From NCBI GenBank assembly GCA_001899635.1, contig MKVQ01000023.1:161815-225814 (forward strand): DNA of 64,000 nucleotides, in the 5' to 3' direction. The first letter of the stretch is position 1. Each line of letters starts with the position of its first letter. Below are positions 1-64,000 of the stretch, in pieces. The DNA comes from Myxococcales bacterium 68-20. Lineage in GTDB: Bacteria > Myxococcota_A > Polyangia > Polyangiales > Polyangiaceae. Made by a program: the position numbers and the translations under genes. The notes under the pieces are model-generated. The model had not been told where the DNA came from and did no database searches. It saw nothing but the letters and a program-made list of their open reading frames with translations.

Positions 1-1
1 T

Positions 2-937
2 GGCCGCGACTTCGGACCGGAGCACGATCCCGGTCGCCCTTCCTACAGCGACGCCCCCTCGCACGGTCCGTACCCCTACTCCGCGCTCGGCGTCTGGGGC
101 ACCTCGGCGGAGGACGTCTACGCCTGGTACGCGAACACGATCTTCCACTGGAAGAGCGAAGACGGCGGCGCTCCGGGCTGGGTCGCCGAACATGTCATCG
201 ACGATCCGAACAACCAGGGCGATGCGTTCTTCGTCTTCGGGGCCAGCGGCTCGAGCAGCGACGACGTCTGGTTCGGCGGCGGGCGCGGCCGCTACGACGC
301 CACCGGGACGTTCGCGTGTCCGATGGCCGTTCACAAGACGCCCGGCGGGTATCGCAGGCATCTGGACTACACGATCAACCCCTCCGACACGTACTCGCAC
401 TACAACAACTCGTGCACGCCGAAGGCAGGTGTCCTGAATCTCATATTCAGCGCCCACTTCCCCGGGTTCGGCACGATCACGGCCCCATGGAGGAACGGTG
501 GATGGCTGACGAACATCGCGTCGGCCCGTCCCGGCGCGGCCGTCGCCATCATGGAACGGGAGTGGGTCGCCTACGTCGGCTCGGAGGGCGCCGGCGTCGC
601 CATCCTCAACTCCGTCGGCGTCCGCGGCGCGACCTCCGCGTCCAGCGGAGCGCTCCTCAACTCGATCTCGATCCACGGGTCGGATGCGTGGATCAGCGGC
701 TGGGGGCTGGTCCTCAAGTCGGAGAACAAGCCGGAGGCGTGGGCCGCCGGCAAGGGCATCTTCACTCCGCTGGACATGGAGGAGCAACAGGTCGACGGGG
801 GGGCGACGTACAGCATCTCCACGACCGTGCTGAACGGAGCGCCTCTCGACAGGCCGCTCTATCAGGTGCGCGGCACCTCCAACGAAAACCTCTGGGCAGT
901 CGGACTCCGATATGCACTTCACAAGACGACACCTTGA
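2..937 (+). CDS. Secreted beta-propeller-like protein, 5' end outside the window
   Basis: An open frame enters from the left edge and runs 311 codons to TGA at 935-937, with no start inside the window. It repeats the short motif seen in BNR/WD-like propeller proteins of myxobacteria: VWGTSAEDVYAWY, SSDDVWFGGG, SIHGSDAWISGWG and GTSNENLWAVG, each followed by a short strand. Function is unknown. The same motif type occurs in the lipoprotein at 52185-53318. The 3' end overlaps the next gene by 26 bp, so this is probably the upstream member of a three-gene operon. The N-terminus, and so any signal peptide, cannot be seen. Confidence 0.75.
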   Translation, partial: GRDFGPEHDPGRPSYSDAPSHGPYPYSALGVWGTSAEDVYAWYANTIFHWKSEDGGAPGWVAEHVIDDPNNQGDAFFVFGASGSSSDDVWFGGGRGRYDATGTFACPMAVHKTPGGYRRHLDYTINPSDTYSHYNNSCTPKAGVLNLIFSAHFPGFGTITAPWRNGGWLTNIASARPGAAVAIMEREWVAYVGSEGAGVAILNSVGVRGATSASSGALLNSISIHGSDAWISGWGLVLKSENKPEAWAAGKGIFTPLDMEEQQVDGGATYSISTTVLNGAPLDRPLYQVRGTSNENLWAVGLRYALHKTTP

Positions 938-2258
938 TCGGCGCGCGCCACGGCTGCTCGTGATCGCTTCGTTCGTTACCGCGGGCGCGGCGGCGGCGAG
1001 CTGCTCGAGAAGCGACGACCCCGACATGGATCCGATCGACGCCGCGGCCCCCGATTCATCGAACACGCCGAGCGATGCAGGCCTCGACGCGACGAGGCCG
1101 ACCGACGCGGGCTTCGTCGACGCCGCGCCGCTTCCGGTCGTCTGTACGTCTCCTCCGTGCGCGATGCAGCTCGTGACGACGCTCGGCGAAGACGAGGACG
1201 ATCGCAGCGAGGGCTTCTGCACGCTTCTCGACGACGGCACCGTCGCCTGCTGGGGCGCGAACGGCGCGGGCCAGCTCGGACGCGGCGACGACGCGGGGAC
1301 GCTCGACAGCGCGAACGCAGCGCGTGTCGTCGGTCTCGCGAATGTCGTCACGCTCGATCACACGTGCGCGGTCGACAAGGAAGGCTCCGTGTGGTGCTGG
1401 GGCACCGGCCCCTTCCTCGGCGCGGACGCGGGGGGACCGATGACGACAGCGCTTGCTCCGGTGAAGATCGATCTGCCTCCGGCATCCAAGGTCGGCCTCG
1501 GCCACGGGACGGCGTGCGCCGCAATCGGCGACGGCGTCCGGTGCTGGGGCAGTAACGCGAACGGCCAGATCGGCCCGCTCACGGCGGACGCGGGCGACCC
1601 CGCGGTGCCGCGGCCGATGCCGATACCGGCAGGCGCACCCGTTCGTGCCCTCTCGGTCGGCAAGGCGACCTTCGTGCTTCGTGAGGACGGCTCGCTCGTG
1701 ACGTGGGGAGGAAATCCACCGCTCGGACGCGTCTCGCCGATGTTCCCCGATCCGAATCCGCGAGACATCGCGCTCCGCGGGATCCTCGTGGCCGATCTGG
1801 CCTACGACAGCGCGTGCGCGACGGCCGGCGGTACCGGCTACTGCTGGGGAGCTCGCGTCCAGCAAAACGTGGCTTCGGAGACGGATCGCGCGCTTCCGGC
1901 GCCGATCCTCGCGCCCGAGCCGCTCGTGCAGATCGCCACGACGCGGACCCACGCGCTCGAGGCCGCCAAGGTGCAGCCTTATCGATGGTGCGCGACCGGC
2001 GTCTCGGGCGACGTTTGGTGCTGGGGGTTCAACGAGAGCGGTCAGGCCGGAGACGGAACGCGGGACCACGCGTTCCACGCCGTGAAGGTCGCCGGTCTGC
2101 CTGCGCCCGCGGCGCAGGTGAAGACGACGCCCAACACGACGTGCGCGCTCCTCACGAACGGCAAGGTCCATTGCTGGGGGAGCAACTACAACGGTCAACT
2201 CGGCAACGGACAGAGCCGCGGACGAAGCCTGATCCCGGCGGAGGTAGTGCTCCCATGA
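912..2258 (+). CDS. RCC1-repeat lipoprotein
   Basis: A 448-residue protein with a basic N-terminus, a hydrophobic stretch and a lipobox-like AAASC with Cys31, so probably a lipoprotein. After an Asp/Ala/Pro-rich linker it carries about seven RCC1-type repeats, each ending in a pattern like CWGxNxxGQLG (for example VACWGANGAGQLGRG, VHCWGSNYNGQLGNG). RCC1 repeats form a seven-bladed propeller. In bacteria of this group such proteins are secreted and their ligands are unknown. Each blade has paired cysteines, as expected for an extracytoplasmic fold. The gene overlaps its upstream neighbour by 26 bp, and its stop codon overlaps the next start as ATGA. Confidence 0.9.
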   Translation: MHFTRRHLDRRAPRLLVIASFVTAGAAAASCSRSDDPDMDPIDAAAPDSSNTPSDAGLDATRPTDAGFVDAAPLPVVCTSPPCAMQLVTTLGEDEDDRSEGFCTLLDDGTVACWGANGAGQLGRGDDAGTLDSANAARVVGLANVVTLDHTCAVDKEGSVWCWGTGPFLGADAGGPMTTALAPVKIDLPPASKVGLGHGTACAAIGDGVRCWGSNANGQIGPLTADAGDPAVPRPMPIPAGAPVRALSVGKATFVLREDGSLVTWGGNPPLGRVSPMFPDPNPRDIALRGILVADLAYDSACATAGGTGYCWGARVQQNVASETDRALPAPILAPEPLVQIATTRTHALEAAKVQPYRWCATGVSGDVWCWGFNESGQAGDGTRDHAFHAVKVAGLPAPAAQVKTTPNTTCALLTNGKVHCWGSNYNGQLGNGQSRGRSLIPAEVVLP

Positions 2259-4015
2259 GCAAACGTTTTGTCCGCGCCGCTGCGTCCTCGGTCGTTGCGC
2301 TCCTTGCGGCTGCTGCGTGCGGTGACAAGCGCGGCGCGTTCGATACAGGTCCCGCCGGCTTCGAAGTGCTCCCGCAGACGGACGCCGGACCATGCCCTGT
2401 CCAATGCTCGCTCGACGGCCGTGCGATCATTCGTGCGTGCACGGGGGAGGTCGTCGAGACATGCCCACCGGAGCAGGCGTGCGGCGCGGCGCAGTGTCAG
2501 GAGCCGTGTGCGGCGGCCGCAGCGGACCAGAGCTCGAACGGCTGCGACTTCTACTTCCAGGAACCTGCGTCCTATTCCTTCGCGGCGGACTCCTGCTTCG
2601 CGGCCTTCGTCGTCAACACGTCGGTCCAGCCGACGGAGCTCGTGCTCGAGCGCGAAGGCCGTGTCCTCGACCTCTCGAACGCGTTGTTCCGCACCAACCC
2701 AGGGGACGCAACGCTCATTCAGCACGCGGGCCCGATCGGTCCTGGCGAGAGCGTCGTCGTCTTCCTCTCGGATCGCGATCCGGAGGCGCTCGTGACTGGG
2801 ACTAGGCCCATAGCGTGCCCGGACGGTGTTGTCCCGGCAGTCCTGGACAAGACGAGCTTGAAGACGACAGGGATCGGCTCGTCGTTTCGCCTGAGCGCGA
2901 CCAAGCCGGTGTCGCTCGTCGCGATGTATCCGTTCGGCGGCGCGAACAGCCACCTCCCAACGGCGTCCCTCATTCTGCCCGTCGTCACGTGGGGGAAGGA
3001 GCATCTCGTCGTCAATCCGTGGGAGCCGAACGTTGGGCTGCCGATCACGCAGATCGTCGCCTCCGAGGAAGACACACACGTGACGGTCATCCCGAAGCGG
3101 TCCATCCAGGATGGGATCGACGTCAAAGGGACGCCGGCGAAGGTCCCCGTGACCTATCGTCTCGGCAAGGGCCAGCACCTCCAGTTCGCGCAGTTCGACG
3201 AGCTCACCGGGAGCATCGTCACGTCGAACAAGCCCACGGCCGTCTTCGGCGGTCACGGCTGCGCGAATCTCCCCCGCGGCGCCTGCGATGTCCTCTGGCA
3301 GCAGATCCCCACGTTCGAGCACTGGGGCTCGGAGTACGTCGGCGTCGGCTACCGCTCGCGGATCGGCAACGAGGCCGAGACGATGCCGTATCGCATCGTC
3401 GCGGCCCGCGACGGGACGCGCCTCGATTACGATCCGGCGATCCCCGTCGGGGCGCCGACCGAGATGTCCGCCGGCCAGGTGGCGACGTTCCCCGCGGGTG
3501 TCGGTGACGCGTTCGTCGTCCGCACGCAGGACGCCGAGCACCCGATCTACGTCGCTGCGTACATGACGGGCCATCAGGGCGGCTATTTCGGCTCGCCGGA
3601 CAATGCCGGCAACGGAGATCCGGAGTTCGTCAACGTCGTCCCCACCGGCCAGTGGCTGAACTCGTACAGCTTCTATGCCGATCCGACCTACGAGGAGACG
3701 TCCCTCGTCATCGTGCGGGCGAAGAACCACGGAAAGTTCGAGGACGTCTGGCTCGAGTGCGCCGGCAACCTGACCGACTTCCGCCCGATCGGGACGCGCG
3801 GCGACTTCGAGTTCACGCGCGTCGACCTCTCGCGGGGCGGCGGCCCGGGGCAGACGTTCGGTGACAAGACCTGCCGGAGCGGCCTGCAGCGCATGAGGAG
3901 CAGCGGTCCGTTCACGGCCACGCTGTGGGGATGGGGCTTCGCGGCGAGCTACGCCTATCCGGGCGGCACGGCGAATCGGAAGCTCGTCACGACGCCGCTC
4001 GTCTCCATCCAGTGA
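2255..4015 (+). CDS. IgGFc-binding-domain lipoprotein (copy 1)
   Basis: A 586-residue protein. The start is the ATG that overlaps the previous stop; the open frame extends further upstream but only inside the RCC1 gene. The N-terminus (LLAAAAC) gives a lipobox with Cys22. A short cysteine cluster around residues 45-85 is followed by one long domain of the IgGFc_binding family (beta-rich repeats with SLVAMYPFGG, AVFGGHGC, GPFTATLWGWG and SYAYPGG). The Pfam name comes from a mammalian mucin-like protein, so antibody binding should not be assumed here. A paralogue lies at 53427-55229 and a broken C-terminal piece at 47817-48116. Probably a surface adhesin or matrix protein. Confidence 0.88.
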   Translation: MSKRFVRAAASSVVALLAAAACGDKRGAFDTGPAGFEVLPQTDAGPCPVQCSLDGRAIIRACTGEVVETCPPEQACGAAQCQEPCAAAAADQSSNGCDFYFQEPASYSFAADSCFAAFVVNTSVQPTELVLEREGRVLDLSNALFRTNPGDATLIQHAGPIGPGESVVVFLSDRDPEALVTGTRPIACPDGVVPAVLDKTSLKTTGIGSSFRLSATKPVSLVAMYPFGGANSHLPTASLILPVVTWGKEHLVVNPWEPNVGLPITQIVASEEDTHVTVIPKRSIQDGIDVKGTPAKVPVTYRLGKGQHLQFAQFDELTGSIVTSNKPTAVFGGHGCANLPRGACDVLWQQIPTFEHWGSEYVGVGYRSRIGNEAETMPYRIVAARDGTRLDYDPAIPVGAPTEMSAGQVATFPAGVGDAFVVRTQDAEHPIYVAAYMTGHQGGYFGSPDNAGNGDPEFVNVVPTGQWLNSYSFYADPTYEETSLVIVRAKNHGKFEDVWLECAGNLTDFRPIGTRGDFEFTRVDLSRGGGPGQTFGDKTCRSGLQRMRSSGPFTATLWGWGFAASYAYPGGTANRKLVTTPLVSIQ

Positions 4016-4307
4016 GCAGGGCCGCGGCTCGACCTCGGGCCGCCGTGCGCCCCATCGTGTGGGCTCTGGCGGATGGCAAACCCGTCATGGGTAGGCGAAA
4101 AAGAGCGATGGACGACGGTGGAGCGGTGGGGGCGCGCCGCTCCACTCCACCTACCGCGACGCCCGAGCAACGCGGACAGCACAGAACATCCACACGAACG
4201 TCAGCGCAAGGCGCCCCCCGGCTGAGCGGTCGGCCGGGCGTCCGATCGGCGAGCTCGGGCGCGGAGATCGCTGACGGCGGGGCGCAGGCGAGCTAGTCCT
4301 GTCCTCG

Positions 4308-4715
4308 ATGATCGGGAAGTCGCTGCGCGAGCGCTGGGAGCTCGGCCAGATCGAGCCGGACGAGGCCGCCCTCGTCTTGAAGGAGCAGCTCGCCTCGCAA
4401 GCGAAGCCGCTCGTCGAGGTGCGCGCTCAGGATCCGCGGATGATCGCGTGCCTCGTCGTTCGGGCGGACAAGCCAGCCCTCCGGGTGTGCCGTGGGCTCG
4501 GCTTCGAGATGAAGCCGGGCGGAACCGCCGTCTTCGGCCTGCTCGGCACCGACGCGGCAGGGCTCTTCGCCCAGCTCCCGGACCACCAGCGGGCGTGGCT
4601 CGAGGCGGCCTGCGGCCCTCGCGAGACGAAGGTGCTCCTCGTCGCGCGAGGCGGGCTTGCGCTGCTCTCACTCGAGACGAGCGAAGGCAAGCTCTCGGTC
4701 ACCGCCGTCCGCTGA
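4308..4715 (+). CDS. Unrecognised 135-aa protein
   Basis: The residue composition (few Arg runs, balanced hydrophobics) and clear codon bias suggest a real gene. The N-terminal half looks helical (LRERWELGQIEPDEAALVL). The C-terminal half alternates short strands (TKVLLVARGGLALLSL). There is no signal peptide or membrane segment, so it is probably cytoplasmic. I do not recognise the family. It is followed at once by a hairpin at 4720-4743 and then by a convergent peptidase gene. The ATG at 4308 has no good Shine-Dalgarno sequence, so the start is uncertain. Confidence 0.6.
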   Translation: MIGKSLRERWELGQIEPDEAALVLKEQLASQAKPLVEVRAQDPRMIACLVVRADKPALRVCRGLGFEMKPGGTAVFGLLGTDAAGLFAQLPDHQRAWLEAACGPRETKVLLVARGGLALLSLETSEGKLSVTAVR

Positions 4716-4719
4716 GGAC

Positions 4720-4743
4720 GAGGGCGGGCCTCACCCCGCCCTC
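4720..4743. terminator. Bidirectional hairpin between convergent genes
   Basis: A perfect 9-bp inverted repeat (GAGGGCGGG at 4720-4728, CCCGCCCTC at 4735-4743) with a 6-nt loop. It sits 5 bp after the stop of the 4308 gene and 10 bp after the stop of the minus-strand peptidase gene. No clear T tract follows on either side. Confidence 0.55.
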
Positions 4744-4753
4744 CCCGCGGGCC

Positions 4754-5851
4754 TCAGCCACCGGCCTGGAAGACGGAGCGGAAGAGGTCCCGCGTTCGGC
4801 CGAGCTCGTCGATCGACACCCATTCGTCGGGGGCATGCGCCTGGGCGATGTTCCCCGGTCCCATCACCACGGCGTCGACTCCGTTCGCGGTGAGCAGGGC
4901 CGCCTCGGTCCAGAACCCGAGATCGATGGGCGCCCGAGCCGGTTCACCGAGGAGCGGCTCGAAGGAGGCCGCGTCCCTCGTGGCGAAGGGCGCGTTGGTG
5001 CGGATGAACGCGACCGTCGCCTCGGGGGCGATCGCGTGGACGAGAGCCCTGAGCTCCGCCTCGATCGCCTTGGTGTCGGCCCCGGGCGGCGGGCGAAGCG
5101 ATACGATGAGCCGAGCCTGCGCCGGAACGACGTTGAACGCGACGCCTCCGTCGAGCCGGGCGAGGTTGAGACACATCCCCGGGAAGCCAGGAGGTCCGAG
5201 CGGCCTCTGGGCTCGGCCCCAGTCGTCGAGCGCGACGCCAACCCGGGCGAGGGTGGCGATGGGAGCCGCCAGCGTATCCGCGTGCGAGGAGTGTCCGCCG
5301 GGACCGCTCACGGTGACCTCGAAGGCGAGGAAACCGCGATGACGGACGCCCACCGCCAGGTTCGTCGGCTCGCAGACGATCGCACGCTCGAGGCCGGCGC
5401 GGTGCGGGCTCGCAACGAACGCGCGCATGACGACGCTGCTGAACTCCTCGTCGCCCGAGAAGAGGATCCCCGTGTCCTTGGGCTTGACCTCGGCGAGGGC
5501 GCCCAGGATGGTGGCGATCGCCCCCTTGGTGTCGGCGGCTCCGAGCGCATGGAAGCGGTCGCCTTCGATCCGCGGGACGAACGGGTCCGAGCTCCAGTCC
5601 GCGTTGGGCGGGACCGTGTCGAGGTGCGCGTTCACGAGGAGCCGGGGCTGACCGAAGCGGGCGTAGACGAAGGAAGCCGGCTTGCCGTCCGGGCGCGGGA
5701 CGTCAGCCACGGTCACCTCGTCGGGGCCGCGCTGCTCGAGGAGCTCCGCGAGGTGAGCCGCCAGCGCGCGTTCGTCCCCTCCGGCGAGGTCGGTCCGGAA
5801 GGAGACGAGGGTGGAGAGGAGCGAGACCAGTTCGGCGTGCGGGTGGGGCAT
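4754..5851 (-). CDS. M20-family zinc peptidase/deacylase (ArgE/DapE-like)
   Basis: A 365-residue protein, start chosen at MPHPHAEL, because the open frame upstream of it is Arg-rich noise. The full set of M20 metal ligands is visible: NAHLDTVP (His76, Asp78), GAADTKGAI (bridging Asp107), GDEE (Glu135/136), CEPT (Glu161) and a C-terminal QAHAPDEW His. The lid/dimer domain has GPGGHSSHADT. The family hydrolyses amide bonds of N-acylated amino acids or small peptides. Acetylornithine deacetylase, succinyl-diaminopimelate desuccinylase and other amidohydrolase roles cannot be separated from sequence alone. It is divergent from speA, about 170 bp apart, so a link to arginine/ornithine metabolism is possible but only inferred. 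Confidence 0.9.
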   Translation of the reverse strand: MPHPHAELVSLLSTLVSFRTDLAGGDERALAAHLAELLEQRGPDEVTVADVPRPDGKPASFVYARFGQPRLLVNAHLDTVPPNADWSSDPFVPRIEGDRFHALGAADTKGAIATILGALAEVKPKDTGILFSGDEEFSSVVMRAFVASPHRAGLERAIVCEPTNLAVGVRHRGFLAFEVTVSGPGGHSSHADTLAAPIATLARVGVALDDWGRAQRPLGPPGFPGMCLNLARLDGGVAFNVVPAQARLIVSLRPPPGADTKAIEAELRALVHAIAPEATVAFIRTNAPFATRDAASFEPLLGEPARAPIDLGFWTEAALLTANGVDAVVMGPGNIAQAHAPDEWVSIDELGRTRDLFRSVFQAGG

Positions 5852-6023
5852 GGTTCGGGGCGGGCGGGAGGCGTGCGTTGCTCCCTCCTTACTCTCATGC
5901 CCTACGGCACGGGCGGCGGAAATCCGACGTGGCTGGAGCGCGCGCCGCGCCCAGACCTCATCCGCGTAATCGTGTGCGGTTGCCACTAGGCGGCGGGGGC
6001 GAGTGCAGTAGAGTGCCGCTGCG

Positions 6024-7970
6024 ATGGCGGAACCAATCACCGAACCTGAACCTGACTCCTGGACGATCGACGACGCGCGCGACCTCTACATGATCGAGCG
6101 CTGGAGCGGCGGCTACTTCGACGTGTCGGCGGACGGCAAGATGACCGTCGCGCCGCTGCAGAACCGCGGCCGCAAGATCGCCATCAGCGACATCCTCGAG
6201 CAGGCGAAGCGCGACGAGGGGCTCAAGACGCCGCTCATCATCCGCTTCCAGGACATCCTCCATCACCGCGTCCGCGCGCTGAACGAAGCGTTCGCGAAGG
6301 CGATCGCGGAGAACAAGTACCGCGGCTCCTACCGCGGCGTGTTCCCGATCAAGGTCAACCAGCTCCGCGAGGTGGTCGAGGAGATCCTCGATGCGGGCCG
6401 GCCCTTCCACTACGGCATCGAGGTCGGCTCGAAGCCCGAGATGTACGCGGGGCTCGCGGTCCACACCGACAACGAGTCGCTCATCGTCTGCAACGGCTAC
6501 AAGGACGACGCCTTCATCCGCACCGCGCTCATCGGGCGCAAGCTCGGGAAGAAGGTGATCCTCATCGCGGAGAAGCTCTCCGAGGTGCGCGCGATCGTCC
6601 GAATCGCAAAGGAGATGGGCGTCGAGCCGGAGATCGGCATCCGCGTCCGCCTCGTCACGCGCGGCGCCGGCAAGTGGGCCGAGTCGGGGGGCGAGCACGC
6701 GAAGTTCGGCCTCTCCACCTCCGAGATCCTCGAGGCGGGCGCCATCCTCCGCGAAGCGGGCATGCCCCAGGCGTTCAAGCTGGTGCACTTCCACATCGGC
6801 TCGCAGGTCCCCGACATCCTCATCATCAAGCGCGCCGTGCGCGAGGCCGCGCGCTACTACGCGAAGCTCCGCCGGCTCGGGCATCCGATCGAGTTCATCG
6901 ACGTCGGCGGCGGTCTCGCGATCGACTACGACGGCTCGCGGACTCCGACGGACGCGTCGATGAACTACTCCGTCGAGGAGTACGCGCGCGACATCGTCGC
7001 GAACATCGCCGACGTCTGCGAGGAAGAGCGCGTCCCGCACCCGCACATCGTCTCGGAGTCCGGCCGCGCGATCGTCGCGCAGCACTGCGTCCTCGTCGTC
7101 GAGGCGTTCGGCGCGATCGAGCGCACGGGCAACGGTCAGTCGCTCGTTCCGCCGCCGGCGGACGAGCACAAGCTGATCACGACGCTCCGCGAGGTCAACG
7201 CGAGGATTACCGAGAGCAACCTGCTCGAGACGTGGCACGACCTCCTCGAGGTGAAGGAGGAGGCGCAGAAGATGTTCGAGCTCGGCTTCCTCGAGCTCGA
7301 CGTGAAGGCCGCCCTCGAGACGCTCTTCTGGCAGATCGCGGCGCGCGTCCGCCAGATGTCGAAGAAGGTCGGCGACCCTGCCGAGCTCCCCGACGAGCTC
7401 GCGGCACTCGAGGCGAAGTTCGGCACCCAGCAGATCTGCAACTTCTCCGTCTTCCAGTCGCTGCTCGACCACTGGGCGTTCGGCGCGCTCTTCCCGATCG
7501 TGCCGATCCACCGGCTCGACGAGCGCCCGAACCTGCTCAGCACGCTGGTCGACATCACGTGCGACTCCGACGGCAAGGTCGGCAAGTTCATCGATCGGAC
7601 GGAGGCCTCGCGTGACACGCTGCCTCTGCACACGCGGAACGATCAGCCGTACTACATCGGCGTGTTCCTGACCGGCGCCTATCAGGACATCATGGGCGAC
7701 ATCCACAACCTCTTCGGTCGCGTCAACGAGGTGCACGTGTTCCTCGATGACGACGAGGACTGCGGCTACTACATCGAGGAGACGATCGCCGGAAACAGCA
7801 TCGCCGAAGTCCTCAAGATGACGCAGTACGAGACGCACGACCTCGCGACGCGGGTGAAGTCGCAGGTCGACGCGGCCATCAAGCAGGACCGCCTCAAGCC
7901 CACCGAGGGCATGCGCCTGCTGGCCGAATACGAGCGCGGGCTGAAGGACCAGACCTACCTGAGCTGGTGA
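6024..7970 (+). CDS. speA: Biosynthetic arginine decarboxylase
   Basis: A 648-residue protein, close to the usual length of SpeA (about 630-660). It converts arginine to agmatine, the first step of the agmatine route to putrescine and spermidine, using PLP. The PLP lysine is Lys110 in VFPIKVNQ. Other family landmarks are HYGIEVGSKPE, FHIGSQ, FIDVGGGLAIDY and the GRAIVAQH region. The C-terminal half contains the helical insertion typical of SpeA. The start ATG lies 27 nt after the previous in-frame region and is the first good one before MAEPITEP. Monocistronic: a strong hairpin follows. Confidence 0.96.
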   Translation: MAEPITEPEPDSWTIDDARDLYMIERWSGGYFDVSADGKMTVAPLQNRGRKIAISDILEQAKRDEGLKTPLIIRFQDILHHRVRALNEAFAKAIAENKYRGSYRGVFPIKVNQLREVVEEILDAGRPFHYGIEVGSKPEMYAGLAVHTDNESLIVCNGYKDDAFIRTALIGRKLGKKVILIAEKLSEVRAIVRIAKEMGVEPEIGIRVRLVTRGAGKWAESGGEHAKFGLSTSEILEAGAILREAGMPQAFKLVHFHIGSQVPDILIIKRAVREAARYYAKLRRLGHPIEFIDVGGGLAIDYDGSRTPTDASMNYSVEEYARDIVANIADVCEEERVPHPHIVSESGRAIVAQHCVLVVEAFGAIERTGNGQSLVPPPADEHKLITTLREVNARITESNLLETWHDLLEVKEEAQKMFELGFLELDVKAALETLFWQIAARVRQMSKKVGDPAELPDELAALEAKFGTQQICNFSVFQSLLDHWAFGALFPIVPIHRLDERPNLLSTLVDITCDSDGKVGKFIDRTEASRDTLPLHTRNDQPYYIGVFLTGAYQDIMGDIHNLFGRVNEVHVFLDDDEDCGYYIEETIAGNSIAEVLKMTQYETHDLATRVKSQVDAAIKQDRLKPTEGMRLLAEYERGLKDQTYLSW

Positions 7971-7987
7971 GCCCGGCTCTCCCCGAC

Positions 7988-8020
7988 CGACGGCCCGCCC
8001 GCACAGCAGGCGGGCCGTCG
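7988..8020 (+). terminator. Terminator of speA
   Basis: A perfect 12-bp stem (CGACGGCCCGCC at 7988-7999, GGCGGGCCGTCG at 8009-8020) with a 9-nt loop starts 17 bp after the speA stop. It is followed by CACATTTCGG, so the T tract is weak. Confidence 0.8.
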
Positions 8021-8096
8021 CACATTTCGGGGGGCCCGATCGACCTGCCCGCGCGAACCGCTAGAGCGACGAGGATGAGCTTGCTACGCTCGGAGG

Positions 8097-8879
8097 ATGC
8101 GGTTCCTCTCGGTGGCGTCGGCTTTGGGAGTCGTCATCCTCGCCGGGTGCTCGGCACCTCCGATCGGTGACTACCCCGAGGAGGAAGTCCAGCGCCCGAA
8201 GCGGCGCAACGCCGACACGAGCGACGAGTCGGACACCGGCGACGCTCCGCCGGCGACCGGCACCACCTCCTTCACGCTGACGGTGAACCTCACCGGCCCC
8301 GGAGCGGGCACGATCACGTCGACGCCGGCCGGGCTCACCTGCCAGGGGAAGACGTGCACGGGCTCGTTCCCGAGCGGCACTGCGGTGACGCTCGTCCCGG
8401 CGCCCGCCGCGGGCTCCTCGTTCGTCGGATGGAGCGGTGGCTGTGACGGATCGGCTGCGTGCGCGCCGGTCATGAGCGGCGATGTCGCCGTCACCGCGGA
8501 GCTCGAGTCGCTCGTGGGAACGTGGAGCGGCACGTACACGAACACGCGTAAGAAAGAACAGTGCACGTTCGAGAACAAGGGCAACCTGAGCATCACGATC
8601 GCGGCGGACGGCACGACGTTCACGAACACCGCGGACGTCACGGGGCTCGAGATCCGGGGGAGCTCCTCATGCAACCTCGTCCGCATGGATACCGGCACCT
8701 CGCCGAGCGAGCCGGTGACGGTCACGGGTACGGCGACGAGCGGCACCTGGACGGTCAAGGTCCAGAGCCTGAACGCCACCCTCGACCTCCCATACACCGG
8801 CACGTTCGCCGGCAAGAAGCTGTCGGGTAGCTGGACCTGCGCGACCTGCGTCGGCTCGTTCACGCTCACGAAGCAGTAG
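8097..8879 (+). CDS. Lipoprotein with a divergent InlB B-repeat-type domain
   Basis: A 260-residue protein with signal peptide and lipobox ILAGC (Cys18). After an acidic linker, residues about 58-140 match the divergent InlB B-repeat / Listeria-Bacteroides repeat pattern (FTLTVNLTGPGAGTITSTP, then SFVGWSGGCDGSAAC, then VTAEL). Residues about 140-260 look like a small beta-barrel (VGTWSGTYTN, LSGSWTCATCVGSFTLT), similar to other myxobacterial surface lipoproteins. Role unknown; an envelope or matrix protein is inferred. It sits alone between the speA terminator and the ABC transporter genes. Confidence 0.85.
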   Translation: MRFLSVASALGVVILAGCSAPPIGDYPEEEVQRPKRRNADTSDESDTGDAPPATGTTSFTLTVNLTGPGAGTITSTPAGLTCQGKTCTGSFPSGTAVTLVPAPAAGSSFVGWSGGCDGSAACAPVMSGDVAVTAELESLVGTWSGTYTNTRKKEQCTFENKGNLSITIAADGTTFTNTADVTGLEIRGSSSCNLVRMDTGTSPSEPVTVTGTATSGTWTVKVQSLNATLDLPYTGTFAGKKLSGSWTCATCVGSFTLTKQ

Positions 8880-9039
8880 CGGCGGCCTCGAGATCATCCT
8901 GCCTCTGGCCCGCGCGCGACAATCGACAGGAGAGCGAGCTCGTCTGAGCTCGACCACGCTGGCCCCGACGTAGCGTGCGCGATCCGTTTTGCGCTGTGCG
9001 CCAGCGCCTGCTCGTGGGATCCAATCCGGCGGAGGTCGT

Positions 9040-9968
<929 letters not shown>

Positions 9969-9972
<4 letters not shown>

Positions 9973-10730
9973 ACTGGTACGCGATCCGCGCCATCTACAT
10001 CTTCGAGATGTCGCGCACGTTCCGGACGCTCTTCCAGAGCATCCTGTCGCCGGTGATCTCCACCTCGCTCTACTTCGTGGTGTTCGGCTCGGCGATCGGC
10101 TCGCGCATGACCGCGATCGACGGCGTCCAGTACGCGGCGTTCATCATCCCGGGCCTGACGATGCTCTCGCTGCTCAACGAGAGCATCTCGAACGCGTCGT
10201 TCGGGATCTACATGCCGAGGTTCTCGGGGACGATCTACGAGGTCCTCTCGGCGCCGGTCTCGTGGGTCGAGATGATCCTCGGCTACGTCGGCGCCGCCGC
10301 GTCGAAGTCGGTCATGCTCGGGACGATCATCCTCGTCACCGCGCGGCTCTTCGTCCCGTATTCGATCGCTCATCCGCTCTGGATGGTCACGTTCCTCGTC
10401 CTCACCGCGGTGACGTTCAGCCTCTTCGGCTTCATCATCGGCCTCTGGGCGGACGGCTTCGAGAAGCTGCAGCTCGTCCCGATGCTGATCGTGACTCCCC
10501 TCACCTTCCTCGGCGGCAGCTTCTACTCGCTCAGCATGCTTCCGCCGCTCTGGCAGAAGATCACCCTCTTCAACCCGGTCGTCTATCTCGTCAGCGGCTT
10601 CCGTTGGAGCTTCTACGGCGTGTCCGACGTGAGCGTCGAGCTCAGCGTCGGGATGACGTTCGTCTTCATGATCCTCTGCCTCACCACCGCGCGGTGGCTG
10701 ATCCGGAGCGGCTACCGCTTGAAGAGCTGA
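9969..10730 (+). CDS. ABC-2 type permease
   Basis: A 253-residue membrane protein with about six hydrophobic segments and the ABC-2 landmarks of this family: an amphipathic N-terminus, then [18 protein letters not shown], a middle [12 protein letters not shown], and near the end [17 protein letters not shown] and [13 protein letters not shown]. It forms the transmembrane half of the exporter encoded with the ATPase at 9040-9972. Such pairs export lipids, polysaccharides or drugs; no neighbour points to one of these. Confidence 0.92.
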
Positions 10731-10811
10731 ACGTCCCGCCCCCGCGAGCGAAGCGTCTGCTCTTCTCGTTCGAGGCGCCGTACGGGCAGCGAATGCCGCC
10801 GTAGGAGCAAT

Positions 10812-10841
10812 TATACGCAGACACACCAGACACTGCGTATA
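10812..10841. promoter_or_regulatory. Palindrome 1 upstream of the nucleotidyltransferase-fold gene
   Basis: A perfect inverted repeat of two 9-bp arms, TATACGCAG (10812-10820) and CTGCGTATA (10833-10841), separated by 12 nt. The same arrangement recurs 48 bp downstream. Probably an operator; a TATAGG hexamer at its right edge could be a -10 element. Confidence 0.6.
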
Positions 10842-10859
10842 GGCCGCGGGGAGCCGCGT

Positions 10860-10889
10860 TGTACGCAGACATGCTCGATGCTACGTATA
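10860..10889. promoter_or_regulatory. Palindrome 2 upstream of the nucleotidyltransferase-fold gene
   Basis: Arms TGTACGCAG (10860-10868) and CTACGTATA (10881-10889) match palindrome 1 with two mismatches between the arms and the same 12-nt spacer. It ends 4 nt before the GTG start, so a bound protein would block transcription or ribosome access. Confidence 0.55.
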
Positions 10890-10893
10890 ACCC

Positions 10894-11955
10894 GTGGAGA
10901 CGCTCTCGATCACGACGCAAACGGCCTACGCCGAGCTGGTCGAGCAGCTTCTTGCGACCGACACGGAACGGTCCATTGGGCAAGTGCCGGGCACGTTCGT
11001 TACCAAGGACATCAAAGGAAAGACTTACCTCTACTTCCAGTTCTCCGCGCCGGGAGGGACGACCAAGCAAGTCTACGTCGCCCCGCAGAGTCCCGAGCTC
11101 GATGCACTCACGCGTCAGTTCGAGCTCGAGCGTGCAAGCGTCCGCCGCGACCGAGAGAGGGTCGTCGAGTTGGCCGCCATGCTGCGTGCAGGAGGTGCTG
11201 CGGTGACGGATGCAGCCTCGGCGCGCGTCCTCGGCGCGCTCGCGGAGTCGGGCGTATTTCGCCTCGGAGGTCTCCTCGTCGGAACACACGCCTTCGTAGC
11301 TCTCGGAAACGTTCTCGGGGTCCGCTGGCCAACCGCCGCGCGAACCGAAGACATCGACATCGCAGCAACACGTGTCCTCGAGATTGCCGTCCCCGATCTG
11401 CAAGCCGACGTTCCGAAGGTGATCGAGAGTCTTGGAATGGGCTTTCTTCCGGTGCCGGCGTTCTCACCGAAGGATCCTTCGACCTCGTTCAAGGTGCGTG
11501 GGCGCGGCCTGCGTGTCGACCTCGTGACACCGGCGCGGAAAGGCTCGACGAAGCCGGTCATCGTTCGACGACTCAACGCGGCAGCGGCACCGGTTCGCTT
11601 TCTCGAATACCTTCTGGATACGTCGCAACCTGCAGCGCTCGTCGACGGCGGCGGCATCTTGGTTCAGGTGCCGTCCCCAGCTCACTTCGGTGTCCACAAG
11701 CTTCTTGTCGCTCAAGATCGTCCGCCCGCATTTCAGGCCAAAGCCATCAAGGACGTCGCTCAAGCTGCACACGTTCTCGCCGCGCTCGAAGAGCTCCGGC
11801 CGGGCGACGTCGCGGCGGCGTGGCGCGATGCAGCGTCCCGCGGCGCGCAATGGGCCCGCGCTCTCGGGCGAGGACGCACCCTTCTCGAACGTCGTCACCC
11901 CGATGTCTTTCGCATCGTCGAGCGGTCACTCTCGGCGTCTGCTGCCGATCGTTGA
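10894..11955 (+). CDS. GSU2403-type nucleotidyltransferase-fold protein
   Basis: A 353-residue protein that resembles the GSU2403 / NTP_transf_8 family. The N-terminal region has PGTFVTKDIKGKTYLYFQF and QVYVAPQSPEL. The nucleotidyltransferase core has GTHAFVALGNVLGV followed by the acidic motif RTEDIDIA (about residues 149-156), and then the helical part. These proteins share the fold of antitoxin/toxin nucleotidyltransferases such as AbiEii, but their substrate is not known. The start GTG has no Shine-Dalgarno sequence, and two palindromes occupy the 82 bp upstream, which suggests tight or self-regulation. No partner gene is obvious on either side. Confidence 0.82.
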   Translation: METLSITTQTAYAELVEQLLATDTERSIGQVPGTFVTKDIKGKTYLYFQFSAPGGTTKQVYVAPQSPELDALTRQFELERASVRRDRERVVELAAMLRAGGAAVTDAASARVLGALAESGVFRLGGLLVGTHAFVALGNVLGVRWPTAARTEDIDIAATRVLEIAVPDLQADVPKVIESLGMGFLPVPAFSPKDPSTSFKVRGRGLRVDLVTPARKGSTKPVIVRRLNAAAAPVRFLEYLLDTSQPAALVDGGGILVQVPSPAHFGVHKLLVAQDRPPAFQAKAIKDVAQAAHVLAALEELRPGDVAAAWRDAASRGAQWARALGRGRTLLERRHPDVFRIVERSLSASAADR

Positions 11956-12062
11956 CAGCATCGGCTCCGATCGCTCGACTCGCACCATGAAGATGCACGA
12001 GCGTGAGCCGACCGAGCCAGCCGCGCCCAACGAGGCGAAGTGGCGCTATTCTCCGAACGCGG

Positions 12063-12878
12063 ATGGAAGCACCGTCGACCTTCGAGACCGTCCCGGACCT
12101 GTCCGCCTTCTTCGGCCCGCCGGCACGACGCATCGTCGTACATCGCTCGTTCGCCTACTGGCAGGCCGAGCGGCGTGTCTTCGGGACGATGATCTGGGGG
12201 CGCCCCGACGAGGCTGACGTCGACGAGATGTGCGCCGCGCACGAGGTCGGAGCCGATCCGCTCTTCGCGGGCCACACCTCGCTCGTCGACCTGCGTGCGG
12301 TCGAGGCGGTCGATCTCCTCGCGTTCGAGCGGCTGCTCACCTACCTCAAGAAACGGCGCGACGCGTGGTCACCAAACGTCGCGCACCAGGCCGTGCTCCA
12401 CCGCGGAGGCTTCGCGCACGCCACCGTCGCCGGGATGTTTCAGTTCCTGAACCCCGGGCACCCGGTCTCGTTCACCGACGATCCCGTCGCCGCGTACGAC
12501 GCCGTGGGCGCCTCCGAAGAGCGCCCCGCGCTCGAAGCGCTTCGCGCGACGTTGCTCGGCGCCCCGGACGTGGTGAGGCGCACCCAGACTGCGTTCGACA
12601 CGCTCCCGCCGCGCTCGGACTTCACGGCCGTCGCGCGGCTCGTCGGCATGAGCGTGCGCTCGCTCCAGCGGCGCCTCGCCGAGGTCGGGAGCTCGCTCCG
12701 CCTCGAGCGGCAGAAGCGAATGCTCCGCGCGAGCGAGCGGCTGCTCGAAGGAACCGAGCTCGATCTCGACGCGATCGCCGCGCTCGTCGGAGCCAGCTCC
12801 GCGTCTCAGCTCGTCCGGCTCTTCCGCGAGCATCGAGGCACGACGCCGGGCGCGCTCCGCAAGCGCCAGCGGCCCTGA
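12063..12878 (+). CDS. AraC-family transcriptional regulator
   Basis: A 271-residue protein from ATG 12063; a GTG at 12003 would add 20 unlikely residues. The C-terminal third is an AraC/XylS double helix-turn-helix: VARLVGMSVRSLQRRLAEVGSSL, then LDLDAIAALVGASSASQLVRLF, then the end signature FREHRGTTPGALRK. The N-terminal 180 residues are a sensor domain of unknown ligand (PARRIVVHRSFAYWQ, SLVDLRAVEAVD). The target is unknown; neither neighbour has an obvious matching operator. Confidence 0.88.
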   Translation: MEAPSTFETVPDLSAFFGPPARRIVVHRSFAYWQAERRVFGTMIWGRPDEADVDEMCAAHEVGADPLFAGHTSLVDLRAVEAVDLLAFERLLTYLKKRRDAWSPNVAHQAVLHRGGFAHATVAGMFQFLNPGHPVSFTDDPVAAYDAVGASEERPALEALRATLLGAPDVVRRTQTAFDTLPPRSDFTAVARLVGMSVRSLQRRLAEVGSSLRLERQKRMLRASERLLEGTELDLDAIAALVGASSASQLVRLFREHRGTTPGALRKRQRP

Positions 12879-12894
12879 CGGCGCCGCTCGACGC

Positions 12895-14313
12895 TCAGTT
12901 TTTGGGGCAGGGCGGCGGGTTCGGACAGGTCGTCGAGACCGGCTTCGGGTACGACTGGTTGCAGAGCGCCATCCCGGCGAACGAGTTCGTCGGGAGGAAG
13001 TCGACCACCTCTCCCGTCCAGCCGCGCACGATCCCGTCGCCCGCGCTCTGCTCGAACGACGTGTGGGTCACGAAGGCCGACGCCGGCCGCCCGCCGTAGA
13101 CGATGATCGCGCCGTAATTTGAGAACGACGCCTTGTCGGGATTGGGGCAGTCGTAGCTCGAGATGCCCGAGTCGCCGCCCGCGTACGCGATCTTCGCGTG
13201 CTCGATCCGATTGTTCGCGTCGGGCGTGCCCTTGAACGTGAGACCGACCCAGTTGCCCGGAGCCGGCGTTGCCTCCGCGGAGGTGAACACGATCGGCTGT
13301 GCCTCCGTGCCGACCGCGCGGAGCGCTCCGGTGGCGGGCTTGTCGGTCTTGTAGGCGTCCATCGCCAGGCGTGAGCCCTTGGCGAACCGGACCGTCACGC
13401 CAGCCTCGATCGTGAGCGTCGCCTTCGGTTTGCCCTCGGCCGACGTATCGCCGACCAGCACCTCGGCGCCGAGCACATGGTACGGCACCCCGCGGTTCGC
13501 GAGCGTCATGTCCTGCTTGATGGCGTCGCGCGACCCCATGCCGTCGATCAGGATCTCGTCGCTTTCGTTGCCCGTGTAACGACCGGAAGGGATGCTCCCC
13601 ACGAGGTTCGCCCACGAGCGAACCGGCGCGTTCGCGCCGCCGGTGATCGTCAGATCCGTCGACGTCGCCGTGAGCGCCCCTGCTTCGCGCAGGATGAGAC
13701 CGACCGAGGCCGACCCGCTCAGCGTGACATGGTCGAGGTGCACCTTGCCCGCGGGCGGAAGGTCCACGTCGCCGCGCACGTCGAGCATCGCCATGCTGTC
13801 CGGGCGGTTGTTGCCCCGGGCCCCGCCACCTTCGATCGTCGCGTGCGCGAGGCGAACGGTCGCCGTCTCACGCGTCTCGATGTTCCGCCAGGGATCGTTC
13901 GCATCGGCACGCTCGATCGTGATCGGCGATCCCTCCGCGCCCTCCGCGACGAGCGTCCCCTGGACGAGGATCCCCATGTCCTTTCGGATCCGGACGACCG
14001 CGCACGGCTCGATGGTGAGCGTCTCTCCCTCGCGGATCGTCACCGGGAAGTCGATGACGTGCGGGCTGGCCGCGGCCGTCCACGTCTCCTGTCCCGTCTC
14101 GAGATTACCGCTGTGCTTCGTGCCCTCGCCCGTGACGGGCGCACACGTCGATGGACGAATCGCGTCGGGCGTCCCCGAGTCCACGTCGTCCGTCCCCGGC
14201 GTCTCGGAGCCTTCCGGCGCGTCGTCCGTGCATGCAGCAGCGCCCGCGAGCACGGCGCCGCAGACTACGAGCGCGAGGCGCCCCCTTCGAAGAAGCATGT
14301 GCATTCCGTTCAT
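12895..14313 (-). CDS. Beta-helix-like lipoprotein (copy 1 of a paralogous pair)
   Basis: A 472-residue protein with lipobox AAAC (Cys28). The body is made of repeated short strands with ETLTIEPCAVVRIR, ATIEGGGARGNN, HVTLSGSASVGLIL and AKIAYAGGDSGISSY, the look of a right-handed parallel beta-helix. It ends with a proline/cysteine tail. The protein at 34892-36310 has the same length and shares TKHSG, WTAA-SPH, GVPY and AFVTHTSF/AFITNSVF landmarks in the same order. Function unknown, surface exposed by inference. Immediately upstream, 6 bp away, lies a small gene on the same strand. Confidence 0.85.
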   Translation of the reverse strand: MNGMHMLLRRGRLALVVCGAVLAGAAACTDDAPEGSETPGTDDVDSGTPDAIRPSTCAPVTGEGTKHSGNLETGQETWTAAASPHVIDFPVTIREGETLTIEPCAVVRIRKDMGILVQGTLVAEGAEGSPITIERADANDPWRNIETRETATVRLAHATIEGGGARGNNRPDSMAMLDVRGDVDLPPAGKVHLDHVTLSGSASVGLILREAGALTATSTDLTITGGANAPVRSWANLVGSIPSGRYTGNESDEILIDGMGSRDAIKQDMTLANRGVPYHVLGAEVLVGDTSAEGKPKATLTIEAGVTVRFAKGSRLAMDAYKTDKPATGALRAVGTEAQPIVFTSAEATPAPGNWVGLTFKGTPDANNRIEHAKIAYAGGDSGISSYDCPNPDKASFSNYGAIIVYGGRPASAFVTHTSFEQSAGDGIVRGWTGEVVDFLPTNSFAGMALCNQSYPKPVSTTCPNPPPCPKN

Positions 14314-14319
14314 GTCCGT

Positions 14320-14574
14320 TCAGAGCGGCGGGTGGAGCTCGCTCGGCGTCGTGATCGTGCCGTCATCCATGACGCGCGCAATAGTCAGTTTGGGCTGCCG
14401 ATCGGGATACGTGCCGAGCTCATAGAGGTCGCGAAGGTCCCCGGCCGGCAGCGGGGAGCACTTCGCCGGTCCGCCGCAGGAGACGATCGTCTGCGTGCTT
14501 TCCTCGCGATGGAAGACGATCTCCGTCGCGCTCGCGACCGACAGGCTCATCGGCTCGATCGTAGTGCACGGCAA
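14320..14574 (-). CDS. Small unrecognised protein
   Basis: An open frame of 84 codons. A shorter start at MSLSVASA (14550) gives 76 residues. The composition is protein-like, not Arg-rich, with one cysteine pair (SCGGPAKC) and a C-terminal VMDDGTITTPSELHPP. It lies between the ferritin-like gene and the beta-helix gene on the same strand, with its stop 6 bp before the latter start, so it may be part of the same transcript. I recognise no family, and a competing frame overlaps part of it. Confidence 0.45.
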   Translation of the reverse strand: MPCTTIEPMSLSVASATEIVFHREESTQTIVSCGGPAKCSPLPAGDLRDLYELGTYPDRQPKLTIARVMDDGTITTPSELHPPL

Positions 14575-14655
14575 CCGCGACCGTCATGAGCGGCCGCCGC
14601 CAACCCGTTGCCATGCCGCGCCACGCGTCCTTCGCTTCGTTCGTCGCGACGTCGA

Positions 14656-16116
14656 TCAAGCAGCGCTCGAGAGGACGGCGTGCTCCATCGCGTCGAGCAG
14701 CGCACGCGCCTCGCGCGGCTTCGGCATCCCGGCGAGCGCCGCCACGTCCGCTGCCGGAGGGCGGAGGACCGCCGCGCGAAGGTCCGCGACCGCGTCCGCA
14801 CGTGCACGAGCAATCGCCGCGCGCTCTTCGTCGTCGAGGCGTGGCTCCAGCCACGAGGCGACGTCGTGAGCGAGGGCGGCGTGCCTGGCCTCGTCGCGGG
14901 CGATGCGGTCGAGAACGGTGCGCAGCTCGGGATCGCTTGCGGTCCGCGCCTGATACGCGGCGACGAGGGCGCCGTAGGTCTCGCGCACGCAGCCCTCGAC
15001 CGCGTTCTCGAGCGCGATCGCGAAGGGCGAGCGTGGCGCGAGCTCCTCGACCTCGACCTGCGGAGGCGTAGCGCCGAACCGACGCGCGAGGAGCGCCATC
15101 TCACGGGCATGGCGGATCTCGTCGGCGCGCGATCTGCGCGCGGCGACCACGAGGGCACGTGGCGCACCCAAAGCGGTGAGCTCACGCTCGAGCCGGCGAA
15201 AGGCGAGGACGCTCGCCGCCTCGAGATGCGCAGCCTCCGCGAGCCACGCGCCGAGCGAGACCGCTGCGCCGGGCGCGGCATTCGTCACGAGCCCTTCGGG
15301 ACGGCGTCCGCAGACCGCCCCCGTGTCGTGTGTCCGGGTCTCGCCTCGCGTCACGACGCCGTCGGCGCTGATCTTCATCCGGATCTGGTACGGGTTCCCG
15401 CAGCTCGAACCGGTGACGAGGACCTCCCAGGACCCGTCGGCGTTCTTTCGCCAGCCTGACTTGAACGGCGCCGTCGTGCAGGCGAGATCTCGCGACTGCG
15501 TGGTCATGAGGAGCCGCGCCTCCTCGAGCGTATCGACCGTTCCGAGGAAGGCTGCGAGCTCCGCCCCAGTCGCGGCGACCCCGACCTCGTCACCGCGCGT
15601 GTAGACGACGAAGCCGAGGTGCTTCGTCCGCGCCAACCCTTGGTCTCCGCCCTGGCTCTGGTCCAGGTTCCAGCCCTGCCCCTTCTCGATCCGGAGCGCG
15701 GCGAGCGCACCGAGACACGCGTTGCGGTCGGAGGCGGTCGCGCAGGCCGCCCCGTTCGTGCTCACGGTGTTGGTCGGAAGCAGCGCGTCGCCCCCGCCGC
15801 CGTCCGCGTCAGGGTCGACCGATCCGGCGTCGGGATCGCGAGCCCAGTCGTTGGTCACGTTGTCGAAGACCTGCGCGCGCAGCTCGACGTAGTCGACGGG
15901 CGTCGCCGGGTTCAGGTTCGTGAGCACGTCCGCGAGAGGAGACGTGCAGCTGAAGGTGGACTCGTCCGGCAGCGGAGGCGGCCAGGAACCGTCACCGCCG
16001 GCGTCGAGCGGGGCACCGCCGCCCGCAAGCTCACCGCAACCGACAGTAACGGTCGAGCTCGCAACGACCGCAGAGACGATCCCGCTCAGCACCCCGAAGA
16101 GGCTCTTCGTACGCAT
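14656..16116 (-). CDS. Exported lipoprotein with a ferritin-like di-iron domain
   Basis: A 486-residue protein. The start is the ATG at 16116, preceded closely by GGAGGAGAG; a longer frame exists but has no ribosome site. The N-terminus ends in TVGC (Cys27), a lipobox variant. The middle part (about 60-285) is unrecognised. Residues about 289-480 form a ferritin-like four-helix bundle with candidate iron ligands Glu299, Glu333 and His336 (DEIRH), Glu374 or Glu379, and Glu409 with His412 (DEARH). Such domains usually bind two irons for oxidase or storage chemistry. Finding one behind a lipoprotein signal is unusual. A 15-bp palindrome lies 40 bp upstream. Confidence 0.85.
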   Translation of the reverse strand: MRTKSLFGVLSGIVSAVVASSTVTVGCGELAGGGAPLDAGGDGSWPPPLPDESTFSCTSPLADVLTNLNPATPVDYVELRAQVFDNVTNDWARDPDAGSVDPDADGGGGDALLPTNTVSTNGAACATASDRNACLGALAALRIEKGQGWNLDQSQGGDQGLARTKHLGFVVYTRGDEVGVAATGAELAAFLGTVDTLEEARLLMTTQSRDLACTTAPFKSGWRKNADGSWEVLVTGSSCGNPYQIRMKISADGVVTRGETRTHDTGAVCGRRPEGLVTNAAPGAAVSLGAWLAEAAHLEAASVLAFRRLERELTALGAPRALVVAARRSRADEIRHAREMALLARRFGATPPQVEVEELAPRSPFAIALENAVEGCVRETYGALVAAYQARTASDPELRTVLDRIARDEARHAALAHDVASWLEPRLDDEERAAIARARADAVADLRAAVLRPPAADVAALAGMPKPREARALLDAMEHAVLSSAA

Positions 16117-16155
16117 CTCTCCTCCCACAAGCAACGTACAAGCCGTTCGCACCTT

Positions 16156-16170
16156 CGTTGAAATTCAACG
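16156..16170. promoter_or_regulatory. 15-bp palindrome upstream of the ferritin-like gene
   Basis: CGTTGAA-A-TTCAACG is a perfect inverted repeat centred about 47 bp upstream of the minus-strand start at 16116, a normal operator position. It is AT-richer than its surroundings. The binding protein is not identified. Confidence 0.4.
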
Positions 16171-16385
16171 AGCGCCGAAGGCGCATCTCACTGCGGCATG
16201 GGCCAGGCAGCTCGCGAGATCGGTCAGCGCCCCGAGAACCGACAGTCCATGATCGTGATGTCACGGCTGTGCCGAGGCTGGCACGCCCCCATCCCCGTTG
16301 ATCGTGCACTTGGGCTGCCACCCCGCCCACAGCCCTCGTCGGGGTCACGGCGCTGGGCGCGGGCGATCGTGCTCCCGACGCGCGC

Positions 16386-17816
16386 TCAACCACGGACGAC
16401 GAGGAGGCGCTCCTCGGTCATGTCCTGGATCGCCCAGCGTACCCCCTCGCGGCCGATTCCCGAGCCCTTCACACCTCCGTACGGCATGTTGTCGACGCGG
16501 AAGCTCGGGACGTCGCCGACGACCACACCGCCGACCTCGAGCTCGTCCCAGGCCGCAAGCGTATGCGGGAGACTGTCGGTGAAGACTCCGGCCTGGAGCC
16601 CGTACTGGCTGTCGTTCACGCGCTGGAGCGCAGCGTCGAAGTCGGAGAACTTCTCGAGCACCGCCACGGGACCGAACGCCTCCTCGGCGCTCAGCGGCTC
16701 GTCATCGGGTACGCCCTCGAGCACGGTCGCCTCGAGCGTCGCCCCCTTCCGCCCGCCGCCGGTGAGGACGCGCGCGCCTCGACGCACCGCCTGGGCGATC
16801 CAGCCCTCGAGCCGCACAGCCGCTGGCTCGTCGATCATCGGACCGATGAACGTCGCCTCGTCCTCCGGGTCACCGGCGCGGAGCTCGCGCGTGCGTGCGA
16901 CGAGGCGGTCGCGGAGCGGGGCGTAGAGCTGCTCGTGCACGAAGATTCGCTGCACCGAGATGCACGACTGCCCAGACTGGTAGAAGGCGCCGAAGACGAG
17001 GCGCTCGGCGATCGCGTCGAGCTTCCCGCCCTGGTCCTCGTCGATGATGCACGCTGCGTTGCCACCGAGCTCGAGGACCACCTTCTTGCGACCTGCACGC
17101 GCTCGGAGCGCCCAGCCCACCTTCGCCGAGCCCGTGAACGAAAGGAGCGCGAGCCGCGGGTCCTCGGTGAACGGAGCGGCGTCCGCGATCCGGCAGTTGA
17201 TGATGGAGAATGCGCCGATCGGAAGGTCGGTCTCGGCGAGGATCTCGCCGATGATCAGCGCGCCGATCGGCGTGCGCTCGGACGGCTTGAGCACGAACGG
17301 GCACCCCGCGGCGATCGCCGGCGCGACCTTGTGAGCCACGAGGTTCAGCGGGAAGTTGAAGGGCGTGATGAACGAGCACGCACCGATGGGCACGCGCTTG
17401 GTGAAGCCGCGATAGCCCGCTGCGCGCGGCGAGATCGCGAGCGTCAGCGCCTCACCGTCGACGCGCAGCGCCTCCTCCGCCGCGACCTGGAAGGTGTCGA
17501 TCAGTCGCGTCACCTCTCCACGCGCATCGCGGATCGGCTTTCCCGCTTCGGTACACAGCGCCAGCGCGAGCTCGTCTCTTCGCTCCTCGAAGCGCGCCAC
17601 GCAGTGTTCGAGCACCGCCTTCCGCTCGTACGGCGAGAGCTTGCGCATCGGCGCCACCGCGGCGGCAGCGGCGGCGATGGCACGGTCGATCATGGGTCGA
17701 TCCGCGATCGGGACGTGCGCCGCGGTGAAGCCCGAGTACTTGTCGACCACCGGAAGCTCTTCGGTTCCGACGACGGGCCGGTTCGCGAGGTAGAGCGGAT
17801 AGCGTTCCTTCAGCAT
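16386..17816 (-). CDS. NAD(P)-dependent aldehyde dehydrogenase
   Basis: A 476-residue protein of the aldehyde dehydrogenase superfamily, oxidising an aldehyde to the acid. All key residues are visible: Asn154 (TPFNFP), Lys177 (KPSE), Glu249 (LELGGN) and the nucleophile Cys285 (SGQSCISVQR). The PFGG-like end motif appears as MPYGGVKGSGIGREG. Overall pattern and length are nearest to the lactaldehyde / glyceraldehyde-3-phosphate (non-phosphorylating) branch, but the substrate is not settled. It is transcribed away from the sigma-factor cluster and has its own promoter region. Confidence 0.93.
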   Translation of the reverse strand: MLKERYPLYLANRPVVGTEELPVVDKYSGFTAAHVPIADRPMIDRAIAAAAAAVAPMRKLSPYERKAVLEHCVARFEERRDELALALCTEAGKPIRDARGEVTRLIDTFQVAAEEALRVDGEALTLAISPRAAGYRGFTKRVPIGACSFITPFNFPLNLVAHKVAPAIAAGCPFVLKPSERTPIGALIIGEILAETDLPIGAFSIINCRIADAAPFTEDPRLALLSFTGSAKVGWALRARAGRKKVVLELGGNAACIIDEDQGGKLDAIAERLVFGAFYQSGQSCISVQRIFVHEQLYAPLRDRLVARTRELRAGDPEDEATFIGPMIDEPAAVRLEGWIAQAVRRGARVLTGGGRKGATLEATVLEGVPDDEPLSAEEAFGPVAVLEKFSDFDAALQRVNDSQYGLQAGVFTDSLPHTLAAWDELEVGGVVVGDVPSFRVDNMPYGGVKGSGIGREGVRWAIQDMTEERLLVVRG

Positions 17817-18192
17817 GAGCTCGACTCCTTCCGTAGCTTCTGCGCAACCTCAGACCCGCAGCCTCCGCAAGATCCTCTCCTAGCGCCGAGGCCGGCCATC
17901 GAGGGCGCCAGCGAGCGGAATGAGCGAGCGGGTCGCCGAGCGAACGTCGCTCGTGTGGCGACGCGCCGCCCCGCGACCGCTGCCCACCGCTCGCGATGAG
18001 GAGCTCCTCGCCCGGCGATCGCTCAGCTTCGTTGCCGAGTCCTTTCCATCGGTTACGCGGGCATCCGGGAAAAAGATCCGATCGCGTGGCGAGCGTGTCG
18101 ATCTGGTCAGCCCTCGTCTGTCGTCCGAGTACAGGCACGAGAACCTCCGGCAGCGATGCAGAGGTCGACCAGGCAGACGAGGAGAAGCGACG
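17817..18192. other. Divergent intergenic region between the dehydrogenase and YCII genes
   Basis: 376 bp without a convincing gene. It must hold the promoters of both neighbours. A TGTCGA hexamer at 18096-18101 matches the -35 element reported for ECF42-controlled promoters. The matching CGA (18126-18128) is farther away than expected (24-nt gap), so the assignment is weak. Confidence 0.35.
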
Positions 18193-18618
18193 ATGCGATT
18201 CATGGTGCTGGTCAAGGCGACGAAGGAATCCGAGGCGGGCGCGATGCCGGACGCGGAGCTCCTCACGGCGATGGGGAAGTACAACGAGGAGCTGGCCAAG
18301 GCTGGCATCCTCCTCGACTTGTCGGGGCTGCATCCGAGCTCGAAGGGCGCGCGCGTCCGCTTCAGCGGATCGAACCGCACCGTGATCGACGGGCCCTTCG
18401 CCGAGACCAAGGAGCTCATCGCGGGCTACTGGCTCATCCAGGTGAAGTCGAAGGAGGAGGCGATCGAATGGGTCAAGCGTTGCCCCAATCCCCACTACGC
18501 CGAGGGCGAGATCGAGCTCCGGCAGGTCTTCGAGCTGTCGGACTTCACGGTGACGCCCGAGGCGCAGTCCTCGTACGACTCCGTGGCCGCCCAGCTCGAG
18601 GCGCGCGCGAAGGCGTAG
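18193..18618 (+). CDS. YCII-domain (DGPF-type) protein A
   Basis: A 141-residue protein, start at ATG 18193 after GAGGAGAAG. The YCII fold signature begins MRFMVLVKATKESEAG, and the conserved VIDGPFAETKE (DGPF at 66-69) is followed by AGYWLIQVKSKEEAIEW and the ending EGEIELRQVFE. DGPF proteins are the known genomic partners, and often targets, of ECF42 sigma factors. A second one lies at 20642-21019, and an ECF42-type sigma gene sits between them. Molecular activity is unknown. Confidence 0.92.
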   Translation: MRFMVLVKATKESEAGAMPDAELLTAMGKYNEELAKAGILLDLSGLHPSSKGARVRFSGSNRTVIDGPFAETKELIAGYWLIQVKSKEEAIEWVKRCPNPHYAEGEIELRQVFELSDFTVTPEAQSSYDSVAAQLEARAKA

Positions 18619-18619
18619 G

Positions 18620-18823
18620 TTGGTACGCCGGGCGATCCCCTGCGGGCGCTGCCGCCTCGTCCGCACCGAGCGCGAGTGGTCCGAGCTCCCGGTCCACACG
18701 CAGCTCACCGGCGAGGAGGTCTCCGGCGTGGTGAGCCGCTGGCCGGACCACCTCGTCGTCGTCGTCCGCGCATGCAGCTGTGGTGCGCCGATCGCCCGCC
18801 TCGCACCGGCGCCCTTGGGATGA
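18620..18823 (+). CDS. Small zinc-ribbon-like protein
   Basis: A 67-residue frame starting at TTG, one base after the YCII stop. It contains PCGRCR (Cys8, Cys11) and ACSCG (Cys52, Cys54), which could form a small metal site, separated by a protein-like stretch (VHTQLTGEEVSGVVSRWPDHLVVVV). The tight spacing suggests cotranscription. No family is recognised, and the TTG start makes the call tentative. Confidence 0.5.
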   Translation: MVRRAIPCGRCRLVRTEREWSELPVHTQLTGEEVSGVVSRWPDHLVVVVRACSCGAPIARLAPAPLG

Positions 18824-18875
18824 GTGATCGACCGGGGCGACCGGGGCCCGCCCCGCCTGCTACTAAGCGACGAGC

Positions 18876-19157
18876 ATGGCTACACCGACGCTGACGTCCA
18901 CGGAGCGAGCGCTCCTGCACGAGGTCCGGCTGTCCGACGAGGACCACGGCGGGCTCGCCGGGGAGGAGCTCACCCCCGACGACTACGAAGCAATGGCTCG
19001 TCTGTGCGACCTCGGCCTGGTCGAGGCGCTGGGCGAATACGGCGAAGCGCCCGACGGCGAAGAAGACGAGCGCGAGGCCGGCGCGACGGCCCTCCTCTAC
19101 CGGATCACCGCCAAAGGCGTCGAAGCGATCGCCGACGATCCGCGTCCCGACAGGTGA
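18876..19157 (+). CDS. Small acidic winged-helix-like protein
   Basis: A 93-residue protein, acidic, with the helix order TSTERALLHEVRLS, TPDDYEAMARLCDLGLVEAL and LLYRITAKGVEAIADD. The last part (short strands, then KGVEAI) is like the C-terminal half of a winged helix as in MarR-like or PadR-like proteins. No DNA-binding helix is convincing. It lies between YCII protein A and the sigma factor on the same strand. Confidence 0.7.
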   Translation: MATPTLTSTERALLHEVRLSDEDHGGLAGEELTPDDYEAMARLCDLGLVEALGEYGEAPDGEEDEREAGATALLYRITAKGVEAIADDPRPDR

Positions 19158-19246
19158 AAAAGCTCGTCCGCGCGGCCGAGTCGGCGCCGAGCCGCACTGA
19201 CTACATCTGCTTGCACCCGCGACGGAAGCTGTTTTGATCCTCGGCC

Positions 19247-20563
19247 GTGACGGCCGACGACACCCATCGCACGATCAACACGGTCTACCGCCTCGAGTCG
19301 GCGAAGCTCATCGCCCGCCTCGCGCGGATGGTCCGCGACGTCGGTCTCGCCGAGGAGCTCGCGCAGGACGCGCTCGTCGCTGCGCTCGAGCAATGGCCGG
19401 GGACGGGCATCCCCGACAACCCGGGCGCCTGGCTGATGGCCACGGCGAAACATCGGGCGATCAACGTCCTGCGCCGCGGCAAAATGCTCGAGCGCAAGCA
19501 CGAGCAGCTCGGTCACGAGCTCGAGGCCCGACAGGAGATGGCCGCGCCGAACCTCGAGGACATGGTCGACGACGACGTCGGGGACGACCTTCTGCGCCTC
19601 GTGTTCACGGCGTGTCATCCGATCCTCTCGATCGAGGCCCGCGTCGCGCTCACCCTCCGGCTGCTCGGCGGCCTGACGACCGACGAGATCGCGCGGGCCT
19701 TCCTCGTGTCGGAGCCGACGATCGCCCAGCGGATCGTCCGGGCCAAGCGGACCCTCGCCGAGGAGCGCGTCCCCTACGAGGTGCCCCGCGGCGACGAGCT
19801 GACGCAGCGGCTCTCCTCCGTGCTCGGCGTCATCTATCTCATCTTCAACGAGGGCTATTCGGCGACGTCGGGCGACGACTTGATGCGCCCGCAGCTGTGC
19901 GAGGATGCGCTCCGGCTCGGGCGGATCCTTGCCCAGCTCACCCCCTCGGAGCCCGAGGTCCACGGGCTCGTCGCGTTGATGGAGATCCATGCGTCGCGCA
20001 CGGCGGCGCGGACCGGTCCGACCGGAGAGCCGATTCTGCTTCCCGATCAGAACCGCGCGCGCTGGGATCGGCTCCTCATTCGGCGCGGGCTTGCAGCGCT
20101 CGAGCGCGCCGAGGCGCTCGGCGGCGCGAACGGGCCCTACGCGCTGCAGGCTGCCCTCACGGCTTGCCATGCCCGGGCGAACACCGCGGCTGAGACGGAC
20201 TGGGCTCGGATCGCGTCGCTCTATGCATCGCTCGCGCAGATCATGCCCTCGCCCGTCGTGGAGCTGAATCGAGCGATGGCCGTCGCGATGGCAGACGGTC
20301 CTGCCGCCGGCCTCGCGATCGTGGATGCGTTGACGAGCGAGCCCTCGCTCGAGCGCTACCACCTCTTGCCGAGCGCACGCGGTGACCTCCTCTCGAAGCT
20401 CGGACGTCTCGACGAGGCACGCGCGGAGTTCGAGCGCGCTGCATCGCTCACACGCAACGCGCGCGAGCGCACGCTGCTGCTCGAGCGCGCCGCCACCTGC
20501 GCCCGCGACTCGGGGAACGCCGGACCGCCGTCGAGCGACGGCCGCCCCCGAGCGATCGGCTGA
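19247..20563 (+). CDS. ECF42-type RNA polymerase sigma factor with C-terminal extension
   Basis: A 438-residue protein, start GTG 19247. Residues about 1-90 are sigma region 2 (DVGLAEELAQDALVAALEQWP, PDNPGAWLMATAKHRAIN). Residues about 120-170 are region 4 (LTLRLLGGLTTDEIARAFLVSEPTIAQRIVRAKR). A long helical, TPR-like extension with VIYLIFNEGYSATSGD and LGRLDEARAEFERA fills the rest. This architecture is typical of group ECF42, which acts without a classical anti-sigma factor and is linked to DGPF proteins. The extension is thought to be regulatory. Two DGPF genes flank it here. Confidence 0.93.
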   Translation: MTADDTHRTINTVYRLESAKLIARLARMVRDVGLAEELAQDALVAALEQWPGTGIPDNPGAWLMATAKHRAINVLRRGKMLERKHEQLGHELEARQEMAAPNLEDMVDDDVGDDLLRLVFTACHPILSIEARVALTLRLLGGLTTDEIARAFLVSEPTIAQRIVRAKRTLAEERVPYEVPRGDELTQRLSSVLGVIYLIFNEGYSATSGDDLMRPQLCEDALRLGRILAQLTPSEPEVHGLVALMEIHASRTAARTGPTGEPILLPDQNRARWDRLLIRRGLAALERAEALGGANGPYALQAALTACHARANTAAETDWARIASLYASLAQIMPSPVVELNRAMAVAMADGPAAGLAIVDALTSEPSLERYHLLPSARGDLLSKLGRLDEARAEFERAASLTRNARERTLLLERAATCARDSGNAGPPSSDGRPRAIG

Positions 20564-20641
20564 CCCACTCATTTTTTTGCCGACACCGCCGCAGTGACCG
20601 GCTAGTTCGAGCGCCCCAACCGCCGAGACGAGGTCCAACCC

Positions 20642-21019
20642 ATGCTCTACGCCATCCTCTGCTACGACTCCGAAGCCGTCGTCGGTGCCTGGACCAAGGA
20701 GGAGGACGACGCGGTCATGGCCAAGCTCGAGGTCGTGCAAGCGAAGCTGCGCAAGGAGGGCCGACTCGGTCCTGTCGCGCGCCTCGCGCCGACGACGAAG
20801 GCGACGACCATGCGCAAGGGCGACAAGACGCTGTTGATCGACGGCCCGTTCGCCGAGACCAAGGAGCAGCTCCTCGGCTTCTACGTGGTCGATTGCGACT
20901 CGCACGAGCACGCCCTCGAGATCGCTCGCGAGCTCGCGAAGGCGAGCAGCAGCAAGGGCGCGTTCGAGATCCGTCCGATGTCGTTCTTCGCCCCAGGCAC
21001 GATCGCGCCGCGGGGCTGA
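20642..21019 (+). CDS. YCII-domain (DGPF-type) protein B
   Basis: A 125-residue protein with LLIDGPFAETKEQLLGFYVVD (DGPF 67-70) and the ending GAFEIRPMSFF. It is clearly related to the YCII protein at 18193-18618 but diverged along its length (short N-terminal part, different linker). It lies 78 bp after the sigma factor stop, probably on the same transcript. Function unknown. Confidence 0.92.
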   Translation: MLYAILCYDSEAVVGAWTKEEDDAVMAKLEVVQAKLRKEGRLGPVARLAPTTKATTMRKGDKTLLIDGPFAETKEQLLGFYVVDCDSHEHALEIARELAKASSSKGAFEIRPMSFFAPGTIAPRG

Positions 21020-21274
21020 CCCCACCGCCGTCGCTCCTCCCCGAGCTCGAGCATGGTCGGGAAGCGAGCGCCGAGCTCGCAGCGCCGCTGATGGGGAGTC
21101 GCAACGCAGGCGGCCCCGTGCGCGGAGGGCCCGACACGGCTCGTAGATCGACGAGGCGAATCTCCTCGATCGGGGAGCGCGTGCCGTGGCCGCGTGTGAG
21201 TCGATCTCGGTACCGCCCTATCTCTCCGGTGGCGCGTGGTTCGCATGAGCCAACAGCCAACCCGGGAGATCGTC

Positions 21275-23023
21275 GTGCGAAAAGAATCGATCGTAGGGGG
21301 GGGCATCACCACCTTTGCTGTCCTCGTCCTCCTCGCCTCTTGCTCTTCGTCCTCACCCGGCGCGAAGGCCGGCCCCTCGTGCAGCAACGGCCGACAAGAC
21401 GGCGCCGAGCTCGGCATCGATTGTGGCGGCCCCTGTCCCACGGCCTGCGTCGCCGAGAGCGTCGTTCCGACTCGAAACAACGGGATCAAAGACAACGGCG
21501 AGTCGGACATCGATTGCGGTGGGCCGAATGCGGCGCCCTGTACGGACGGGAAGACGTGCGCGACGAACACCGACTGCGAGAGCAAGTACTGCGTCGAGCA
21601 GTCGAAGGTCTGCGCCGCACCGCGCAGCGACGACAACATCAAGAACGGCGACGAGACGGACGTCGACTGCGGTGGAGCGAAGGCTCCGAAATGCGCGATC
21701 GGAAAGGGATGCCTGAGCGACCGCGACTGCGAGGCCGCCTGCAACTACGCGAACAAGTGCGTGGACGCCCCGAGCTGCAAGCCGCACCTGGGCGGTGACA
21801 CGTGCGGGAAGGGCGAGGTCGGCCAGGTCGGGACGAGCCACGAGAGCTGCTGCCGGTCGCTGCCGGTCACCGGCTACACCGCCCCGGGACACCCGGACAA
21901 GGTCGTCTACCTCGACAAGTACGAGATCACGACCGGGCGCGTCCGTGCCTTCATCACGGCGATAACCGAGAAGTACGGCGGCATGCCGAAGATCAGGGAC
22001 TGGATCGTGGCGAACCCGCCGCCGATCTGGGATGCGGCCTGGAACAAGTTCCTCCCGGTCGACTTCGACGGGGAGGAGATCACGATCGCCAAGGAGCTCC
22101 TCGGCGATCGACGCCCCAATGCAGCCCCGGACGCGACTCCGGTCCCGGAGACCGACGAGCCGCGGAAGACCGGCGTCGACTTCCAGTTCAACGGCTCGCT
22201 CTTCGTCTATCTCCATGGCAACAACTGCAGCACGCATGCGCCGACCGGCTACGGCTTCCCGACGTTCTTCTATCCGGCGAACGTGCTCGCGAAGATGGGG
22301 CCCGAGTACATTCCGCGCGCAGACGGGAAGGACTACGCGGGAGGGCTCGTGCCGGCGAGCGAGCATCTCGAGGTGAAGGCGATGAACTGCATCTCGAACG
22401 CCCTCCTGGCCGCGTTCTGCCACTGGGACGGCGGGCAGCTCGCGACCGACGAGGTCCTCGACTTCGTGACGGACAGCCCGAGGAGCGGAAGCGGAGCGCT
22501 CGGCAACAAGCAGGGCTGCGGAACGCAGGTCGGAACGGAGGATCCTCCGGCGACGGCAGCCTCGAAGACCGGGGGCCGGTGCGCCCCGCTCGACCGCATC
22601 AACGCCACGTACGACGCAGGCGCGCTCCTACCCATCCCCGACAGCCCGCTGAACGTGAACAACTACGAGTTCCCGTTCTTCTCCGAGACCACGATGCACG
22701 ACAAGGCATGGGAGATCTCGGCGCCGGGGCGCGGGAGCAACGCGGCGGACGGGGAGCAGGTCGACATGGTGCGCATCAACCCCGAGGACGAGCCGTGGAT
22801 GGACCTCGCCGGCAACCTCAGCGAGGCCGTCCTCACGATGGACGGCGCGAGCTTCACCGGCAAGTTCGGTCTGAAGTACCGGGGCATCGGGTACAACAGC
22901 GCTCGCTCCGAGCTGAACTTCAAGGCGGACTGGCCGGGTGAAGGTGGCCTCCGGCGCATCGAGCGCCCCGAGGCGAAGGCCGGCTTCACCGGCGGGCGCT
23001 GCATGCGCTTCAAAGACCGCTGA
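21275..23023 (+). CDS. FGE/SUMF1-fold lipoprotein with cysteine-rich N-terminal repeats
   Basis: A 582-residue protein from GTG 21275, with GGAG six bases upstream; a longer frame starts at 21236. Lipobox LLASC (Cys23). Residues about 30-170 carry three copies of a NGxxDxGExDxDCGG-type cysteine repeat. Residues about 200-580 follow the formylglycine-generating-enzyme fold: YLDKYEITTGRVRAFI, MNCISNALLAAFCHWDGG, WMDLAGNLSEAV and the end GGRCMRF. The two catalytic cysteines of true FGE are not seen in the C-terminal part, so a binding or structural role is more likely than enzyme activity. The lipoprotein at 46187-47059 shares the repeat. Confidence 0.85.
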   Translation: MRKESIVGGGITTFAVLVLLASCSSSSPGAKAGPSCSNGRQDGAELGIDCGGPCPTACVAESVVPTRNNGIKDNGESDIDCGGPNAAPCTDGKTCATNTDCESKYCVEQSKVCAAPRSDDNIKNGDETDVDCGGAKAPKCAIGKGCLSDRDCEAACNYANKCVDAPSCKPHLGGDTCGKGEVGQVGTSHESCCRSLPVTGYTAPGHPDKVVYLDKYEITTGRVRAFITAITEKYGGMPKIRDWIVANPPPIWDAAWNKFLPVDFDGEEITIAKELLGDRRPNAAPDATPVPETDEPRKTGVDFQFNGSLFVYLHGNNCSTHAPTGYGFPTFFYPANVLAKMGPEYIPRADGKDYAGGLVPASEHLEVKAMNCISNALLAAFCHWDGGQLATDEVLDFVTDSPRSGSGALGNKQGCGTQVGTEDPPATAASKTGGRCAPLDRINATYDAGALLPIPDSPLNVNNYEFPFFSETTMHDKAWEISAPGRGSNAADGEQVDMVRINPEDEPWMDLAGNLSEAVLTMDGASFTGKFGLKYRGIGYNSARSELNFKADWPGEGGLRRIERPEAKAGFTGGRCMRFKDR

Positions 23024-23039
23024 GCGCTGCGCGCACCCC

Positions 23040-23064
23040 AGGCCCGGGCTCTCGACTCGGGCCT
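23040..23064. terminator. Possible hairpin between convergent genes
   Basis: AGGCCCG (23040-23046) pairs with CGGGCCT (23058-23064) across an 11-nt loop, lying between the stop of the FGE-fold gene and the stop of transaldolase. The stem is short and there is no T tract. Confidence 0.35.
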
Positions 23065-24185
23065 CAAGGCCGCGGCTGTTCGGCCACGATCCGCCGTCGC
23101 TTCTCGGCGATGCTCTCGAGGGCCTTGTCGTAGGAGGCCGCGAAGGACGCGATCCCTTCCGTCTCGAGCTCCTCTGCGATCCAGCCGAAGTCGAGCCCGA
23201 GGCGCGCGAGCGCGGCCATGTCCTCGTGAGCCTGGGCACGGCCGGCAGCGAGACGCGAGGCCGTCTCGCCGTGCTCGAGGTAGTCGCGATAGAGATCGAG
23301 CGTGACCGTGTCGACGGTCTCGGGACCGATGAGCGCCTCGACGTAGTAGAGCGACGGGTAGGCCGGGTCCTTCGGCGAGGTCGACGCCCAGAGGAGGCGC
23401 TGGCGACGCCCGCCCCGCTCGGCCAGCCGCTTCCAACGATCGCTCGCGTAGATGCGCTCGAACTCCTCGTACGCGAGCTTTGCGTTCGCGATCCCGACGC
23501 GCCCGCGCAGCGCACGGCCGTCGCTGCGCAGGGGCTCCGGAAGCGCCCCGAGGGCCTTTTCGACCTTGGTGTCGACACGCGAGACGAAGAAGCTCGCAAC
23601 CGACGCGATGTGATCGATCGGGTAGTGACACGCGACGCGCCCCTCGAGCGCCCGTAGGTACATCTCGACGACCTCGCGGTAGCGAGGGACCGAGAAGAGC
23701 AGCGTGATGTTGATGTTGATGCCGTGGGCGAGGCAGCTCTCGATCGCGGGGAGCGCGGCGCGAGTGCCGGGAATCTTCACCATCAGGTTCGGTCGCTGAA
23801 CCACGCTCCAGAGGCGCACGGCCTGCTCGACGGAGGCGGCGCAATCCTCGGCGACCTTCGGACTGACCTCGATCGACGCGTAGCCGTCAGCCCCATTCGA
23901 TGCCTCATAGACCGGTCGGAGCTGATCGCAGGCGAGCATGAGGTCGCGAGCGGTGAGGCGCTCGTAGACGCTCTCGTCCGACTCGGTCGACGGCGCCGAG
24001 CGGATCAGGTCGACGTAGTCGTTCGAGCCCGCGATCGCCTTCTGGAAGATCGATGGGTTCGACGTGAGACCGCGAAGGCCCTCGTCGATTCGGCGCTGGA
24101 GGTCGCCCGACACGAGCAACCTGCGATCGATGAAGTCGAGCCAGAGGCTCTGCCCGAGCTCTTCGAGACGGCGGATCCGGTTCAT
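23064..24185 (-). CDS. tal: Transaldolase
   Basis: A 373-residue protein, start at MNRIRRLEELGQSLW; the longer frame upstream is Arg/Val noise. It transfers a three-carbon dihydroxyacetone unit in the non-oxidative pentose phosphate pathway. LTSNPSIFQKAI and the Schiff-base lysine Lys137 in LMVKIPGT are visible, along with GININITLLFS. The length (about 370) fits the longer bacterial branch of transaldolases. No other pentose phosphate gene is adjacent. Confidence 0.94.
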   Translation of the reverse strand: MNRIRRLEELGQSLWLDFIDRRLLVSGDLQRRIDEGLRGLTSNPSIFQKAIAGSNDYVDLIRSAPSTESDESVYERLTARDLMLACDQLRPVYEASNGADGYASIEVSPKVAEDCAASVEQAVRLWSVVQRPNLMVKIPGTRAALPAIESCLAHGININITLLFSVPRYREVVEMYLRALEGRVACHYPIDHIASVASFFVSRVDTKVEKALGALPEPLRSDGRALRGRVGIANAKLAYEEFERIYASDRWKRLAERGGRRQRLLWASTSPKDPAYPSLYYVEALIGPETVDTVTLDLYRDYLEHGETASRLAAGRAQAHEDMAALARLGLDFGWIAEELETEGIASFAASYDKALESIAEKRRRIVAEQPRP

Positions 24186-24748
24186 CCTCTGCCCGGGTGC
24201 ACCGCGCGTGCCGCAGCGACCCGCGCGAGCTCGGGCGGCGAGCCGGGATCGCACGACGACGACCACGCGCGCGGCGCACGAAAACGCCCGGCGCGTGTGT
24301 GGCAAGCGTGGAGTCGAGCGAGCGGCGCCTCACCATACCTCCGGCTCTCGAGCCTTCGCTTCCTCGCGAGCGCTCGGCACGACGAGCTCGAGCCGGCCGC
24401 GCGCATTCCGTCCACGCGACCGTAGGACGAGCTCGCGAGGACCGCTGTCCGGTCCATGCCGAAGCTCCCGTTCCGTCGATCCGAGGAGCCGCTCACTGCC
24501 CCCGGCAAAGGCCTGGGCTCGGAGCGTCGAGGTCGAGAGCATGACTGCGCGCAGAGCTGACCGGGAGGCCGTGAAGGGAGCGACCTCTCGCGTTCGTCGT
24601 CGGACACGATGGCGCCTCGGGGATGACGCGCAACGCCGGCCGATCGCGTCGGCGCTCGACGCGATCGGATTCCAGATTGCGAGGCCGGGGTCGCCTCCTT
24701 ACGGACATGTCGTGGGCGCTCCGGTCGAGCCGGTCGTCCTGGAGTCCG
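24186..24748. other. 563-bp divergent intergenic region
   Basis: No gene I can support. It contains the promoters of transaldolase and of the DUF1592 operon. One minus-strand frame at 24330-24542 (70 codons, ending in EAKAREPEVW) has some protein-like character but no recognisable motif, ribosome site or continuation, so it is left uncalled. Confidence 0.4.
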
Positions 24749-26473
24749 ATGGTCCGATCCCCCGCCCCCTTCCTGATGCTGGTCGTTGCGCTCGTGAGCG
24801 GCTGTGATGACGATCAGCATGCTCCAGCGCCGAAACCTGGCCCGAGCACATCGGCGACCGATTCGGACGACTGCGTCCAGCCGACGTGTCGGAACGTGCC
24901 GCTGCCGTTGTCGGCGCACGCGATCCGTCTCACGCATGCGCAATGGGAGAACACGGTCCGGGATCTCCTGCACCTCGCGGCGGCGCCCGGCCTGTCCGTG
25001 AGCTTCCCGTCCGACCCCGCGCCGCCGGGCGACCGATTCGGCACCGCGGCCGACAGCCTGCTCGTGACGAGCGCTCTCTGGCACGAGTACCAGCGCGCCG
25101 CCGAGGCGCTCGCCGAGCTCGTCGTCACCACCCCCAGCACGCTCGATGCGCTCCTGCCCACCGCCGCGAAGAGCGGTGACGACGTCGCGGCACGCACCTC
25201 CGCGTTCGTGGAGGACTTCCTACCGCGTGCCTACCGCCGTCCCGTGACGCCGGCGGAGGTGGCCGCTGCCGTCGCGCTCGGCGCCCGCGCCGCGGCGTCG
25301 GACGCGACGTCGGAGCCGTTCCTCCTGCAGGTGCGCTGGATCCTCGCGGGCGTCCTCCAGTCGGCGAGCTTCCTCTATCGCCTCGAGGGCGGCGAAGGAG
25401 CGGTCGTCGACGGCCGCTCGCGGCTCGGCCCCTACGAGCTCGCATCGAAGCTCTCGTACTCGCTCTGGGGCACGATGCCGAACGACGAGCTGCGTGGGTA
25501 TGCCGCGTCGGGCAGGCTGTCGAGACCGGACACGGTCACGTCGATCGTGAAGGAGATGGTCGCGACCCCGAGCTTCGATCGGACCCTGGTCGACTTCCAC
25601 GATCAGCTCTTCAGGATCCCGGCGTTCTCCGGGGTCGTCCGGCAGTCGAAGCTGTTCCCGAAGTTCTACCCGCAGTTCGGCGCGGACGCGCAGGAAGACG
25701 TGCGCCGAACGATCCAAGACCTGATCGTCACGAACCCGGGCACCGTCGCCGACCTCTACGGGTCGAGGGCCGCGTGGGTGAACGCCCCGCTCGCAGGAGT
25801 CTATGGCATCGATCCCGCCTCGGTGCCTGGCCTCGCCGCGGCTCCTACCACCTTCATGCGTGTCGAGATGCCGAGGCCACGCGCCGGGATCCTCTCGCAC
25901 GTGGGTTGGCTCGCGATGCAAGGCAAGCCGAAGGACCCCGCCACAATCCAGCGTGGCGTGTTCGTCGCGCGGCACACGCTCTGCTTGCCCATCGGCAGTC
26001 CGCCGCCCGCGGCAGCCGGCAAAGATCCGTCGCAGATCCTCGCGCCGACGAACCGCGAGCGCGTGAGCGGGCTCACCGCGGGATGCGGGGATGGCTGTCA
26101 CGGCGGAGCGGGCGGTGTCATCAACCCGTTCGGCTTCGCGTTCGAGGAGTTCGATTCGCTCGGCCAGCTGCGAACGACGGACGGCGCCTTCGCGATCGAC
26201 TCGACGGGCTCCGTCCCGCCGCTGCCGAACGGATTCTCGCTCCCGAGCGACTTCGCCGACGCGTCGTCGCTCATGGCCCTGCTCAGCGAGAACCCGTGGA
26301 CGCACGCCTGTTACGCGGCGCACTGGAACGCTTACCTCAACGGGACCTCGGACCTGAGGCCGACCTCGGCCTGGCTTGCTCCGGTCGTCGCGAAATCGCT
26401 GAAGGGGGCCTCGGTACGCGATCTCGTCGCCGAGCTCGTTCAACAAGACGCCTTCACCACGGTCTCGCATTAG
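24749..26473 (+). CDS. DUF1592/DUF1588 lipoprotein (module 1)
   Basis: A 574-residue protein, start ATG 24749 with GGAG four bases upstream. Lipobox LVSGC (Cys19). The domain order resembles the planctomycete-type set DUF1587-1595-1592-1588-1585: RLTHAQWENTVRDLL near residue 60, FVEDFLPRAYRRPVTPAEV near 155-175, PYELASKLSYSLWGTMP near 230, then a GCGDGCHGG motif and INPFGFAFEEFDSLG near 450-475. The CxxxCH motif is a relaxed haem-like site. These proteins occur beside DUF1552 partners; their activity is unknown. First gene of a three-gene operon. Confidence 0.9.
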   Translation: MVRSPAPFLMLVVALVSGCDDDQHAPAPKPGPSTSATDSDDCVQPTCRNVPLPLSAHAIRLTHAQWENTVRDLLHLAAAPGLSVSFPSDPAPPGDRFGTAADSLLVTSALWHEYQRAAEALAELVVTTPSTLDALLPTAAKSGDDVAARTSAFVEDFLPRAYRRPVTPAEVAAAVALGARAAASDATSEPFLLQVRWILAGVLQSASFLYRLEGGEGAVVDGRSRLGPYELASKLSYSLWGTMPNDELRGYAASGRLSRPDTVTSIVKEMVATPSFDRTLVDFHDQLFRIPAFSGVVRQSKLFPKFYPQFGADAQEDVRRTIQDLIVTNPGTVADLYGSRAAWVNAPLAGVYGIDPASVPGLAAAPTTFMRVEMPRPRAGILSHVGWLAMQGKPKDPATIQRGVFVARHTLCLPIGSPPPAAAGKDPSQILAPTNRERVSGLTAGCGDGCHGGAGGVINPFGFAFEEFDSLGQLRTTDGAFAIDSTGSVPPLPNGFSLPSDFADASSLMALLSENPWTHACYAAHWNAYLNGTSDLRPTSAWLAPVVAKSLKGASVRDLVAELVQQDAFTTVSH

Positions 26474-26485
26474 CGGGAGGAGCCC

Positions 26486-27928
26486 ATGGCCTTCAATCGT
26501 CGCAAGTTCCTGCTCGGCGTCGGAGGTGCCCTCGTCGGACTTCCGTTCCTCGAAGGGCTCGCCGCGAAGACGGCGCGCGCCGACGACGCACTCCCGCCCT
26601 ACGCGCTCTTCTACCGGCGAGGCAACGGCGTCCAGCAGGCGCTGTTCGACCGGAAGCCGAACGCAGAGCCGGAGCGGTGGTGGCCTCAGATACCGTACGG
26701 GTCGATCACCGCGTCCAAGCTAGCGGCGTCGACGAACAGCGCCATCGCCCTCGAGCTCGCGTCGTACGCGTCGAAGCTCGCGATCGTCCGCGGCCTCCGT
26801 CACCCCGTCGGTACGCAGAGCGGACATCGCGAAGGCTTCATCCAGGGGCTCACGGGCGCTGGAGTGAAGTACCCGAACGACAAGCCGGACGCGTACAACT
26901 GCGATCCGCTCGGCGAGTCACTCGACAATCGCATCGCGCGCGAGCTGACGCCCGCGTCCTCGATGTCCATGTACATGGCGGTCGGCGCACACGCTCTGGG
27001 CGGCGTCTCGTTCCTCACGGCGCAAGACGCGCAGGGCAAGCAGGTGACGCGTGCCGGCGACGAGAACCTCCTCGCGCTCTACTCGCGCATCTTCCTATCC
27101 GCTGAGCGCGAAACGGAGGAGGCCGCCCTGCGGCTGCTCGTCGAACGGCGCAAGAGCGTCAACGATCTCGTGCGCGATCAGCTCGTCGCGCTGAGGAAGG
27201 ACCCACGCCTCTCCAAGTCGGACGTCGAGCGACTCAATGGCCACACTGACGCGATTCGCGATGTCGAGCAGTCGCTGTCATGCGTGCTCCCTGCGACGCT
27301 CCAGGGGGACCTATCGACCTATCAGAAGAGCTACGACGCCGACTGGTCGAAGGGATCCGTCGTAGCGAAGTTCGGCACCGTCATGAGCCAGCTCGCCGCC
27401 CTCGCGCTCGCTTGCGGCGCGACGCGCTCGCTCTTGATCAACGTGGGCGAGCCGCAGGACGTCATCACCTATCACGATGTCGCCGACGCGAGCAGCTACG
27501 ACTTCCACAGCATCTCGCACCGGCAATCCGACGACGACCGAAACGCCATCAGCAACGCGCAGCTCATGCACCACTCGATCGATCGCTTCCACCTCCAGCT
27601 CTTCCGATCGATCCTGGACCGACTCTCGGCGTACCGCTACGCGGACGGCACCACGCTGCTCGACCAGGGCGTATGCCTCCACTACTCGGACATCGGCTCC
27701 GGCCAGCACGAGATCACGCAGCTGCCTTACCTCTACGTGGGCAGCGCCGGGGGGGCACTCCGGACCGGCCTCTATCAGGACGAGAGCGGTCAAGCGGTCG
27801 TGAAGCTGCTCAACACGATCGGCGCGGCGGTGGGGTGTAAGAGCTCGACCGGCGGCCCGCTCGACGACTTCAACGCGAGCAACAACGGCGACATCCGCGG
27901 GCGGCTCACCTCCCTCGTCGCGGACTGA
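26486..27928 (+). CDS. DUF1552 protein with Tat-type signal (module 1)
   Basis: A 480-residue protein starting 12 bp after the DUF1592 stop, with GGAGGAG upstream. The N-terminus NRRKFLLGVGGALVGLPFL is a twin-arginine signal ending near ARAD. The family (PF07586) is named for an HXXSHH motif; here it reads FHSISHRQ, so the last His is replaced. Other landmarks are GNGVQQALF, GHREGFIQGLTG and VCLHYSDIGSGQH. Tat export implies folding before export, perhaps with a cofactor. The reaction is unknown. Confidence 0.9.
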   Translation: MAFNRRKFLLGVGGALVGLPFLEGLAAKTARADDALPPYALFYRRGNGVQQALFDRKPNAEPERWWPQIPYGSITASKLAASTNSAIALELASYASKLAIVRGLRHPVGTQSGHREGFIQGLTGAGVKYPNDKPDAYNCDPLGESLDNRIARELTPASSMSMYMAVGAHALGGVSFLTAQDAQGKQVTRAGDENLLALYSRIFLSAERETEEAALRLLVERRKSVNDLVRDQLVALRKDPRLSKSDVERLNGHTDAIRDVEQSLSCVLPATLQGDLSTYQKSYDADWSKGSVVAKFGTVMSQLAALALACGATRSLLINVGEPQDVITYHDVADASSYDFHSISHRQSDDDRNAISNAQLMHHSIDRFHLQLFRSILDRLSAYRYADGTTLLDQGVCLHYSDIGSGQHEITQLPYLYVGSAGGALRTGLYQDESGQAVVKLLNTIGAAVGCKSSTGGPLDDFNASNNGDIRGRLTSLVAD

Positions 27929-27938
27929 GGAGGACTAC

Positions 27939-28496
27939 ATGCGACCGGCACACAACCTCGGTCTCGCGCTCTTCATCATCGCGGCGGCGGCGTGCTCGTC
28001 GTCGTCGGACGACGACAACGACAAGGACCGCCAGACGGAGGCGGACGGGAAGGACGACGCCTCGCATGCCCGCGGGCCGTCCGGCGGAAGCACGAGCGGC
28101 GCGGAGCCTCCTCCCGAGGACACCGTCGACGCCGGAGCGGGGGTGACCTGGACGGCGCTCTACCGCGATCTCTTCGGTCCGATGGCGCCGTCGGGCTGCG
28201 CCGGAAGCGGCACGTGCCACGGCGCCGCTGGTGAGTCCGGTGCGCAGGCCTCGAACGGCTACGTCTGCGCGACCAAGGAAGGGTGCCGCGAGTCGATGCT
28301 CTCCCTCGAGACCGGCCTCGTCCAGTCACGCGACTTCTCGGCGCCGAGCAAGAGCACGCTCGTCGACGTGCTCCGGCGGCGCGACGCGAACGGCGCCGTC
28401 GTGGGCTCGATGCCGAAGCGCTCGTCTTACGTGTTCTCTCGAGACTCGATCGATCGCATCGAGACCTGGATCGCGAACGGCGCCCCCGACGACTGA
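27939..28496 (+). CDS. Small lipoprotein with c-type-haem-like motif (module 1)
   Basis: A 185-residue protein, GAGGA 8 bases before the ATG. Lipobox AAAAC (Cys19), then an acidic Ser/Asp linker, then the domain LYRDLFGPMAPSGCAGSGTCHG (about 70-90, with Cys-x4-Cys-His) and a C-terminal SYVFSRDSIDRIETWIANGAP. This layout is like the small cytochrome-type lipoproteins that accompany DUF1592/DUF1552 genes. The Cys spacing is not the canonical CxxCH, so haem attachment is uncertain. Third gene of the operon. Confidence 0.82.
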   Translation: MRPAHNLGLALFIIAAAACSSSSDDDNDKDRQTEADGKDDASHARGPSGGSTSGAEPPPEDTVDAGAGVTWTALYRDLFGPMAPSGCAGSGTCHGAAGESGAQASNGYVCATKEGCRESMLSLETGLVQSRDFSAPSKSTLVDVLRRRDANGAVVGSMPKRSSYVFSRDSIDRIETWIANGAPDD

Positions 28497-28841
28497 CGCG
28501 CTGCCCACGTCGGCAAGTCGGGCCGGTGCAAGCTGACCGTGGTGCTCCGCCAATCGACCACGGGCGAGCTCATCGCCGGGAAGTCCGCGGGCGACGTTCG
28601 CATGCCGCTCGCTCCGGCAGCGACCATCTCGACGACCATCGAAGTCCTGCTCGCGATCCCCGCAGCCGCCGCGACGGGCGACTACGAGGTCCACCTCGCC
28701 CTCCCCGACGTGTGGCCTTCGATCGAGAACGACCCGCGCTTCGCCGTGCGCTTCGCGAACGCGGACGACACCGCCAGGAGTCAGCGCTGGGACGCCGCGA
28801 CCGCGCGCTTTCGAACCGGCACGACGCTCACGGTCGAGTGA
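28497..28841 (+). pseudogene. C-terminal remnant of a DUF4832-type protein
   Basis: Directly after the previous stop, and in the same reading frame, 115 codons read GKSGRCKLTVVLRQSTTG, then LLAIPAAAATGDYEVHLALP, then ENDPRFAVRFANADD. This matches the C-terminal part of DUF4832 (which normally has NPR..., LPDPA..L..DPRYAIRLAN). The large N-terminal part is missing and the only start is GTG at 28539, so I call it a 3' fragment left by a deletion. It could still be translated as a 100-residue protein. Confidence 0.6.
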
Positions 28842-28856
28842 GGGCGCGGAGGAACC

Positions 28857-29861
28857 TCAGTCGATGGCGCGCGCGACGCGATCGTAGGACCGCTTTCGTT
28901 CGGCGTGGTCGTGGATGTTCGTCATCGCCATGATCTCGTCCGCACCGCTCGCATCCGCCATCTGCAGGAGCATGTCGGCGACGCGCTCCGGCCCACCGGC
29001 GATGTGACGGTCCCGCGCCGAACGGCGGAGGACCTCTTCGTCCGGATCGAAGCGATAGGCGCGCGCTTCCTCGATGCTCGGAGTCGGCAGATCACGCAGC
29101 CCCTGACCGAAGCGTAGCCACCCGAGCGCGGCGCAGCGCTCGAGGTCCTCGGCCGCCGCGTCGTCGGCTCCGCACAGCACCGACGTCGCGAGGATCGCGT
29201 ACGGCGACGAAGACCAACGCGACGGCCGGAACGCCTCACGATAGGCACGCATCGCGCTCGCGTACCCCTCAGGCGCGATGTGGTGAGCGAAGGCGAAGCC
29301 GACCCCGAGACGGGCGGCGAGCGCGGCGCCTTCGAGCCCCGAGCCGAGAACGAAGAGCGGCGGCGCCGGTACTCCGGTCGGGACCGCCTTGATCGGCCCG
29401 AACGCCGACGCCGGATCGGGATCGCTGGTGAGGTACGTCATCAGCTCGTCGAGCTGCTCGGGAAACGCCTCCGCGCCGAGGAGCTCGCGGGCCTGGCGGA
29501 GAGCCAGCGCCGTCTTCGTATCCGTTCCCGCCGCACGGCCGACGCCGAGGTCGATCCGGTCGGGGTACAACGCGCCGAGGACGCGAAAGCACTCGGCGAC
29601 CTTGAGCGGGCTGTGGTTCGGCAGCATCACTCCGCCGGAGCCGACGCGAATCGACTTCGTCGCCGCGGCGACGGCCGCGATCATGATCTCGGGGGCCGAG
29701 CTCGCGATCGACGCTGCGTTGTGATGCTCGGCGAGCCAATAGCGGTGGAGTCCGATCGACTCCGCGTGGCGCGCGAGATCGAGCGTGTTCGCGACGGCCT
29801 GGGCGGCCGACGAGCCCGAAGGGACCGGGCTGAGGTCGAGGACGGAGAGGCGCACGGTCAT
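28857..29861 (-). CDS. LLM-class flavin-dependent oxidoreductase (MsnO8-like)
   Basis: A 334-residue protein of the bacterial luciferase superfamily, start at MTVRLSVLDLSPVPSG; the frame upstream is low-complexity. Landmarks of the MsnO8 subfamily are AQAVANTLDLARHAES, HRYWLAEHHN, VGSGGVMLPNHSPLKVAE, ALYPDRIDLGVGRAAGTD and FVLGSGLEGAALAARLG. It binds FMN from a partner reductase, and the substrate is unknown. The frame converges with the DUF4832 remnant, with 15 bp between the stops. Confidence 0.93.
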   Translation of the reverse strand: MTVRLSVLDLSPVPSGSSAAQAVANTLDLARHAESIGLHRYWLAEHHNAASIASSAPEIMIAAVAAATKSIRVGSGGVMLPNHSPLKVAECFRVLGALYPDRIDLGVGRAAGTDTKTALALRQARELLGAEAFPEQLDELMTYLTSDPDPASAFGPIKAVPTGVPAPPLFVLGSGLEGAALAARLGVGFAFAHHIAPEGYASAMRAYREAFRPSRWSSSPYAILATSVLCGADDAAAEDLERCAALGWLRFGQGLRDLPTPSIEEARAYRFDPDEEVLRRSARDRHIAGGPERVADMLLQMADASGADEIMAMTNIHDHAERKRSYDRVARAID

Positions 29862-29964
29862 CGGATGCCCGTCCGACGCCTCGGGTCGCGCCCTTCGAGC
29901 AACGATCCGACGCCGGCCGGCCGCCGGCGGCCTCGATGGCGCGAGCCCACTCGGCGCTCGCTCC

Positions 29965-29990
29965 TCTCGTTGTCTCGTTGTCTCGTTGTC
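29965..29990. repeat. Three tandem copies of an 8-bp unit
   Basis: TCTCGTTG is repeated three times (29965-29988) plus two bases, between the LLM oxidoreductase start and the GST stop. Too short for more than a note; possibly a slippage site. Confidence 0.6.
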
Positions 29991-30013
29991 GCAGGGGAAC
30001 GGCTCTCGAGGCG

Positions 30014-30820
30014 TCAGAGCCCGAGCTCGGCGTCGGTCGCGCTCCGACCGTACTTGTCCTTCGGCGGCATCGGTCGCTTCGACCAGTGAGGCTCGAGGGC
30101 GAACGACGACCGCGAGCGCCCGGGAAGGAGCCCTCCGTTCCCCGCCCCCTTCGCGTAGTCGTAGTAGCACTTCACGATCTGCTCGCGCGTGACTTGCTGC
30201 GCCGCGGGGTGCGCGAGGCACGCGTCGCGCCACGCGCGAACGCGAGCGAAGCGATCGCCGGGAAGCTCGAAGTCCTCGTAATAGTCGAGGAACCAGAAGC
30301 GCATGAACATCGGCGTGAACACCACCTCCGCCCAGCCGAAGTCCTCGAAGAGGAACGTGCGGTTCGGCGCATACCGCATGAGGAACGCGTCGATGGCGGC
30401 ATAGTGCTTCCAGAGCCGCTCGCGAAACTCCTCCCGCCGCGCGGGATCCTGGTTCATCACGAACTGGTATCCCGTCGCGACGAAGTCGCGCTCGGTGGTG
30501 GCGACGAGCAGGCTCTCAATCGCGCGACGAAGCGGGTCGGGCTGCGCGACGGGACGCTCGGGCAGGCGATCCTCGAGGTACTGGAGAAGGACGAGGCTCT
30601 CGCGGAGCACCGTCCCGTCCTCCGTCTCCATCACGGGCAACGCGGTCGCGCCGCCCGTCTTGGCGAGGAGCCAGTCTGGCCGCGGCACGGTGATGTCGAT
30701 GACCTCGAAGTCGTAGGCCTCCCGCTTCCCCTTCAGCGCCAGGAGGATCTCGAGACGCTGCGAGAACGGGCACACGGGAATGTGGAAGATCGTCGGCTTC
30801 GACTTCTGCGGCATGACCAT
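30014..30820 (-). CDS. Glutathione S-transferase-like protein
   Basis: A 268-residue protein, start at MVMPQKSK; MPQKSK two codons later is an alternative. The thioredoxin-like N-terminal domain starts PTIFHIPVCPFSQRLEILLALKG, with CPFS at 17-20 in the place of the thiol-binding site, followed by ALPVMETEDGTVLRESLVLLQYLEDRL. The helical C-terminal domain runs to about residue 225, then a basic tail. The CPFS motif suggests the omega or beta-like GSTs that act by mixed disulfide, but the true substrate is unknown. Confidence 0.88.
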   Translation of the reverse strand: MVMPQKSKPTIFHIPVCPFSQRLEILLALKGKREAYDFEVIDITVPRPDWLLAKTGGATALPVMETEDGTVLRESLVLLQYLEDRLPERPVAQPDPLRRAIESLLVATTERDFVATGYQFVMNQDPARREEFRERLWKHYAAIDAFLMRYAPNRTFLFEDFGWAEVVFTPMFMRFWFLDYYEDFELPGDRFARVRAWRDACLAHPAAQQVTREQIVKCYYDYAKGAGNGGLLPGRSRSSFALEPHWSKRPMPPKDKYGRSATDAELGL

Positions 30821-30883
30821 CGGCTCCAACCTTACACCGTCCGCGCGGGCGCTTCCCCGAGAGCGATCGAGCTCCCCCAAAGG

Positions 30884-30920
30884 CGGAAGCCCCGAGACCT
30901 CTCGGCCTTCGGGGCTTCCG
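30884..30920 (-). terminator. Terminator downstream of the cold-shock gene
   Basis: A perfect 12-bp stem (CGGAAGCCCCGA at 30884-30895, TCGGGGCTTCCG at 30909-30920) with a 13-nt loop lies 80 bp after the csp stop on the minus strand. It is followed on that strand by CCTTTGGGGG. Confidence 0.65.
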
Positions 30921-31000
30921 TCGATTGTCAGTCGTAGGATCGATGGTCGAGCCATCGCCGCGTCGACGCGGGCCCAGAGCCGCCGCGTCGCTGGAACGCC

Positions 31001-31198
31001 TCAGATGACCTTGACGTTCTCGGCCCTCGGCCCCTTCGGCCCTTCGCCTTCGGTGAACGAGACGCGCTGCCCCTGGCGGAGGTCGTCGAACCGAACGCCT
31101 TCGACCGCGGACATGTGGAAGAACAGGTCCTTCCCCGTACCGGTCTCGATGAACCCGAAGCCCTTGTCGGTCAGCCGCTTGATCGTTCCTTCAGCCAT
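31001..31198 (-). CDS. Cold-shock protein (CspA family)
   Basis: A 65-residue single CSD protein, MAEGTIKRLTDKGFGFIETG. RNP1 (KGFGFIE) and RNP2 (DLFFHMS) are intact and the length is normal for the family (about 65-70). It binds single-stranded RNA/DNA and acts as an RNA chaperone. It is followed by a strong hairpin, so probably monocistronic. Confidence 0.95.
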   Translation of the reverse strand: MAEGTIKRLTDKGFGFIETGTGKDLFFHMSAVEGVRFDDLRQGQRVSFTEGEGPKGPRAENVKVI

Positions 31199-31383
31199 GT
31201 CATCCAGCCTTTCTTGAGTCGTGCGCGGATCGACAGGAAGCAGAACGGTTCGAGCGAGACACGCAGAACGTTCCTAGCACGCCCACGTGCATGTGCAGCA
31301 GCATCGCGAGATCGCGCCGCATCGGTCGAAGTCGGGCTCGCACCGCGGCCGCCCTCAGTGGCTCCGGATCGCTCCCGAATGCT

Positions 31384-31785
31384 TCAAGTAGCGGGGCGAA
31401 ACTGCTTCCGGATCTTCTTCAAGAAGGTCTTGGTGCACTGCCCGTGCGTCGCTTCGTGCTCGATGATTTCGCGTGTCAGTCGCGCCTTCGTGTCGGCGGA
31501 GAGACCTGAAGCGTCGCGGACCTCCTTCGCGAGGAGATCGCCCGCGGGCGTGCCTGGCCACACCTGCTTCTCGACGACCGGCGCTCGGTTCGACTGCTGG
31601 TGGTGGGCCGGCTTGGTCTTCGTCACGTCGTGGAAGCCGGTGTCCTCCTGACGGCGCCCGCTTCCATGGCAGCTCGGACACTTGGCGACCTGACCCCAGG
31701 CGTTTTCGAGACGGCCATCGCCGCCACAGACGCCGCAGAGCTCCGCGTCACGCGGCCCACCCAAACCGTACCGTGAATGGTTCAT
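31384..31785 (-). CDS. Protein with a DnaJ-type zinc finger
   Basis: A 133-residue protein. Residues about 17-45 hold two CxxCGG/CxxCHG repeats (CGVCGGDG, then CPSCHGSG), the zinc-binding pattern of the DnaJ central domain, but without a J domain. The rest is helical and basic (PGTPAGDLLAKEVRD, TREIIEHEATHGQCTKTFLKKI). It may be a zinc-binding RNA or protein adaptor; function unknown. It is on the same strand as csp, 186 bp upstream. Confidence 0.85.
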   Translation of the reverse strand: MNHSRYGLGGPRDAELCGVCGGDGRLENAWGQVAKCPSCHGSGRRQEDTGFHDVTKTKPAHHQQSNRAPVVEKQVWPGTPAGDLLAKEVRDASGLSADTKARLTREIIEHEATHGQCTKTFLKKIRKQFRPAT

Positions 31786-31908
31786 CCTCCGAGCCTAGCG
31801 CGCTTTGCCGGTCGCCCTGGCTCGATAGCGCGACACGCTTCCGAAGGGCGTTCGCCGCTCCGGCTTCGGCTTCGGCTCGGCGTCCCCCGCCGTCTTCGCG
31901 CACGTCAC

Positions 31909-32193
31909 TCAGGTGGAGAGCGCACCCCATGAGCGACGCGCCTCGTCGTAGGTGATCCGCGCAAGCCGGTCGAGCTCGTCGTGCGCGAGCGCGGCCATCG
32001 ACCGCTTGGTGAGCAGCCTCGCCGCCTCGACGGCAGCTCGCGTTCGAGCCTCACGCATCGTGCCGGGCCAACCGCCCTCGACCCGCCGGCCCTCGCGCAC
32101 GAGCTCATCGGAACACGCACGCGCCCATAAGCGCGCAGCGTCGCAGGCCGCTCGGTCGAGAAGGCTTTCGCGAGTCTCCAGCTTCTTGCTCAT
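31909..32193 (-). CDS. Small helical protein
   Basis: A 94-residue, strongly helical protein rich in Ala, Arg and Glu (RESLLDRAACDAARLWARAC, REARTRAAVEAARLLTKRS). The start ATG at 32193 overlaps the stop of the 49-aa upstream gene by 4 bp, so the two are translationally coupled. No family recognised. Confidence 0.65.
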   Translation of the reverse strand: MSKKLETRESLLDRAACDAARLWARACSDELVREGRRVEGGWPGTMREARTRAAVEAARLLTKRSMAALAHDELDRLARITYDEARRSWGALST

Positions 32194-32339
32194 CGAAGCG
32201 CCTTCTCTTTCGCGAGCGTCCTCTCGGCGTCCGCGGCCCTCATCCGCCCCGTACGAAGGCGCTGGAGCGCAGCCTGGACCGTCCTCGACTCTGCACTGAC
32301 GTCGTCGGGCAGATTGCCGACGTAAAAACGACTTTCCAC
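32190..32339 (-). CDS. 49-aa protein coupled to the next gene
   Basis: Start GTG 32339, with a good GGGAGAG five bases upstream; ends by ATGA overlap with the 32193 start. It begins MESRFYVGNLPDDVSAES, then a helical part (TVQAALQRLRTGRMRAADAERTLAKE). The strong ribosome site and coupling make it likely to be real in spite of its size. A longer in-frame start at 32381 is possible. Role unknown. Confidence 0.55.
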   Translation of the reverse strand: MESRFYVGNLPDDVSAESRTVQAALQRLRTGRMRAADAERTLAKEKALR

Positions 32340-32511
32340 GACTCTCCCGGACAAAGTTCGGAGCAAAAAGCGCGGTCCCAACCGGAGAGGGCGTCGTTGC
32401 CAAAAACGATGTGGCGACAGCTTAGCACGACGACGTCGTCGGCACGGCGAGGACTTGCGACTCGACCCCGCGATTGCTGGTTCGGATCGCGCCGCCTAGA
32501 GTGCCGCGCTC

Positions 32512-33024
32512 ATGGCCGAGCCGAAGACGAAGAAGACCGGAGCCAGCGTCGCCGACTTCGTCGCATCCATCACCGACACCGAGAAGCAGAAGGACGCGCG
32601 TGCGTTGATTCGCCTGATGCAGCGGGTCACGGGCGAGAAGCCGAAGATGTGGGGCACCAGCATCGTCGGCTTCGGTGAGTACAGCTATCGCTACGCCTCT
32701 GGACGCGAGGCCGACTGGCCCGCGACGGGCTTCTCCCCTCGTGCGCAGAGCTTCACCGTCTACTGCATGGCGGAGTTCGGAAAGCTCGGCCCGCTCCTCG
32801 CCAAGCTCGGGAAGCACTCGACCGCCAAGTCCTGCCTCTACATCCGGCGTCTCTCCGACGTCGATCCGGTGGTCCTCGAAGCGATCGTGGAGCAGGCAAT
32901 GGCGGAGGCGCGCGCCCTGAGCAGCGCCGGGGAGTCTTCCAAGCCCGCCCCCAAAGCAGCGGCCCCGCGAAAGAAGAAGGCCGCGAGCAAATCGACCGCT
33001 CGCCGCAGCTCGTCGAAGCGATGA
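32512..33024 (+). CDS. DUF1801-type protein with a basic C-terminal tail
   Basis: A 170-residue protein. Residues about 10-130 match DUF1801 / YdhG-like proteins (VADFVASITDTEKQKDARALI, PKMWGTSIVGFGEYSYRY, FTVYCMAEFGKLGPLLAKLGK, CLYIRRLSDVD). The last 30 residues are a Lys/Ser/Ala-rich tail (KKKAASKSTARRSSSKR) that could bind nucleic acid. Known members lack a settled function. It stands alone between divergent small genes and the convergent aldo/keto reductase. Confidence 0.9.
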   Translation: MAEPKTKKTGASVADFVASITDTEKQKDARALIRLMQRVTGEKPKMWGTSIVGFGEYSYRYASGREADWPATGFSPRAQSFTVYCMAEFGKLGPLLAKLGKHSTAKSCLYIRRLSDVDPVVLEAIVEQAMAEARALSSAGESSKPAPKAAAPRKKKAASKSTARRSSSKR

Positions 33025-33112
33025 GCGCGCCCGGCGGTTCGCCCTCGAGCGCGAAGCCGCGGGCATGACCAGCTCACGAGCGCGCGACGTCGTCGCCACT
33101 CGCGGCGTCTGC

Positions 33113-34180
33113 TCAGCTCGACGCTGCCTCGAGCCACTCCGGGTGCCACGTCGTGCCGTCGAAGTCCTGGCTCGTCTTGAAGCGCTCGAGCCGTCCACCC
33201 TGCGCGAGCTCCCTCGTTCGCTCGAGGAGCGCCGATCGCTCCCCCGGCTGCATCGGCTTCGATGTGACTGCCGCCTCGATCGCCTGCTCCACGGTCGCCA
33301 TGCTCTCGCAGCCCGTGATCACCACCGACGTTGGAAGGCTCATCGCGTAATGGAGGCACTCGACGGCGGTCACCGCCTTCGTGGCGAGGAGCTTCCCGGC
33401 GGCCATCGGCTTCATCCCGAGAACGCCGATCCCCTTTCGGACGAGGACCGGCAACACGCGCTGCTCGAAGCTACGGAAGTGCGCATCGAGCACGTTGAGC
33501 GGCATCTGCACGGTGTCGAACGCGAAGCCATGCGCGTCGGCGGCCTCGAGCATCGCGAGGTGGATGCTCGGGTCCTTGTGCCCTGTGAAGCCGATGAAGC
33601 GCAGCTTGCCGGCGCGCCGCGCATCCACGAGCGCCTCGATCGCGCCGCCGTCGGCGAAGCAGCGGGCGGGGTCGCTGTCGCGGATCACCTCGTGGATCTG
33701 GACGAGGTCGATCGTCTCCGTACGAAGGCGCCGGAGCGACTGCTCGAGCTGCTGGGCAGCGGCGCGCTTCGTCCGCCCGTCGATCTTCGTCATGACGAAG
33801 GCCTTGCCGCGGTAGCCGTCCGCGAGGGCCTTGCCCATCCACTCCTCGCTCTTGCCGTCGTGGTAGTCCCAGCAGTTGTCCATGAAGTCGACGCCGCGAT
33901 CGAGCGCGGTACGGATCAGGCGGGTCGCCTCGGCCTCGTCCGTCGCGAGCCCGAGGTGGTAGCCGCCGAGCCCGACGATCGAGACCTCCACACCGGTCTT
34001 GCCGAGCATCCGCCGGGGCACGGCCGCCGTGCTCGGCGGCGAGAGCGGCGTCGCGCCCTCCTTCCTCGCGGTAGCGTCAGGCCCTTGGTCGGCGGGGCTC
34101 TTTCTCCTGCACGCACCGAGCGCGGCGACGCCGGCCAGCTCGAGGAACCAACGTCGGCCGAACAGCTGGGGCGCGGACAT
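33113..34180 (-). CDS. Aldo/keto reductase, Tat-exported lipoprotein
   Basis: A 355-residue protein, start at MSAPQLF. The N-terminus FGRRWFLELAGVAALGAC combines twin arginines with a lipobox-like LGAC (Cys24). The reductase domain is complete: IVGLGGYHLG near the start, NCWDYHDGKSEEWMGKAL (Asp, Tyr), VMTKIDG (Lys) and VQIHEV (His) give the catalytic tetrad. The likely cofactor is NADP, which is not available outside the cytoplasm, so export is odd and deserves checking. Substrate unknown. Confidence 0.88.
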   Translation of the reverse strand: MSAPQLFGRRWFLELAGVAALGACRRKSPADQGPDATARKEGATPLSPPSTAAVPRRMLGKTGVEVSIVGLGGYHLGLATDEAEATRLIRTALDRGVDFMDNCWDYHDGKSEEWMGKALADGYRGKAFVMTKIDGRTKRAAAQQLEQSLRRLRTETIDLVQIHEVIRDSDPARCFADGGAIEALVDARRAGKLRFIGFTGHKDPSIHLAMLEAADAHGFAFDTVQMPLNVLDAHFRSFEQRVLPVLVRKGIGVLGMKPMAAGKLLATKAVTAVECLHYAMSLPTSVVITGCESMATVEQAIEAAVTSKPMQPGERSALLERTRELAQGGRLERFKTSQDFDGTTWHPEWLEAASS

Positions 34181-34302
34181 GAAGGCAGCGCGTGCAGCCT
34201 CCGTACCGGTCCGCACCTGAGCCCGGCCTTGGACTGACGCCCTCGTCGCGACTCCTGACGTCATCGGAGTGGAGGACCATCGGCTGATAGAGTGCGCCCG
34301 TC

Positions 34303-34680
34303 ATGACGATCAAGGACTACGACGTCGCCAACCCGCCCTCACCCGAGGATTGGCTTGCCATGGACGAAGGCGCACGCATCGAGGCGGTGCGAGAGGCTCA
34401 CGAGCGCACGCGCTCCCCGACCGGACAGAACGCGATCGCACACGCGACCATCCACGTCATCGTCGAGAGCCGGCTCGCCGAGGGGCACACCGCCGTCGTC
34501 AGCGCCTACGACCGCTTCCGCGCCGCCGGCATCGACCGCCACACCACCATCCACGCGCTCGCGAGCGTGGTGACGAGGCACATAATGGCCGTCCTCGAGC
34601 AACAAGCTGCCTTCGATCAGGACGCCGCCGATCGAGACTTCGAGACGCTCGACCCCGCGGCGTTCAGGCGAAAGCGCTGA
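34303..34680 (+). CDS. Conserved-looking 125-aa helical protein
   Basis: The sequence begins MTIKDYDVANPPSPEDWLAMDE, with a His-containing helical core (AIAHATIHVIVESRLAEG, RHTTIHALASVVTRHIMAVLEQQ). The regular His spacing suggests a metal or a helical-bundle fold, but I do not recognise the family with confidence. No signal peptide. It is divergent from the aldo/keto reductase and followed by a strong hairpin at 34717-34753. Confidence 0.75.
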   Translation: MTIKDYDVANPPSPEDWLAMDEGARIEAVREAHERTRSPTGQNAIAHATIHVIVESRLAEGHTAVVSAYDRFRAAGIDRHTTIHALASVVTRHIMAVLEQQAAFDQDAADRDFETLDPAAFRRKR

Positions 34681-34716
34681 GCCCCTCACCCATCGACTCG
34701 CATCGACGCCGGTACG

Positions 34717-34753
34717 TGCGCACCGTGCGCATTCCGTGTGCGCACGGTGCGCA
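34717..34753 (+). terminator. Long hairpin downstream of the 125-aa gene
   Basis: A perfect 15-bp stem, TGCGCACCGTGCGCA (34717-34731) and TGCGCACGGTGCGCA (34739-34753), loop 7 nt. Each arm is itself nearly palindromic (TGCGCA at both ends), which is unusual for a simple terminator, so it may also be a protein-binding site upstream of the beta-helix lipoprotein gene. Confidence 0.55.
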
Positions 34754-34891
34754 ATCGTCGTTAGGACGAGAATCGTAATCGCGGCTCCGCCGTCTACTGT
34801 CCTAAGTCGGAACCTACGGGGGACAACCGACTCGACTCGACTCGAACAGGACGTGCTTGGAGCGCCGTCCGCGAAGCGAAAGGACCTTACC

Positions 34892-36310
34892 GTGCATCGT
34901 TCCGTGTCTTCTCTTTCGGCTGTCATCGCGCTGGGCGCACTCGCTCTCCTGGCCCCCGCGTGCGAGGTCGACTCCACCTCTGCGGGTCCCGGGGACAGCA
35001 GCGACACGACCGGCGACGCCGGCGCCCCGGTCCTCGACTGCCCCGTCCCGACGGCGGGCCCGACGAAGCACTCGGGTGACATCGAGGACGGAGAGGTGTG
35101 GACCGCAGCCGGCAGCCCGCACATCGTCGAGTACGACGTGAACGTCCGCGACGGGAAGACGCTCACCATCGAGCCGTGCGCCGAGGTCAGGGTCGCAGCC
35201 GAGAAGCGCATCAACGTCGCGTCCCCGCTCACACCGAACTCCGGCAAGCTCATCGCGGAGGGCACTCCGACCAAGCCGATCAAGTTCGTCGGCGAGAATG
35301 GCGCGCGCTGGGGCAGCATCTACATCGTCGCGCCAGGGACGGCGCGCTTCGCGAACGTGACCTTCGAGGACGGCGGCGGCGACGCCTTCGAGCACGGTGC
35401 CACGATCGTGGCCGACGGCGACGGCGCTCTGCCCGCCGCTCCGATGCTCTTCGTCGACAACGTCACGATCAGGAAGTCGCGCGGGACGGGCATCTTGCTC
35501 GAGCATCGCTCGACCTTCATCGCCGGCTCGAAGGACCTCACCATCACCGAGTCGGGCGACGACGAGGCCCCCTTCCCGCTCGAGATCTCGGAGCACGTGA
35601 TCGACGCGCTCCCGACCGGCAAGTACACGGGCAACAAGAAGGACGAGATCCTGATTCGCACGGAGGGCGACGGCGGCGCCGGGAGCGGTCTCGTCACCGA
35701 CGCGACGCTGCACGAGCGAGGCGTCCCGTACCGCATGGGCGACTTCGAGGGAGACCACTTCACCATCGGCGGCGGCAAGGACGGCAAGGTCGTGACGCTG
35801 ACGATCGAGCCCGGCGTCGTCATGAAATTCCATCCGAGGACGGCGTTCCAGGTCCAGCACTTCTCGACGGAGGAGCCGTCGAGCGCGATCGTGCGTGCGC
35901 TCGGCACGGCCGACAAACCGATCGTCTTCACCTCCGCAGCGGACAGCCCGAAGGCGGGCGACTGGCGCGGCCTCTGGTTCGGCGGCGTCCCGCAGGCAGA
36001 CAACGCGTTCGATCACGTCCGCATCGAGTACGCCGGATACGACTGCAGCTGCAGCTTGGTCACGTGCAGCGCCAACGTCGAAGAGTTCGAAGCCGCCGTC
36101 ATCTTCGGCAACCAGCCCCCGAGCGCGTTCATCACGAACAGCGTCTTCAAGGAGATCGCCGGGCACGGCATCGTGCAGGGTTTCAACGGTTCGCTCGTGA
36201 ACTTCCGCCCGACGAACACGTTCGAGAACGTGACGGGCTGCGTGCAGACTCTGCCGGCCAAGCCGGACACATCGTGTCCCGAGCCGCGGCCGATCTGCGA
36301 CGGGATGTGA
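34892..36310 (+). CDS. Beta-helix-like lipoprotein (copy 2 of a paralogous pair)
   Basis: A 472-residue protein starting at GTG 34892, with AAGGA 7 bases upstream. Lipobox LAPAC (Cys24). Body of repeated strands: KTLTIEPCAEVRVAAEKR, NVTFEDGGGDAFEHGATI, DLTITESGDDEAPFPL, GVPYRMGDF and PSAFITNSVFKEIAGHGIV. It has exactly the length of the 12895-14313 protein and the same motif order, so the two arose by duplication. Probably a surface beta-helix; ligand unknown. Confidence 0.87.
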   Translation: MHRSVSSLSAVIALGALALLAPACEVDSTSAGPGDSSDTTGDAGAPVLDCPVPTAGPTKHSGDIEDGEVWTAAGSPHIVEYDVNVRDGKTLTIEPCAEVRVAAEKRINVASPLTPNSGKLIAEGTPTKPIKFVGENGARWGSIYIVAPGTARFANVTFEDGGGDAFEHGATIVADGDGALPAAPMLFVDNVTIRKSRGTGILLEHRSTFIAGSKDLTITESGDDEAPFPLEISEHVIDALPTGKYTGNKKDEILIRTEGDGGAGSGLVTDATLHERGVPYRMGDFEGDHFTIGGGKDGKVVTLTIEPGVVMKFHPRTAFQVQHFSTEEPSSAIVRALGTADKPIVFTSAADSPKAGDWRGLWFGGVPQADNAFDHVRIEYAGYDCSCSLVTCSANVEEFEAAVIFGNQPPSAFITNSVFKEIAGHGIVQGFNGSLVNFRPTNTFENVTGCVQTLPAKPDTSCPEPRPICDGM

Positions 36311-36348
36311 GCGGCGCGCTGCGCGAGTAACGACCGGGCGAGCTGTGA

Positions 36349-36377
36349 GAGCACGAGGCATCGACCGCCTCGTGCTC
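36349..36377. terminator. Bidirectional terminator, hairpin 1
   Basis: A perfect 11-bp stem (GAGCACGAGGC at 36349-36359, GCCTCGTGCTC at 36367-36377) with a 7-nt loop, between the convergent lipoprotein and peptidase genes. Confidence 0.65.
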
Positions 36378-36389
36378 CTCACGTTGGCT

Positions 36390-36418
36390 GGCTCGCCGTG
36401 CTGATCGCGCGGCGAGCC
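36390..36418. terminator. Bidirectional terminator, hairpin 2
   Basis: A 9-bp perfect stem (GGCTCGCCG at 36390-36398, CGGCGAGCC at 36410-36418) with an 11-nt loop, 8 bp before the stop of the minus-strand peptidase gene. With hairpin 1 it makes a tandem pair. Confidence 0.5.
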
Positions 36419-36425
36419 GCAGCGA

Positions 36426-39400
36426 TCACTTCTTCGTCGCGCGCTTCCACGCCTGGACGTAGGCGTCGGCCGAGCGCATCAGCGGCTCGACGTCGACCCC
36501 GTTCAGCATCAGATCGCGGATCAGGTCGGGGAAAAGCCCGATGTGGGCCAGGCCGTCGGTGTTGAAGTCGAACGTGCGCTGCCCGGTCACCTGCCTGTAG
36601 AAGACGCCGAACCCCGGCAGCGTGAACGGGTACTCGAGCCGAGGACGTGCGTTCTCCGCCTGGCGCTGGACCTTGTCCTTGCCGCACGCGTCGTCGCCGT
36701 AGCGAGGACCGACGTGCGGAGCGAGGCCGTTGAAGTCGCTCCCGAACGGCACCGCGCTGATGCGCTGGCTGATGTACCGGAGGTTCGTCGCGAAGCTGCG
36801 GGACGAGTGCTTGCAGTCCCGCTCGTCGTCCATCTCGTCTTGCGTCATGATCGAGACGAGCCCGCCGAGCTTCTTGATCGCGTCGATCTGCGCCGCCGTC
36901 CGCATCCGCTCGTGCCGCTTCCTCGTGTCCTTGTAGAGATCGGCGAACAGGCCGTGACCGGCCATGAGCGGATACCCTCCGGGACGCGCCTTCGCCATCT
37001 CGATCGTCTCGTCGATCGACTTGGCAGACATGTGATCGATGTCGATCAGCATGCCCTTCTCCATCAGGCGGCTGATCAGCGTGCGGCCGAGCGGTGTGAG
37101 GCCCTTCACGTTGCAGGTCGGCTTCTTCGGATACTGCGGGTACGGAACGCTGTTTCCCTCGATCAGGTTCGCCGGGATGGTCGCGACCGTCGGCACCGTC
37201 GCGCTCAGGACGAAGTCCGAGGTGTCGCACGGCTCCACCGCGTACCACTGCTTCTCGATGATCCGGTTCCCGGTGTTGAGGAGGTTCATCCAGACGGCGG
37301 TGCCGCTGAAGCCCCCGTCGAAGTTGTGCGTCGGGTACACGTGGCGCACGCCCTTGGCGTAGTACTTGTCGACGTCGGCGAGGACCGAGGCCGGGGTGCA
37401 CTTGCCGGACAGCTTGCAGTTGAAGAGCGAGTCGACCTCGATCCCGAGGACGACGGCGAGCTTGCCGTTCCGAATGACGGCCTCGGCCTCGGCGGGGTCC
37501 TTCACGATCTTGAACCAGCCTCCGCCGGGCTGCGCATCGAGCCAGCGCTGGAACTCGTAGGCGGCGTCGAGCTGCGCGTCGACGGCCTTCATGGCGTCTT
37601 CGCAGTCGGTGTTGCGCACGCGCTTCGAGGTCTTGCAGAGGACCTCGTTGTTGACCGCGAGCATGGTCATGAGGCGCAGCCCGCCGCGCCACGCGCGCTC
37701 GAGCCACTTGTAGTAGACCTGCTGATGCGTCGTCGTGTGCCAGGTCGGCCAGCCGTTGAAGAGCGGCGCGCCGAAGTTCGAGTGCGTGCCGTCGTCCGTC
37801 CCCGCCCCCGCCGAATCGTCGATCGGCGTGTGGTCGCCGTGGAGGATGACGCGGCCGCAGCTCGGCTGGGTCGCTGGGCATTTCACGGGCGGGAGCGTCC
37901 TGCCGAACAGGTCCACGAGCTCGCTGTTGGTCCCATAGTCGGGCGCGAGCGCGCCCTTGATGCCGAGGACCTTGTCGTAAGGCTGCCCGGCGAGGACGCC
38001 GCCGCCGAACGCCAGATGCGAGAACATGTGAACGTGAACGTCGGCGTAGCCGCGCATCGGATTGGTGGCCGGAAGCACCGTCGCGTTGATCGTCGGCTCG
38101 ACGAGCGGCGCCTTCAGGTCGGCGCACATGCCGCTCGAGCCGAGGCACTCGCCGGTGCAGCCCGGGATCTCGACGAGGCCCTGATTGCAGCTCGGTACCC
38201 GCTCCCGCAGGGTGCAGGCGCGCTGCCCCGCGGCACCGCACGCTAGCGCCGTGCACTTGCCGGCGACCTCGACGAGGTTCGTGTTGCAGCTCGGCACCCG
38301 CTCGACGACGGTGCACGCGCGCTGCCCATCAGCACCACACGAAGCGATGCACTTGCCCTTCGCTTCGACGAGATTCGTGTCGCAGCTCGGCACCCGCTCC
38401 GTGACGGTGCACGCGCGCTCGTTCGCGCGGCCACAGGCCGGATGCACGCAGCCGCTCTTGGTCTCGACGAGGTTCGCGTTGCAGCTCGGTATCCGCTCGG
38501 TGACGAGGCACGCCCTCTGCCCCTCTCCACCGCACGGCGTGTTGGAGAGGCACCTCCCCTTCGACTCGACCAGCGCGGTGTCGCAGCTCGGGATCCGCTC
38601 CGCCACCGTGCAGGCGCGATCGTTCAGACGACCGCACGGAGGATGCACGCAGAGGCCCTTCGACTCGACCAGGTTCGGATCGCAGCTCGGGATCCGCTCC
38701 GCCACCGTGCACGGGCGGCCACCTTCCCGTCCGCACGCCACCGTCGTCTTGACCGGCCCAGGCTTGACGCTCGGACCAGGCACGATGCACTTCCCGGCGA
38801 CCTCGCTCAGGTTGATGTCACAGCTCGGGATGCGCTCCGCGACCGTGCACGGACGCTCGTTGAGGCGACCGCACGCCGGATGCCGGCAGCTGCCGTTCGA
38901 CTCTACGAGGTAGGGATCGCAGCTCGGCACACGCTCCACGACGAGGCATGCGCGCTGCCCCTCGCCTCCGCACGGCGTCGGCGACACGCACTTGCCGCTC
39001 ACCTCCTTCAGGTCGTCGTCACAGCTCGGAATGCGCACGTTGACGGTGCACGCGTTCTGCCCCTGACGCCCGCACGGTGGATGAACGCACGAGCCGCCCG
39101 ACTCGACGAGGTTCTTGTTGCAGCTCGGTACGCGCTCCACGACGAGACACGCGCGCTGCCCTTCGGCTCCGCACGGCGTCGGCGGCACGCACTTGCCTCG
39201 GATTTCTTGCAGCCCGGTATCGCAGCTCGGAATGCGCTGGACGACCGTGCATGCGTTCTGCCCCTGACGCCCGCACGGTGGATGAACGCACTTGCCGGCC
39301 GACTCGACCAGGTTCGGATCGCAGCTCGGCACGCGCTGGAAGACAGTGCATGCCTTCTGGTTCTCGGCCCCGCAGTCCAGCGCGGAGGACGTCGCCGGCG

Positions 39401-39476
39401 CGAATGTGAACGTCAACGCCACGAGCGCCCCGAGGGCGGCTCGACAAAGGAGGCTCTCTGCAGAATTCGGTTTCAT
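36426..39476 (-). CDS. M19 (renal dipeptidase-like) metallopeptidase with twelve cysteine repeats
   Basis: A 1016-residue protein from ATG 39476 (a second ATG at 39488 is less well placed). Signal peptide, probably cut near SSA-LD. Residues about 35-440 are twelve repeats of 32-45 residues with the core CGxxGQRACTVxERxPSC and a GxC end, four cysteines each. From about 480 an M19-type domain follows: DVHVHM, GIEVDS (Glu), LIDIDHMS (His), MAGHGLF (His) and GSDFNGL (Asp). The first ligand pair is HVH rather than the usual HND, so the metal site is altered. It may cleave dipeptides or act on amidated/lactonised compounds outside the cell. Confidence 0.9.
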   Translation of the reverse strand: MKPNSAESLLCRAALGALVALTFTFAPATSSALDCGAENQKACTVFQRVPSCDPNLVESAGKCVHPPCGRQGQNACTVVQRIPSCDTGLQEIRGKCVPPTPCGAEGQRACLVVERVPSCNKNLVESGGSCVHPPCGRQGQNACTVNVRIPSCDDDLKEVSGKCVSPTPCGGEGQRACLVVERVPSCDPYLVESNGSCRHPACGRLNERPCTVAERIPSCDINLSEVAGKCIVPGPSVKPGPVKTTVACGREGGRPCTVAERIPSCDPNLVESKGLCVHPPCGRLNDRACTVAERIPSCDTALVESKGRCLSNTPCGGEGQRACLVTERIPSCNANLVETKSGCVHPACGRANERACTVTERVPSCDTNLVEAKGKCIASCGADGQRACTVVERVPSCNTNLVEVAGKCTALACGAAGQRACTLRERVPSCNQGLVEIPGCTGECLGSSGMCADLKAPLVEPTINATVLPATNPMRGYADVHVHMFSHLAFGGGVLAGQPYDKVLGIKGALAPDYGTNSELVDLFGRTLPPVKCPATQPSCGRVILHGDHTPIDDSAGAGTDDGTHSNFGAPLFNGWPTWHTTTHQQVYYKWLERAWRGGLRLMTMLAVNNEVLCKTSKRVRNTDCEDAMKAVDAQLDAAYEFQRWLDAQPGGGWFKIVKDPAEAEAVIRNGKLAVVLGIEVDSLFNCKLSGKCTPASVLADVDKYYAKGVRHVYPTHNFDGGFSGTAVWMNLLNTGNRIIEKQWYAVEPCDTSDFVLSATVPTVATIPANLIEGNSVPYPQYPKKPTCNVKGLTPLGRTLISRLMEKGMLIDIDHMSAKSIDETIEMAKARPGGYPLMAGHGLFADLYKDTRKRHERMRTAAQIDAIKKLGGLVSIMTQDEMDDERDCKHSSRSFATNLRYISQRISAVPFGSDFNGLAPHVGPRYGDDACGKDKVQRQAENARPRLEYPFTLPGFGVFYRQVTGQRTFDFNTDGLAHIGLFPDLIRDLMLNGVDVEPLMRSADAYVQAWKRATKK
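38150..39375 (-). repeat. Twelve tandem coding repeats of about 100 bp
   Basis: Region coding for the cysteine repeats of the M19 peptidase. Two sub-types alternate at first (CGRQGQNACTVVQRIPSC and CGAEGQRACLVVERVPSC), then become mixed, which suggests growth by duplication of a two-repeat unit. Positions 6 to 7 are split by a proline-rich linker. Confidence 0.85.
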
Positions 39477-39848
39477 GGTTCGTCCCATCGTCGCCGCAGC
39501 CCACGCTCCGGCGCCCCGACGACGACGCTATTCGCGGGGCCGCGAGCGAACCATGGTCACTTCAGCGACTGAATTGAATGAAGGCATCGGTCCGGCCAAG
39601 CGGAGCTGTTCCTGCGCGGACCGAGCGCACGAGCGGCGAGCGCGAACGAGTCGTGGAGGCGTAGGGCTCGTTGCTGACCGTGCATGTTTCCGCCACGGCA
39701 GGACACGGGCCACGGTGCGAGCGCGATCGCGGGCCCTGTGACATCATTGTAACGACTCACGGGGAGCGGGGGCCGATCGAGCCGCTAAGCTGAATCGACG
39801 AGGTGGCGCACGGCGTGGCCGTGGGTCGCGCACCGGGTCGGACGACGA
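39477..39848. other. 372-bp divergent intergenic region
   Basis: Between the divergent M19 peptidase and transporter genes. It contains a few short frames on both strands with no ribosome site or motif, and some AT-richer patches (GACTGAATTGAATGAAG near 39568, CATCATTGTAACG near 39743) that could be promoter elements. No gene supported. Confidence 0.4.
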
Positions 39849-41123
39849 ATGGATCAGGCAGTCGCGTACTCCACTCTGGCTCTGACCGTCACGCTCGCCG
39901 TCTCGCGTCCGCGTCTCGGCATGCTCCGCTTCTCGCCGGGGACCGCAGCGCTCGTGGGCGTCTTCCTCTTGCTCGCGGCGCGCATCCTGACGTTCGACGA
40001 CATGATCGCGTCGCTCGTCCTCCAGTGGCGGCCGCTCCTCGCGCTCACGTGCATCATGGTGATGACGGGCGTGGTGCACGAGGTAGGCGCGTTCGATCGC
40101 CTCGCGCAACGGATCGAAGCGTACGCGCGCGCGACCTCGCCGGCGCGCGCGTTCACGCTCGTCTTCTTCGTCAGCGTCGTCACGCCATCGCTGCTCAACA
40201 ACGACTCGGCGATCCTGCTGCTCACCCCTCTGGTCGTCGCGCTCACGCGGCGGCTCTACCCGGGGCGGCCGGAGATGACCGTCGCGTTCGCGTTCGCGGT
40301 GTTCCTCGCGCCCGGCGTCGCGCCGTTCGTCGTATCGAACCCGATGAACATGATCGTCGCCGAGTTCGCCGGGATCGGCTTCAACGACTACGCGCGCGTG
40401 ATGGTCCCCATCTCGCTCGCAGGGGCAGTGCTCACGTTCGTGATCCTCCGGCTCCATTTCCGCCGGCTGCTCGCGTCCGCCACCGCGAAGCCCGCGCCGG
40501 TCGAGACACTCGCTCCTCATCGGGCCGAGCACGCCGCGGTCCTGTTGCTGGTCGCGGTGTTCGCGGCTTACCCGGTCATGGCGGCGATCGACGGACCGAT
40601 CTGGGTGGTCTCGCTCGGCGGGGCCATCGCGTGCTTGCTCCTGGCATGGCGCTACCGCGTCGCTCCCCCACGCAAGCTGTTCCGGCACGTCTCGCCGGAC
40701 ATCCTCGTGTTCCTGTGGGGCGTGTTCCTCGTCGTCCTGGGGCTTCGGCACGTCGGCGTCGTCGATCGCCTGGCCGACGTCTATCGCGCAGCGCCGGCAG
40801 GAAGCCTCCACGAGCTCACCGTGGTGGGCGGCGTCTCCGCTCTCGGCTCCGCGCTCGTCGACAACCATCCGATGTCCGTGCTGAACATGCTGGCGCTGGG
40901 CGAGTCGGGCAGCAGCCGCCCGCTCCTCGCCGCGCTCGTCGGTGGAGACATCGGGCCACGCCTCCTTCCGATCGGCTCGCTCGCCGGACTGCTCTGGATG
41001 GACCTGCTCCGCCGTCTGGGCATCGAGATCACGATCGGCAAGTTCGCGCGCCTCGGCACGCTCGTGCTCGTCCCGACGCTGACGCTATCGATCGTGCTGC
41101 TCTGGCTGCTCGGCACGCCCTGA
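39849..41123 (+). CDS. ArsB/NhaD-type ion transporter
   Basis: A 424-residue membrane protein with about ten hydrophobic segments. Typical of the ion-transporter superfamily are the two re-entrant motifs, SLLNNDSAILLLTPLVVAL (about 115-135) and ALVDNHPMSVLNMLALG (about 335-355), in pseudo-symmetric halves, plus GVFLVVLGLRHVGVVDRL. The family includes arsenite, Na+/H+ and dicarboxylate carriers; no ars genes are adjacent, so the substrate is open. The ATG has no strong Shine-Dalgarno sequence. It converges with the next gene. Confidence 0.88.
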   Translation: MDQAVAYSTLALTVTLAVSRPRLGMLRFSPGTAALVGVFLLLAARILTFDDMIASLVLQWRPLLALTCIMVMTGVVHEVGAFDRLAQRIEAYARATSPARAFTLVFFVSVVTPSLLNNDSAILLLTPLVVALTRRLYPGRPEMTVAFAFAVFLAPGVAPFVVSNPMNMIVAEFAGIGFNDYARVMVPISLAGAVLTFVILRLHFRRLLASATAKPAPVETLAPHRAEHAAVLLLVAVFAAYPVMAAIDGPIWVVSLGGAIACLLLAWRYRVAPPRKLFRHVSPDILVFLWGVFLVVLGLRHVGVVDRLADVYRAAPAGSLHELTVVGGVSALGSALVDNHPMSVLNMLALGESGSSRPLLAALVGGDIGPRLLPIGSLAGLLWMDLLRRLGIEITIGKFARLGTLVLVPTLTLSIVLLWLLGTP

Positions 41124-41144
41124 CGCATTCCGAGATTGCCAGCG

Positions 41145-42719
41145 TCATGGGGTGGGAATCGGCACGGCGCGGAGCGGGCCAAGCGGGCGCTCGTCTCTCG
41201 ACGCGAGCAAGAGCCGCCCATCGGGCAGGACGTCGATCGCCGCCCAGGGCGCTCTCGGTCGGAGGCGGAGGCGTGACGCGAGGTCGACGACCTCGGACCA
41301 TTGTCGGCGAAGGCGCAACACGCGGGGGTTCGGCTGGAGCACGCACGCGAAACCGAGCAGATCTCCGCGCGCGATCCCTGGCCAGTAACGCCCCTCGCAA
41401 TGCGGCATCGCTCCGAGCGCTTCGACTTTCCGTCGATCGAAGTCGAGCAACACGAGCGTGTCTTGATCGGTACCGCGCCGGACGGCGAGCGTACGCCGGC
41501 GCGACGTGTACTGCTCGATGGCCTCGAGAGGCTCGGTGAGGAACACGGTCCCGCGTTCGAGATCGATCCAATACCGACTCGTCCGCTGCCCTCGCTCGAG
41601 GAAGGCCTGCTCGGCCAGGAGGGCGTTCTCTGGCAAGCCCGCCGCCGACGTGAAGCCGTTCATCTTGCCCGGTGGGCTCGGGACGCTGAAGCGGCCCATC
41701 GTCCCGTCGGGAGCGAGAAGCTCCATGTGTCGCACGGGCTCGGCCGGGTCCTGCCACGCGTACAGCGCGCGCGTCGGCTCGCGCAGCGCGCCGATGACGT
41801 GCGCGCCTGGTCGTGACACAGCGACACGCGCACCGGACGTCGCGTGCACGAGACCTTCGTCTCGGGCTACCCAGTCGCCCACCCACACGGGGAGGAGCGA
41901 TGCACCGACGTCACGGCCGATGCATCGTGGCCCCTCCCGCCCGAGACGCACGCGGGGGCATGTCGGATCTTCCGGCTTGTCGGTCCCCCCGAACAGCTCC
42001 CAGACGGCCGAGGCCGCGTTCCACTCGGCCCACTTGCCGTCACGCGGGCTCCGGTGCGTGAGCGTGACCTTCGGGCCTTCGAGAGAATCCCAGAACCCAT
42101 ACCACGTCGATCCATCGCGCGCGCGCGCCGTCACGACCACGTCGCCTCCGTTCCGAGGAACGAGAACGAGCTGCGGCGCCGCGGGCTGGCCGCTCGTGCT
42201 GACCGGCTCCGGGATCGAGACGCGGCCATCGGACAGGCGCAGGACGGCAGGCTTCCCACCGCGGTATCCGGTGACGACGCCCAGCGAGGTGGAGACGTCG
42301 CGCGAATCGGCACCGTCGATCGCGCCGAGGATCCGCCCGCTCGGACGCTCGTGGACACGGAGCTGGAAGCCGGGCATCGCATGCGAGAGCCAGCGGGGAG
42401 GCTGCTCGATCCATCCTTCGTACTCGGGCGCGAGCGCGAGCTGCGACCCGGCATCGAGCGCGCGCGCCGGCATCTCGCGATCGACGGTCTCGAGGTCGAC
42501 GACTTCGAGCGAGCCCCTTCGCGACGCAGGGCTGGCGACGGACGTTTCGCCTGCGCCGTCGGCGCCAGCATCAAGCCGACCGCGTTCGCCCTCTGGCGGA
42601 GGAGTTGGCTGCGTCACCCGACGCGGCGCGTGTCCACCGGTCGACGGCCGCGCACACGCGGGAACAGCGGCGCTCGCCGCGAAGACGACGACCCAGAACC
42701 AGCGACGCCCGCCTCTCAT
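41145..42719 (-). CDS. Large lipoprotein, possibly a beta-propeller
   Basis: A 524-residue protein; lipobox AVPAC (Cys22), then a Pro/Gly linker to about residue 70. The rest alternates strands and short loops with WYGFWDSLEGPKVTLTH, LYAWQDPAEPVRHMELL, DTLVLLDFDRRKVEAL and LLASRDERPLGPL, like a WD40 or YVTN-type propeller, but no clear repeat signature is readable. Function unknown. Its 5' end lies 40 bp from the plus-strand amidase remnant. Confidence 0.82.
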   Translation of the reverse strand: MRGGRRWFWVVVFAASAAVPACARPSTGGHAPRRVTQPTPPPEGERGRLDAGADGAGETSVASPASRRGSLEVVDLETVDREMPARALDAGSQLALAPEYEGWIEQPPRWLSHAMPGFQLRVHERPSGRILGAIDGADSRDVSTSLGVVTGYRGGKPAVLRLSDGRVSIPEPVSTSGQPAAPQLVLVPRNGGDVVVTARARDGSTWYGFWDSLEGPKVTLTHRSPRDGKWAEWNAASAVWELFGGTDKPEDPTCPRVRLGREGPRCIGRDVGASLLPVWVGDWVARDEGLVHATSGARVAVSRPGAHVIGALREPTRALYAWQDPAEPVRHMELLAPDGTMGRFSVPSPPGKMNGFTSAAGLPENALLAEQAFLERGQRTSRYWIDLERGTVFLTEPLEAIEQYTSRRRTLAVRRGTDQDTLVLLDFDRRKVEALGAMPHCEGRYWPGIARGDLLGFACVLQPNPRVLRLRRQWSEVVDLASRLRLRPRAPWAAIDVLPDGRLLLASRDERPLGPLRAVPIPTP

Positions 42720-42761
42720 CGTGGCAGCAGCTTAGCTTTAGGCGCACCGCGAGTAGCGGAG

Positions 42762-42929
42762 CGAGCTGCGACGGTCTTCCCTTCCGGCCTTTCGAAGGGC
42801 GGCCTGCCGATCGGGGTTCAAGCGATCGGCGCCGAGTATGCCAACCGGACGACGCTCGAGCCCGCGCGGCTCCTCGCCGAAGAGGCCGGTGGCTTCGTTC
42901 CACCGCCGGGATTCGGCGACCTGCCCTAA
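42762..42929 (+). pseudogene. C-terminal remnant of an amidase
   Basis: A stretch of about 55 codons ending in TAA at 42927-42929 reads ATVFPSGLSKGGLPIGVQ, then IGAEYANRTTLEPARLL, then GGFVPPPGF. This is the C-terminal end of amidase-signature enzymes (usually GLPxGVQ-IxGP, DRTALxxAR, ...PPGF). The catalytic Ser-Ser-Lys part is absent, and upstream the frame runs into the opposite-strand lipoprotein. A 3' stub left by a rearrangement. Confidence 0.65.
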
Positions 42930-43151
42930 ACGACTCGCATGCAATGCCGTGCACACGTCCGTCGATCGGCGGAGCGCGCGAGGCGGAGCCGGCGGCCATT
43001 GTGCGCACGACTGCGCAGGTATTGGCGGAGGGTGGATCGGGCGCGCACCGCCCAGGCCTGGTACGCCGATACCCCAGGGTGATCGCCATACGGCACCAGG
43101 TGCGGGCGCCAGCGCACGCGCGCGCGGCGTGTCTCTTGCAGCGCGCCGCGT

Positions 43152-44828
43152 ATGAGCTCGCGCAGGCATATCCTCCTCCTCCTGACGCTGGCGGCGTCCG
43201 CGGCGGCTGGATGCAACGAGGTCGCCGATTCGCTGCTGAAGAACCGCACGGGCCCGAACGGCGAAGATCCCGCCGTCGCGGCGCTCGGCGAGGCGCTCAC
43301 CGCGGGCCCGGCGATGACGCGCAACCTGTCGAACCGCGAGTACCTGAACGCGGTCTCCGACCTGATCGGCGAGCGTCTTCCGCTCGATCTCCAGAGCGCC
43401 TGGACCGCGACCACGCAGTTCTCCGGCTTCGACGCGGTCCCGTGGAGCAACCTCGACACGAAGGCCGTCCGCGATCTGTCCGAGACGCTCGAGAGCATCC
43501 TCGACCGCACCGTGGCGTCGCCGAAGGTGATGACGTGCTCGGCGACCACGGCCGAACAGGTACCGTACGAGGCTTGCGCGAAGACGGTCGTCGAGTCGTT
43601 CGCGCTCCGCGCCTACGGCCGGCCGCTCGCGCCCGCCGAGACGCAGGCCCTCGCGCAGCGCTACACCGACGGCGTCACGCTCGCGCAGGACGCGCTCACC
43701 GAGCCGAAGGCCATCTTCCTCGACGGACTTCGCGCAGCGCTCGGGAGCGTGCTGCTCGCTCCGCAGTTCGTGACGCGCATCGAGTCGCCGCCCACGCCGG
43801 ACTTCACCGGCGTCCGCGATCTCGATTCGTACGAGCTCGCGAGCCGGCTCGCCTTCATGTTCACCGGGTCGATCCCGGACGACGAGCTCTGGTCCAAGGC
43901 GATGGACGGGACCTTGGTCTCGAACCCCGACGTGCTCCGCGCGCAAGCGGAGCGTCTCCTCGATACGAAGACCGATGTCTTCGTCCAGAGCTTCATGGGG
44001 CAGTGGTTCGACTTCCGCGCGTTCGGCAGCGCTGCGCCCGGGACGCTCGAGCACTCGATGTACAACGAGAGCTGGCGCGTCCTGGCGGACGTCGTGCGGG
44101 AGGGTCTGCCCGTGACGGCGGTCGTCCAGCCGGGCTTCACCTACCTCAATCAGGACCTCGCCAAGCACTACAACGTGGTCGGCAGCTTCTCGAACGAGCT
44201 CACGCGCGTCGCCATCGACGAGCGTGGCGGCGTCCTCCAGCAAGGCAGCTGGCTTTCGCTCAGCTCCTCGCCGCTGAAGACGAGCCCGATCCACCGCGGA
44301 CGGCTCGTGCAGGATCGCCTCCTCTGCAAGGTCATCCCGCCGCCGGACTCCGCGCTCTTCGAGCAGATCAAGAAGGTCTCGGAGTCGATCCCCGCGAATG
44401 CGTCGGTGAAGGAGCGCCTCGAGAGCCACCGGAACGCCGGCGCCGCCTGCGCGGGTTGCCACGAGTACATGGATCCGATCGGCCTCGGCCTCGAGGGCTT
44501 CGACATGAGCGGCCGGCTCCGCAACGCGTACGCCGATACGGGCAGGCCGGTCGAGACCGAGAGCAACCTCCTCGGAAGGCCGTTCAGCCGCTTCAGCGAG
44601 CTCAACTCGATGGTCGCGGAGCTCCCCGACTACCACCGCTGCGCAGCCGAGAAGCTCACCGTCTATTCCACGAGGCGGATCATCGACGCGGGGTCGAAGC
44701 CGGACGGAGATCTCCTCACGTATCTGACCCACCCCGTCGACGCCAAGCCGCCGAGCCTGCGCACGATGATCACGCGTCTCGTGATGAGCAAGACGTTCCG
44801 CCAGGTGAACCACGGAGCAGCGAAGTGA
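43152..44828 (+). CDS. DUF1592/DUF1588 lipoprotein (module 2)
   Basis: A 558-residue protein, lipobox AAAGC (Cys21). Same domain order as module 1: NLSNREYLNAVSDLIGE near 60, ESFALRAYGRPLAPAE near 150, SYELASRLAFMFTGSIPDDEL near 230, then ACAGCHEYMDPIGLGLEGFD near 435 with a canonical CAGCH (CxxCH) haem-like motif, and a C-terminal LTYLTHPVDAKPPSLRTMI (DUF1585-like). The CxxCH is closer to a true haem site than in module 1. It overlaps the DUF1552 gene by 4 bp (GTGA) if the GTG start is used. Confidence 0.92.
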   Translation: MSSRRHILLLLTLAASAAAGCNEVADSLLKNRTGPNGEDPAVAALGEALTAGPAMTRNLSNREYLNAVSDLIGERLPLDLQSAWTATTQFSGFDAVPWSNLDTKAVRDLSETLESILDRTVASPKVMTCSATTAEQVPYEACAKTVVESFALRAYGRPLAPAETQALAQRYTDGVTLAQDALTEPKAIFLDGLRAALGSVLLAPQFVTRIESPPTPDFTGVRDLDSYELASRLAFMFTGSIPDDELWSKAMDGTLVSNPDVLRAQAERLLDTKTDVFVQSFMGQWFDFRAFGSAAPGTLEHSMYNESWRVLADVVREGLPVTAVVQPGFTYLNQDLAKHYNVVGSFSNELTRVAIDERGGVLQQGSWLSLSSSPLKTSPIHRGRLVQDRLLCKVIPPPDSALFEQIKKVSESIPANASVKERLESHRNAGAACAGCHEYMDPIGLGLEGFDMSGRLRNAYADTGRPVETESNLLGRPFSRFSELNSMVAELPDYHRCAAEKLTVYSTRRIIDAGSKPDGDLLTYLTHPVDAKPPSLRTMITRLVMSKTFRQVNHGAAK

Positions 44829-46180
44829 CCATGAGCTCTCGACTCTCGCGACGGAACGTGCTCCGCGGCCTCGGCGTCTGCATCGCCCTACCGCTCGTCG
44901 AGTCGGCCCTTCCCATGCGCCTCGCGCACGCGGCGGGACCGGGGACGAAGAAGCGCTTCATCGGCTGCTTCTTCGGCAGCGGCGCTCCGATGCCGGACGC
45001 CGCGAACGGCGACTGGGGCTATTCGGGCACGCGCGGCGGCGCGCTCAAACCGCTCGCCGACCTCGGCGTCGCGCCGAACGTCGCCGTCATGCGCGGCTTC
45101 AAGGCGGTCAACAACTTCGACGTCCACTGGTCGGGGACGGCGGGCTTCCTCTCGTCGACGCCCGTGGGCACGACGAACGCGGCCAATCCCAGCTCCGATC
45201 CCAACTACCAGCGCTGCGCGAAGTCGCTCGATCAGCTCATCGCCGACACCGCTCCGAAGGCGGCGATCCGGAGCCTCCATGCGGGCTTCAACCAGGTCCC
45301 GAGCTGGGACGAGGGACACGATCGCGCCGGCTCGATCAACTACGTGAACTCGATCGCGTGGCGCGACGCGACGAGCCCGATCTCGAACATCATCGACCCG
45401 CTCCAGATGTTCACGCGCGTGTTCGGCTCGAGCGACAAGCTCTCGAACGCGCAGGCCGCTTACCTGCTCAAGCGCCGGAAGAGCATCCTCGACGGTGTCC
45501 TCGACCAGTACAACCACCACAAATCCACGCTCTCCGCGGCGGACAAGCAGCGCCTCGAGGCCTACGCGCAGAGCATCCGCGAGGTCGAAGGCGAGCTCAC
45601 GAGCGCAACGAACGCGACCACCTGCGTGAAGCCGGCCGCCGAGACCGCCGGCGAGACGTACGTCCGGAACTTCCGGACGATGCAGAAGATCATCATCGCG
45701 GCGATGCAGTGCGATCTCACCCGCTCCGCGACGATCATGTACAACGACGGCATCGGCCCGAACCGGCCCACGGCGACCGTCGCCGCCGAGCAACACGACT
45801 CGGCGCACAACAACTGGGCGACGCTGATCCAGATCAACCAGGTGCAGGTCGGCCTCTGGGGCGAGCTGATCGCCGGGCTCAAGGCCGCGAACATCCTCGG
45901 CGAGACGGTGACCATCCTCGGGAGCAACATGTCCGACGGCCGGACGCACAACTCCGCCAACGTCCCGCTCCTCGTCGCGAGCGAGAACGTCGCGAACGAG
46001 ATGAGGCTCGGACAGGAGGTCTACGGCACGCCCACCCCTGCCGCCGTCACCGAGCTCGGTCAGAACCGGAACATGTCCGACCTCCACGTCGATCTCCTGA
46101 AGCTCTACGGCGTCGAGGTGCCGAGCCTCGGCGAAGGGGCGTACAAGAGCACCGGCAAGCCATCCGGTATCCTCGTCTAG
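44825..46180 (+). CDS. DUF1552 protein with Tat-type signal (module 2)
   Basis: A 451-residue protein from GTG 44825 (GGAG seven bases upstream). ATG 44831 is nearly as good. The open frame extends far upstream but only as noise over the DUF1592 gene. N-terminus SRRNVLRGLGVCIALPLVE is a twin-arginine signal. The family HXXSHH motif appears as EQHDSAHNNW, again degenerate. Other landmarks are GCFFGSGAPMP and TILGSNMSDGRTHN. Partner of the DUF1592 lipoprotein; the reaction is unknown. Confidence 0.9.
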   Translation: MTMSSRLSRRNVLRGLGVCIALPLVESALPMRLAHAAGPGTKKRFIGCFFGSGAPMPDAANGDWGYSGTRGGALKPLADLGVAPNVAVMRGFKAVNNFDVHWSGTAGFLSSTPVGTTNAANPSSDPNYQRCAKSLDQLIADTAPKAAIRSLHAGFNQVPSWDEGHDRAGSINYVNSIAWRDATSPISNIIDPLQMFTRVFGSSDKLSNAQAAYLLKRRKSILDGVLDQYNHHKSTLSAADKQRLEAYAQSIREVEGELTSATNATTCVKPAAETAGETYVRNFRTMQKIIIAAMQCDLTRSATIMYNDGIGPNRPTATVAAEQHDSAHNNWATLIQINQVQVGLWGELIAGLKAANILGETVTILGSNMSDGRTHNSANVPLLVASENVANEMRLGQEVYGTPTPAAVTELGQNRNMSDLHVDLLKLYGVEVPSLGEGAYKSTGKPSGILV

Positions 46181-46186
46181 AGCACC

Positions 46187-47059
46187 GTGACCCGTCCGCC
46201 CGCAACACCGCGCTCCCCCCTCGTCGCCGTCGCGCTCGTCCTCGCGGGCGTCCTCGCCGGCGCGTGCGAGCCCGACGAGAACGCGGCGCCCCGTGTCCTC
46301 CCGCAGCGCACGACGGTGACCACCGACGGTGGGCCCTCCGAGCGTGGCACCGCCGACGCCGGCCCGGCAGGCGCCTCGTGCTCGAACGGCGTCCGCGATG
46401 GCGACGAGACGGACATCGACTGCGGGGGCGCGACGTGCCCGGCGTGCGCCCTCGGGCGCGCATGCGTCGCCGGACGCGACTGCGTGAGCCTCGCCTGCGC
46501 GGACGCGAAGTGCACCAACGACGCGGGTTGCTCCGACGGCTCACGCGAGGGCTTCACTCCGGCGCCCATGTTCCCGAACATCGCCGCCTGCGCGGGCGGC
46601 TGGTCGGTCCCCGGCCTCGGCACGACGACGACGCCGGCATGCGGCCGCGTCTCCGGCAACGACAGCGCGAACCCGACAGGCAAGGACTGCAGCGTGGCCG
46701 ACCTCTGCCAGGTCGGGTGGCACGTCTGCGAGACGCCCGCGGCCGTCGCGACGAAGTCCGGCGGCGAAGGCTGCGTCGCCGCGGGGCTCAACGGTCAGAA
46801 CGCGTTCTTCGCCATTCGCCAGGCCGGCTCCGGCGCCGCCGCGTGCGGCCCCGGAACGAACGATCTGTTCGGCTGCGGCGACGTCGGTGCGCCGCCCGAC
46901 GCGGAGACCTGTGCCCCGCTCGATCGCTTCTCGGGCGATCTCTGCACTTCCCTGCCCACCACGTGGGCCTGCGGAGCCGACGGCGGCAACGAGCTGGGCA
47001 ACGTGACGAAGACCGCGAGCGAAGGCGGCGGCGTCCTCTGCTGCCGCGACGGGCCTTAA
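46187..47059 (+). CDS. Cysteine-rich lipoprotein following module 2
   Basis: A 290-residue protein starting at GTG 46187, 6 bp after the DUF1552 stop. Lipobox LAGAC (Cys27). It carries SCSNGVRDGDETDIDCGG and CPACALGRACVAGRDC, the same cysteine repeat as in the FGE-fold lipoprotein at 21275, then a domain with VADLCQVGWHVCETP and FGCGDVG. About 22 cysteines suggest several disulfides. Probably part of the module 2 operon. Function unknown. Confidence 0.85.
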   Translation: MTRPPATPRSPLVAVALVLAGVLAGACEPDENAAPRVLPQRTTVTTDGGPSERGTADAGPAGASCSNGVRDGDETDIDCGGATCPACALGRACVAGRDCVSLACADAKCTNDAGCSDGSREGFTPAPMFPNIAACAGGWSVPGLGTTTTPACGRVSGNDSANPTGKDCSVADLCQVGWHVCETPAAVATKSGGEGCVAAGLNGQNAFFAIRQAGSGAAACGPGTNDLFGCGDVGAPPDAETCAPLDRFSGDLCTSLPTTWACGADGGNELGNVTKTASEGGGVLCCRDGP

Positions 47060-47065
47060 AAAGCT

Positions 47066-47096
47066 CGAGCGCGGAGCGTTTGACGCTCCGCGCTCG
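47066..47096. terminator. Strong bidirectional terminator
   Basis: A perfect 14-bp stem (CGAGCGCGGAGCGT at 47066-47079, ACGCTCCGCGCTCG at 47083-47096) with a 3-nt loop. It is flanked by AAAAA on the left and TATTTA on the right, so it works as an intrinsic terminator in both directions for the convergent lipoprotein and RRM genes. Confidence 0.85.
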
Positions 47097-47150
47097 TATT
47101 TAGAGCTCGATCACGACGCTCACGCCTCAGCGCGAAGCGTCGTCACGTGC

Positions 47151-47537
47151 TCACCAGCCGCGATGACCGCCGCGGCCACCGCCGCCGCCGCCGCCGCCGA
47201 AGCCACCACCGCCGCCGCCGCGACCGCCGCGACCACCGCCGCCGCCGCCGAAGCCACCACCACCGAAGCCACCACCGCCACCGCGGCTCTGGCGCTCCTC
47301 GGCTTCGTTCACGCGAAGCGGGCGGCCATCCATCATCGCGCCGTTCGTCTCGGCGATCGCCTTCTGCGCCTCGGCGTCGGTCGCCATCGTGACGAACGCG
47401 AAGCCGCGCGAGCGGCCGGTCTCACGATCCATGACGACATGGACGTCGGTGACGGTGCCGCAGCTCGCGAACCACTCGCGGATGCTGTCGGTCGTCGCGT
47501 TGAAGGAAAGGTTGCCTACGTAGAGTCGGTTTCCCAT
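47151..47537 (-). CDS. Glycine-rich RRM RNA-binding protein
   Basis: A 128-residue protein. Residues 1-80 are one RRM with RNP2 (LYVGNLSF) and RNP1 (RGFAFVTM). The C-terminal 48 residues are a Gly/Arg/Phe tail (repeats of RGG and FGGGG). This layout is known for cold-inducible RNA-binding proteins in cyanobacteria, myxobacteria and other bacteria, where it binds RNA. The tail DNA is a low-complexity (CCGCCG)n tract. Transcribed toward the strong terminator at 47066-47096. Confidence 0.94.
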   Translation of the reverse strand: MGNRLYVGNLSFNATTDSIREWFASCGTVTDVHVVMDRETGRSRGFAFVTMATDAEAQKAIAETNGAMMDGRPLRVNEAEERQSRGGGGGFGGGGFGGGGGGRGGRGGGGGGFGGGGGGGGRGGHRGW

Positions 47538-47816
47538 GAGTAGCTCTCAACAATCAAACGGCGCCTTAGAATCAGCCTGCCGCCCCTGCGCCATCGGGGA
47601 GCGGAAGGAGGCCCGCGGAACGCATGTACCGCGACCTCACGTGACGTATCCACCCGAGCGAGCGCGATCCCGTGACCGAGAGAGCAATCGTTACAGAGAA
47701 ACGCTTCAGTGAGCGGCGCGTATAGTAGTCCTCCGCGAGCGATTCGCAATCCCCTTCGTCCTCCCAGTTGGAAACTGGCGCTCGCGCCGCTGCTGAGCTC
47801 CATACGCTCGTAGCAA
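47538..47816. other. Upstream region of the RRM gene
   Basis: 279 bp between the RRM gene and the IgGFc-type remnant, both on the minus strand. It has several AT-rich patches (CAATCAAACGG near 47550, ACGCTTCAGTG near 47700) that fit a promoter with a long leader, as is common for cold-inducible genes. No gene is supported. Confidence 0.4.
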
Positions 47817-48116
47817 TCAGCGAACGGTAAGCGCGGTCGTGACGAGCTTTCGCTGCGCAATCCCGCCGGGATAGGCATAGCTCGCGGTTCGTCCCCATCC
47901 CCAGATCGTCGCGGTGAACGGCCCCTTGCTGTTCAGGCGCTGGAGGCCACTCGTGCAGGTGCCCCCCGGGAACGTCTCCCCTGGACCGCGCTGGCGCATC
48001 AGGTCGACGCGGCGATACTCGAGCGTTCCGGCGGTGCCGAGCGGTTCCCATCCCGAAAGGGCCCCTCCCGCGCAGCCGAGCATGATCGTCCACATCCGGA
48101 CGAAGGAGCAACGCAC
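47817..48116 (-). pseudogene. C-terminal remnant of an IgGFc-binding-type lipoprotein
   Basis: About 85 codons (LGCAGGALSGWEPLG, YRRVDLMRQRGPGETF, GPFTATIWGWGRTASYAYPGG, KLVTTALTV) match the C-terminal end of the proteins at 2255-4015 and 53427-55229, in the same order. An in-frame TAG stands immediately upstream of the first possible start, and the 450 residues that should precede it are missing. A deleted paralogue. Confidence 0.75.
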
Positions 48117-48120
48117 CTAG

Positions 48121-48308
48121 AGCTCGCTGCCGATTCCGACAGCCACCCCGCGCGTGCTGCTGAGCAGCTCGACGAACCGCTCGCGTCCGGGACAGGAGCG
48201 GGCCAAACCGGGTTCACGCTCGAAGCGAAGGTGAACGGCCTCGTGCTCGTCCGTCGCTCGCGAAGGACGAACCGCCATGGCCGAGACCGCAGTCGACGAT
48301 GCCGGCAA
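48121..48308 (-). pseudogene. Possible N-terminal remnant related to the 48607 gene
   Basis: A minus-strand frame reads EAVHLRFEREPGLARSCPGR, then ERFVELLSSTRGV, before stopping at TAG. By eye it resembles AHVVLDWTRAPGAERCISRD and ELLARMRARAS at the start of the 48607 protein. The signal-peptide-like part lies in another frame (ARRLLVAGIVDCGLG), which suggests a frameshift. The similarity is modest and needs alignment. Confidence 0.35.
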
Positions 48309-48410
48309 CGAGCAAGCGTCGAGCGACCGCGCTCGGGTTCGTCCGCGTCGTCACGAGCGGAACGTAACCGAGTCCGCACGAGCTACTACAACTCGATGAG
48401 CGCCGACGGC

Positions 48411-48473
48411 GCACCACTGCGGGTGGTTGGGCCACCACCGCGAGTGGTTGGGGCACCACTGCCGGTGGGCGCA
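48411..48473. repeat. Three imperfect 21-bp tandem repeats
   Basis: Units at 48411-48431, 48432-48452 and 48453-48473 share CACCACYGCGRGTGGTTGGG. Each holds a short CCAC/GTGG inverted repeat. They lie between the operon relic and the next operon, possibly in its promoter region. Confidence 0.6.
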
Positions 48474-48606
48474 GCCCCAAGTTGCATGTCTCACGCTCGT
48501 GCTCCTGCTCGGTGCTCGCAGAGCCTCCGGACGGCCCACGAAGGCGCCGATGCCCCGCCGAGCCCCACGCGGATGAAACCAGGCCATATGCTAGCTTGAC
48601 CTCCCT

Positions 48607-49710
48607 TTGTCGGCGCGCCGTGCTGCTCTTCTCGCAGGTCTGCTGTTCTCGGCGCGCGCGACGAACGCGCGAGCCGAAGACGCGTCCGGCCGCGCCCACG
48701 TCGTCCTCGATTGGACACGTGCGCCGGGTGCCGAGCGTTGCATCTCGCGCGACGAGCTGTTGGCTCGCATGCGCGCACGCGCTTCGCACGTCGTGCTCGA
48801 CGTCGGCCCGCACGACGCCGACTTCGTGGTGCGCGGACGGATCGAGCCACGCCCCGGCGGCTTCCGGACCGTCTTCATCCTCCAGGATGGAAGCGGTCAT
48901 CAGCTGGGTGAACGCACGTTCGACGCGACGGCTCGCTCGTGTCGAGCGCTCGACGAGTCGTTGACCCTCGCTCTCGAGATGCTGGTCGACACTCCGAGGC
49001 TGCGCGAGCTCGCACTGGCCGCGCGCGGTGACCGCACGGAGAGCGCGGAGCATCCAGTGCCGGTCCAACCGGAAGCGAAGCCCGAACCTCCGAGCGCACC
49101 GCATCCCGGATCGGGTCCGCGCCCCTCGCCACGACCGCCGGCCAGGCCATCGCCCGCGAAGCCACCTCCGCGGAACCGACCATGGGAGATCGATCTCGGT
49201 CTCGGCGCGAGCGCGTCAGGCGGCTTCGCGCCTAGACCGACCATCGGGCCGACGGTCCAAGCGATGCTCCATCCGCCGGGCTTCGTCCCAATCTCTCTTC
49301 GCGGAACGCTCTACCCGTTCGCCGTCGACCGAGTCACCGTTCCGGGTGAGGGGATCGCGGTTCGCGGCTTCGTGGCCGGCCTCGATCTCTGTCCGCTTGC
49401 TCTCGCGCGCGGTCGTTTCACCGGCCTCGCCTGCGCTGGCGTCGACCTGGCCGGCATTCACGCGGAACCGCTCGGCCCGAGGTCGAACGCCGGCGACCTC
49501 TTGTTCCCGCTCCTTCCCCTCCGCGCCGAGATGCGCGCACACGTCGGCGGTCTCACTCCGTACGCTGCGTTCACGATGCGGTTCTCGCCGACCTCCCCCG
49601 AGTTCATCCACGAAGCACCGACGGGAGAAGATCGAGTCTCGTTCCGGGAGCCGCGAGCAACGGTCGCGCTCGAGCTCGGCTTCGTGTGGCGGCTTCCCGC
49701 GAAGAAGTGA
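48607..49710 (+). CDS. Exported protein with a predicted beta-barrel C-terminus
   Basis: A 367-residue protein, start TTG 48607 (no ribosome site, uncertain). Signal peptide ending near NARAED. Residues about 30-135 form a domain with AHVVLDWTRAPGAERCISRD, FVVRGRIEPRPGG and SCRALDESLTLALEMLVD, a pattern seen in other myxobacterial envelope proteins. A proline-rich linker (about 150-190) leads to amphipathic strands (DLGLGASASGGFAPRPTIG, PFAVDRVTVPG, ATVALELGFVWRL) like an outer-membrane barrel. First gene of the sigma-factor operon. Confidence 0.75.
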   Translation: MSARRAALLAGLLFSARATNARAEDASGRAHVVLDWTRAPGAERCISRDELLARMRARASHVVLDVGPHDADFVVRGRIEPRPGGFRTVFILQDGSGHQLGERTFDATARSCRALDESLTLALEMLVDTPRLRELALAARGDRTESAEHPVPVQPEAKPEPPSAPHPGSGPRPSPRPPARPSPAKPPPRNRPWEIDLGLGASASGGFAPRPTIGPTVQAMLHPPGFVPISLRGTLYPFAVDRVTVPGEGIAVRGFVAGLDLCPLALARGRFTGLACAGVDLAGIHAEPLGPRSNAGDLLFPLLPLRAEMRAHVGGLTPYAAFTMRFSPTSPEFIHEAPTGEDRVSFREPRATVALELGFVWRLPAKK

Positions 49711-49782
49711 CCGCCTCGCGCCTCGTGTCGAATCCTTTGGAGGGATCGGCGCCTGGCGACATAACCATTGATATAGGGCCCG

Positions 49783-50316
49783 ATGATCTCCCTCAGGCTG
49801 CTCCCTCCGGAAGTCACGGGCGTAGCTCCCGAGGCCCCGTGCATCCGCGACATCGTCCTTTCGCACGGAAAATACGTGTGGAGGCTCCTTCGTTACCTCG
49901 GCGTCCCCACACGTGACCTCGACGACGTCAGCCAAGACGTCTTCGCGACGGTCTACCAAAAGCTCGACCGTGTATCCGACGGCGGCATCCGGCCATGGCT
50001 GAGCACGATCTGCCTCAACCACGCAAAGAACTACCGCCGTCGGGCGCGCTTCCAGCGTGAGGTGCTCGTCGACGACGTGCCCGATTCCGCCCTCGCGGCA
50101 ACCCCCGAAGCGAGGCTCGATCGCGCTCGCAAGCAGAGCCTGCTTCTCACGTTGCTCGACGACCTCGACGAGGACAGGCGAGCCGTTTTCGTCCTTCACG
50201 CAATCGAAGACATTCCAATGGAACAGGTCTCCAAGCTCATCGGCTGCCCGGTGTCGACGGCCTACGCCCGGTACCAGCGCGCGTACGTGGAGCTCGAGAG
50301 GAAGCTGAAGAAATGA
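49783..50316 (+). CDS. ECF-type RNA polymerase sigma factor
   Basis: A 177-residue protein with region 2 (RDLDDVSQDVFATVYQKLDR, PWLSTICLNHAKNYRRRAR) and region 4 (LLDDLDEDRRAVFVLHAIED, then IPMEQVSKLIGCPVSTAYAR). The length is usual for ECF factors. The start follows AGGG by four bases; the 70-bp gap upstream is AT-rich (CATAACCATTGATATAG), a good promoter candidate. The stop overlaps the next gene as ATGA, which encodes a membrane-anchored protein in the place usually held by an anti-sigma factor. Confidence 0.95.
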   Translation: MISLRLLPPEVTGVAPEAPCIRDIVLSHGKYVWRLLRYLGVPTRDLDDVSQDVFATVYQKLDRVSDGGIRPWLSTICLNHAKNYRRRARFQREVLVDDVPDSALAATPEARLDRARKQSLLLTLLDDLDEDRRAVFVLHAIEDIPMEQVSKLIGCPVSTAYARYQRAYVELERKLKK

Positions 50317-51053
50317 AGCCGCACGTCCCCATCGAGCTGAGCGACCTCGTCGCCGAGGCGCGGTCCGACGGCCCCTCGCCCGAGGCCTTGTCTCGTCTCG
50401 CCGACGAGGCGAGCGCCCGTGCTGCGGCCGCCCCGGTGACGAGCCGGTCCGTCGGCCGTCTCGCGTCGCGTCTCGGCGTGGCCGCTGTCGTCTCCGCAGC
50501 GGCGTTCGGCATCCTCACGGCCGCCGGCGTGTTCGACACCTCGAGCGACTCCGAGCCCGCCCCTTCCGCCACGCCCGCGCCCGCGCCCGCGCCCGCGAGC
50601 GACGAGCAGCCCACCGTCGCGCAGCCCGCGGCGGATCCCGTCGTCGACGACTCCACGAACGTCGTCCCCGCCGTTCCGACGATCGACGTCCGCTCACTGC
50701 CTGCGCCCCAGGGTGCTACCGCCGGCGTCAAGGTCCCCGCCGCTCCACCCGATGACGCATCGGAAGGAGCGCTCCTCCGTCGCGCGTACGCGGCGACGAC
50801 GACCGCTCCGCGGCAGGCGCTTGCCCTGACCGTGGAGCACGCGCGTCGATTCCCGACCGGCGTGCTCGCCGAAGAACGCGAGGTCATCGCGATCGAAGCC
50901 CTCGCCAAGCTCGGGCGCGACGACGAAGCACGTTCCCGCTCGTCGGCGTTTTTCGCGGCCCACCCGGGCTCCGCCTACCGGCTGCGGATCGACGACGCCC
51001 TCCGCAAGTCTGCTTCTCCTGCGCCTTCGCCGAGGGAGAGCCATGATCCGTAG
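50313..51053 (+). CDS. Membrane-anchored TPR-like protein, possible anti-sigma factor
   Basis: A 246-residue protein. Short cytoplasmic part (about 1-45, SDLVAEARSDGPSPEALSRL), one membrane segment (GVAAVVSAAAFGILTAAGVF, about 55-75), a Pro/Ala linker, and a periplasmic helical region (GALLRRAYAATTTAPRQALAL, EREVIAIEALAKLGRDDEAR) of TPR type. The position after an ECF gene with translational overlap fits an anti-sigma factor, but there is no zinc-binding or other known anti-sigma motif. It overlaps the next gene by 11 bp. Confidence 0.8.
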   Translation: MKPHVPIELSDLVAEARSDGPSPEALSRLADEASARAAAAPVTSRSVGRLASRLGVAAVVSAAAFGILTAAGVFDTSSDSEPAPSATPAPAPAPASDEQPTVAQPAADPVVDDSTNVVPAVPTIDVRSLPAPQGATAGVKVPAAPPDDASEGALLRRAYAATTTAPRQALALTVEHARRFPTGVLAEEREVIAIEALAKLGRDDEARSRSSAFFAAHPGSAYRLRIDDALRKSASPAPSPRESHDP

Positions 51054-52188
51054 GGGCATCGTCCTCACGACGACGCTTGCGCTCGTTTCTCTCGCGAGCT
51101 GCATGACGTCGAGGATCGGCAGCTACCTGGAGGAGCCGCCGCCGCCTCCGTCGTTCACGTCCCCCGACGCCGAGACGACGCTCGACGCGAGCGACATCGA
51201 CAGCAACATCCCGATGTGCGCGGTGACGACATGCTCGTTCCCGTGGGCAAGCTGCGAGTCGTCCCAGTTCCCCTGCGACACCAACCTCCTCAACGACAAC
51301 GACAACTGCGGAGCATGCGGGAAGCGCTGCTCGGGCGGGAGCTTCAACAACTCCACATGGACCTGCGTCGACGGCGAGTGCGGGTTCAGCTGCACGGGCG
51401 TCGGCTTCCGCAATTGTGACGGCAAGCCGGAGAACGGCTGCGAGACCAGCGTCCGGTACGACACGAAGAACTGCGGTGCCTGCGGGACGGAGTGTCCCCC
51501 CGGACACCTCTGCGAGGAAGGGGTCTGCTACGACCCCTGCTTGGCCGCGAACCGCCTGGACACGTGCAACGGCGAGTGCACGAACCTGAAGACGGACGAC
51601 AAAAACTGCGGGACCTGCGGCACGGTGTGCGACCCGGCCGACCCGAACAAGCCGCCGCTCCCGTCCGACATGCGCTACGGGTGCTCGCAAGGCACGTGCG
51701 GCAACGCCCAGTGCAAGTCCCCGGACAAACGCGACTGCAACAACGACGTGAGCGACGGCTGCGAGGTCACGCTTCACACCAACGATAACTGCACCGACTG
51801 CGGCGATGCATGTCCGGCCGGCAAGACGTGCATGTACAACGGCCTCTGGTTCTGCGGCTGCGCCGACGGCGAGACGAACTGCGGAGTCGAGGGCTGCAAG
51901 CAGCTCGACGATGATCCGCTGCACTGCGGGGGCTGCAACCGCGTCTGCCCCGGCCACGGGCGACCGCACTTCACGCCGTCGTGCTCGCTTGGCGTCTGCG
52001 GTGGTCGCTGCGACGAGCACTATGCCGATTGCGACGGCATCACGAGCAACGGCTGCGAGGTCAACACCCGAGTCGACAACGGCAACTGTGGCGCCTGCGG
52101 TAACGCTTGCGCGCCCAATCAGGTCTGCTCCGAGGGTCGATGTCTCGTCGCCCCTTGTGATGCCGGCCCGGATCCGCTCGCCAAATGA
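51043..52188 (+). CDS. Cysteine-rich repeat lipoprotein
   Basis: A 381-residue protein; lipobox SLASC (Cys20). From about residue 60 there are six or seven repeats with the core NCGACGxxC and xNGCExx (for example NDNCGACGKRC, PENGCETSVRYDTKNCGACG, GDGCEVTLHTNDNC-like), more than 40 cysteines in all. This repeat is common in secreted proteins of this phylum and often carries a wrong automatic name (tryptophan synthase alpha chain). Its role is unknown; probably disulfide-stabilised rods on the cell surface. Part of the sigma-factor operon, overlapping the next gene by 4 bp. Confidence 0.9.
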   Translation: MIRRGIVLTTTLALVSLASCMTSRIGSYLEEPPPPPSFTSPDAETTLDASDIDSNIPMCAVTTCSFPWASCESSQFPCDTNLLNDNDNCGACGKRCSGGSFNNSTWTCVDGECGFSCTGVGFRNCDGKPENGCETSVRYDTKNCGACGTECPPGHLCEEGVCYDPCLAANRLDTCNGECTNLKTDDKNCGTCGTVCDPADPNKPPLPSDMRYGCSQGTCGNAQCKSPDKRDCNNDVSDGCEVTLHTNDNCTDCGDACPAGKTCMYNGLWFCGCADGETNCGVEGCKQLDDDPLHCGGCNRVCPGHGRPHFTPSCSLGVCGGRCDEHYADCDGITSNGCEVNTRVDNGNCGACGNACAPNQVCSEGRCLVAPCDAGPDPLAK

Positions 52189-53318
52189 CGTCGTCGCGCC
52201 GTCGCCCCGTGCAGGCTCGCTCCGTCGCCGCGCTCGTGCTCTGGGCAGGCGTCCCCGCGCTGGCCCTGCTCTCGATCGCGGCGTGCGCCGAGGCGGACGC
52301 GACCGAGGTCGACGCCGGGGATAGCAGCGTCGTCGCTCGCCCACCCCCGACCGACGAAGCGTCGATCCTCGACGGTGGCGCGGAAGCCGAAGCCGAGGCG
52401 TCTCTACCGCCGTGCGCCGTCGGGAATCTCTGCGGCGTGCCGCTCCCGCTCTCGATCGGCCACGTCGTTGCGATGGCCGGCCGATCGAAGAACGACGTCT
52501 GGGCAAGCGCCTCGCGCGGCGAGCTGTTGCGTTGGGATGGCCAGACGTGGACGAAGGCCGACTCCGGGGGCCTCGATACATTCTCGAATCTCTTCATCAC
52601 CCCCGACGAGCTCTGGGGAGTCTCGGGCAACCTCGTCATGCGACGCGGCCTCGAGGCGAGCAGCGTCCGCTCCTTCCGATTGCGCGAGCGCTTCATTGGC
52701 ATGACGGGCATCGCCGTGCTGCCGAGCGGCGAGCCCTACGTGAGCTTCGGCGCGACCTGGAATACGACCGACCCTCACGACTACCTCGCCAAGATCCAGG
52801 ACTTCGACACCAAGACGATCCAGGTAGTCGCGGCCCCCGTCGATCCCTCGACCGATCGGCCACTCGCGATGGCGGCTCGAGCGCTATGGCTGGTGCCGGA
52901 CGAGGCGCTGTGGCTGGTCGGAGACCGTGGAAGGGTCGTTCGGTATTCGGTCTCGCCCGTCGGAGACGGCGTCGTGATCCCGCTCGACTCACAAGTCGAT
53001 CTGTTCGCCGCATGGGGCGAAGGCACCCATCTCTGGGCCGGCGGTAGCAACGGCACCATCCTCCATTTCGACGGAGCCGCCTGGCACCGGGAGACGACCG
53101 GCGCCTCCGCCACCATCAACGCCATCTTCGGATTCTCGTCGACCGACATCTGGGCGGCGGGTGACGACGGCACCATCCTCCACTTCGACGGGACGACCTG
53201 GTCGACGGTCCCGGTCGCCGGATACGCAGGGCATCTCAGGACCATCTGGGGATCGGCGCCCGATGACGTGTGGATCGGCGGGGAGCTCGCCATGTTCCAC
53301 TGGGGAGCCCTTCCATGA
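52185..53318 (+). CDS. Beta-propeller lipoprotein
   Basis: A 377-residue protein; lipobox SIAAC (Cys34). From about residue 95 the BNR/propeller motif repeats: AGRSKNDVWASASRGELLRW, ITPDELWGVSGNL, DEALWLVGDRGRVVRY, EGTHLWAGGSNGTILHFDG, SSTDIWAAGDDGTILHFDG and SAPDDVWIGG. Each blade ends in a (W/L)HFDG-type strand. It resembles the partial protein at the left end of the window. The start overlaps the previous stop (ATGA). Likely displayed on the cell surface. Confidence 0.9.
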   Translation: MTSSRRRPVQARSVAALVLWAGVPALALLSIAACAEADATEVDAGDSSVVARPPPTDEASILDGGAEAEAEASLPPCAVGNLCGVPLPLSIGHVVAMAGRSKNDVWASASRGELLRWDGQTWTKADSGGLDTFSNLFITPDELWGVSGNLVMRRGLEASSVRSFRLRERFIGMTGIAVLPSGEPYVSFGATWNTTDPHDYLAKIQDFDTKTIQVVAAPVDPSTDRPLAMAARALWLVPDEALWLVGDRGRVVRYSVSPVGDGVVIPLDSQVDLFAAWGEGTHLWAGGSNGTILHFDGAAWHRETTGASATINAIFGFSSTDIWAAGDDGTILHFDGTTWSTVPVAGYAGHLRTIWGSAPDDVWIGGELAMFHWGALP

Positions 53319-53426
53319 GCTCGACACGCTCGAGCCCGCTCGTCTGAGCGACGGAACCCTCCGGCCAATCGGCGGCAACTCACTTCATCTTCGAACTAGC
53401 TCGCGCTGAGCGAGGAAGGTTTTCCC

Positions 53427-55229
53427 ATGCGCAGGCCCATTCTCCAGCTTCTCTTCATCGTGTCGGCGGGATGGTTCGGCTGCTCGTCCGATCGAGCGAC
53501 GTTCAAGGAGAGCGGTCCGCAGGAGTTCGACACGCCCGATGCCGCCGCCGACGAGCCCGACGCGTGTACCGCCGTCTCCTGCTCGCGTGACCTTCGCTCC
53601 GTCCTCGATTGCAACGGAAACATCGCCAGGACGTGCCCGCCGGATCTGGCGTGTGGCAACGGCAACTGTGTATCTCCGTGCGACGCCGCGGCGATCAACG
53701 AAGGCTCGGTCGGCTGCTCCTTCACGGTGCCGGGGCCCAACACGAAGGTCCACGCGCGCGGGAGCTGCTACGCCTTCTTCGTCGCGAACAACTGGACGTC
53801 GCCGGCCACGCTTCGCTTCGAGGCCGACGGCAAAGAGCAGTCCCTCGACGGGGCGGTCTGGATCCCGACGGTCAAGGACGACGTCGTGACCTACACGAAG
53901 CTCGACGGCCCGATTCCCCCGGGCGGTGGAGCGGTCGTGTTCGTGTCGAACGAGGAGACCGGCGCCATCTACTGGACCTCGTGCCCAGCGTTCGTCAAAC
54001 CGATCTTCGACAAGGAGCAGGGCATCTACGGAACGGGCAAGGGCAGCGCGACGCTCGTCAGCTCCGACGTTCCCGTCTCGATGTACTCGATGTACCCGTA
54101 CGGCGGCGCGAGCAGCGTCGTGCCCAGCGCGATGCTGCTCTTCCCGACCTCGTCGTTTCGCAAGAACTACATGGTCGTGGGCGCCTGGGGCGGAAAGAGC
54201 GACGGCTTCGGCCGCGGGATGCTCCCCAACGCGAGCCCGCCCCTGACTCAGGCCGGCCTCCCGACGCTCCAGATCGTCGCCGCGGAGGACGACACGTCGA
54301 TCGACGTCCGACCGAACGTCGACATCATCGGAGGCAACGGAGTCAGCGCGGGGCGACGAAACGCGGTCACGACCTACAAGCTCCAGCGCGGCGAAGTCCT
54401 GCAGCTGATGCAGGACAACGAGCTCGTCGGATCGGTCATCGACGCGACCAAGCCCGTCGGCGTCTTCGGCGGACACACGTGCATGTTCGTTCCGAGCGAC
54501 GTGATGGCCTGTGACCTCGAAAACAATCAGATCCCCCCGATCTCGGCCTGGGGGAGCGAATATGCGGTCTTGCCGGCGCCGAACCGCGTCGATCTCTACT
54601 CGCAAGGAGCCGAGAAGGCACGCGACCCGAGCCCGATCCGGATCGTCGCCGCCGCCGACGACACGCAGCTGGTCTACGAGCCCGCGCAGCCGGAGGGCGC
54701 TCCGAGCACGCTCTCACGCGGCCAGCTCGGCGTCTTCTTCGCCGATCGCCCGTTCGTCGTGCGAAGCCAGGACAGCGACCATCCCCTGTACGTGGCCTCG
54801 GTCATGACGGGCGCCGCGACCGTCTTGAGCACGGCGATGGGCGATCCCGAAGTGGCAATGGCCACTCCCACCGATCAGTGGCTGGACTCGTATGGGTTCT
54901 TCACGGACTACACCTATTCGCTCAGCGAAGTCTTCGTCACGCGGCGCAAGGTCGGTGGAACCTTCCACGATGTGGAGCTCGACTGCGCCGGCACGCTCAC
55001 GGGCTGGAAGTCGATCACGGACGACTTCGAATGGACGTACGTGGAGCTCACACGCAACGGCAAGCCGCGAACGTATCCGGCGGGCACCTGCACCGACGGA
55101 GCCCATCGCATCTGGAGCGACGGCCCGTTCGCGATGACGGTCTGGGGTCTCGCCCGTTACGCGAGCTACGCGTACCCGGGCGGCACCGGCCTTCGACCGG
55201 TCACCAATCTCCACGTGCCTGTCCATTGA
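53427..55229 (+). CDS. IgGFc-binding-domain lipoprotein (copy 2)
   Basis: A 600-residue protein with GAGGAAGG before the ATG; lipobox WFGC (Cys19). A cysteine cluster at about 47-90 precedes the IgGFc-binding-type domain: MYSMYPYGGASS, VGVFGGHTC, YVELTRNGKPR and GLARYASYAYPGG. It is a paralogue of the protein at 2255-4015, with the same architecture and similar length but moderate identity by eye. The 108-bp gap before it is larger than the other gaps in the operon, so it may have an extra promoter. Confidence 0.9.
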   Translation: MRRPILQLLFIVSAGWFGCSSDRATFKESGPQEFDTPDAAADEPDACTAVSCSRDLRSVLDCNGNIARTCPPDLACGNGNCVSPCDAAAINEGSVGCSFTVPGPNTKVHARGSCYAFFVANNWTSPATLRFEADGKEQSLDGAVWIPTVKDDVVTYTKLDGPIPPGGGAVVFVSNEETGAIYWTSCPAFVKPIFDKEQGIYGTGKGSATLVSSDVPVSMYSMYPYGGASSVVPSAMLLFPTSSFRKNYMVVGAWGGKSDGFGRGMLPNASPPLTQAGLPTLQIVAAEDDTSIDVRPNVDIIGGNGVSAGRRNAVTTYKLQRGEVLQLMQDNELVGSVIDATKPVGVFGGHTCMFVPSDVMACDLENNQIPPISAWGSEYAVLPAPNRVDLYSQGAEKARDPSPIRIVAAADDTQLVYEPAQPEGAPSTLSRGQLGVFFADRPFVVRSQDSDHPLYVASVMTGAATVLSTAMGDPEVAMATPTDQWLDSYGFFTDYTYSLSEVFVTRRKVGGTFHDVELDCAGTLTGWKSITDDFEWTYVELTRNGKPRTYPAGTCTDGAHRIWSDGPFAMTVWGLARYASYAYPGGTGLRPVTNLHVPVH

Positions 55230-55352
55230 GCTTCGATACGAGCACCCCATGTCGGTGACCGGTTGCATTGACCTCCGGTCGATGCGCCACGGCGCCGCGG
55301 CCACTGCATCCGCAGCGGGCGAGTCGTCACTCCGCACGTGGTAAGGAATGCC

Positions 55353-55703
55353 GTGCCCGGCTTCCCTGCGTTCATTCGTAACCCGCTGAACCGCATCGCA
55401 ACCTCGTCTCAGTTCACGGACGACATCGAGGGCTACGTCTTCGACGGCGCCGATGGGAGCCAGGTAGCCCTCTGGACGAGCAGCACAGACCGCGTCTCGA
55501 AGGAACATGCCCATGACTTCGACGAGTACGTCGTGGTCATCGAGGGCTCATGCGCCGTCGTCCTCGAAGGACGGCGCATCGAGCTCGTCGCTGGTCAGGA
55601 GCTGCACATCCCGAAAGGCACCCGCCAAACGATGGCGGTGGCTGCGGGAACGCGAACCATGCACGTCTTCGGCGGCAAGCGGGCCAAGCGAGAGCTACCG
55701 TGA
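55353..55703 (+). CDS. Cupin-domain protein
   Basis: A 116-residue protein from GTG 55353 (AAGGA five bases upstream); GTG 55338 is also possible. Single cupin domain: motif 1 HAHDFDEYVVVIEG (His, His, Glu) and motif 2 PKGTRQTMAVAAG, in which the usual last His is replaced by Gln/Thr, so the metal site may be incomplete. Many such small cupins bind metals or sugars; no role is given by the neighbours. Confidence 0.85.
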   Translation: MPGFPAFIRNPLNRIATSSQFTDDIEGYVFDGADGSQVALWTSSTDRVSKEHAHDFDEYVVVIEGSCAVVLEGRRIELVAGQELHIPKGTRQTMAVAAGTRTMHVFGGKRAKRELP

Positions 55704-55891
55704 TCGCCTCGGGTTGATTCGACGTCACACTCCTGCTGCGCGTCAGCTCGATCGTCAAACGGCCACGCCTGCGCGCGAGTTCCGCACAGGCGACAGAGCG
55801 TCGATTGAGCGCGTTCCATCGTGGGGCTCACGTTGGCTTCGCCGCAGGGTCGAGCCACCTGCCGTCGGACTGCAGGCAATGATCGATGTGC

Positions 55892-56749
55892 TCAGCGTGG
55901 AGACGGCGTCGCGCTCGGGACGTAGGACTTCACGATCGACGCATGGCGAACGCCGCGCGCTGCGGGAGGTACGTCCGTCGTCCTCAGCAGGCCGCCCGCG
56001 CGGGTCCAGCCTTCTCGAAGAAGCCAAGTTCGTGGCGCTGGGTCCGGCCAGGCCTCCGTCTCGATGATCGTCGCGTGAGCATCGGCCCATCCACGGAAGC
56101 GAACCGCCGTGGAGTACGGATCGACGACCCCGACACCGAACGTCTTCATCCCGTGCCGGAGCCAGTTCTGGAGGACGTAGAGGAGCGTGTTCCGGACCGC
56201 GGTCGGACTCTCGAGATCGCAACGGTGATGACGGTCGGCCCAGACCTTGCCCCTGCGCCCCAGTCGACGATTGAGCTGCCGCGCGAAGGAGATCGCCAGC
56301 CCGCTGATGCCGCGCCGGAGAGCCTCCCGCTCCTCCTTCGGACGCTCCAGCTTCGCGCTCTCACTGACAGCGCTGGCGGTGCGAGCATCATCGTCTGTCC
56401 GCTTCGGCAGGCGCGCCTCGACGATCAGGTGAAAGTGGTCGCGTTGGATCGAGAAGTGAACGACCTGGAACTCGGCGGCGTATGGGCGGCGCTCCGCCTG
56501 CGTCTTCAGCACGTCTCGGAGGAGGTTCCTCACTAGCTGACTGCGAAGCGGCGGGACGTCACGACGAGCCCGCATCGTCACGTGAACGGGAAACCGCCCT
56601 TTGTGCCCCGGCCGCGTGCGATGCGGAACGTTCCGCCGACCGACCGAGCTCGCGCTCTTCCTACCGGCGCCCGTCCTCCGGCCACCCCAGGTTCGAGGAG
56701 CCTTGGTGACGACGGGCAGCTCCAGCTGCTCCGAACCTCGACGGGCCAA
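55892..56749 (-). CDS. REP-associated tyrosine transposase (RAYT, Y1/IS200-like)
   Basis: A 285-residue protein if TTG 56749 (GGAGGG upstream) is used; the start is uncertain. N-terminus LPVVTKAPRTWGGRRTGAGRK is the typical lead-in of the myxobacterial family. The HUH motif is DHFHLIVEA (His105, His107) and the catalytic tyrosine is Tyr191 in NTLLYVLQN, so both are intact. The C-terminal 85 residues are an extension. RAYTs mobilise REP palindromes, but I see no clear REP hairpins next to the gene, so it may be domesticated. Confidence 0.85.
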   Translation of the reverse strand: MARRGSEQLELPVVTKAPRTWGGRRTGAGRKSASSVGRRNVPHRTRPGHKGRFPVHVTMRARRDVPPLRSQLVRNLLRDVLKTQAERRPYAAEFQVVHFSIQRDHFHLIVEARLPKRTDDDARTASAVSESAKLERPKEEREALRRGISGLAISFARQLNRRLGRRGKVWADRHHRCDLESPTAVRNTLLYVLQNWLRHGMKTFGVGVVDPYSTAVRFRGWADAHATIIETEAWPDPAPRTWLLREGWTRAGGLLRTTDVPPAARGVRHASIVKSYVPSATPSPR

Positions 56750-56994
56750 CTTCCCTCCCCCTCCCCGACAGCGACGACGAGCGCCTGCCGCAGTTTGATT
56801 GGGCAACAATCATCATCGCCGCGAGGGTCGTCAAGGCCCGCCCATGTCGAGCGACAGTGGAAGAGCGGATACTTCGCCGCATCGACCGCGGCTCGCCACA
56901 CGCCGCGTTGTTCCGAAGCGACCGAGGGCGCTGACACTCCAACAACCATCTTCCGGCACGCCGTTCGACAACAGGGCCACAACGAGCGGTTGGC

Positions 56995-57999
56995 TCACGG
57001 GCACCCGTTCTTGGAGGTGACGGTCTGCCCGGCGCTGGGAACGCCGCTTCCCGGAACGTCGGCGAACTTGACCGAGATGGACTGGCAGCTCGTCGCCGCT
57101 CCGCAGTCTTGCTGGCGCATCACGTGCGCGTGTGGTCCGGTCGAATAGCCGGTCGATCCGGAGAGGCCGACAGCCTTGCCTGAGGGCACGAACTCACCGA
57201 GCGAGACGTGGACCTTGTTGAGGTGCTTGTAGATCGACGCCGAACCGTCGCCGTGGCGGAGGACGACATAGTTCGCGTACGGGAAACACGATGACGGTCC
57301 GCCGTTGTAGCAAGGGTCGCCCGGTCCGGTTTCGGCGAAGAGGTACGTGACGACGCCGTCGGCCATCGCAGCGAGCGGTGTGTTCACCGGCAGCGCGAAG
57401 TCGAACGCGTACCGAGCCTTTCCGAAGTGGCTGGTGCTTCCGTTGTTGCCTTGGCTCACCCTCGCCGTCGACTTGCATTCGAGCGGCAGGTGATACTCCT
57501 TCGGAGCCTTCAGCACCGGCGGCATCGCGGTGGTGCACTTCGCGAACGCGGCCGCGATGAATCCCTTCTTCGAGTTCGTGCTGATCTCGAACCACTCGGT
57601 GTTGCCGGAGACGACCTCACCCGTCGTTCGCTGAGCCACGGTGACGATGGAGTTGTTGGGCAGCGTCGCGACGATCGACGCGTCGGTGTTCGGCATCTGC
57701 CGGACGTTGACGCTGTTGCCCGGCGGAACCGCGATACGTACGCGCGGACACGCCGCCTTACCAGCATCCCCCGCACCAGCGTCGCCCTCACCAGCGTCGG
57801 CGGTATCGGTTTCGGCCTCGATGACCGACTCGTCGCCCGTCTCCGAAGCATGCTCGGGCGAGCCGCGGTCGGTAGAGCCCGGCGCCTCCGGCTCCATCGA
57901 GCTCGACGACTCGTCGCCCGAACATGCGCCGAGCGCCACGAGCGAGAGCGCGAGGATGGGAATCGGGGCGACGTACGGTAGGGAAGCGCGCGATCTCAT
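56995..57999 (-). CDS. SH3b-M23 metallopeptidase lipoprotein
   Basis: A 334-residue protein, start ATG 57999; lipobox LGAC (Cys26). An acidic Asp/Ala/Gly linker leads to an SH3b domain (about 95-155, NVRQMPNTDASIVATLPNNS, WFEISTNSKKGFIAAAFAKC), then an M23/LytM domain with SHFGKARYAFDFALP (first His and Asp) and GPHAHVM (HxH). The zinc ligands are complete. It probably cuts peptidoglycan cross-links or modulates another amidase in the periplasm. Confidence 0.9.
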   Translation of the reverse strand: MRSRASLPYVAPIPILALSLVALGACSGDESSSSMEPEAPGSTDRGSPEHASETGDESVIEAETDTADAGEGDAGAGDAGKAACPRVRIAVPPGNSVNVRQMPNTDASIVATLPNNSIVTVAQRTTGEVVSGNTEWFEISTNSKKGFIAAAFAKCTTAMPPVLKAPKEYHLPLECKSTARVSQGNNGSTSHFGKARYAFDFALPVNTPLAAMADGVVTYLFAETGPGDPCYNGGPSSCFPYANYVVLRHGDGSASIYKHLNKVHVSLGEFVPSGKAVGLSGSTGYSTGPHAHVMRQQDCGAATSCQSISVKFADVPGSGVPSAGQTVTSKNGCP

Positions 58000-58160
58000 G
58001 GCCACTCGGAGCGGCCCTGCGAGCAAACGGGGAGCCAGCTCGCACGCGCGGAGACCTACCTGGCGATCTGCGCACGACCGCGCGCAATCCGCGCGCTGCG
58101 GAACACATCGAGCGCACGAGATCTCGCTCGGCGATGCGCAGAGCGCCCATGTCCCGTCGC

Positions 58161-58190
58161 GGCCGTTCGCGGCCGGTCGCGGCCGGTCGC
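58161..58190. repeat. Three tandem copies of a 10-bp unit
   Basis: GGCCGTTCGC, GGCCGGTCGC, GGCCGGTCGC in a row, in the gap between the M23 gene and the methyltransferase gene. Possibly a site of slippage; no function inferred. Confidence 0.55.
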
Positions 58191-58290
58191 GACGACGCTC
58201 GCGGGCGATGACGGCCCTCAGCGCTCAGGACCTCCAGGAGCGCCCATTCGGAGGCTGGAGAGGATGCCGATCTGGTAGCCTCCGACCTCA

Positions 58291-58947
58291 GTGGACGATT
58301 CGCTCCGCCGCTCGGCGCAAACGGCTCGCGCCGAGATCCGAGCCGGCGCACTTCGCGGGGTGGCGCTGCTCGACCGCCTCCTCTCCGTCCCGTTCGTCGA
58401 TCGGGATGCCTGGGCCGACGAGGTCCTCGGCATCGAGTCGCCGCCGCCCGACGTCCCGGACCTCCCGCAGGGATCGGTGCCCTATCTCCCATGCAGCGTC
58501 GAAGAGATCGCTGCGATGGTGTTCGAGGTGCCGCTCCGCCCCGACGACGACTTCGTCGATCTCGGCTCGGGACTGGGCCGCGTGGCGATCCTCGCCCACC
58601 TACTCTCCGGGGCACGAGCTCGTGGGGTGGAGATACAGGAGCATCTCGTTCGTAGCGGGAGAGCTCGGTGCGACGAGCTCGGTCTTCCCGTGACGTTCGT
58701 TCGCGCCGATGCCGCCGAGACCGATCTCGATGGGTCGGTGTTCTTCCTCTACGCCCCGTTCAACGGCGAGATGCTGACGCGCGTCCTTCGTCGACTCGAA
58801 GAGGTCGCTCGAAGAAGGCCGATCGTCCTCTGCGCGGTCGACCTCGAGCTCCCCGCCCTGCCTTGGCTGCGGCCGAGAGAGACGTCGAGGGTCGCGCTGA
58901 CGCTGTACGACTCTTGCCTCCCCGGAGCCGCACATCGCTCGCAGTAG
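58291..58947 (+). CDS. SAM-dependent methyltransferase
   Basis: A 218-residue class I methyltransferase. Motif I is VDLGSGLGRVAI (about 89-100), followed by ARGVEIQEHLV (motif II acid Glu) and VFFLYAPFNGEM (motif IV region). The N-terminal 80 residues are helical with LPCSVEEIAAMVFEV. This arrangement resembles the DOT1-like or protein-lysine/small-molecule methyltransferases of bacteria, but the substrate cannot be told. A short weak hairpin (58956-58973) follows the stop. Confidence 0.85.
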   Translation: MDDSLRRSAQTARAEIRAGALRGVALLDRLLSVPFVDRDAWADEVLGIESPPPDVPDLPQGSVPYLPCSVEEIAAMVFEVPLRPDDDFVDLGSGLGRVAILAHLLSGARARGVEIQEHLVRSGRARCDELGLPVTFVRADAAETDLDGSVFFLYAPFNGEMLTRVLRRLEEVARRRPIVLCAVDLELPALPWLRPRETSRVALTLYDSCLPGAAHRSQ

Positions 58948-59006
58948 AAATGACTCCTCCCTCAAGTGGGAGGGCCGACAACCAGACGCGGCTCACGCCG
59001 AGCGCA

Positions 59007-59141
59007 CATCGCTCCTTCTTCTTAACCGGCGACCAGCACGGCACGATGGTCGGCGGGCCGCTGACGGACCGCGCAGGCCTCACGGCATTCCTCACCGATC
59101 AGGTGGAAAGCAAGCCGACGTGGACCACGGTGAAGCAATGA
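59007..59141 (+). pseudogene. Possible C-terminal remnant of a hydrolase
   Basis: A short frame ending in TGA reads HRSFFLTGDQHGTMVGG, then LTAFLTDQVESKPTWTTVKQ. This resembles the last segment of secreted alpha/beta-hydrolase or pectin-acetylesterase-like proteins (a conserved His, then DFL...QL, then WxxV). No coding part is seen upstream. The assignment is weak. Confidence 0.35.
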
Positions 59142-59204
59142 TCCGCGACGCAGGGCGGACCGGCCCGCCGGCGTGCTTCCGCCGGGTGAGCTGAAGGACA
59201 TAGC

Positions 59205-60119
59205 TCATCGCGCGGGTGGCGCCCGAAAGGAGCACGGCGCGGCGCCATCGATCTCTTGTGGCATCTCGGCGATGTGAGCGAGCTTGGAAAGCCGCGGCAC
59301 GACGAGGACAGCGTTCTCGGACAGTGACAGCCACGGGGCGACTCGTCCCGTCGGAACAGCTCGGCCCAGCGCTTCGAGGCGTTGCGGGTCATGACGATGA
59401 CTCGCGGCCATCACGGCGCCGAGTCGTCGGGCCGCTACCTGGAGCTCGCCTCGCTCCGGAACCTCTCTCAGCGCTAGGTCGTGGTTGGTGAGCACGAGGC
59501 CGATGGTCGACCCGCCGCGCCGGCGACGGTCACGCAGGGCCTCCGCGCACTCCAGCACGCGTTGGCGGGAGGCCAGCTCGACCACGGTCGCGTGAGAGAC
59601 CGACCATGCGAAGAATCGCGCCCTTCCGGCGAGCGACGCCGCCCCGCGGTCTTGCGTGCTGTCCCAGAGTGACACGCATGTCTCGGACGCCGACCGCGGA
59701 AGCGGACACGAATCGGCCACCGCGACGTCCAAATCCTCCGACTGCCAACGGCCGGCTTCGAAGGCCCGGGCGCTGTCGAGGACCGGCGAGTAGCGCGAGA
59801 GCGCCTCCTGGAGCTCTGCGATCGGATCCCCTTCTCCGAGGTCTTCACCAAGTGGCGAGAGGCGCGACTCGAGTCGCGCCGTCGCATACCTCATCGCAGT
59901 GAGGACTTCTCCACGTTCGCCTGGGGAGAGCGAAGCGACCGCAAGCGACATTGCTCGGTCCTCGGACTGGGATGTTGGGGCGGTGATCTCGGGGGCCGAC
60001 GTCGCAAGGCGAATCACGAGCACGGGACCGCTCGGAGGCTCTTTCGACGGCCTCGTGTAGATCGCCGCCCCCGCGCCGATCGCCAGCAGCAGCCCCGCGA
60101 CTCGCGTTCGGCGCGTCAC
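59205..60119 (-). CDS. Membrane-anchored unknown protein
   Basis: A 304-residue protein beginning at GTG 60119, overlapping the upstream stop as GTGA. An N-terminal membrane segment (VAGLLLAIGAGAAIYT, about 6-22) anchors it, with the rest outside. Two cysteines (SCPLPRSASETC) could form a disulfide. Helical parts (SLAVASLSPGERGEVLTAMR, SRQRVLECAEALRDRRRR) give no known family. Coupled to the lipoprotein gene at 60116-60907. Confidence 0.7.
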   Translation of the reverse strand: MTRRTRVAGLLLAIGAGAAIYTRPSKEPPSGPVLVIRLATSAPEITAPTSQSEDRAMSLAVASLSPGERGEVLTAMRYATARLESRLSPLGEDLGEGDPIAELQEALSRYSPVLDSARAFEAGRWQSEDLDVAVADSCPLPRSASETCVSLWDSTQDRGAASLAGRARFFAWSVSHATVVELASRQRVLECAEALRDRRRRGGSTIGLVLTNHDLALREVPERGELQVAARRLGAVMAASHRHDPQRLEALGRAVPTGRVAPWLSLSENAVLVVPRLSKLAHIAEMPQEIDGAAPCSFRAPPAR

Positions 60120-60907
60120 CGCCGACGAGCGCTGAGCTCCCCGGCGTTCATGACTCCGCTCGCGACGCCATCGGCGAACGTAAGCGTCAGATCGGAACGC
60201 TCCGTCTCCCCAGAGTACCCGGCGAAACACTTTGCCTTGAAGGTCTTCCCCTCGATCGCGACCGAGCACTGCGCACGGGGAAGGTTGACGATCCATTCAC
60301 CACCAAGCTCGCCGAAGTCCGAGGCGAGCTTCCCCTTGCGCTGAACCGTCGTCGTACCCTTCCCCAGGTACTTCCTCTCGTCGTAGTCGTATTCGCCAAA
60401 CACCCGGCGCATCGGGTCGCCGAGATTCAGGCATTCGATGATCGTCGAATCGGCGGAGACCTTCGCCGTGCAGCGATCCGTTCGTTTGCCCTGAAACGTC
60501 CACAGACCGCCGATGGCGTACGGGATCTGCCCGACGTCGAGCGGCTCGTTCACGTGCGTGGCCGTGATGCTTCCGTCGAGCTCACGGTCCTCGAACGAGA
60601 TGTCCGGGACGTTCGCCGAGAGATCGCTCGTCACCCTGAACTTCTTCCAGGTGAGCTCGAGCTTCGTCGGGGCGATGGTGAGGACAGCCGTGTGCTGCCT
60701 CTTTCCGAGCATCGAGACGACATCCCACGTGCCGATGAGCGGAGAGTTGCTCGTCCCTGGCTGCCCCCCCGACGACGAGGAGGCCCCGCCTGAGGTGCCG
60801 GAGCTCGCGCCCGGTGCGTCGCTGGTCGCGCTCCCGCCCGAACACCCCATCATGACGAAAGCGCCCACGCCGGCTCCCCAAAGGCCGGCCCCCCAATTGC
60901 CCCTCAT
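60116..60907 (-). CDS. Lipoprotein with a lipocalin-like domain
   Basis: A 263-residue protein; lipobox VMMGC (Cys22), a long Ser/Gly linker, then from about residue 55 a domain of alternating strands starting LIGTWDVVSMLGKRQHTAVL and ending EWIVNLPRAQCSVAIEGKTF, typical of lipocalin-like lipoproteins in this group. It is the first gene of a two-gene operon with the membrane-anchored protein. Role unknown. Confidence 0.82.
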   Translation of the reverse strand: MRGNWGAGLWGAGVGAFVMMGCSGGSATSDAPGASSGTSGGASSSSGGQPGTSNSPLIGTWDVVSMLGKRQHTAVLTIAPTKLELTWKKFRVTSDLSANVPDISFEDRELDGSITATHVNEPLDVGQIPYAIGGLWTFQGKRTDRCTAKVSADSTIIECLNLGDPMRRVFGEYDYDERKYLGKGTTTVQRKGKLASDFGELGGEWIVNLPRAQCSVAIEGKTFKAKCFAGYSGETERSDLTLTFADGVASGVMNAGELSARRR

Positions 60908-60948
60908 GGCCGGATGAGTATCACACCCGCGCTCCGATCGCGATAAGT

Positions 60949-60975
60949 CGACGACGACGGGACCGGTCGTCGTCG
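60949..60975 (-). terminator. Hairpin downstream of the DUF3052 gene
   Basis: A perfect 10-bp stem (CGACGACGAC at 60949-60958, GTCGTCGTCG at 60966-60975) with a 7-nt loop, 11 bp after the DUF3052 stop on the minus strand. The stem could also matter for the lipoprotein gene that follows. Confidence 0.55.
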
Positions 60976-60986
60976 CCCAAGGTTTG

Positions 60987-61613
60987 TCAGGCGCGCGCGC
61001 TTCGCTTGCGGGGCGTTTCGCTCTTCGCCTTCGCCTTGCTCGGGGCGGCCTTCGCCTTCGCCTTGCTCGGGGCGGCCTTCGCCTTCGCCTTGCTCGGGGC
61101 GGCCTTCGCCTTCGCCTTGCTCGGAGCGGCCTTCGCCTTCGCCTTGCTCGGAGCGGCCTTCGCCTTCGCCTTGCTCGGAGCGGCCTTCGCCTTCGCCTTC
61201 GGCTTCGCTGCGAACGTGCCGCGCGCCTTCCTCGCGACCGAGAGGGCCGTGTCGCGCTTCACGCGCAGCGCGCTCCATACATCGTCGATCGCGATCTGCG
61301 AGACGGGCTCGAGGCCCTCCGCCTGCAGCGCGCGGGCGAGGATGTCGCGATTGAGGTCCGTACCGAGCTTTCCCGCCTTGGGGTACGCGACCCAGAGGAT
61401 CCCGCCGTCGGCGACGCGCTTCGTGGTCTTCGCGAGCGCCGGCGCGAGCCGCGCGCGATCCTGTACGTAGACCAGGACGATGTCGGCCGGCCCCCGCTCG
61501 CTCGGGTGCACACCGGGAGGAAGGACGAGATCGATCGTGGACGGCGCAAAGGCGACGGCAACGCGTGACCCGGGACGGATGAGGAGCTTCTTCGCGAGCA
61601 TGCGCGCCAGCAT
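60987..61613 (-). CDS. DUF3052 protein with a histone-H1-like lysine tail
   Basis: A 208-residue protein; start ATG 61613, with GGAG four bases upstream (61601 and 61622 are alternatives). Residues about 8-125 are DUF3052 (LAKKLLIRPGSRVAVAF, DIVLVYVQDRARLAPALAK, GGILWVAYPKAGKLGTDLNR). The last 80 residues are a Lys/Ala/Pro/Ser tail made of six 9-residue repeats (AKAKAAPSK) and a final RKRSA, like the C-terminal tails of H1-type proteins. It probably binds DNA or RNA through the tail. DUF3052 has no known activity. Confidence 0.88.
   Translation of the reverse strand: MLARMLAKKLLIRPGSRVAVAFAPSTIDLVLPPGVHPSERGPADIVLVYVQDRARLAPALAKTTKRVADGGILWVAYPKAGKLGTDLNRDILARALQAEGLEPVSQIAIDDVWSALRVKRDTALSVARKARGTFAAKPKAKAKAAPSKAKAKAAPSKAKAKAAPSKAKAKAAPSKAKAKAAPSKAKAKAAPSKAKAKSETPRKRSARA
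61021..61182. repeat. Six tandem 27-bp coding repeats
   Basis: Units of GCCTTCGCCTTCGCCTTGCT plus CGGGGCG (or CGGAGCG) run from 61021 to 61182, followed by a degenerate seventh. The first three units have GGGG, the last three GGAG, so the array grew in two steps. It codes for the AKAKAAPSK repeats of the DUF3052 protein. Confidence 0.85.
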
Positions 61614-61794
61614 AGTCTCCATCGTCGGACGGAAGTCACGCGGTGTGCGCCGCGCTCGCGCGAGTGTCCTGACTGCTCGACGAGCCACCACGGCAAGCAC
61701 AGCCCTCGTCGATCGGGCGTCGCATGACCACGCGTAGTGCCCCAGCGACCACTCACCACGTTGTCGCCCCGGAACACGTGCCTAGCCTGAGCGG

Positions 61795-62754
61795 GTGCGC
61801 TCCGCGTCTTCGTTCGTCGTTGCCGTCTCGAGCGTGCTCGTCACCGTCATCGCCTGCTCCGGATCCGACAGCCCCCGAACGACGTCGTCACGCGCAGTGT
61901 CGAAGGAGAGCTTCGAGGCCGCCAGCGTGGTCTGCGACAGGCTCGAAGCGTGTACCAGCCCCGCGATCATGCGGCTCGTCTACGGCGGAACGGCGAGGTG
62001 CAAGGAGAGGCAGGCCCTCCAGATCGAGCTCGACGGACTGGCCAAGGGGTACCGCGCCACCGAGGCCGAGGCGAAGGCGTGCAAGGACGCGATGTCCGCG
62101 GCGTCGTGCGCCGACGTCTTCTCGGGCGTCCCGCCGGAGCCGTGCCGGCTCCCAGGTGAGTTCGCCGACGGCGCGCCGTGCACCGGCGACGGACAGTGCG
62201 CATCGCTGGCGTGCTACGTCGCGGACGACGCCATCTGCGGAACGTGCGGGAGACGCGTCCCCGAGGGCGCCGACTGCAGCGCGGCCAAGTGTGAGCTCGG
62301 TCTCGATTGCAACCGCGCCAAGAAGTGCGTCAAGCTCGGCGCCGAGGGAGCTCCATGCGGCGGGCCGAGCGATCCCGAATGCGAGATCCTCCTCCACTGC
62401 GGCGAGGGCAAGTGCGTCCGCGGCATCCCGAAGGGCGAACGCTGCCAGCTCCACGACGGCGCGATCCCGTGCGACTCGTTCAAAGGGCTCGTCTGCGTCC
62501 CCACCACCGGCGACGACGGCACGTGCGAGGAGTACGCCATCGTCGGCGTCGGGGAGGCTTGCAGGGTCGTCAGCATCGCTCCTCCCCGGTTCGCCTTCTG
62601 CGAGAACTCCGACTGCGTGAGGGACAAGTGCGTCCCGCGCATCCCCGACGGCGAGATCTGCGTGTCCACCGAGTTGGGCGGGATCGCCTGCCAGCAGCCG
62701 GCGCACTGCCGCGAAGGCAAGTGCGTGCTCCGCGATCCGAGCAAGTGCCAGTGA
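61795..62754 (+). CDS. Cysteine-rich lipoprotein
   Basis: A 319-residue protein starting at GTG 61795; lipobox VIAC (Cys21). A helical N-terminal domain with four cysteines (about 40-115, CDRLEACTSP, ADVFSGVPPEPC) precedes a Dickkopf-like run of cysteine repeats (DGAPCTGDGQCASLACYV, CGTCGRRVPEGADCS, DGEICVSTELGG, HCREGKCVLRD), about 30 cysteines in all. Such proteins are common in Myxococcota and probably act on the cell surface. Stands alone, divergent from the DUF3052 gene. Confidence 0.87.
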   Translation: MRSASSFVVAVSSVLVTVIACSGSDSPRTTSSRAVSKESFEAASVVCDRLEACTSPAIMRLVYGGTARCKERQALQIELDGLAKGYRATEAEAKACKDAMSAASCADVFSGVPPEPCRLPGEFADGAPCTGDGQCASLACYVADDAICGTCGRRVPEGADCSAAKCELGLDCNRAKKCVKLGAEGAPCGGPSDPECEILLHCGEGKCVRGIPKGERCQLHDGAIPCDSFKGLVCVPTTGDDGTCEEYAIVGVGEACRVVSIAPPRFAFCENSDCVRDKCVPRIPDGEICVSTELGGIACQQPAHCREGKCVLRDPSKCQ

Positions 62755-62878
62755 GCCCGCGCAGCGCTGCGACCGGGCGCGGCCATCGGCCATCTGCAGA
62801 GCTAGTCCCAATCGAAAGGCGCCGCGCGAAGGGAGCTCACGGGTAGCTGGTCCCGATTTCGCGCTATCTGTCCGGGCC

Positions 62879-63652
62879 ATGAACACCGTGAACGCCATGA
62901 AGCTCGAAGGGCAGCGAGTCCTCGTGACCGGTGCGACGTCCGGCATCGGCCGTGCGTGCGCGATGCGCCTCCATCGCGAGGGCGCGACCGTGCTGCTCGC
63001 CGGCCGCCGCCAGGACCGCCTCGACGCGCTGGTGAAGGAGCTCGGCGCTCGCTGCCACACGGCCGCGCTCGACATTCGCGACCACGAGGCCGTCGAAGCG
63101 CTCGCCCGCGCCGAGACCACCGGCGAGATCGACGTGCTCGTCAATTCGGCCGGTCTCGCGCTCGGCCTCGATCCGGTCCATCAAGCTTCGCTCGACGACT
63201 GGGACACGATGATCGACACGAACTGCAAGGGCCTCGTCCACGCGACGCGCGCCTTCGTGCCGGGGATGATCGCGCGGGGACGCGGCCATGTCGTGCACAT
63301 CGGGTCGGTGGCCGGGACGTATCCCTACCCGGCCGGTCACGTCTACGGTGCAACCAAGGCGTTCGTTCACCAGTTCTCGCAGGCGATGAAGAGCGACCTC
63401 GCCGGCACCGGCGTGCGCGTCACCTGCGTGGAGCCAGGGATGGTCGAGACCGAGTTCTCGGTCGTCCGGTTCCAGGGCAACGAGGATCGCGCAAAGAAGG
63501 TCTACGGAGGGATGACGCCACTCTCGCCCGACGACATCGCCGACATCGTCCATTTCGCCGTCACGCGCCCGGCGCACGTGAACCTCAACGTCATCGAGGT
63601 CATGCCGTCCGCGCAGGGCTTTGGTCCCTTCTTGGTCAAGCGCAGCCCCTGA
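62879..63652 (+). CDS. Short-chain dehydrogenase/reductase (YdfG-like)
   Basis: A 257-residue protein with TGATSGIG (17-24) for the nucleotide, NSAG (89-92), and catalytic Ser143, Tyr156 and Lys160 (YGATK). The arginine-containing AGRRQDRL suggests NADP. The C-terminal pattern ADIVHFAVTRPAHVNLNVIEVMP is that of the YdfG group (3-hydroxy acid / L-allo-threonine dehydrogenases). The alternative start MKLEGQRV is only six codons later. Confidence 0.92.
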   Translation: MNTVNAMKLEGQRVLVTGATSGIGRACAMRLHREGATVLLAGRRQDRLDALVKELGARCHTAALDIRDHEAVEALARAETTGEIDVLVNSAGLALGLDPVHQASLDDWDTMIDTNCKGLVHATRAFVPGMIARGRGHVVHIGSVAGTYPYPAGHVYGATKAFVHQFSQAMKSDLAGTGVRVTCVEPGMVETEFSVVRFQGNEDRAKKVYGGMTPLSPDDIADIVHFAVTRPAHVNLNVIEVMPSAQGFGPFLVKRSP

Positions 63653-63827
63653 GTCGCCGGATCGATCACCGCTCCAGCGCTCGCTGGATGCGACGGAGCG
63701 CGAGACGGTAGCCGCGCCAAGCTCGCTGCCCTGCTCCTCAGATCGTCGCGTTCGGTCGTGCGTAGGAACTTCGCCCCGGGGGTCGTGTCCCTCGGAGGGC
63801 GTGGAACCGACGAACGAGGTCCGAGGC

Positions 63828-64000
63828 ATGGCCGCGACGCGAATCCTCACGATTGTCTCACCGCTCCTGCTCGGAGCACTCCTCGCCGCGAGCTGTGCGG
63901 CCCCTTCGTCCGGGCCCGCACCGCGAGGGGGTTCGGCACGCACCTCCGGCGGGCCGGCCGTACCCGGCGCGGAGCCGACGACGACACGACCGCCCCACAA
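63828..64000 (+). CDS. Lipoprotein, 3' end outside the window
   Basis: An open frame from ATG 63828 (GAGG upstream) runs through the window end. The 57 visible residues begin MAATRILTIVSPLLLGALL and contain the lipobox LAASC (Cys23), followed by a Pro/Gly/Thr-rich linker. The rest lies beyond the window, so no function can be assigned. Confidence 0.7.
   Translation, partial: MAATRILTIVSPLLLGALLAASCAAPSSGPAPRGGSARTSGGPAVPGAEPTTTRPPH

Follow-up and report, generated by a model that had tools for sequence, protein, structure and literature searches.

An ECF sigma factor locus of a Labilithrix-type bacterium belongs to a large family of cassettes with exchangeable regulator and lipoprotein modules

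The ECF sigma factor locus at positions 48607-55229 of the window (the whole 64,000-nucleotide stretch analysed here) belongs to a set of some 120 diverged cassette copies, each of about eight genes, in the genome of a Labilithrix-type bacterium. Sequence comparison of these copies showed that they form a family with a common gene order and two modules, whose histories conflict and which meet at a defined breakpoint. We consider it likely, with a probability of about 0.68, that each cassette is a trans-envelope switch with linked surface proteins, and that the copies arose by duplication and effector-module exchange. The initial annotation had described the locus as an ECF sigma factor operon; it is one of many paralogous cassettes, each composed of an exchangeable regulator half and lipoprotein half.

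In the ORF list of the window, the locus is a run of six same-strand genes in the order A-B-C-D-E-G. The overlaps of 4-11 bp previously claimed at three junctions were borne out (B/C 4 bp, C/D 11 bp, D/E 4 bp), and the two intergenic gaps measure 72 bp (A-B) and 108 bp (E-G). The features of the window are as follows.

2..937, + strand: E2 propeller of a second cassette, its 5' part beyond the window edge
912..2258, + strand: F of that cassette, an RCC1 propeller lipoprotein
2255..4015, + strand: G of that cassette, an IgGFc_binding lipoprotein whose reading has its first ATG at 2255
47898..48086, - strand: remnant of the 3' end of an IgGFc gene (model positions 249-297)
48607..49710, + strand: A, with signal peptide, TolB-N-like periplasmic domain of alpha/beta type, Pro-rich tether and predicted 8-strand barrel; regulator module
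49783..50316, + strand: B, ECF sigma factor; regulator module
50313..51053, + strand: C, short N-terminal helices, one predicted TM helix, disordered linker and predicted TPR-like domain; regulator module
51043..52188, + strand: D, Cys-rich STIG1-like lipoprotein; spans both modules
51120..51220, + strand: module joint within D, coordinates inferred by comparison
52185..53318, + strand: E, E1-type lipoprotein resembling a beta-propeller; effector module
53427..55229, + strand: G, an IgGFc_binding lipoprotein of the effector module, which on the right usually ends at the stop codon of this gene

Compared with the full order A-B-C-D-E-E-F-G (barrel, sigma, TM/TPR, Cys-rich, propeller, propeller, RCC1, IgGFc), this copy lacks the second propeller and the RCC1 gene. 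The IgGFc remnant on the opposite strand is a probable relic of another cassette. The cluster at 1-4015, annotated earlier as propeller, RCC1 and IgGFc genes without a visible regulator, is the tail (E-F-G) of a further member of the family, and we could place its A-B-C genes just beyond the window edge, with a sigma match at C23:157636-158085, about 3.7 kb upstream.

Domain matches supported the assignment of the effector genes. G of the locus is a clear IgGFc_binding protein (PF17517, E 1.3e-86, 290.9 bits against a cut-off of 25.6), and F of the left-end cassette exceeded the RCC1_2 cut-off (83.7 against 22 bits). D passed the cut-off of the STIG1-like family PF04885 (33.6 against 24.1 bits, E 5.5e-8), which D of another cassette (L164) did not reach (18.7 bits), and scored 91.4 bits with the MXAN_6577-like model NF041328, under its 100-bit cut-off; E matched a Ycf48-type model weakly (E 2e-5) and far under the cut-off. 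The surface location of the lipoproteins is predicted from lipobox-like cysteines only, which were found in just 74 of 118 D proteins (with estimated starts). D to G would sit on the cell surface and presumably bind something outside, such as prey, kin, surfaces or polymers. Seven proteins searched at E 0.01 matched no PADLOC anti-phage defence family.

The window genome has 141 IgGFc_binding matches; for 122 of them an ECF sigma gene lies upstream on the same strand, in 110 cases 6-7 kb away. The 119 cassettes fetched on the basis of these sigma-IgGFc pairs, which constitute our family analysis set, are spread over 35 of 52 contigs and together fill 9.1% of the genome. The exact order A-B-C-D-E-E-F-G was present in 92 of the 119, and in 66 of 115 the overlap of B with C was exactly 4 bp, so that the layout seen in the window is more than chance. 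Since the A model also matches ORFs outside the A-B-C order, A was accepted only at no more than 900 bp upstream of B, where it was found in just 103 of the 119 cassettes.

Analysis of gene distances in these cassettes separated two blocks. Distance matrices were correlated within the regulator module (A-B 0.76, A-C 0.70, B-C 0.66) and among D, E, F and G (0.86-0.93), and hardly across modules (0.01-0.12); in 8 of 15 comparisons, the cross-module value nevertheless slightly exceeded the maximum of 200 permutations, which indicates that a trace of shared history persists. Trees of the 95 cassettes with all eight genes had a single split in common between the 65 supported regulator splits and the 68 supported effector splits, with 64 and 66 of these, respectively, contradicted by the tree of the other module. 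Comparisons within a module shared 26 supported splits (of 45 and 53) and 38 (of 58 and 59). Of the 59 cassettes having close relatives in both modules, 42 had one close partner by regulator and another by effector, with a clear margin between them, two had the same close partner in both modules, and 15 were in-between cases. On this comparative evidence, the genes A-B-C have a common history that differs from the one common to D-E-F-G, and the modules are exchangeable.

The joint lies in the tether of D, whose leader and tether go with the regulator and whose mature part goes with the effector. In the window's D, regulator homology to a C33 cassette stops near 51120 and the conserved mature block begins at about 51217; at the right end, effector homology extends to about the G stop codon in the ten top pairs, so that the exchanged module, from the D tether to the G stop, measures about 6.8-7 kb. 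With regard to a conserved recombination site, as in shufflon-like site-specific switching, simple base-frequency and 9-mer counts in 107 anchored cassettes detected no motif common to the D tethers or to the sequences that follow the G stop. Exchange was also visible between relatives: the effector module of L216, a cassette of Labilithrix ACE_MYX5, is 91.7% identical over 6,773 bp to that of the window-genome cassette L107, whereas the regulator of L216 matches L085 (69.5%) and gives no match to that of L107. The pairing found in the window genome was retained in 15 of 24 cassettes of two relatives, which points to slow exchange on that time scale.

Could such a pattern arise with no exchange, if whole cassettes were duplicated and the regulators then diverged very fast for insulation while the effectors stayed similar? 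Effector pairs with a G identity of 0.82-0.89 have B identities of 0.24-0.43, near background, and this reading would accommodate them as well as the neighbouring cassettes with common effectors and different regulators. However, such a history should leave trees that are compatible and differ in branch length; the trees obtained, together with the L216/L107/L085 comparison, show the opposite: well-supported regulator and effector trees conflict, close partners differ from one module to the other in most cassettes, and unequal rates alone are not expected to give supported conflicting clades. We regard it as highly improbable, and give equally little credence to an assembly artefact in which reads from paralogous cassettes were misjoined at the conserved D sequence. 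All sequences come from assemblies, several of them MAGs, and the cassettes are numerous; but exact shared runs of at least 41 nt occurred in the junction region of only 3 of 6902 cassette pairs (median 12), the cassettes lie on many contigs, and an independent assembly (G003) shows exchange too.

The regulator proteins suggest how a cassette may work. B is an ECF sigma factor with regions 2 and 4 (Sigma70_r2 E 6e-9, r4_2 E 1.5e-10). Column variability among its paralogues revealed a variable stretch at residues 62-71 and variable positions around the invariant T159/R163 of the region 4 helix, whose assignment to promoter contacts is suggestive only. A and C of the window matched no Pfam family above cut-off. 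The AlphaFold model of A consists of a periplasmic domain and an 8-strand barrel, the latter most similar to OmpW (Z 17.4, rmsd 2.8, 166 aligned); the N-terminal domain resembles TolB modestly (Z 8.8, against 9.2 for a DUF330 protein), and no TonB family matched A. In that of C, N-terminal helices are accompanied by a single long helix, which we interpret as TM, and a TPR-like domain. Any single TPR family matched at most 5 of 28 C paralogues, and no known anti-sigma domain was detected in these 28 proteins at E 0.01, FecR being absent from the 15 families that matched. The 4-bp B-C overlap, the co-inheritance of A-B-C, the AlphaFold models and the occurrence of A-B-C triads in other genera indicate that C is probably the membrane-bound anti-sigma of B, and A its sensor. 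The barrel had previously been counted among the displayed surface proteins; since it is inherited with the sigma factor and the TM/TPR protein, it is probably a sensor part. Segment-level partial correlations between the domains of A, B and C gave no contact-specific signal separable from shared ancestry.

In the mechanism that we propose, A (outer-membrane barrel plus periplasmic domain) probably senses something outside and would relay the signal through the periplasm to C, the putative inner-membrane anti-sigma, whose TPR domain would receive it; C would then free B, and the freed sigma factor would transcribe its own cassette, including the lipoproteins D-E-E-F-G. The ~120 copies would reflect duplication and repeated exchange of whole effector modules between unrelated regulator modules. 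The gene anatomy supports the annotated link of the sigma factor to predicted surface lipoproteins, and we infer that B controls its own cassette. Searches by k-mers, dyads and a two-block motif model identified no common promoter motif in front of A, between A and B or at C-D, which fits separate sigma specificities without showing them. An A-B gap signal obtained with k-mers and the two-block model was largely the coding end of A. Enriched dyads adjoin the G start in the F-G gap.

Other functions can be envisaged for the same genes. C might not be an anti-sigma nor A a sensor, B being constitutive or supply-controlled and A and C having a structural role in a complex for lipoprotein export or display; the C TPR domain has a weakly BamD/YbgF-like fold (best E 0.07, nothing lower in the fold search), and C has no known anti-sigma domain. 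Against this, which we judge unlikely, A and C are co-inherited with B and not with the lipoproteins, and other genera have A-B-C without D-G. A nutrient-capture repertoire, each sensor detecting one polymer and inducing its binding lipoproteins, is suggested by the many paralogous sigma/anti-sigma-like pairs adjoining outer-membrane and lipoprotein genes, as in Bacteroides polysaccharide loci: the available part of PMC3878776 credits Bacteroides thetaiotaomicron with 26 sugar-linked systems of this type and a total of 88 loci. It too seems improbable, as none of the 15 cassette proteins scanned matched SusC/SusD, a TonB-dependent transporter or a glycoside hydrolase. Beyond the trans-envelope switch that we favour, the family may form a combinatorial recognition repertoire, in which ~120 insulated sensor-sigma modules are expression slots and ~120 surface modules their contents, reassorted by recombination at the fixed joint into new sensor-to-surface pairings, with possibly one or a few expressed per cell; this extension, likened to antigenic-variation or kin-recognition repertoires, is possible though doubtful.

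Cassettes of this kind appear restricted to a narrow group. IgGFc matches range from 0 to 141 per genome within the genus, and among the 79 loci compared, the full order occurred only in MAGs titled Labilithrix (ACE_MYX5, 7 and 8), fragments in RYN_370, ACE_MYX12 and Polyangiaceae bin.255, and IgGFc genes without a cassette in the fetched flanks in the remainder. A-B-C triads without the D-G set were also found in other Polyangiaceae genera, in one case in a genome without any IgGFc match. The gene order that the initial annotation had proposed to survey holds among old paralogues and roughly at the level of the genus, and not widely.

As the annotation had stated, we found no described system with this combination, the open-licence literature yielding no ECF operon with this surface lipoprotein set. 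Among the closest counterparts, as presented in the available part of PMC9249621, is FecA-FecR-FecI, which likewise combines an ECF sigma factor, a one-TM inner-membrane regulator with a periplasmic C-terminal domain and an outer-membrane barrel with a periplasmic domain; in contrast, A has an 8-strand OmpW/OmpA-like barrel and a TolB-N-like domain and is no TonB-dependent receptor, C matches no FecR family and carries a TPR-like domain, and the output is a set of predicted surface lipoproteins in ~120 copies. The Dma anti-sigma family, with three members named (Dma1-3) in the accessible part of its description, links an anti-sigma part, a TM helix, a disordered tether and a beta-barrel, all in one chain, to an ECF sigma factor of group ECF21, whereas here the parts are split over C and A. 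The Bacteroides loci share the many sigma/anti-sigma pairs beside outer-membrane binding proteins, but the cassettes have no SusC/SusD, and the available text of PMC3878776 does not mention module exchange at a fixed joint. G belongs to a family (PF17517) that other fetched Myxococcota loci carry without a cassette.

With ~120 paralogous sigma/anti-sigma-like pairs, each operon-linked, the genome lies far above the 26 sugar-linked pairs that the available part of PMC3878776 gives for B. thetaiotaomicron. The family offers a natural data set on the insulation of sigma factors from each other and on the re-wiring of regulatory inputs to outputs, with halves swapped as blocks at one joint. It also provides a concrete candidate for surface variation in large-genome myxobacteria, and illustrates that one family of cassettes can occupy close to a tenth of such a genome.

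The window's own cassette had initially been annotated as a six-gene ECF sigma factor operon for surface display, and an ORF check confirmed the positions of all six reading frames, every one on the plus strand, and the three overlaps between them (4 bp at B/C, 11 bp at C/D, and 4 bp at D/E), with intergenic gaps of 72 bp (A-B) and 108 bp (E-G). We denote the cassette genes as A (barrel), B (ECF sigma), C (TM/TPR-like), D (Cys-rich lipoprotein), E (propeller; E1 and E2 where two are present), F (RCC1), and G (IgGFc_binding), with A-B-C as the regulator module and D-E-E-F-G as the effector module. In family scans, B was an ECF sigma, D a STIG1-like Cys-rich protein, E a weak Ycf48-type propeller match, and G an IgGFc_binding protein (290.9 bits; cut-off 25.6), while A and C matched no family above cut-off.

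47898-48086, minus strand: IgGFc gene remnant (last 49 model positions), directly upstream of A; probably the relic of a lost cassette
48607-55229, plus strand: the window's own cassette, A-B-C-D-E-G

The annotation knew of no described system with this combination; titles and abstracts of the open-licence literature likewise yielded no description, and no paper joining IgGFc with any Myxococc- word was found in that literature.

The window, C23:161815-225814, belongs to a genome of 11.89 Mb in 52 contigs, and its cassette is one of about 120 there. PF17517 gave 141 IgGFc matches, three of them short fragments, and the sigma search at least 150 matches, from the 150 of 222 candidates that were scored, so that a few cassettes may be missed. 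A same-strand sigma lay within 12 kb upstream of 122 of the 141 IgGFc matches, at 6–7 kb in 110 of these; at 1–9 kb, 121 IgGFc matches had a sigma upstream and 22 downstream on the same strand, against 5 and 3 on the other. The sigma-IgGFc pairs analysed comprised 118 stretches (119 cassettes), over which HMMs seeded with the window proteins were iterated. B, C, and G were matched in all 118, D and E in 117, A in 115, and F in 114; the presence of B and G follows from the selection of the stretches, that of A and C-F does not. Gene order was exactly A-B-C-D-E-E-F-G in 92 of 119 chains and B-C-D-E-E-F-G in 14; detection of A was noisy (called directly 5' of B in 103 of 119 cassettes). With starts estimated, exact 4-bp overlaps were found at B-C (66/115), D-E1 (61/118), and E1-E2 (80/114), and median gaps were 134 bp (A-B), 59 bp (C-D), and 51 bp (F-G); overlaps are typical of the family. 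Spread over 35 contigs, the cassettes occupy 1.085 Mb in all, or 9.1% of the genome. Judged by median pairwise identities of 0.21–0.42 (A 0.21, B 0.34, C 0.27; D 0.42, E1 0.30, E2 0.25, F 0.33, G 0.41), they are old.

The same genome holds effector modules for which no regulator was found (L187, L191, L193), regulator modules for which no effector was found (L203-L206), divergent regulator/effector pairs (L188, L190), and effector modules that follow a sigma of greater distance, at 79–92 bits (L189, L192, L196). A regulator with D-E-F but no G is present at L198, L199, and L200; L199 has in place of G a lipoprotein of 290 aa whose leader is G-like and whose body is different. Genes at L206:420-1144, adjoining the regulator without effectors, resemble what is presumably an IS66-type insertion element.

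Comparison of the cassettes shows that the regulator and effector modules have different histories. Between-cassette distances correlated within A, B, and C (r 0.66–0.76) and within D, E1, E2, F, and G (r 0.86–0.93), against 0.01–0.12 across modules, where permutation maxima were 0.05–0.10 (200 permutations) and 8 of 15 comparisons, each involving B or C, slightly exceeded the maximum. Nearest neighbours agreed in 38–46% and 49–63% of cases within the two gene groups and in 2–5% between them. Among the 95 cassettes carrying all eight genes (24 dropped), the regulator and effector trees had one split in common out of 65 and 68 supported, 64 and 66 of these being contradicted. Within modules, the A and B+C trees had 26 splits in common (of 45 and 53 supported; 6 and 6 contradicted), and the D+E and F+G trees 38 (of 58 and 59; 9 and 10 contradicted). 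Unequal evolutionary rates alone are unlikely to explain this conflict, since supported conflicting clades are not expected from them. Misassembly is also an unlikely source, an exact shared run of at least 41 nt at the joint being present in just 3 of 6902 cassette pairs (median 12). Where a cassette had a close relative in both modules (N = 59), the partners differed by a clear margin in 42, were the same in 2, and fell between in 15. In the 15 pairs of cassettes less than 3 kb apart, median G identity was 0.60 versus 0.41 with regulators at background (B 0.36 versus 0.34); this similarity of adjacent effectors beside background regulators suggests local spread of effector modules.

In sliding windows, the change of module falls inside D, whose leader and tether follow the regulators weakly (r 0.18–0.24 versus about 0) and which from alignment column 41 onward follows the effectors (0.74 versus 0.03). 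In ten of the highest-ranking effector pairs, with some cassettes represented repeatedly, DNA homology began 93–180 nt past the estimated D start; its end lay no more than 15 nt from the G stop in nine pairs and 86 nt past it in the tenth. One of the pairs, L118/L156, had a further 926 bp in common farther downstream. Across 107 anchorable cassettes, DNA conservation climbed where mature D has its first cysteine codons and fell to background immediately past the G stop, and no site-like motif was seen at the joints. The window's own cassette is, by its sequence relationships, a regulator/effector chimera: its regulators are nearest L135 (identity A 0.56, B 0.63, C 0.55) and L164, its effectors nearest L070, L071, L128, L161, and L171 (G identity 0.61–0.65), and DNA homology to L135 ends near 51120, save for a short stretch close to the end of G.

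Two relatives, Labilithrix sp. ACE_MYX5 (G003) and ACE_MYX7 (G006), gave 40 stretches and 29 usable chains. Of the 24 chains that included B, C, E1, and G, 15 had a regulator and an effector pointing to the same window-genome cassette and 9 to different ones. Within these two genomes, cross-module correlations were 0.31–0.47 versus 0.78–0.92 within modules, a sample whose inclusion of orthologues of the same cassettes would raise the cross-module values. Two chains are clear exchanges between modules: the L216 effector is 91.7% identical over 6,773 bp to L107, with its regulator 69.5% identical to L085 and without match to L107, and L225 joins a regulator 83.7% identical to L151 with an effector 82.2% identical to L109. 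From these counts and exchanges, pairings are mostly inherited across species divergence and sometimes exchanged. IgGFc matches in 11 other genomes of the genus numbered 46, 17, 9, 9, 4, 3, 2, 2, 1, 1, and 0, against 141 here; in a first look at 377 phylum genomes, with at most a few matches scored per genome and G003 (48) outside the sample, the next highest count was 27 versus 144.

The A model (26 sequences, mean pLDDT 81) comprises a signal peptide, an alpha/beta domain, a disordered Pro-rich tether, and an 8-strand barrel matching OmpW (Z 17.4, rmsd 2.8, 166 aligned). The N-terminal domain has more modest matches to the DUF330 protein 2iqi (Z 9.2) and TolB 2hqs (Z 8.8, rmsd 2.6, 99 aligned), with two cysteines and one arginine invariant in 26/26 sequences. 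The C model (27 sequences, mean pLDDT 75) has two N-terminal helices, a helix at 51-70 taken as transmembrane, a disordered linker, and a TPR-like domain at 148-234 (pLDDT mostly 96–98). On this layout A may sense, C may restrain sigma B, and B may drive its own cassette; no promoter motif bearing on this last step was found. The arrangement resembles FecA-FecR-FecI (A, C, and B, respectively) but lacks the defining features of Fec systems (PMC9249621); it also resembles Dma/Das of Bacteroides (PMC13088901), but is split over two chains and lacks the defining features of those systems.

Conservation of gene order, which the initial annotation had proposed to survey, proved restricted: among 79 Myxococcota IgGFc loci (80 of 111 matches), D-E-F-G or more was found in Labilithrix ACE_MYX5, 7, and 8 and in Polyangiaceae bin.255 (C-D-E-E-F-G). 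ACE_MYX12 has E-F-G then A-B-C, and RYN_370 has E-F-G; fetched flanks in Minicystis, Nannocystis, Polyangium, Kofleriaceae, Byssovorax, and other Myxococcota loci showed G without the cassette. Three loci (L261, L298, L304) have a sigma-type ORF close to G, and two (L307, L310) a D-type ORF. A MAG from another family of the order (L269, G180:C195) carries E-F-G then A-B-C, its C (profile E 3.4e-59) being close to Labilithrix copies, through either horizontal transfer or contamination of the MAG. Separate IgGFc expansions, of 22–27 first-look candidates each, occur in G227, G232, G331, G338, and G341, which belong to a different family (f14) of the class.

C-type proteins occur in 147 of 183 genomes of the order, this one included, and in three other Polyangiaceae genomes an A match lay 0.3–1.5 kb upstream on the same strand of 17/20, 6/24, and 9/12 C matches. 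Eighteen of these loci, chosen by eye for A-C spacing, all had A, B, and C profile matches on that strand, and the ends of the ORFs followed the same order. The next called same-strand gene was lipoprotein-like, as judged by eye with a simple gene caller that missed several B and C, in at least eight: an F-type RCC1 protein in L336, and genes without a D-G match in L335, L341, L342, L345, L348, L350, and L351. G377 has 9 A matches, 12 C matches, and zero IgGFc matches. With such triads in other Polyangiaceae, and G377 devoid of IgGFc matches, A-B-C is apparently a module of general occurrence in Polyangiaceae that has been coupled to the D-G set in the genus of this bacterium.
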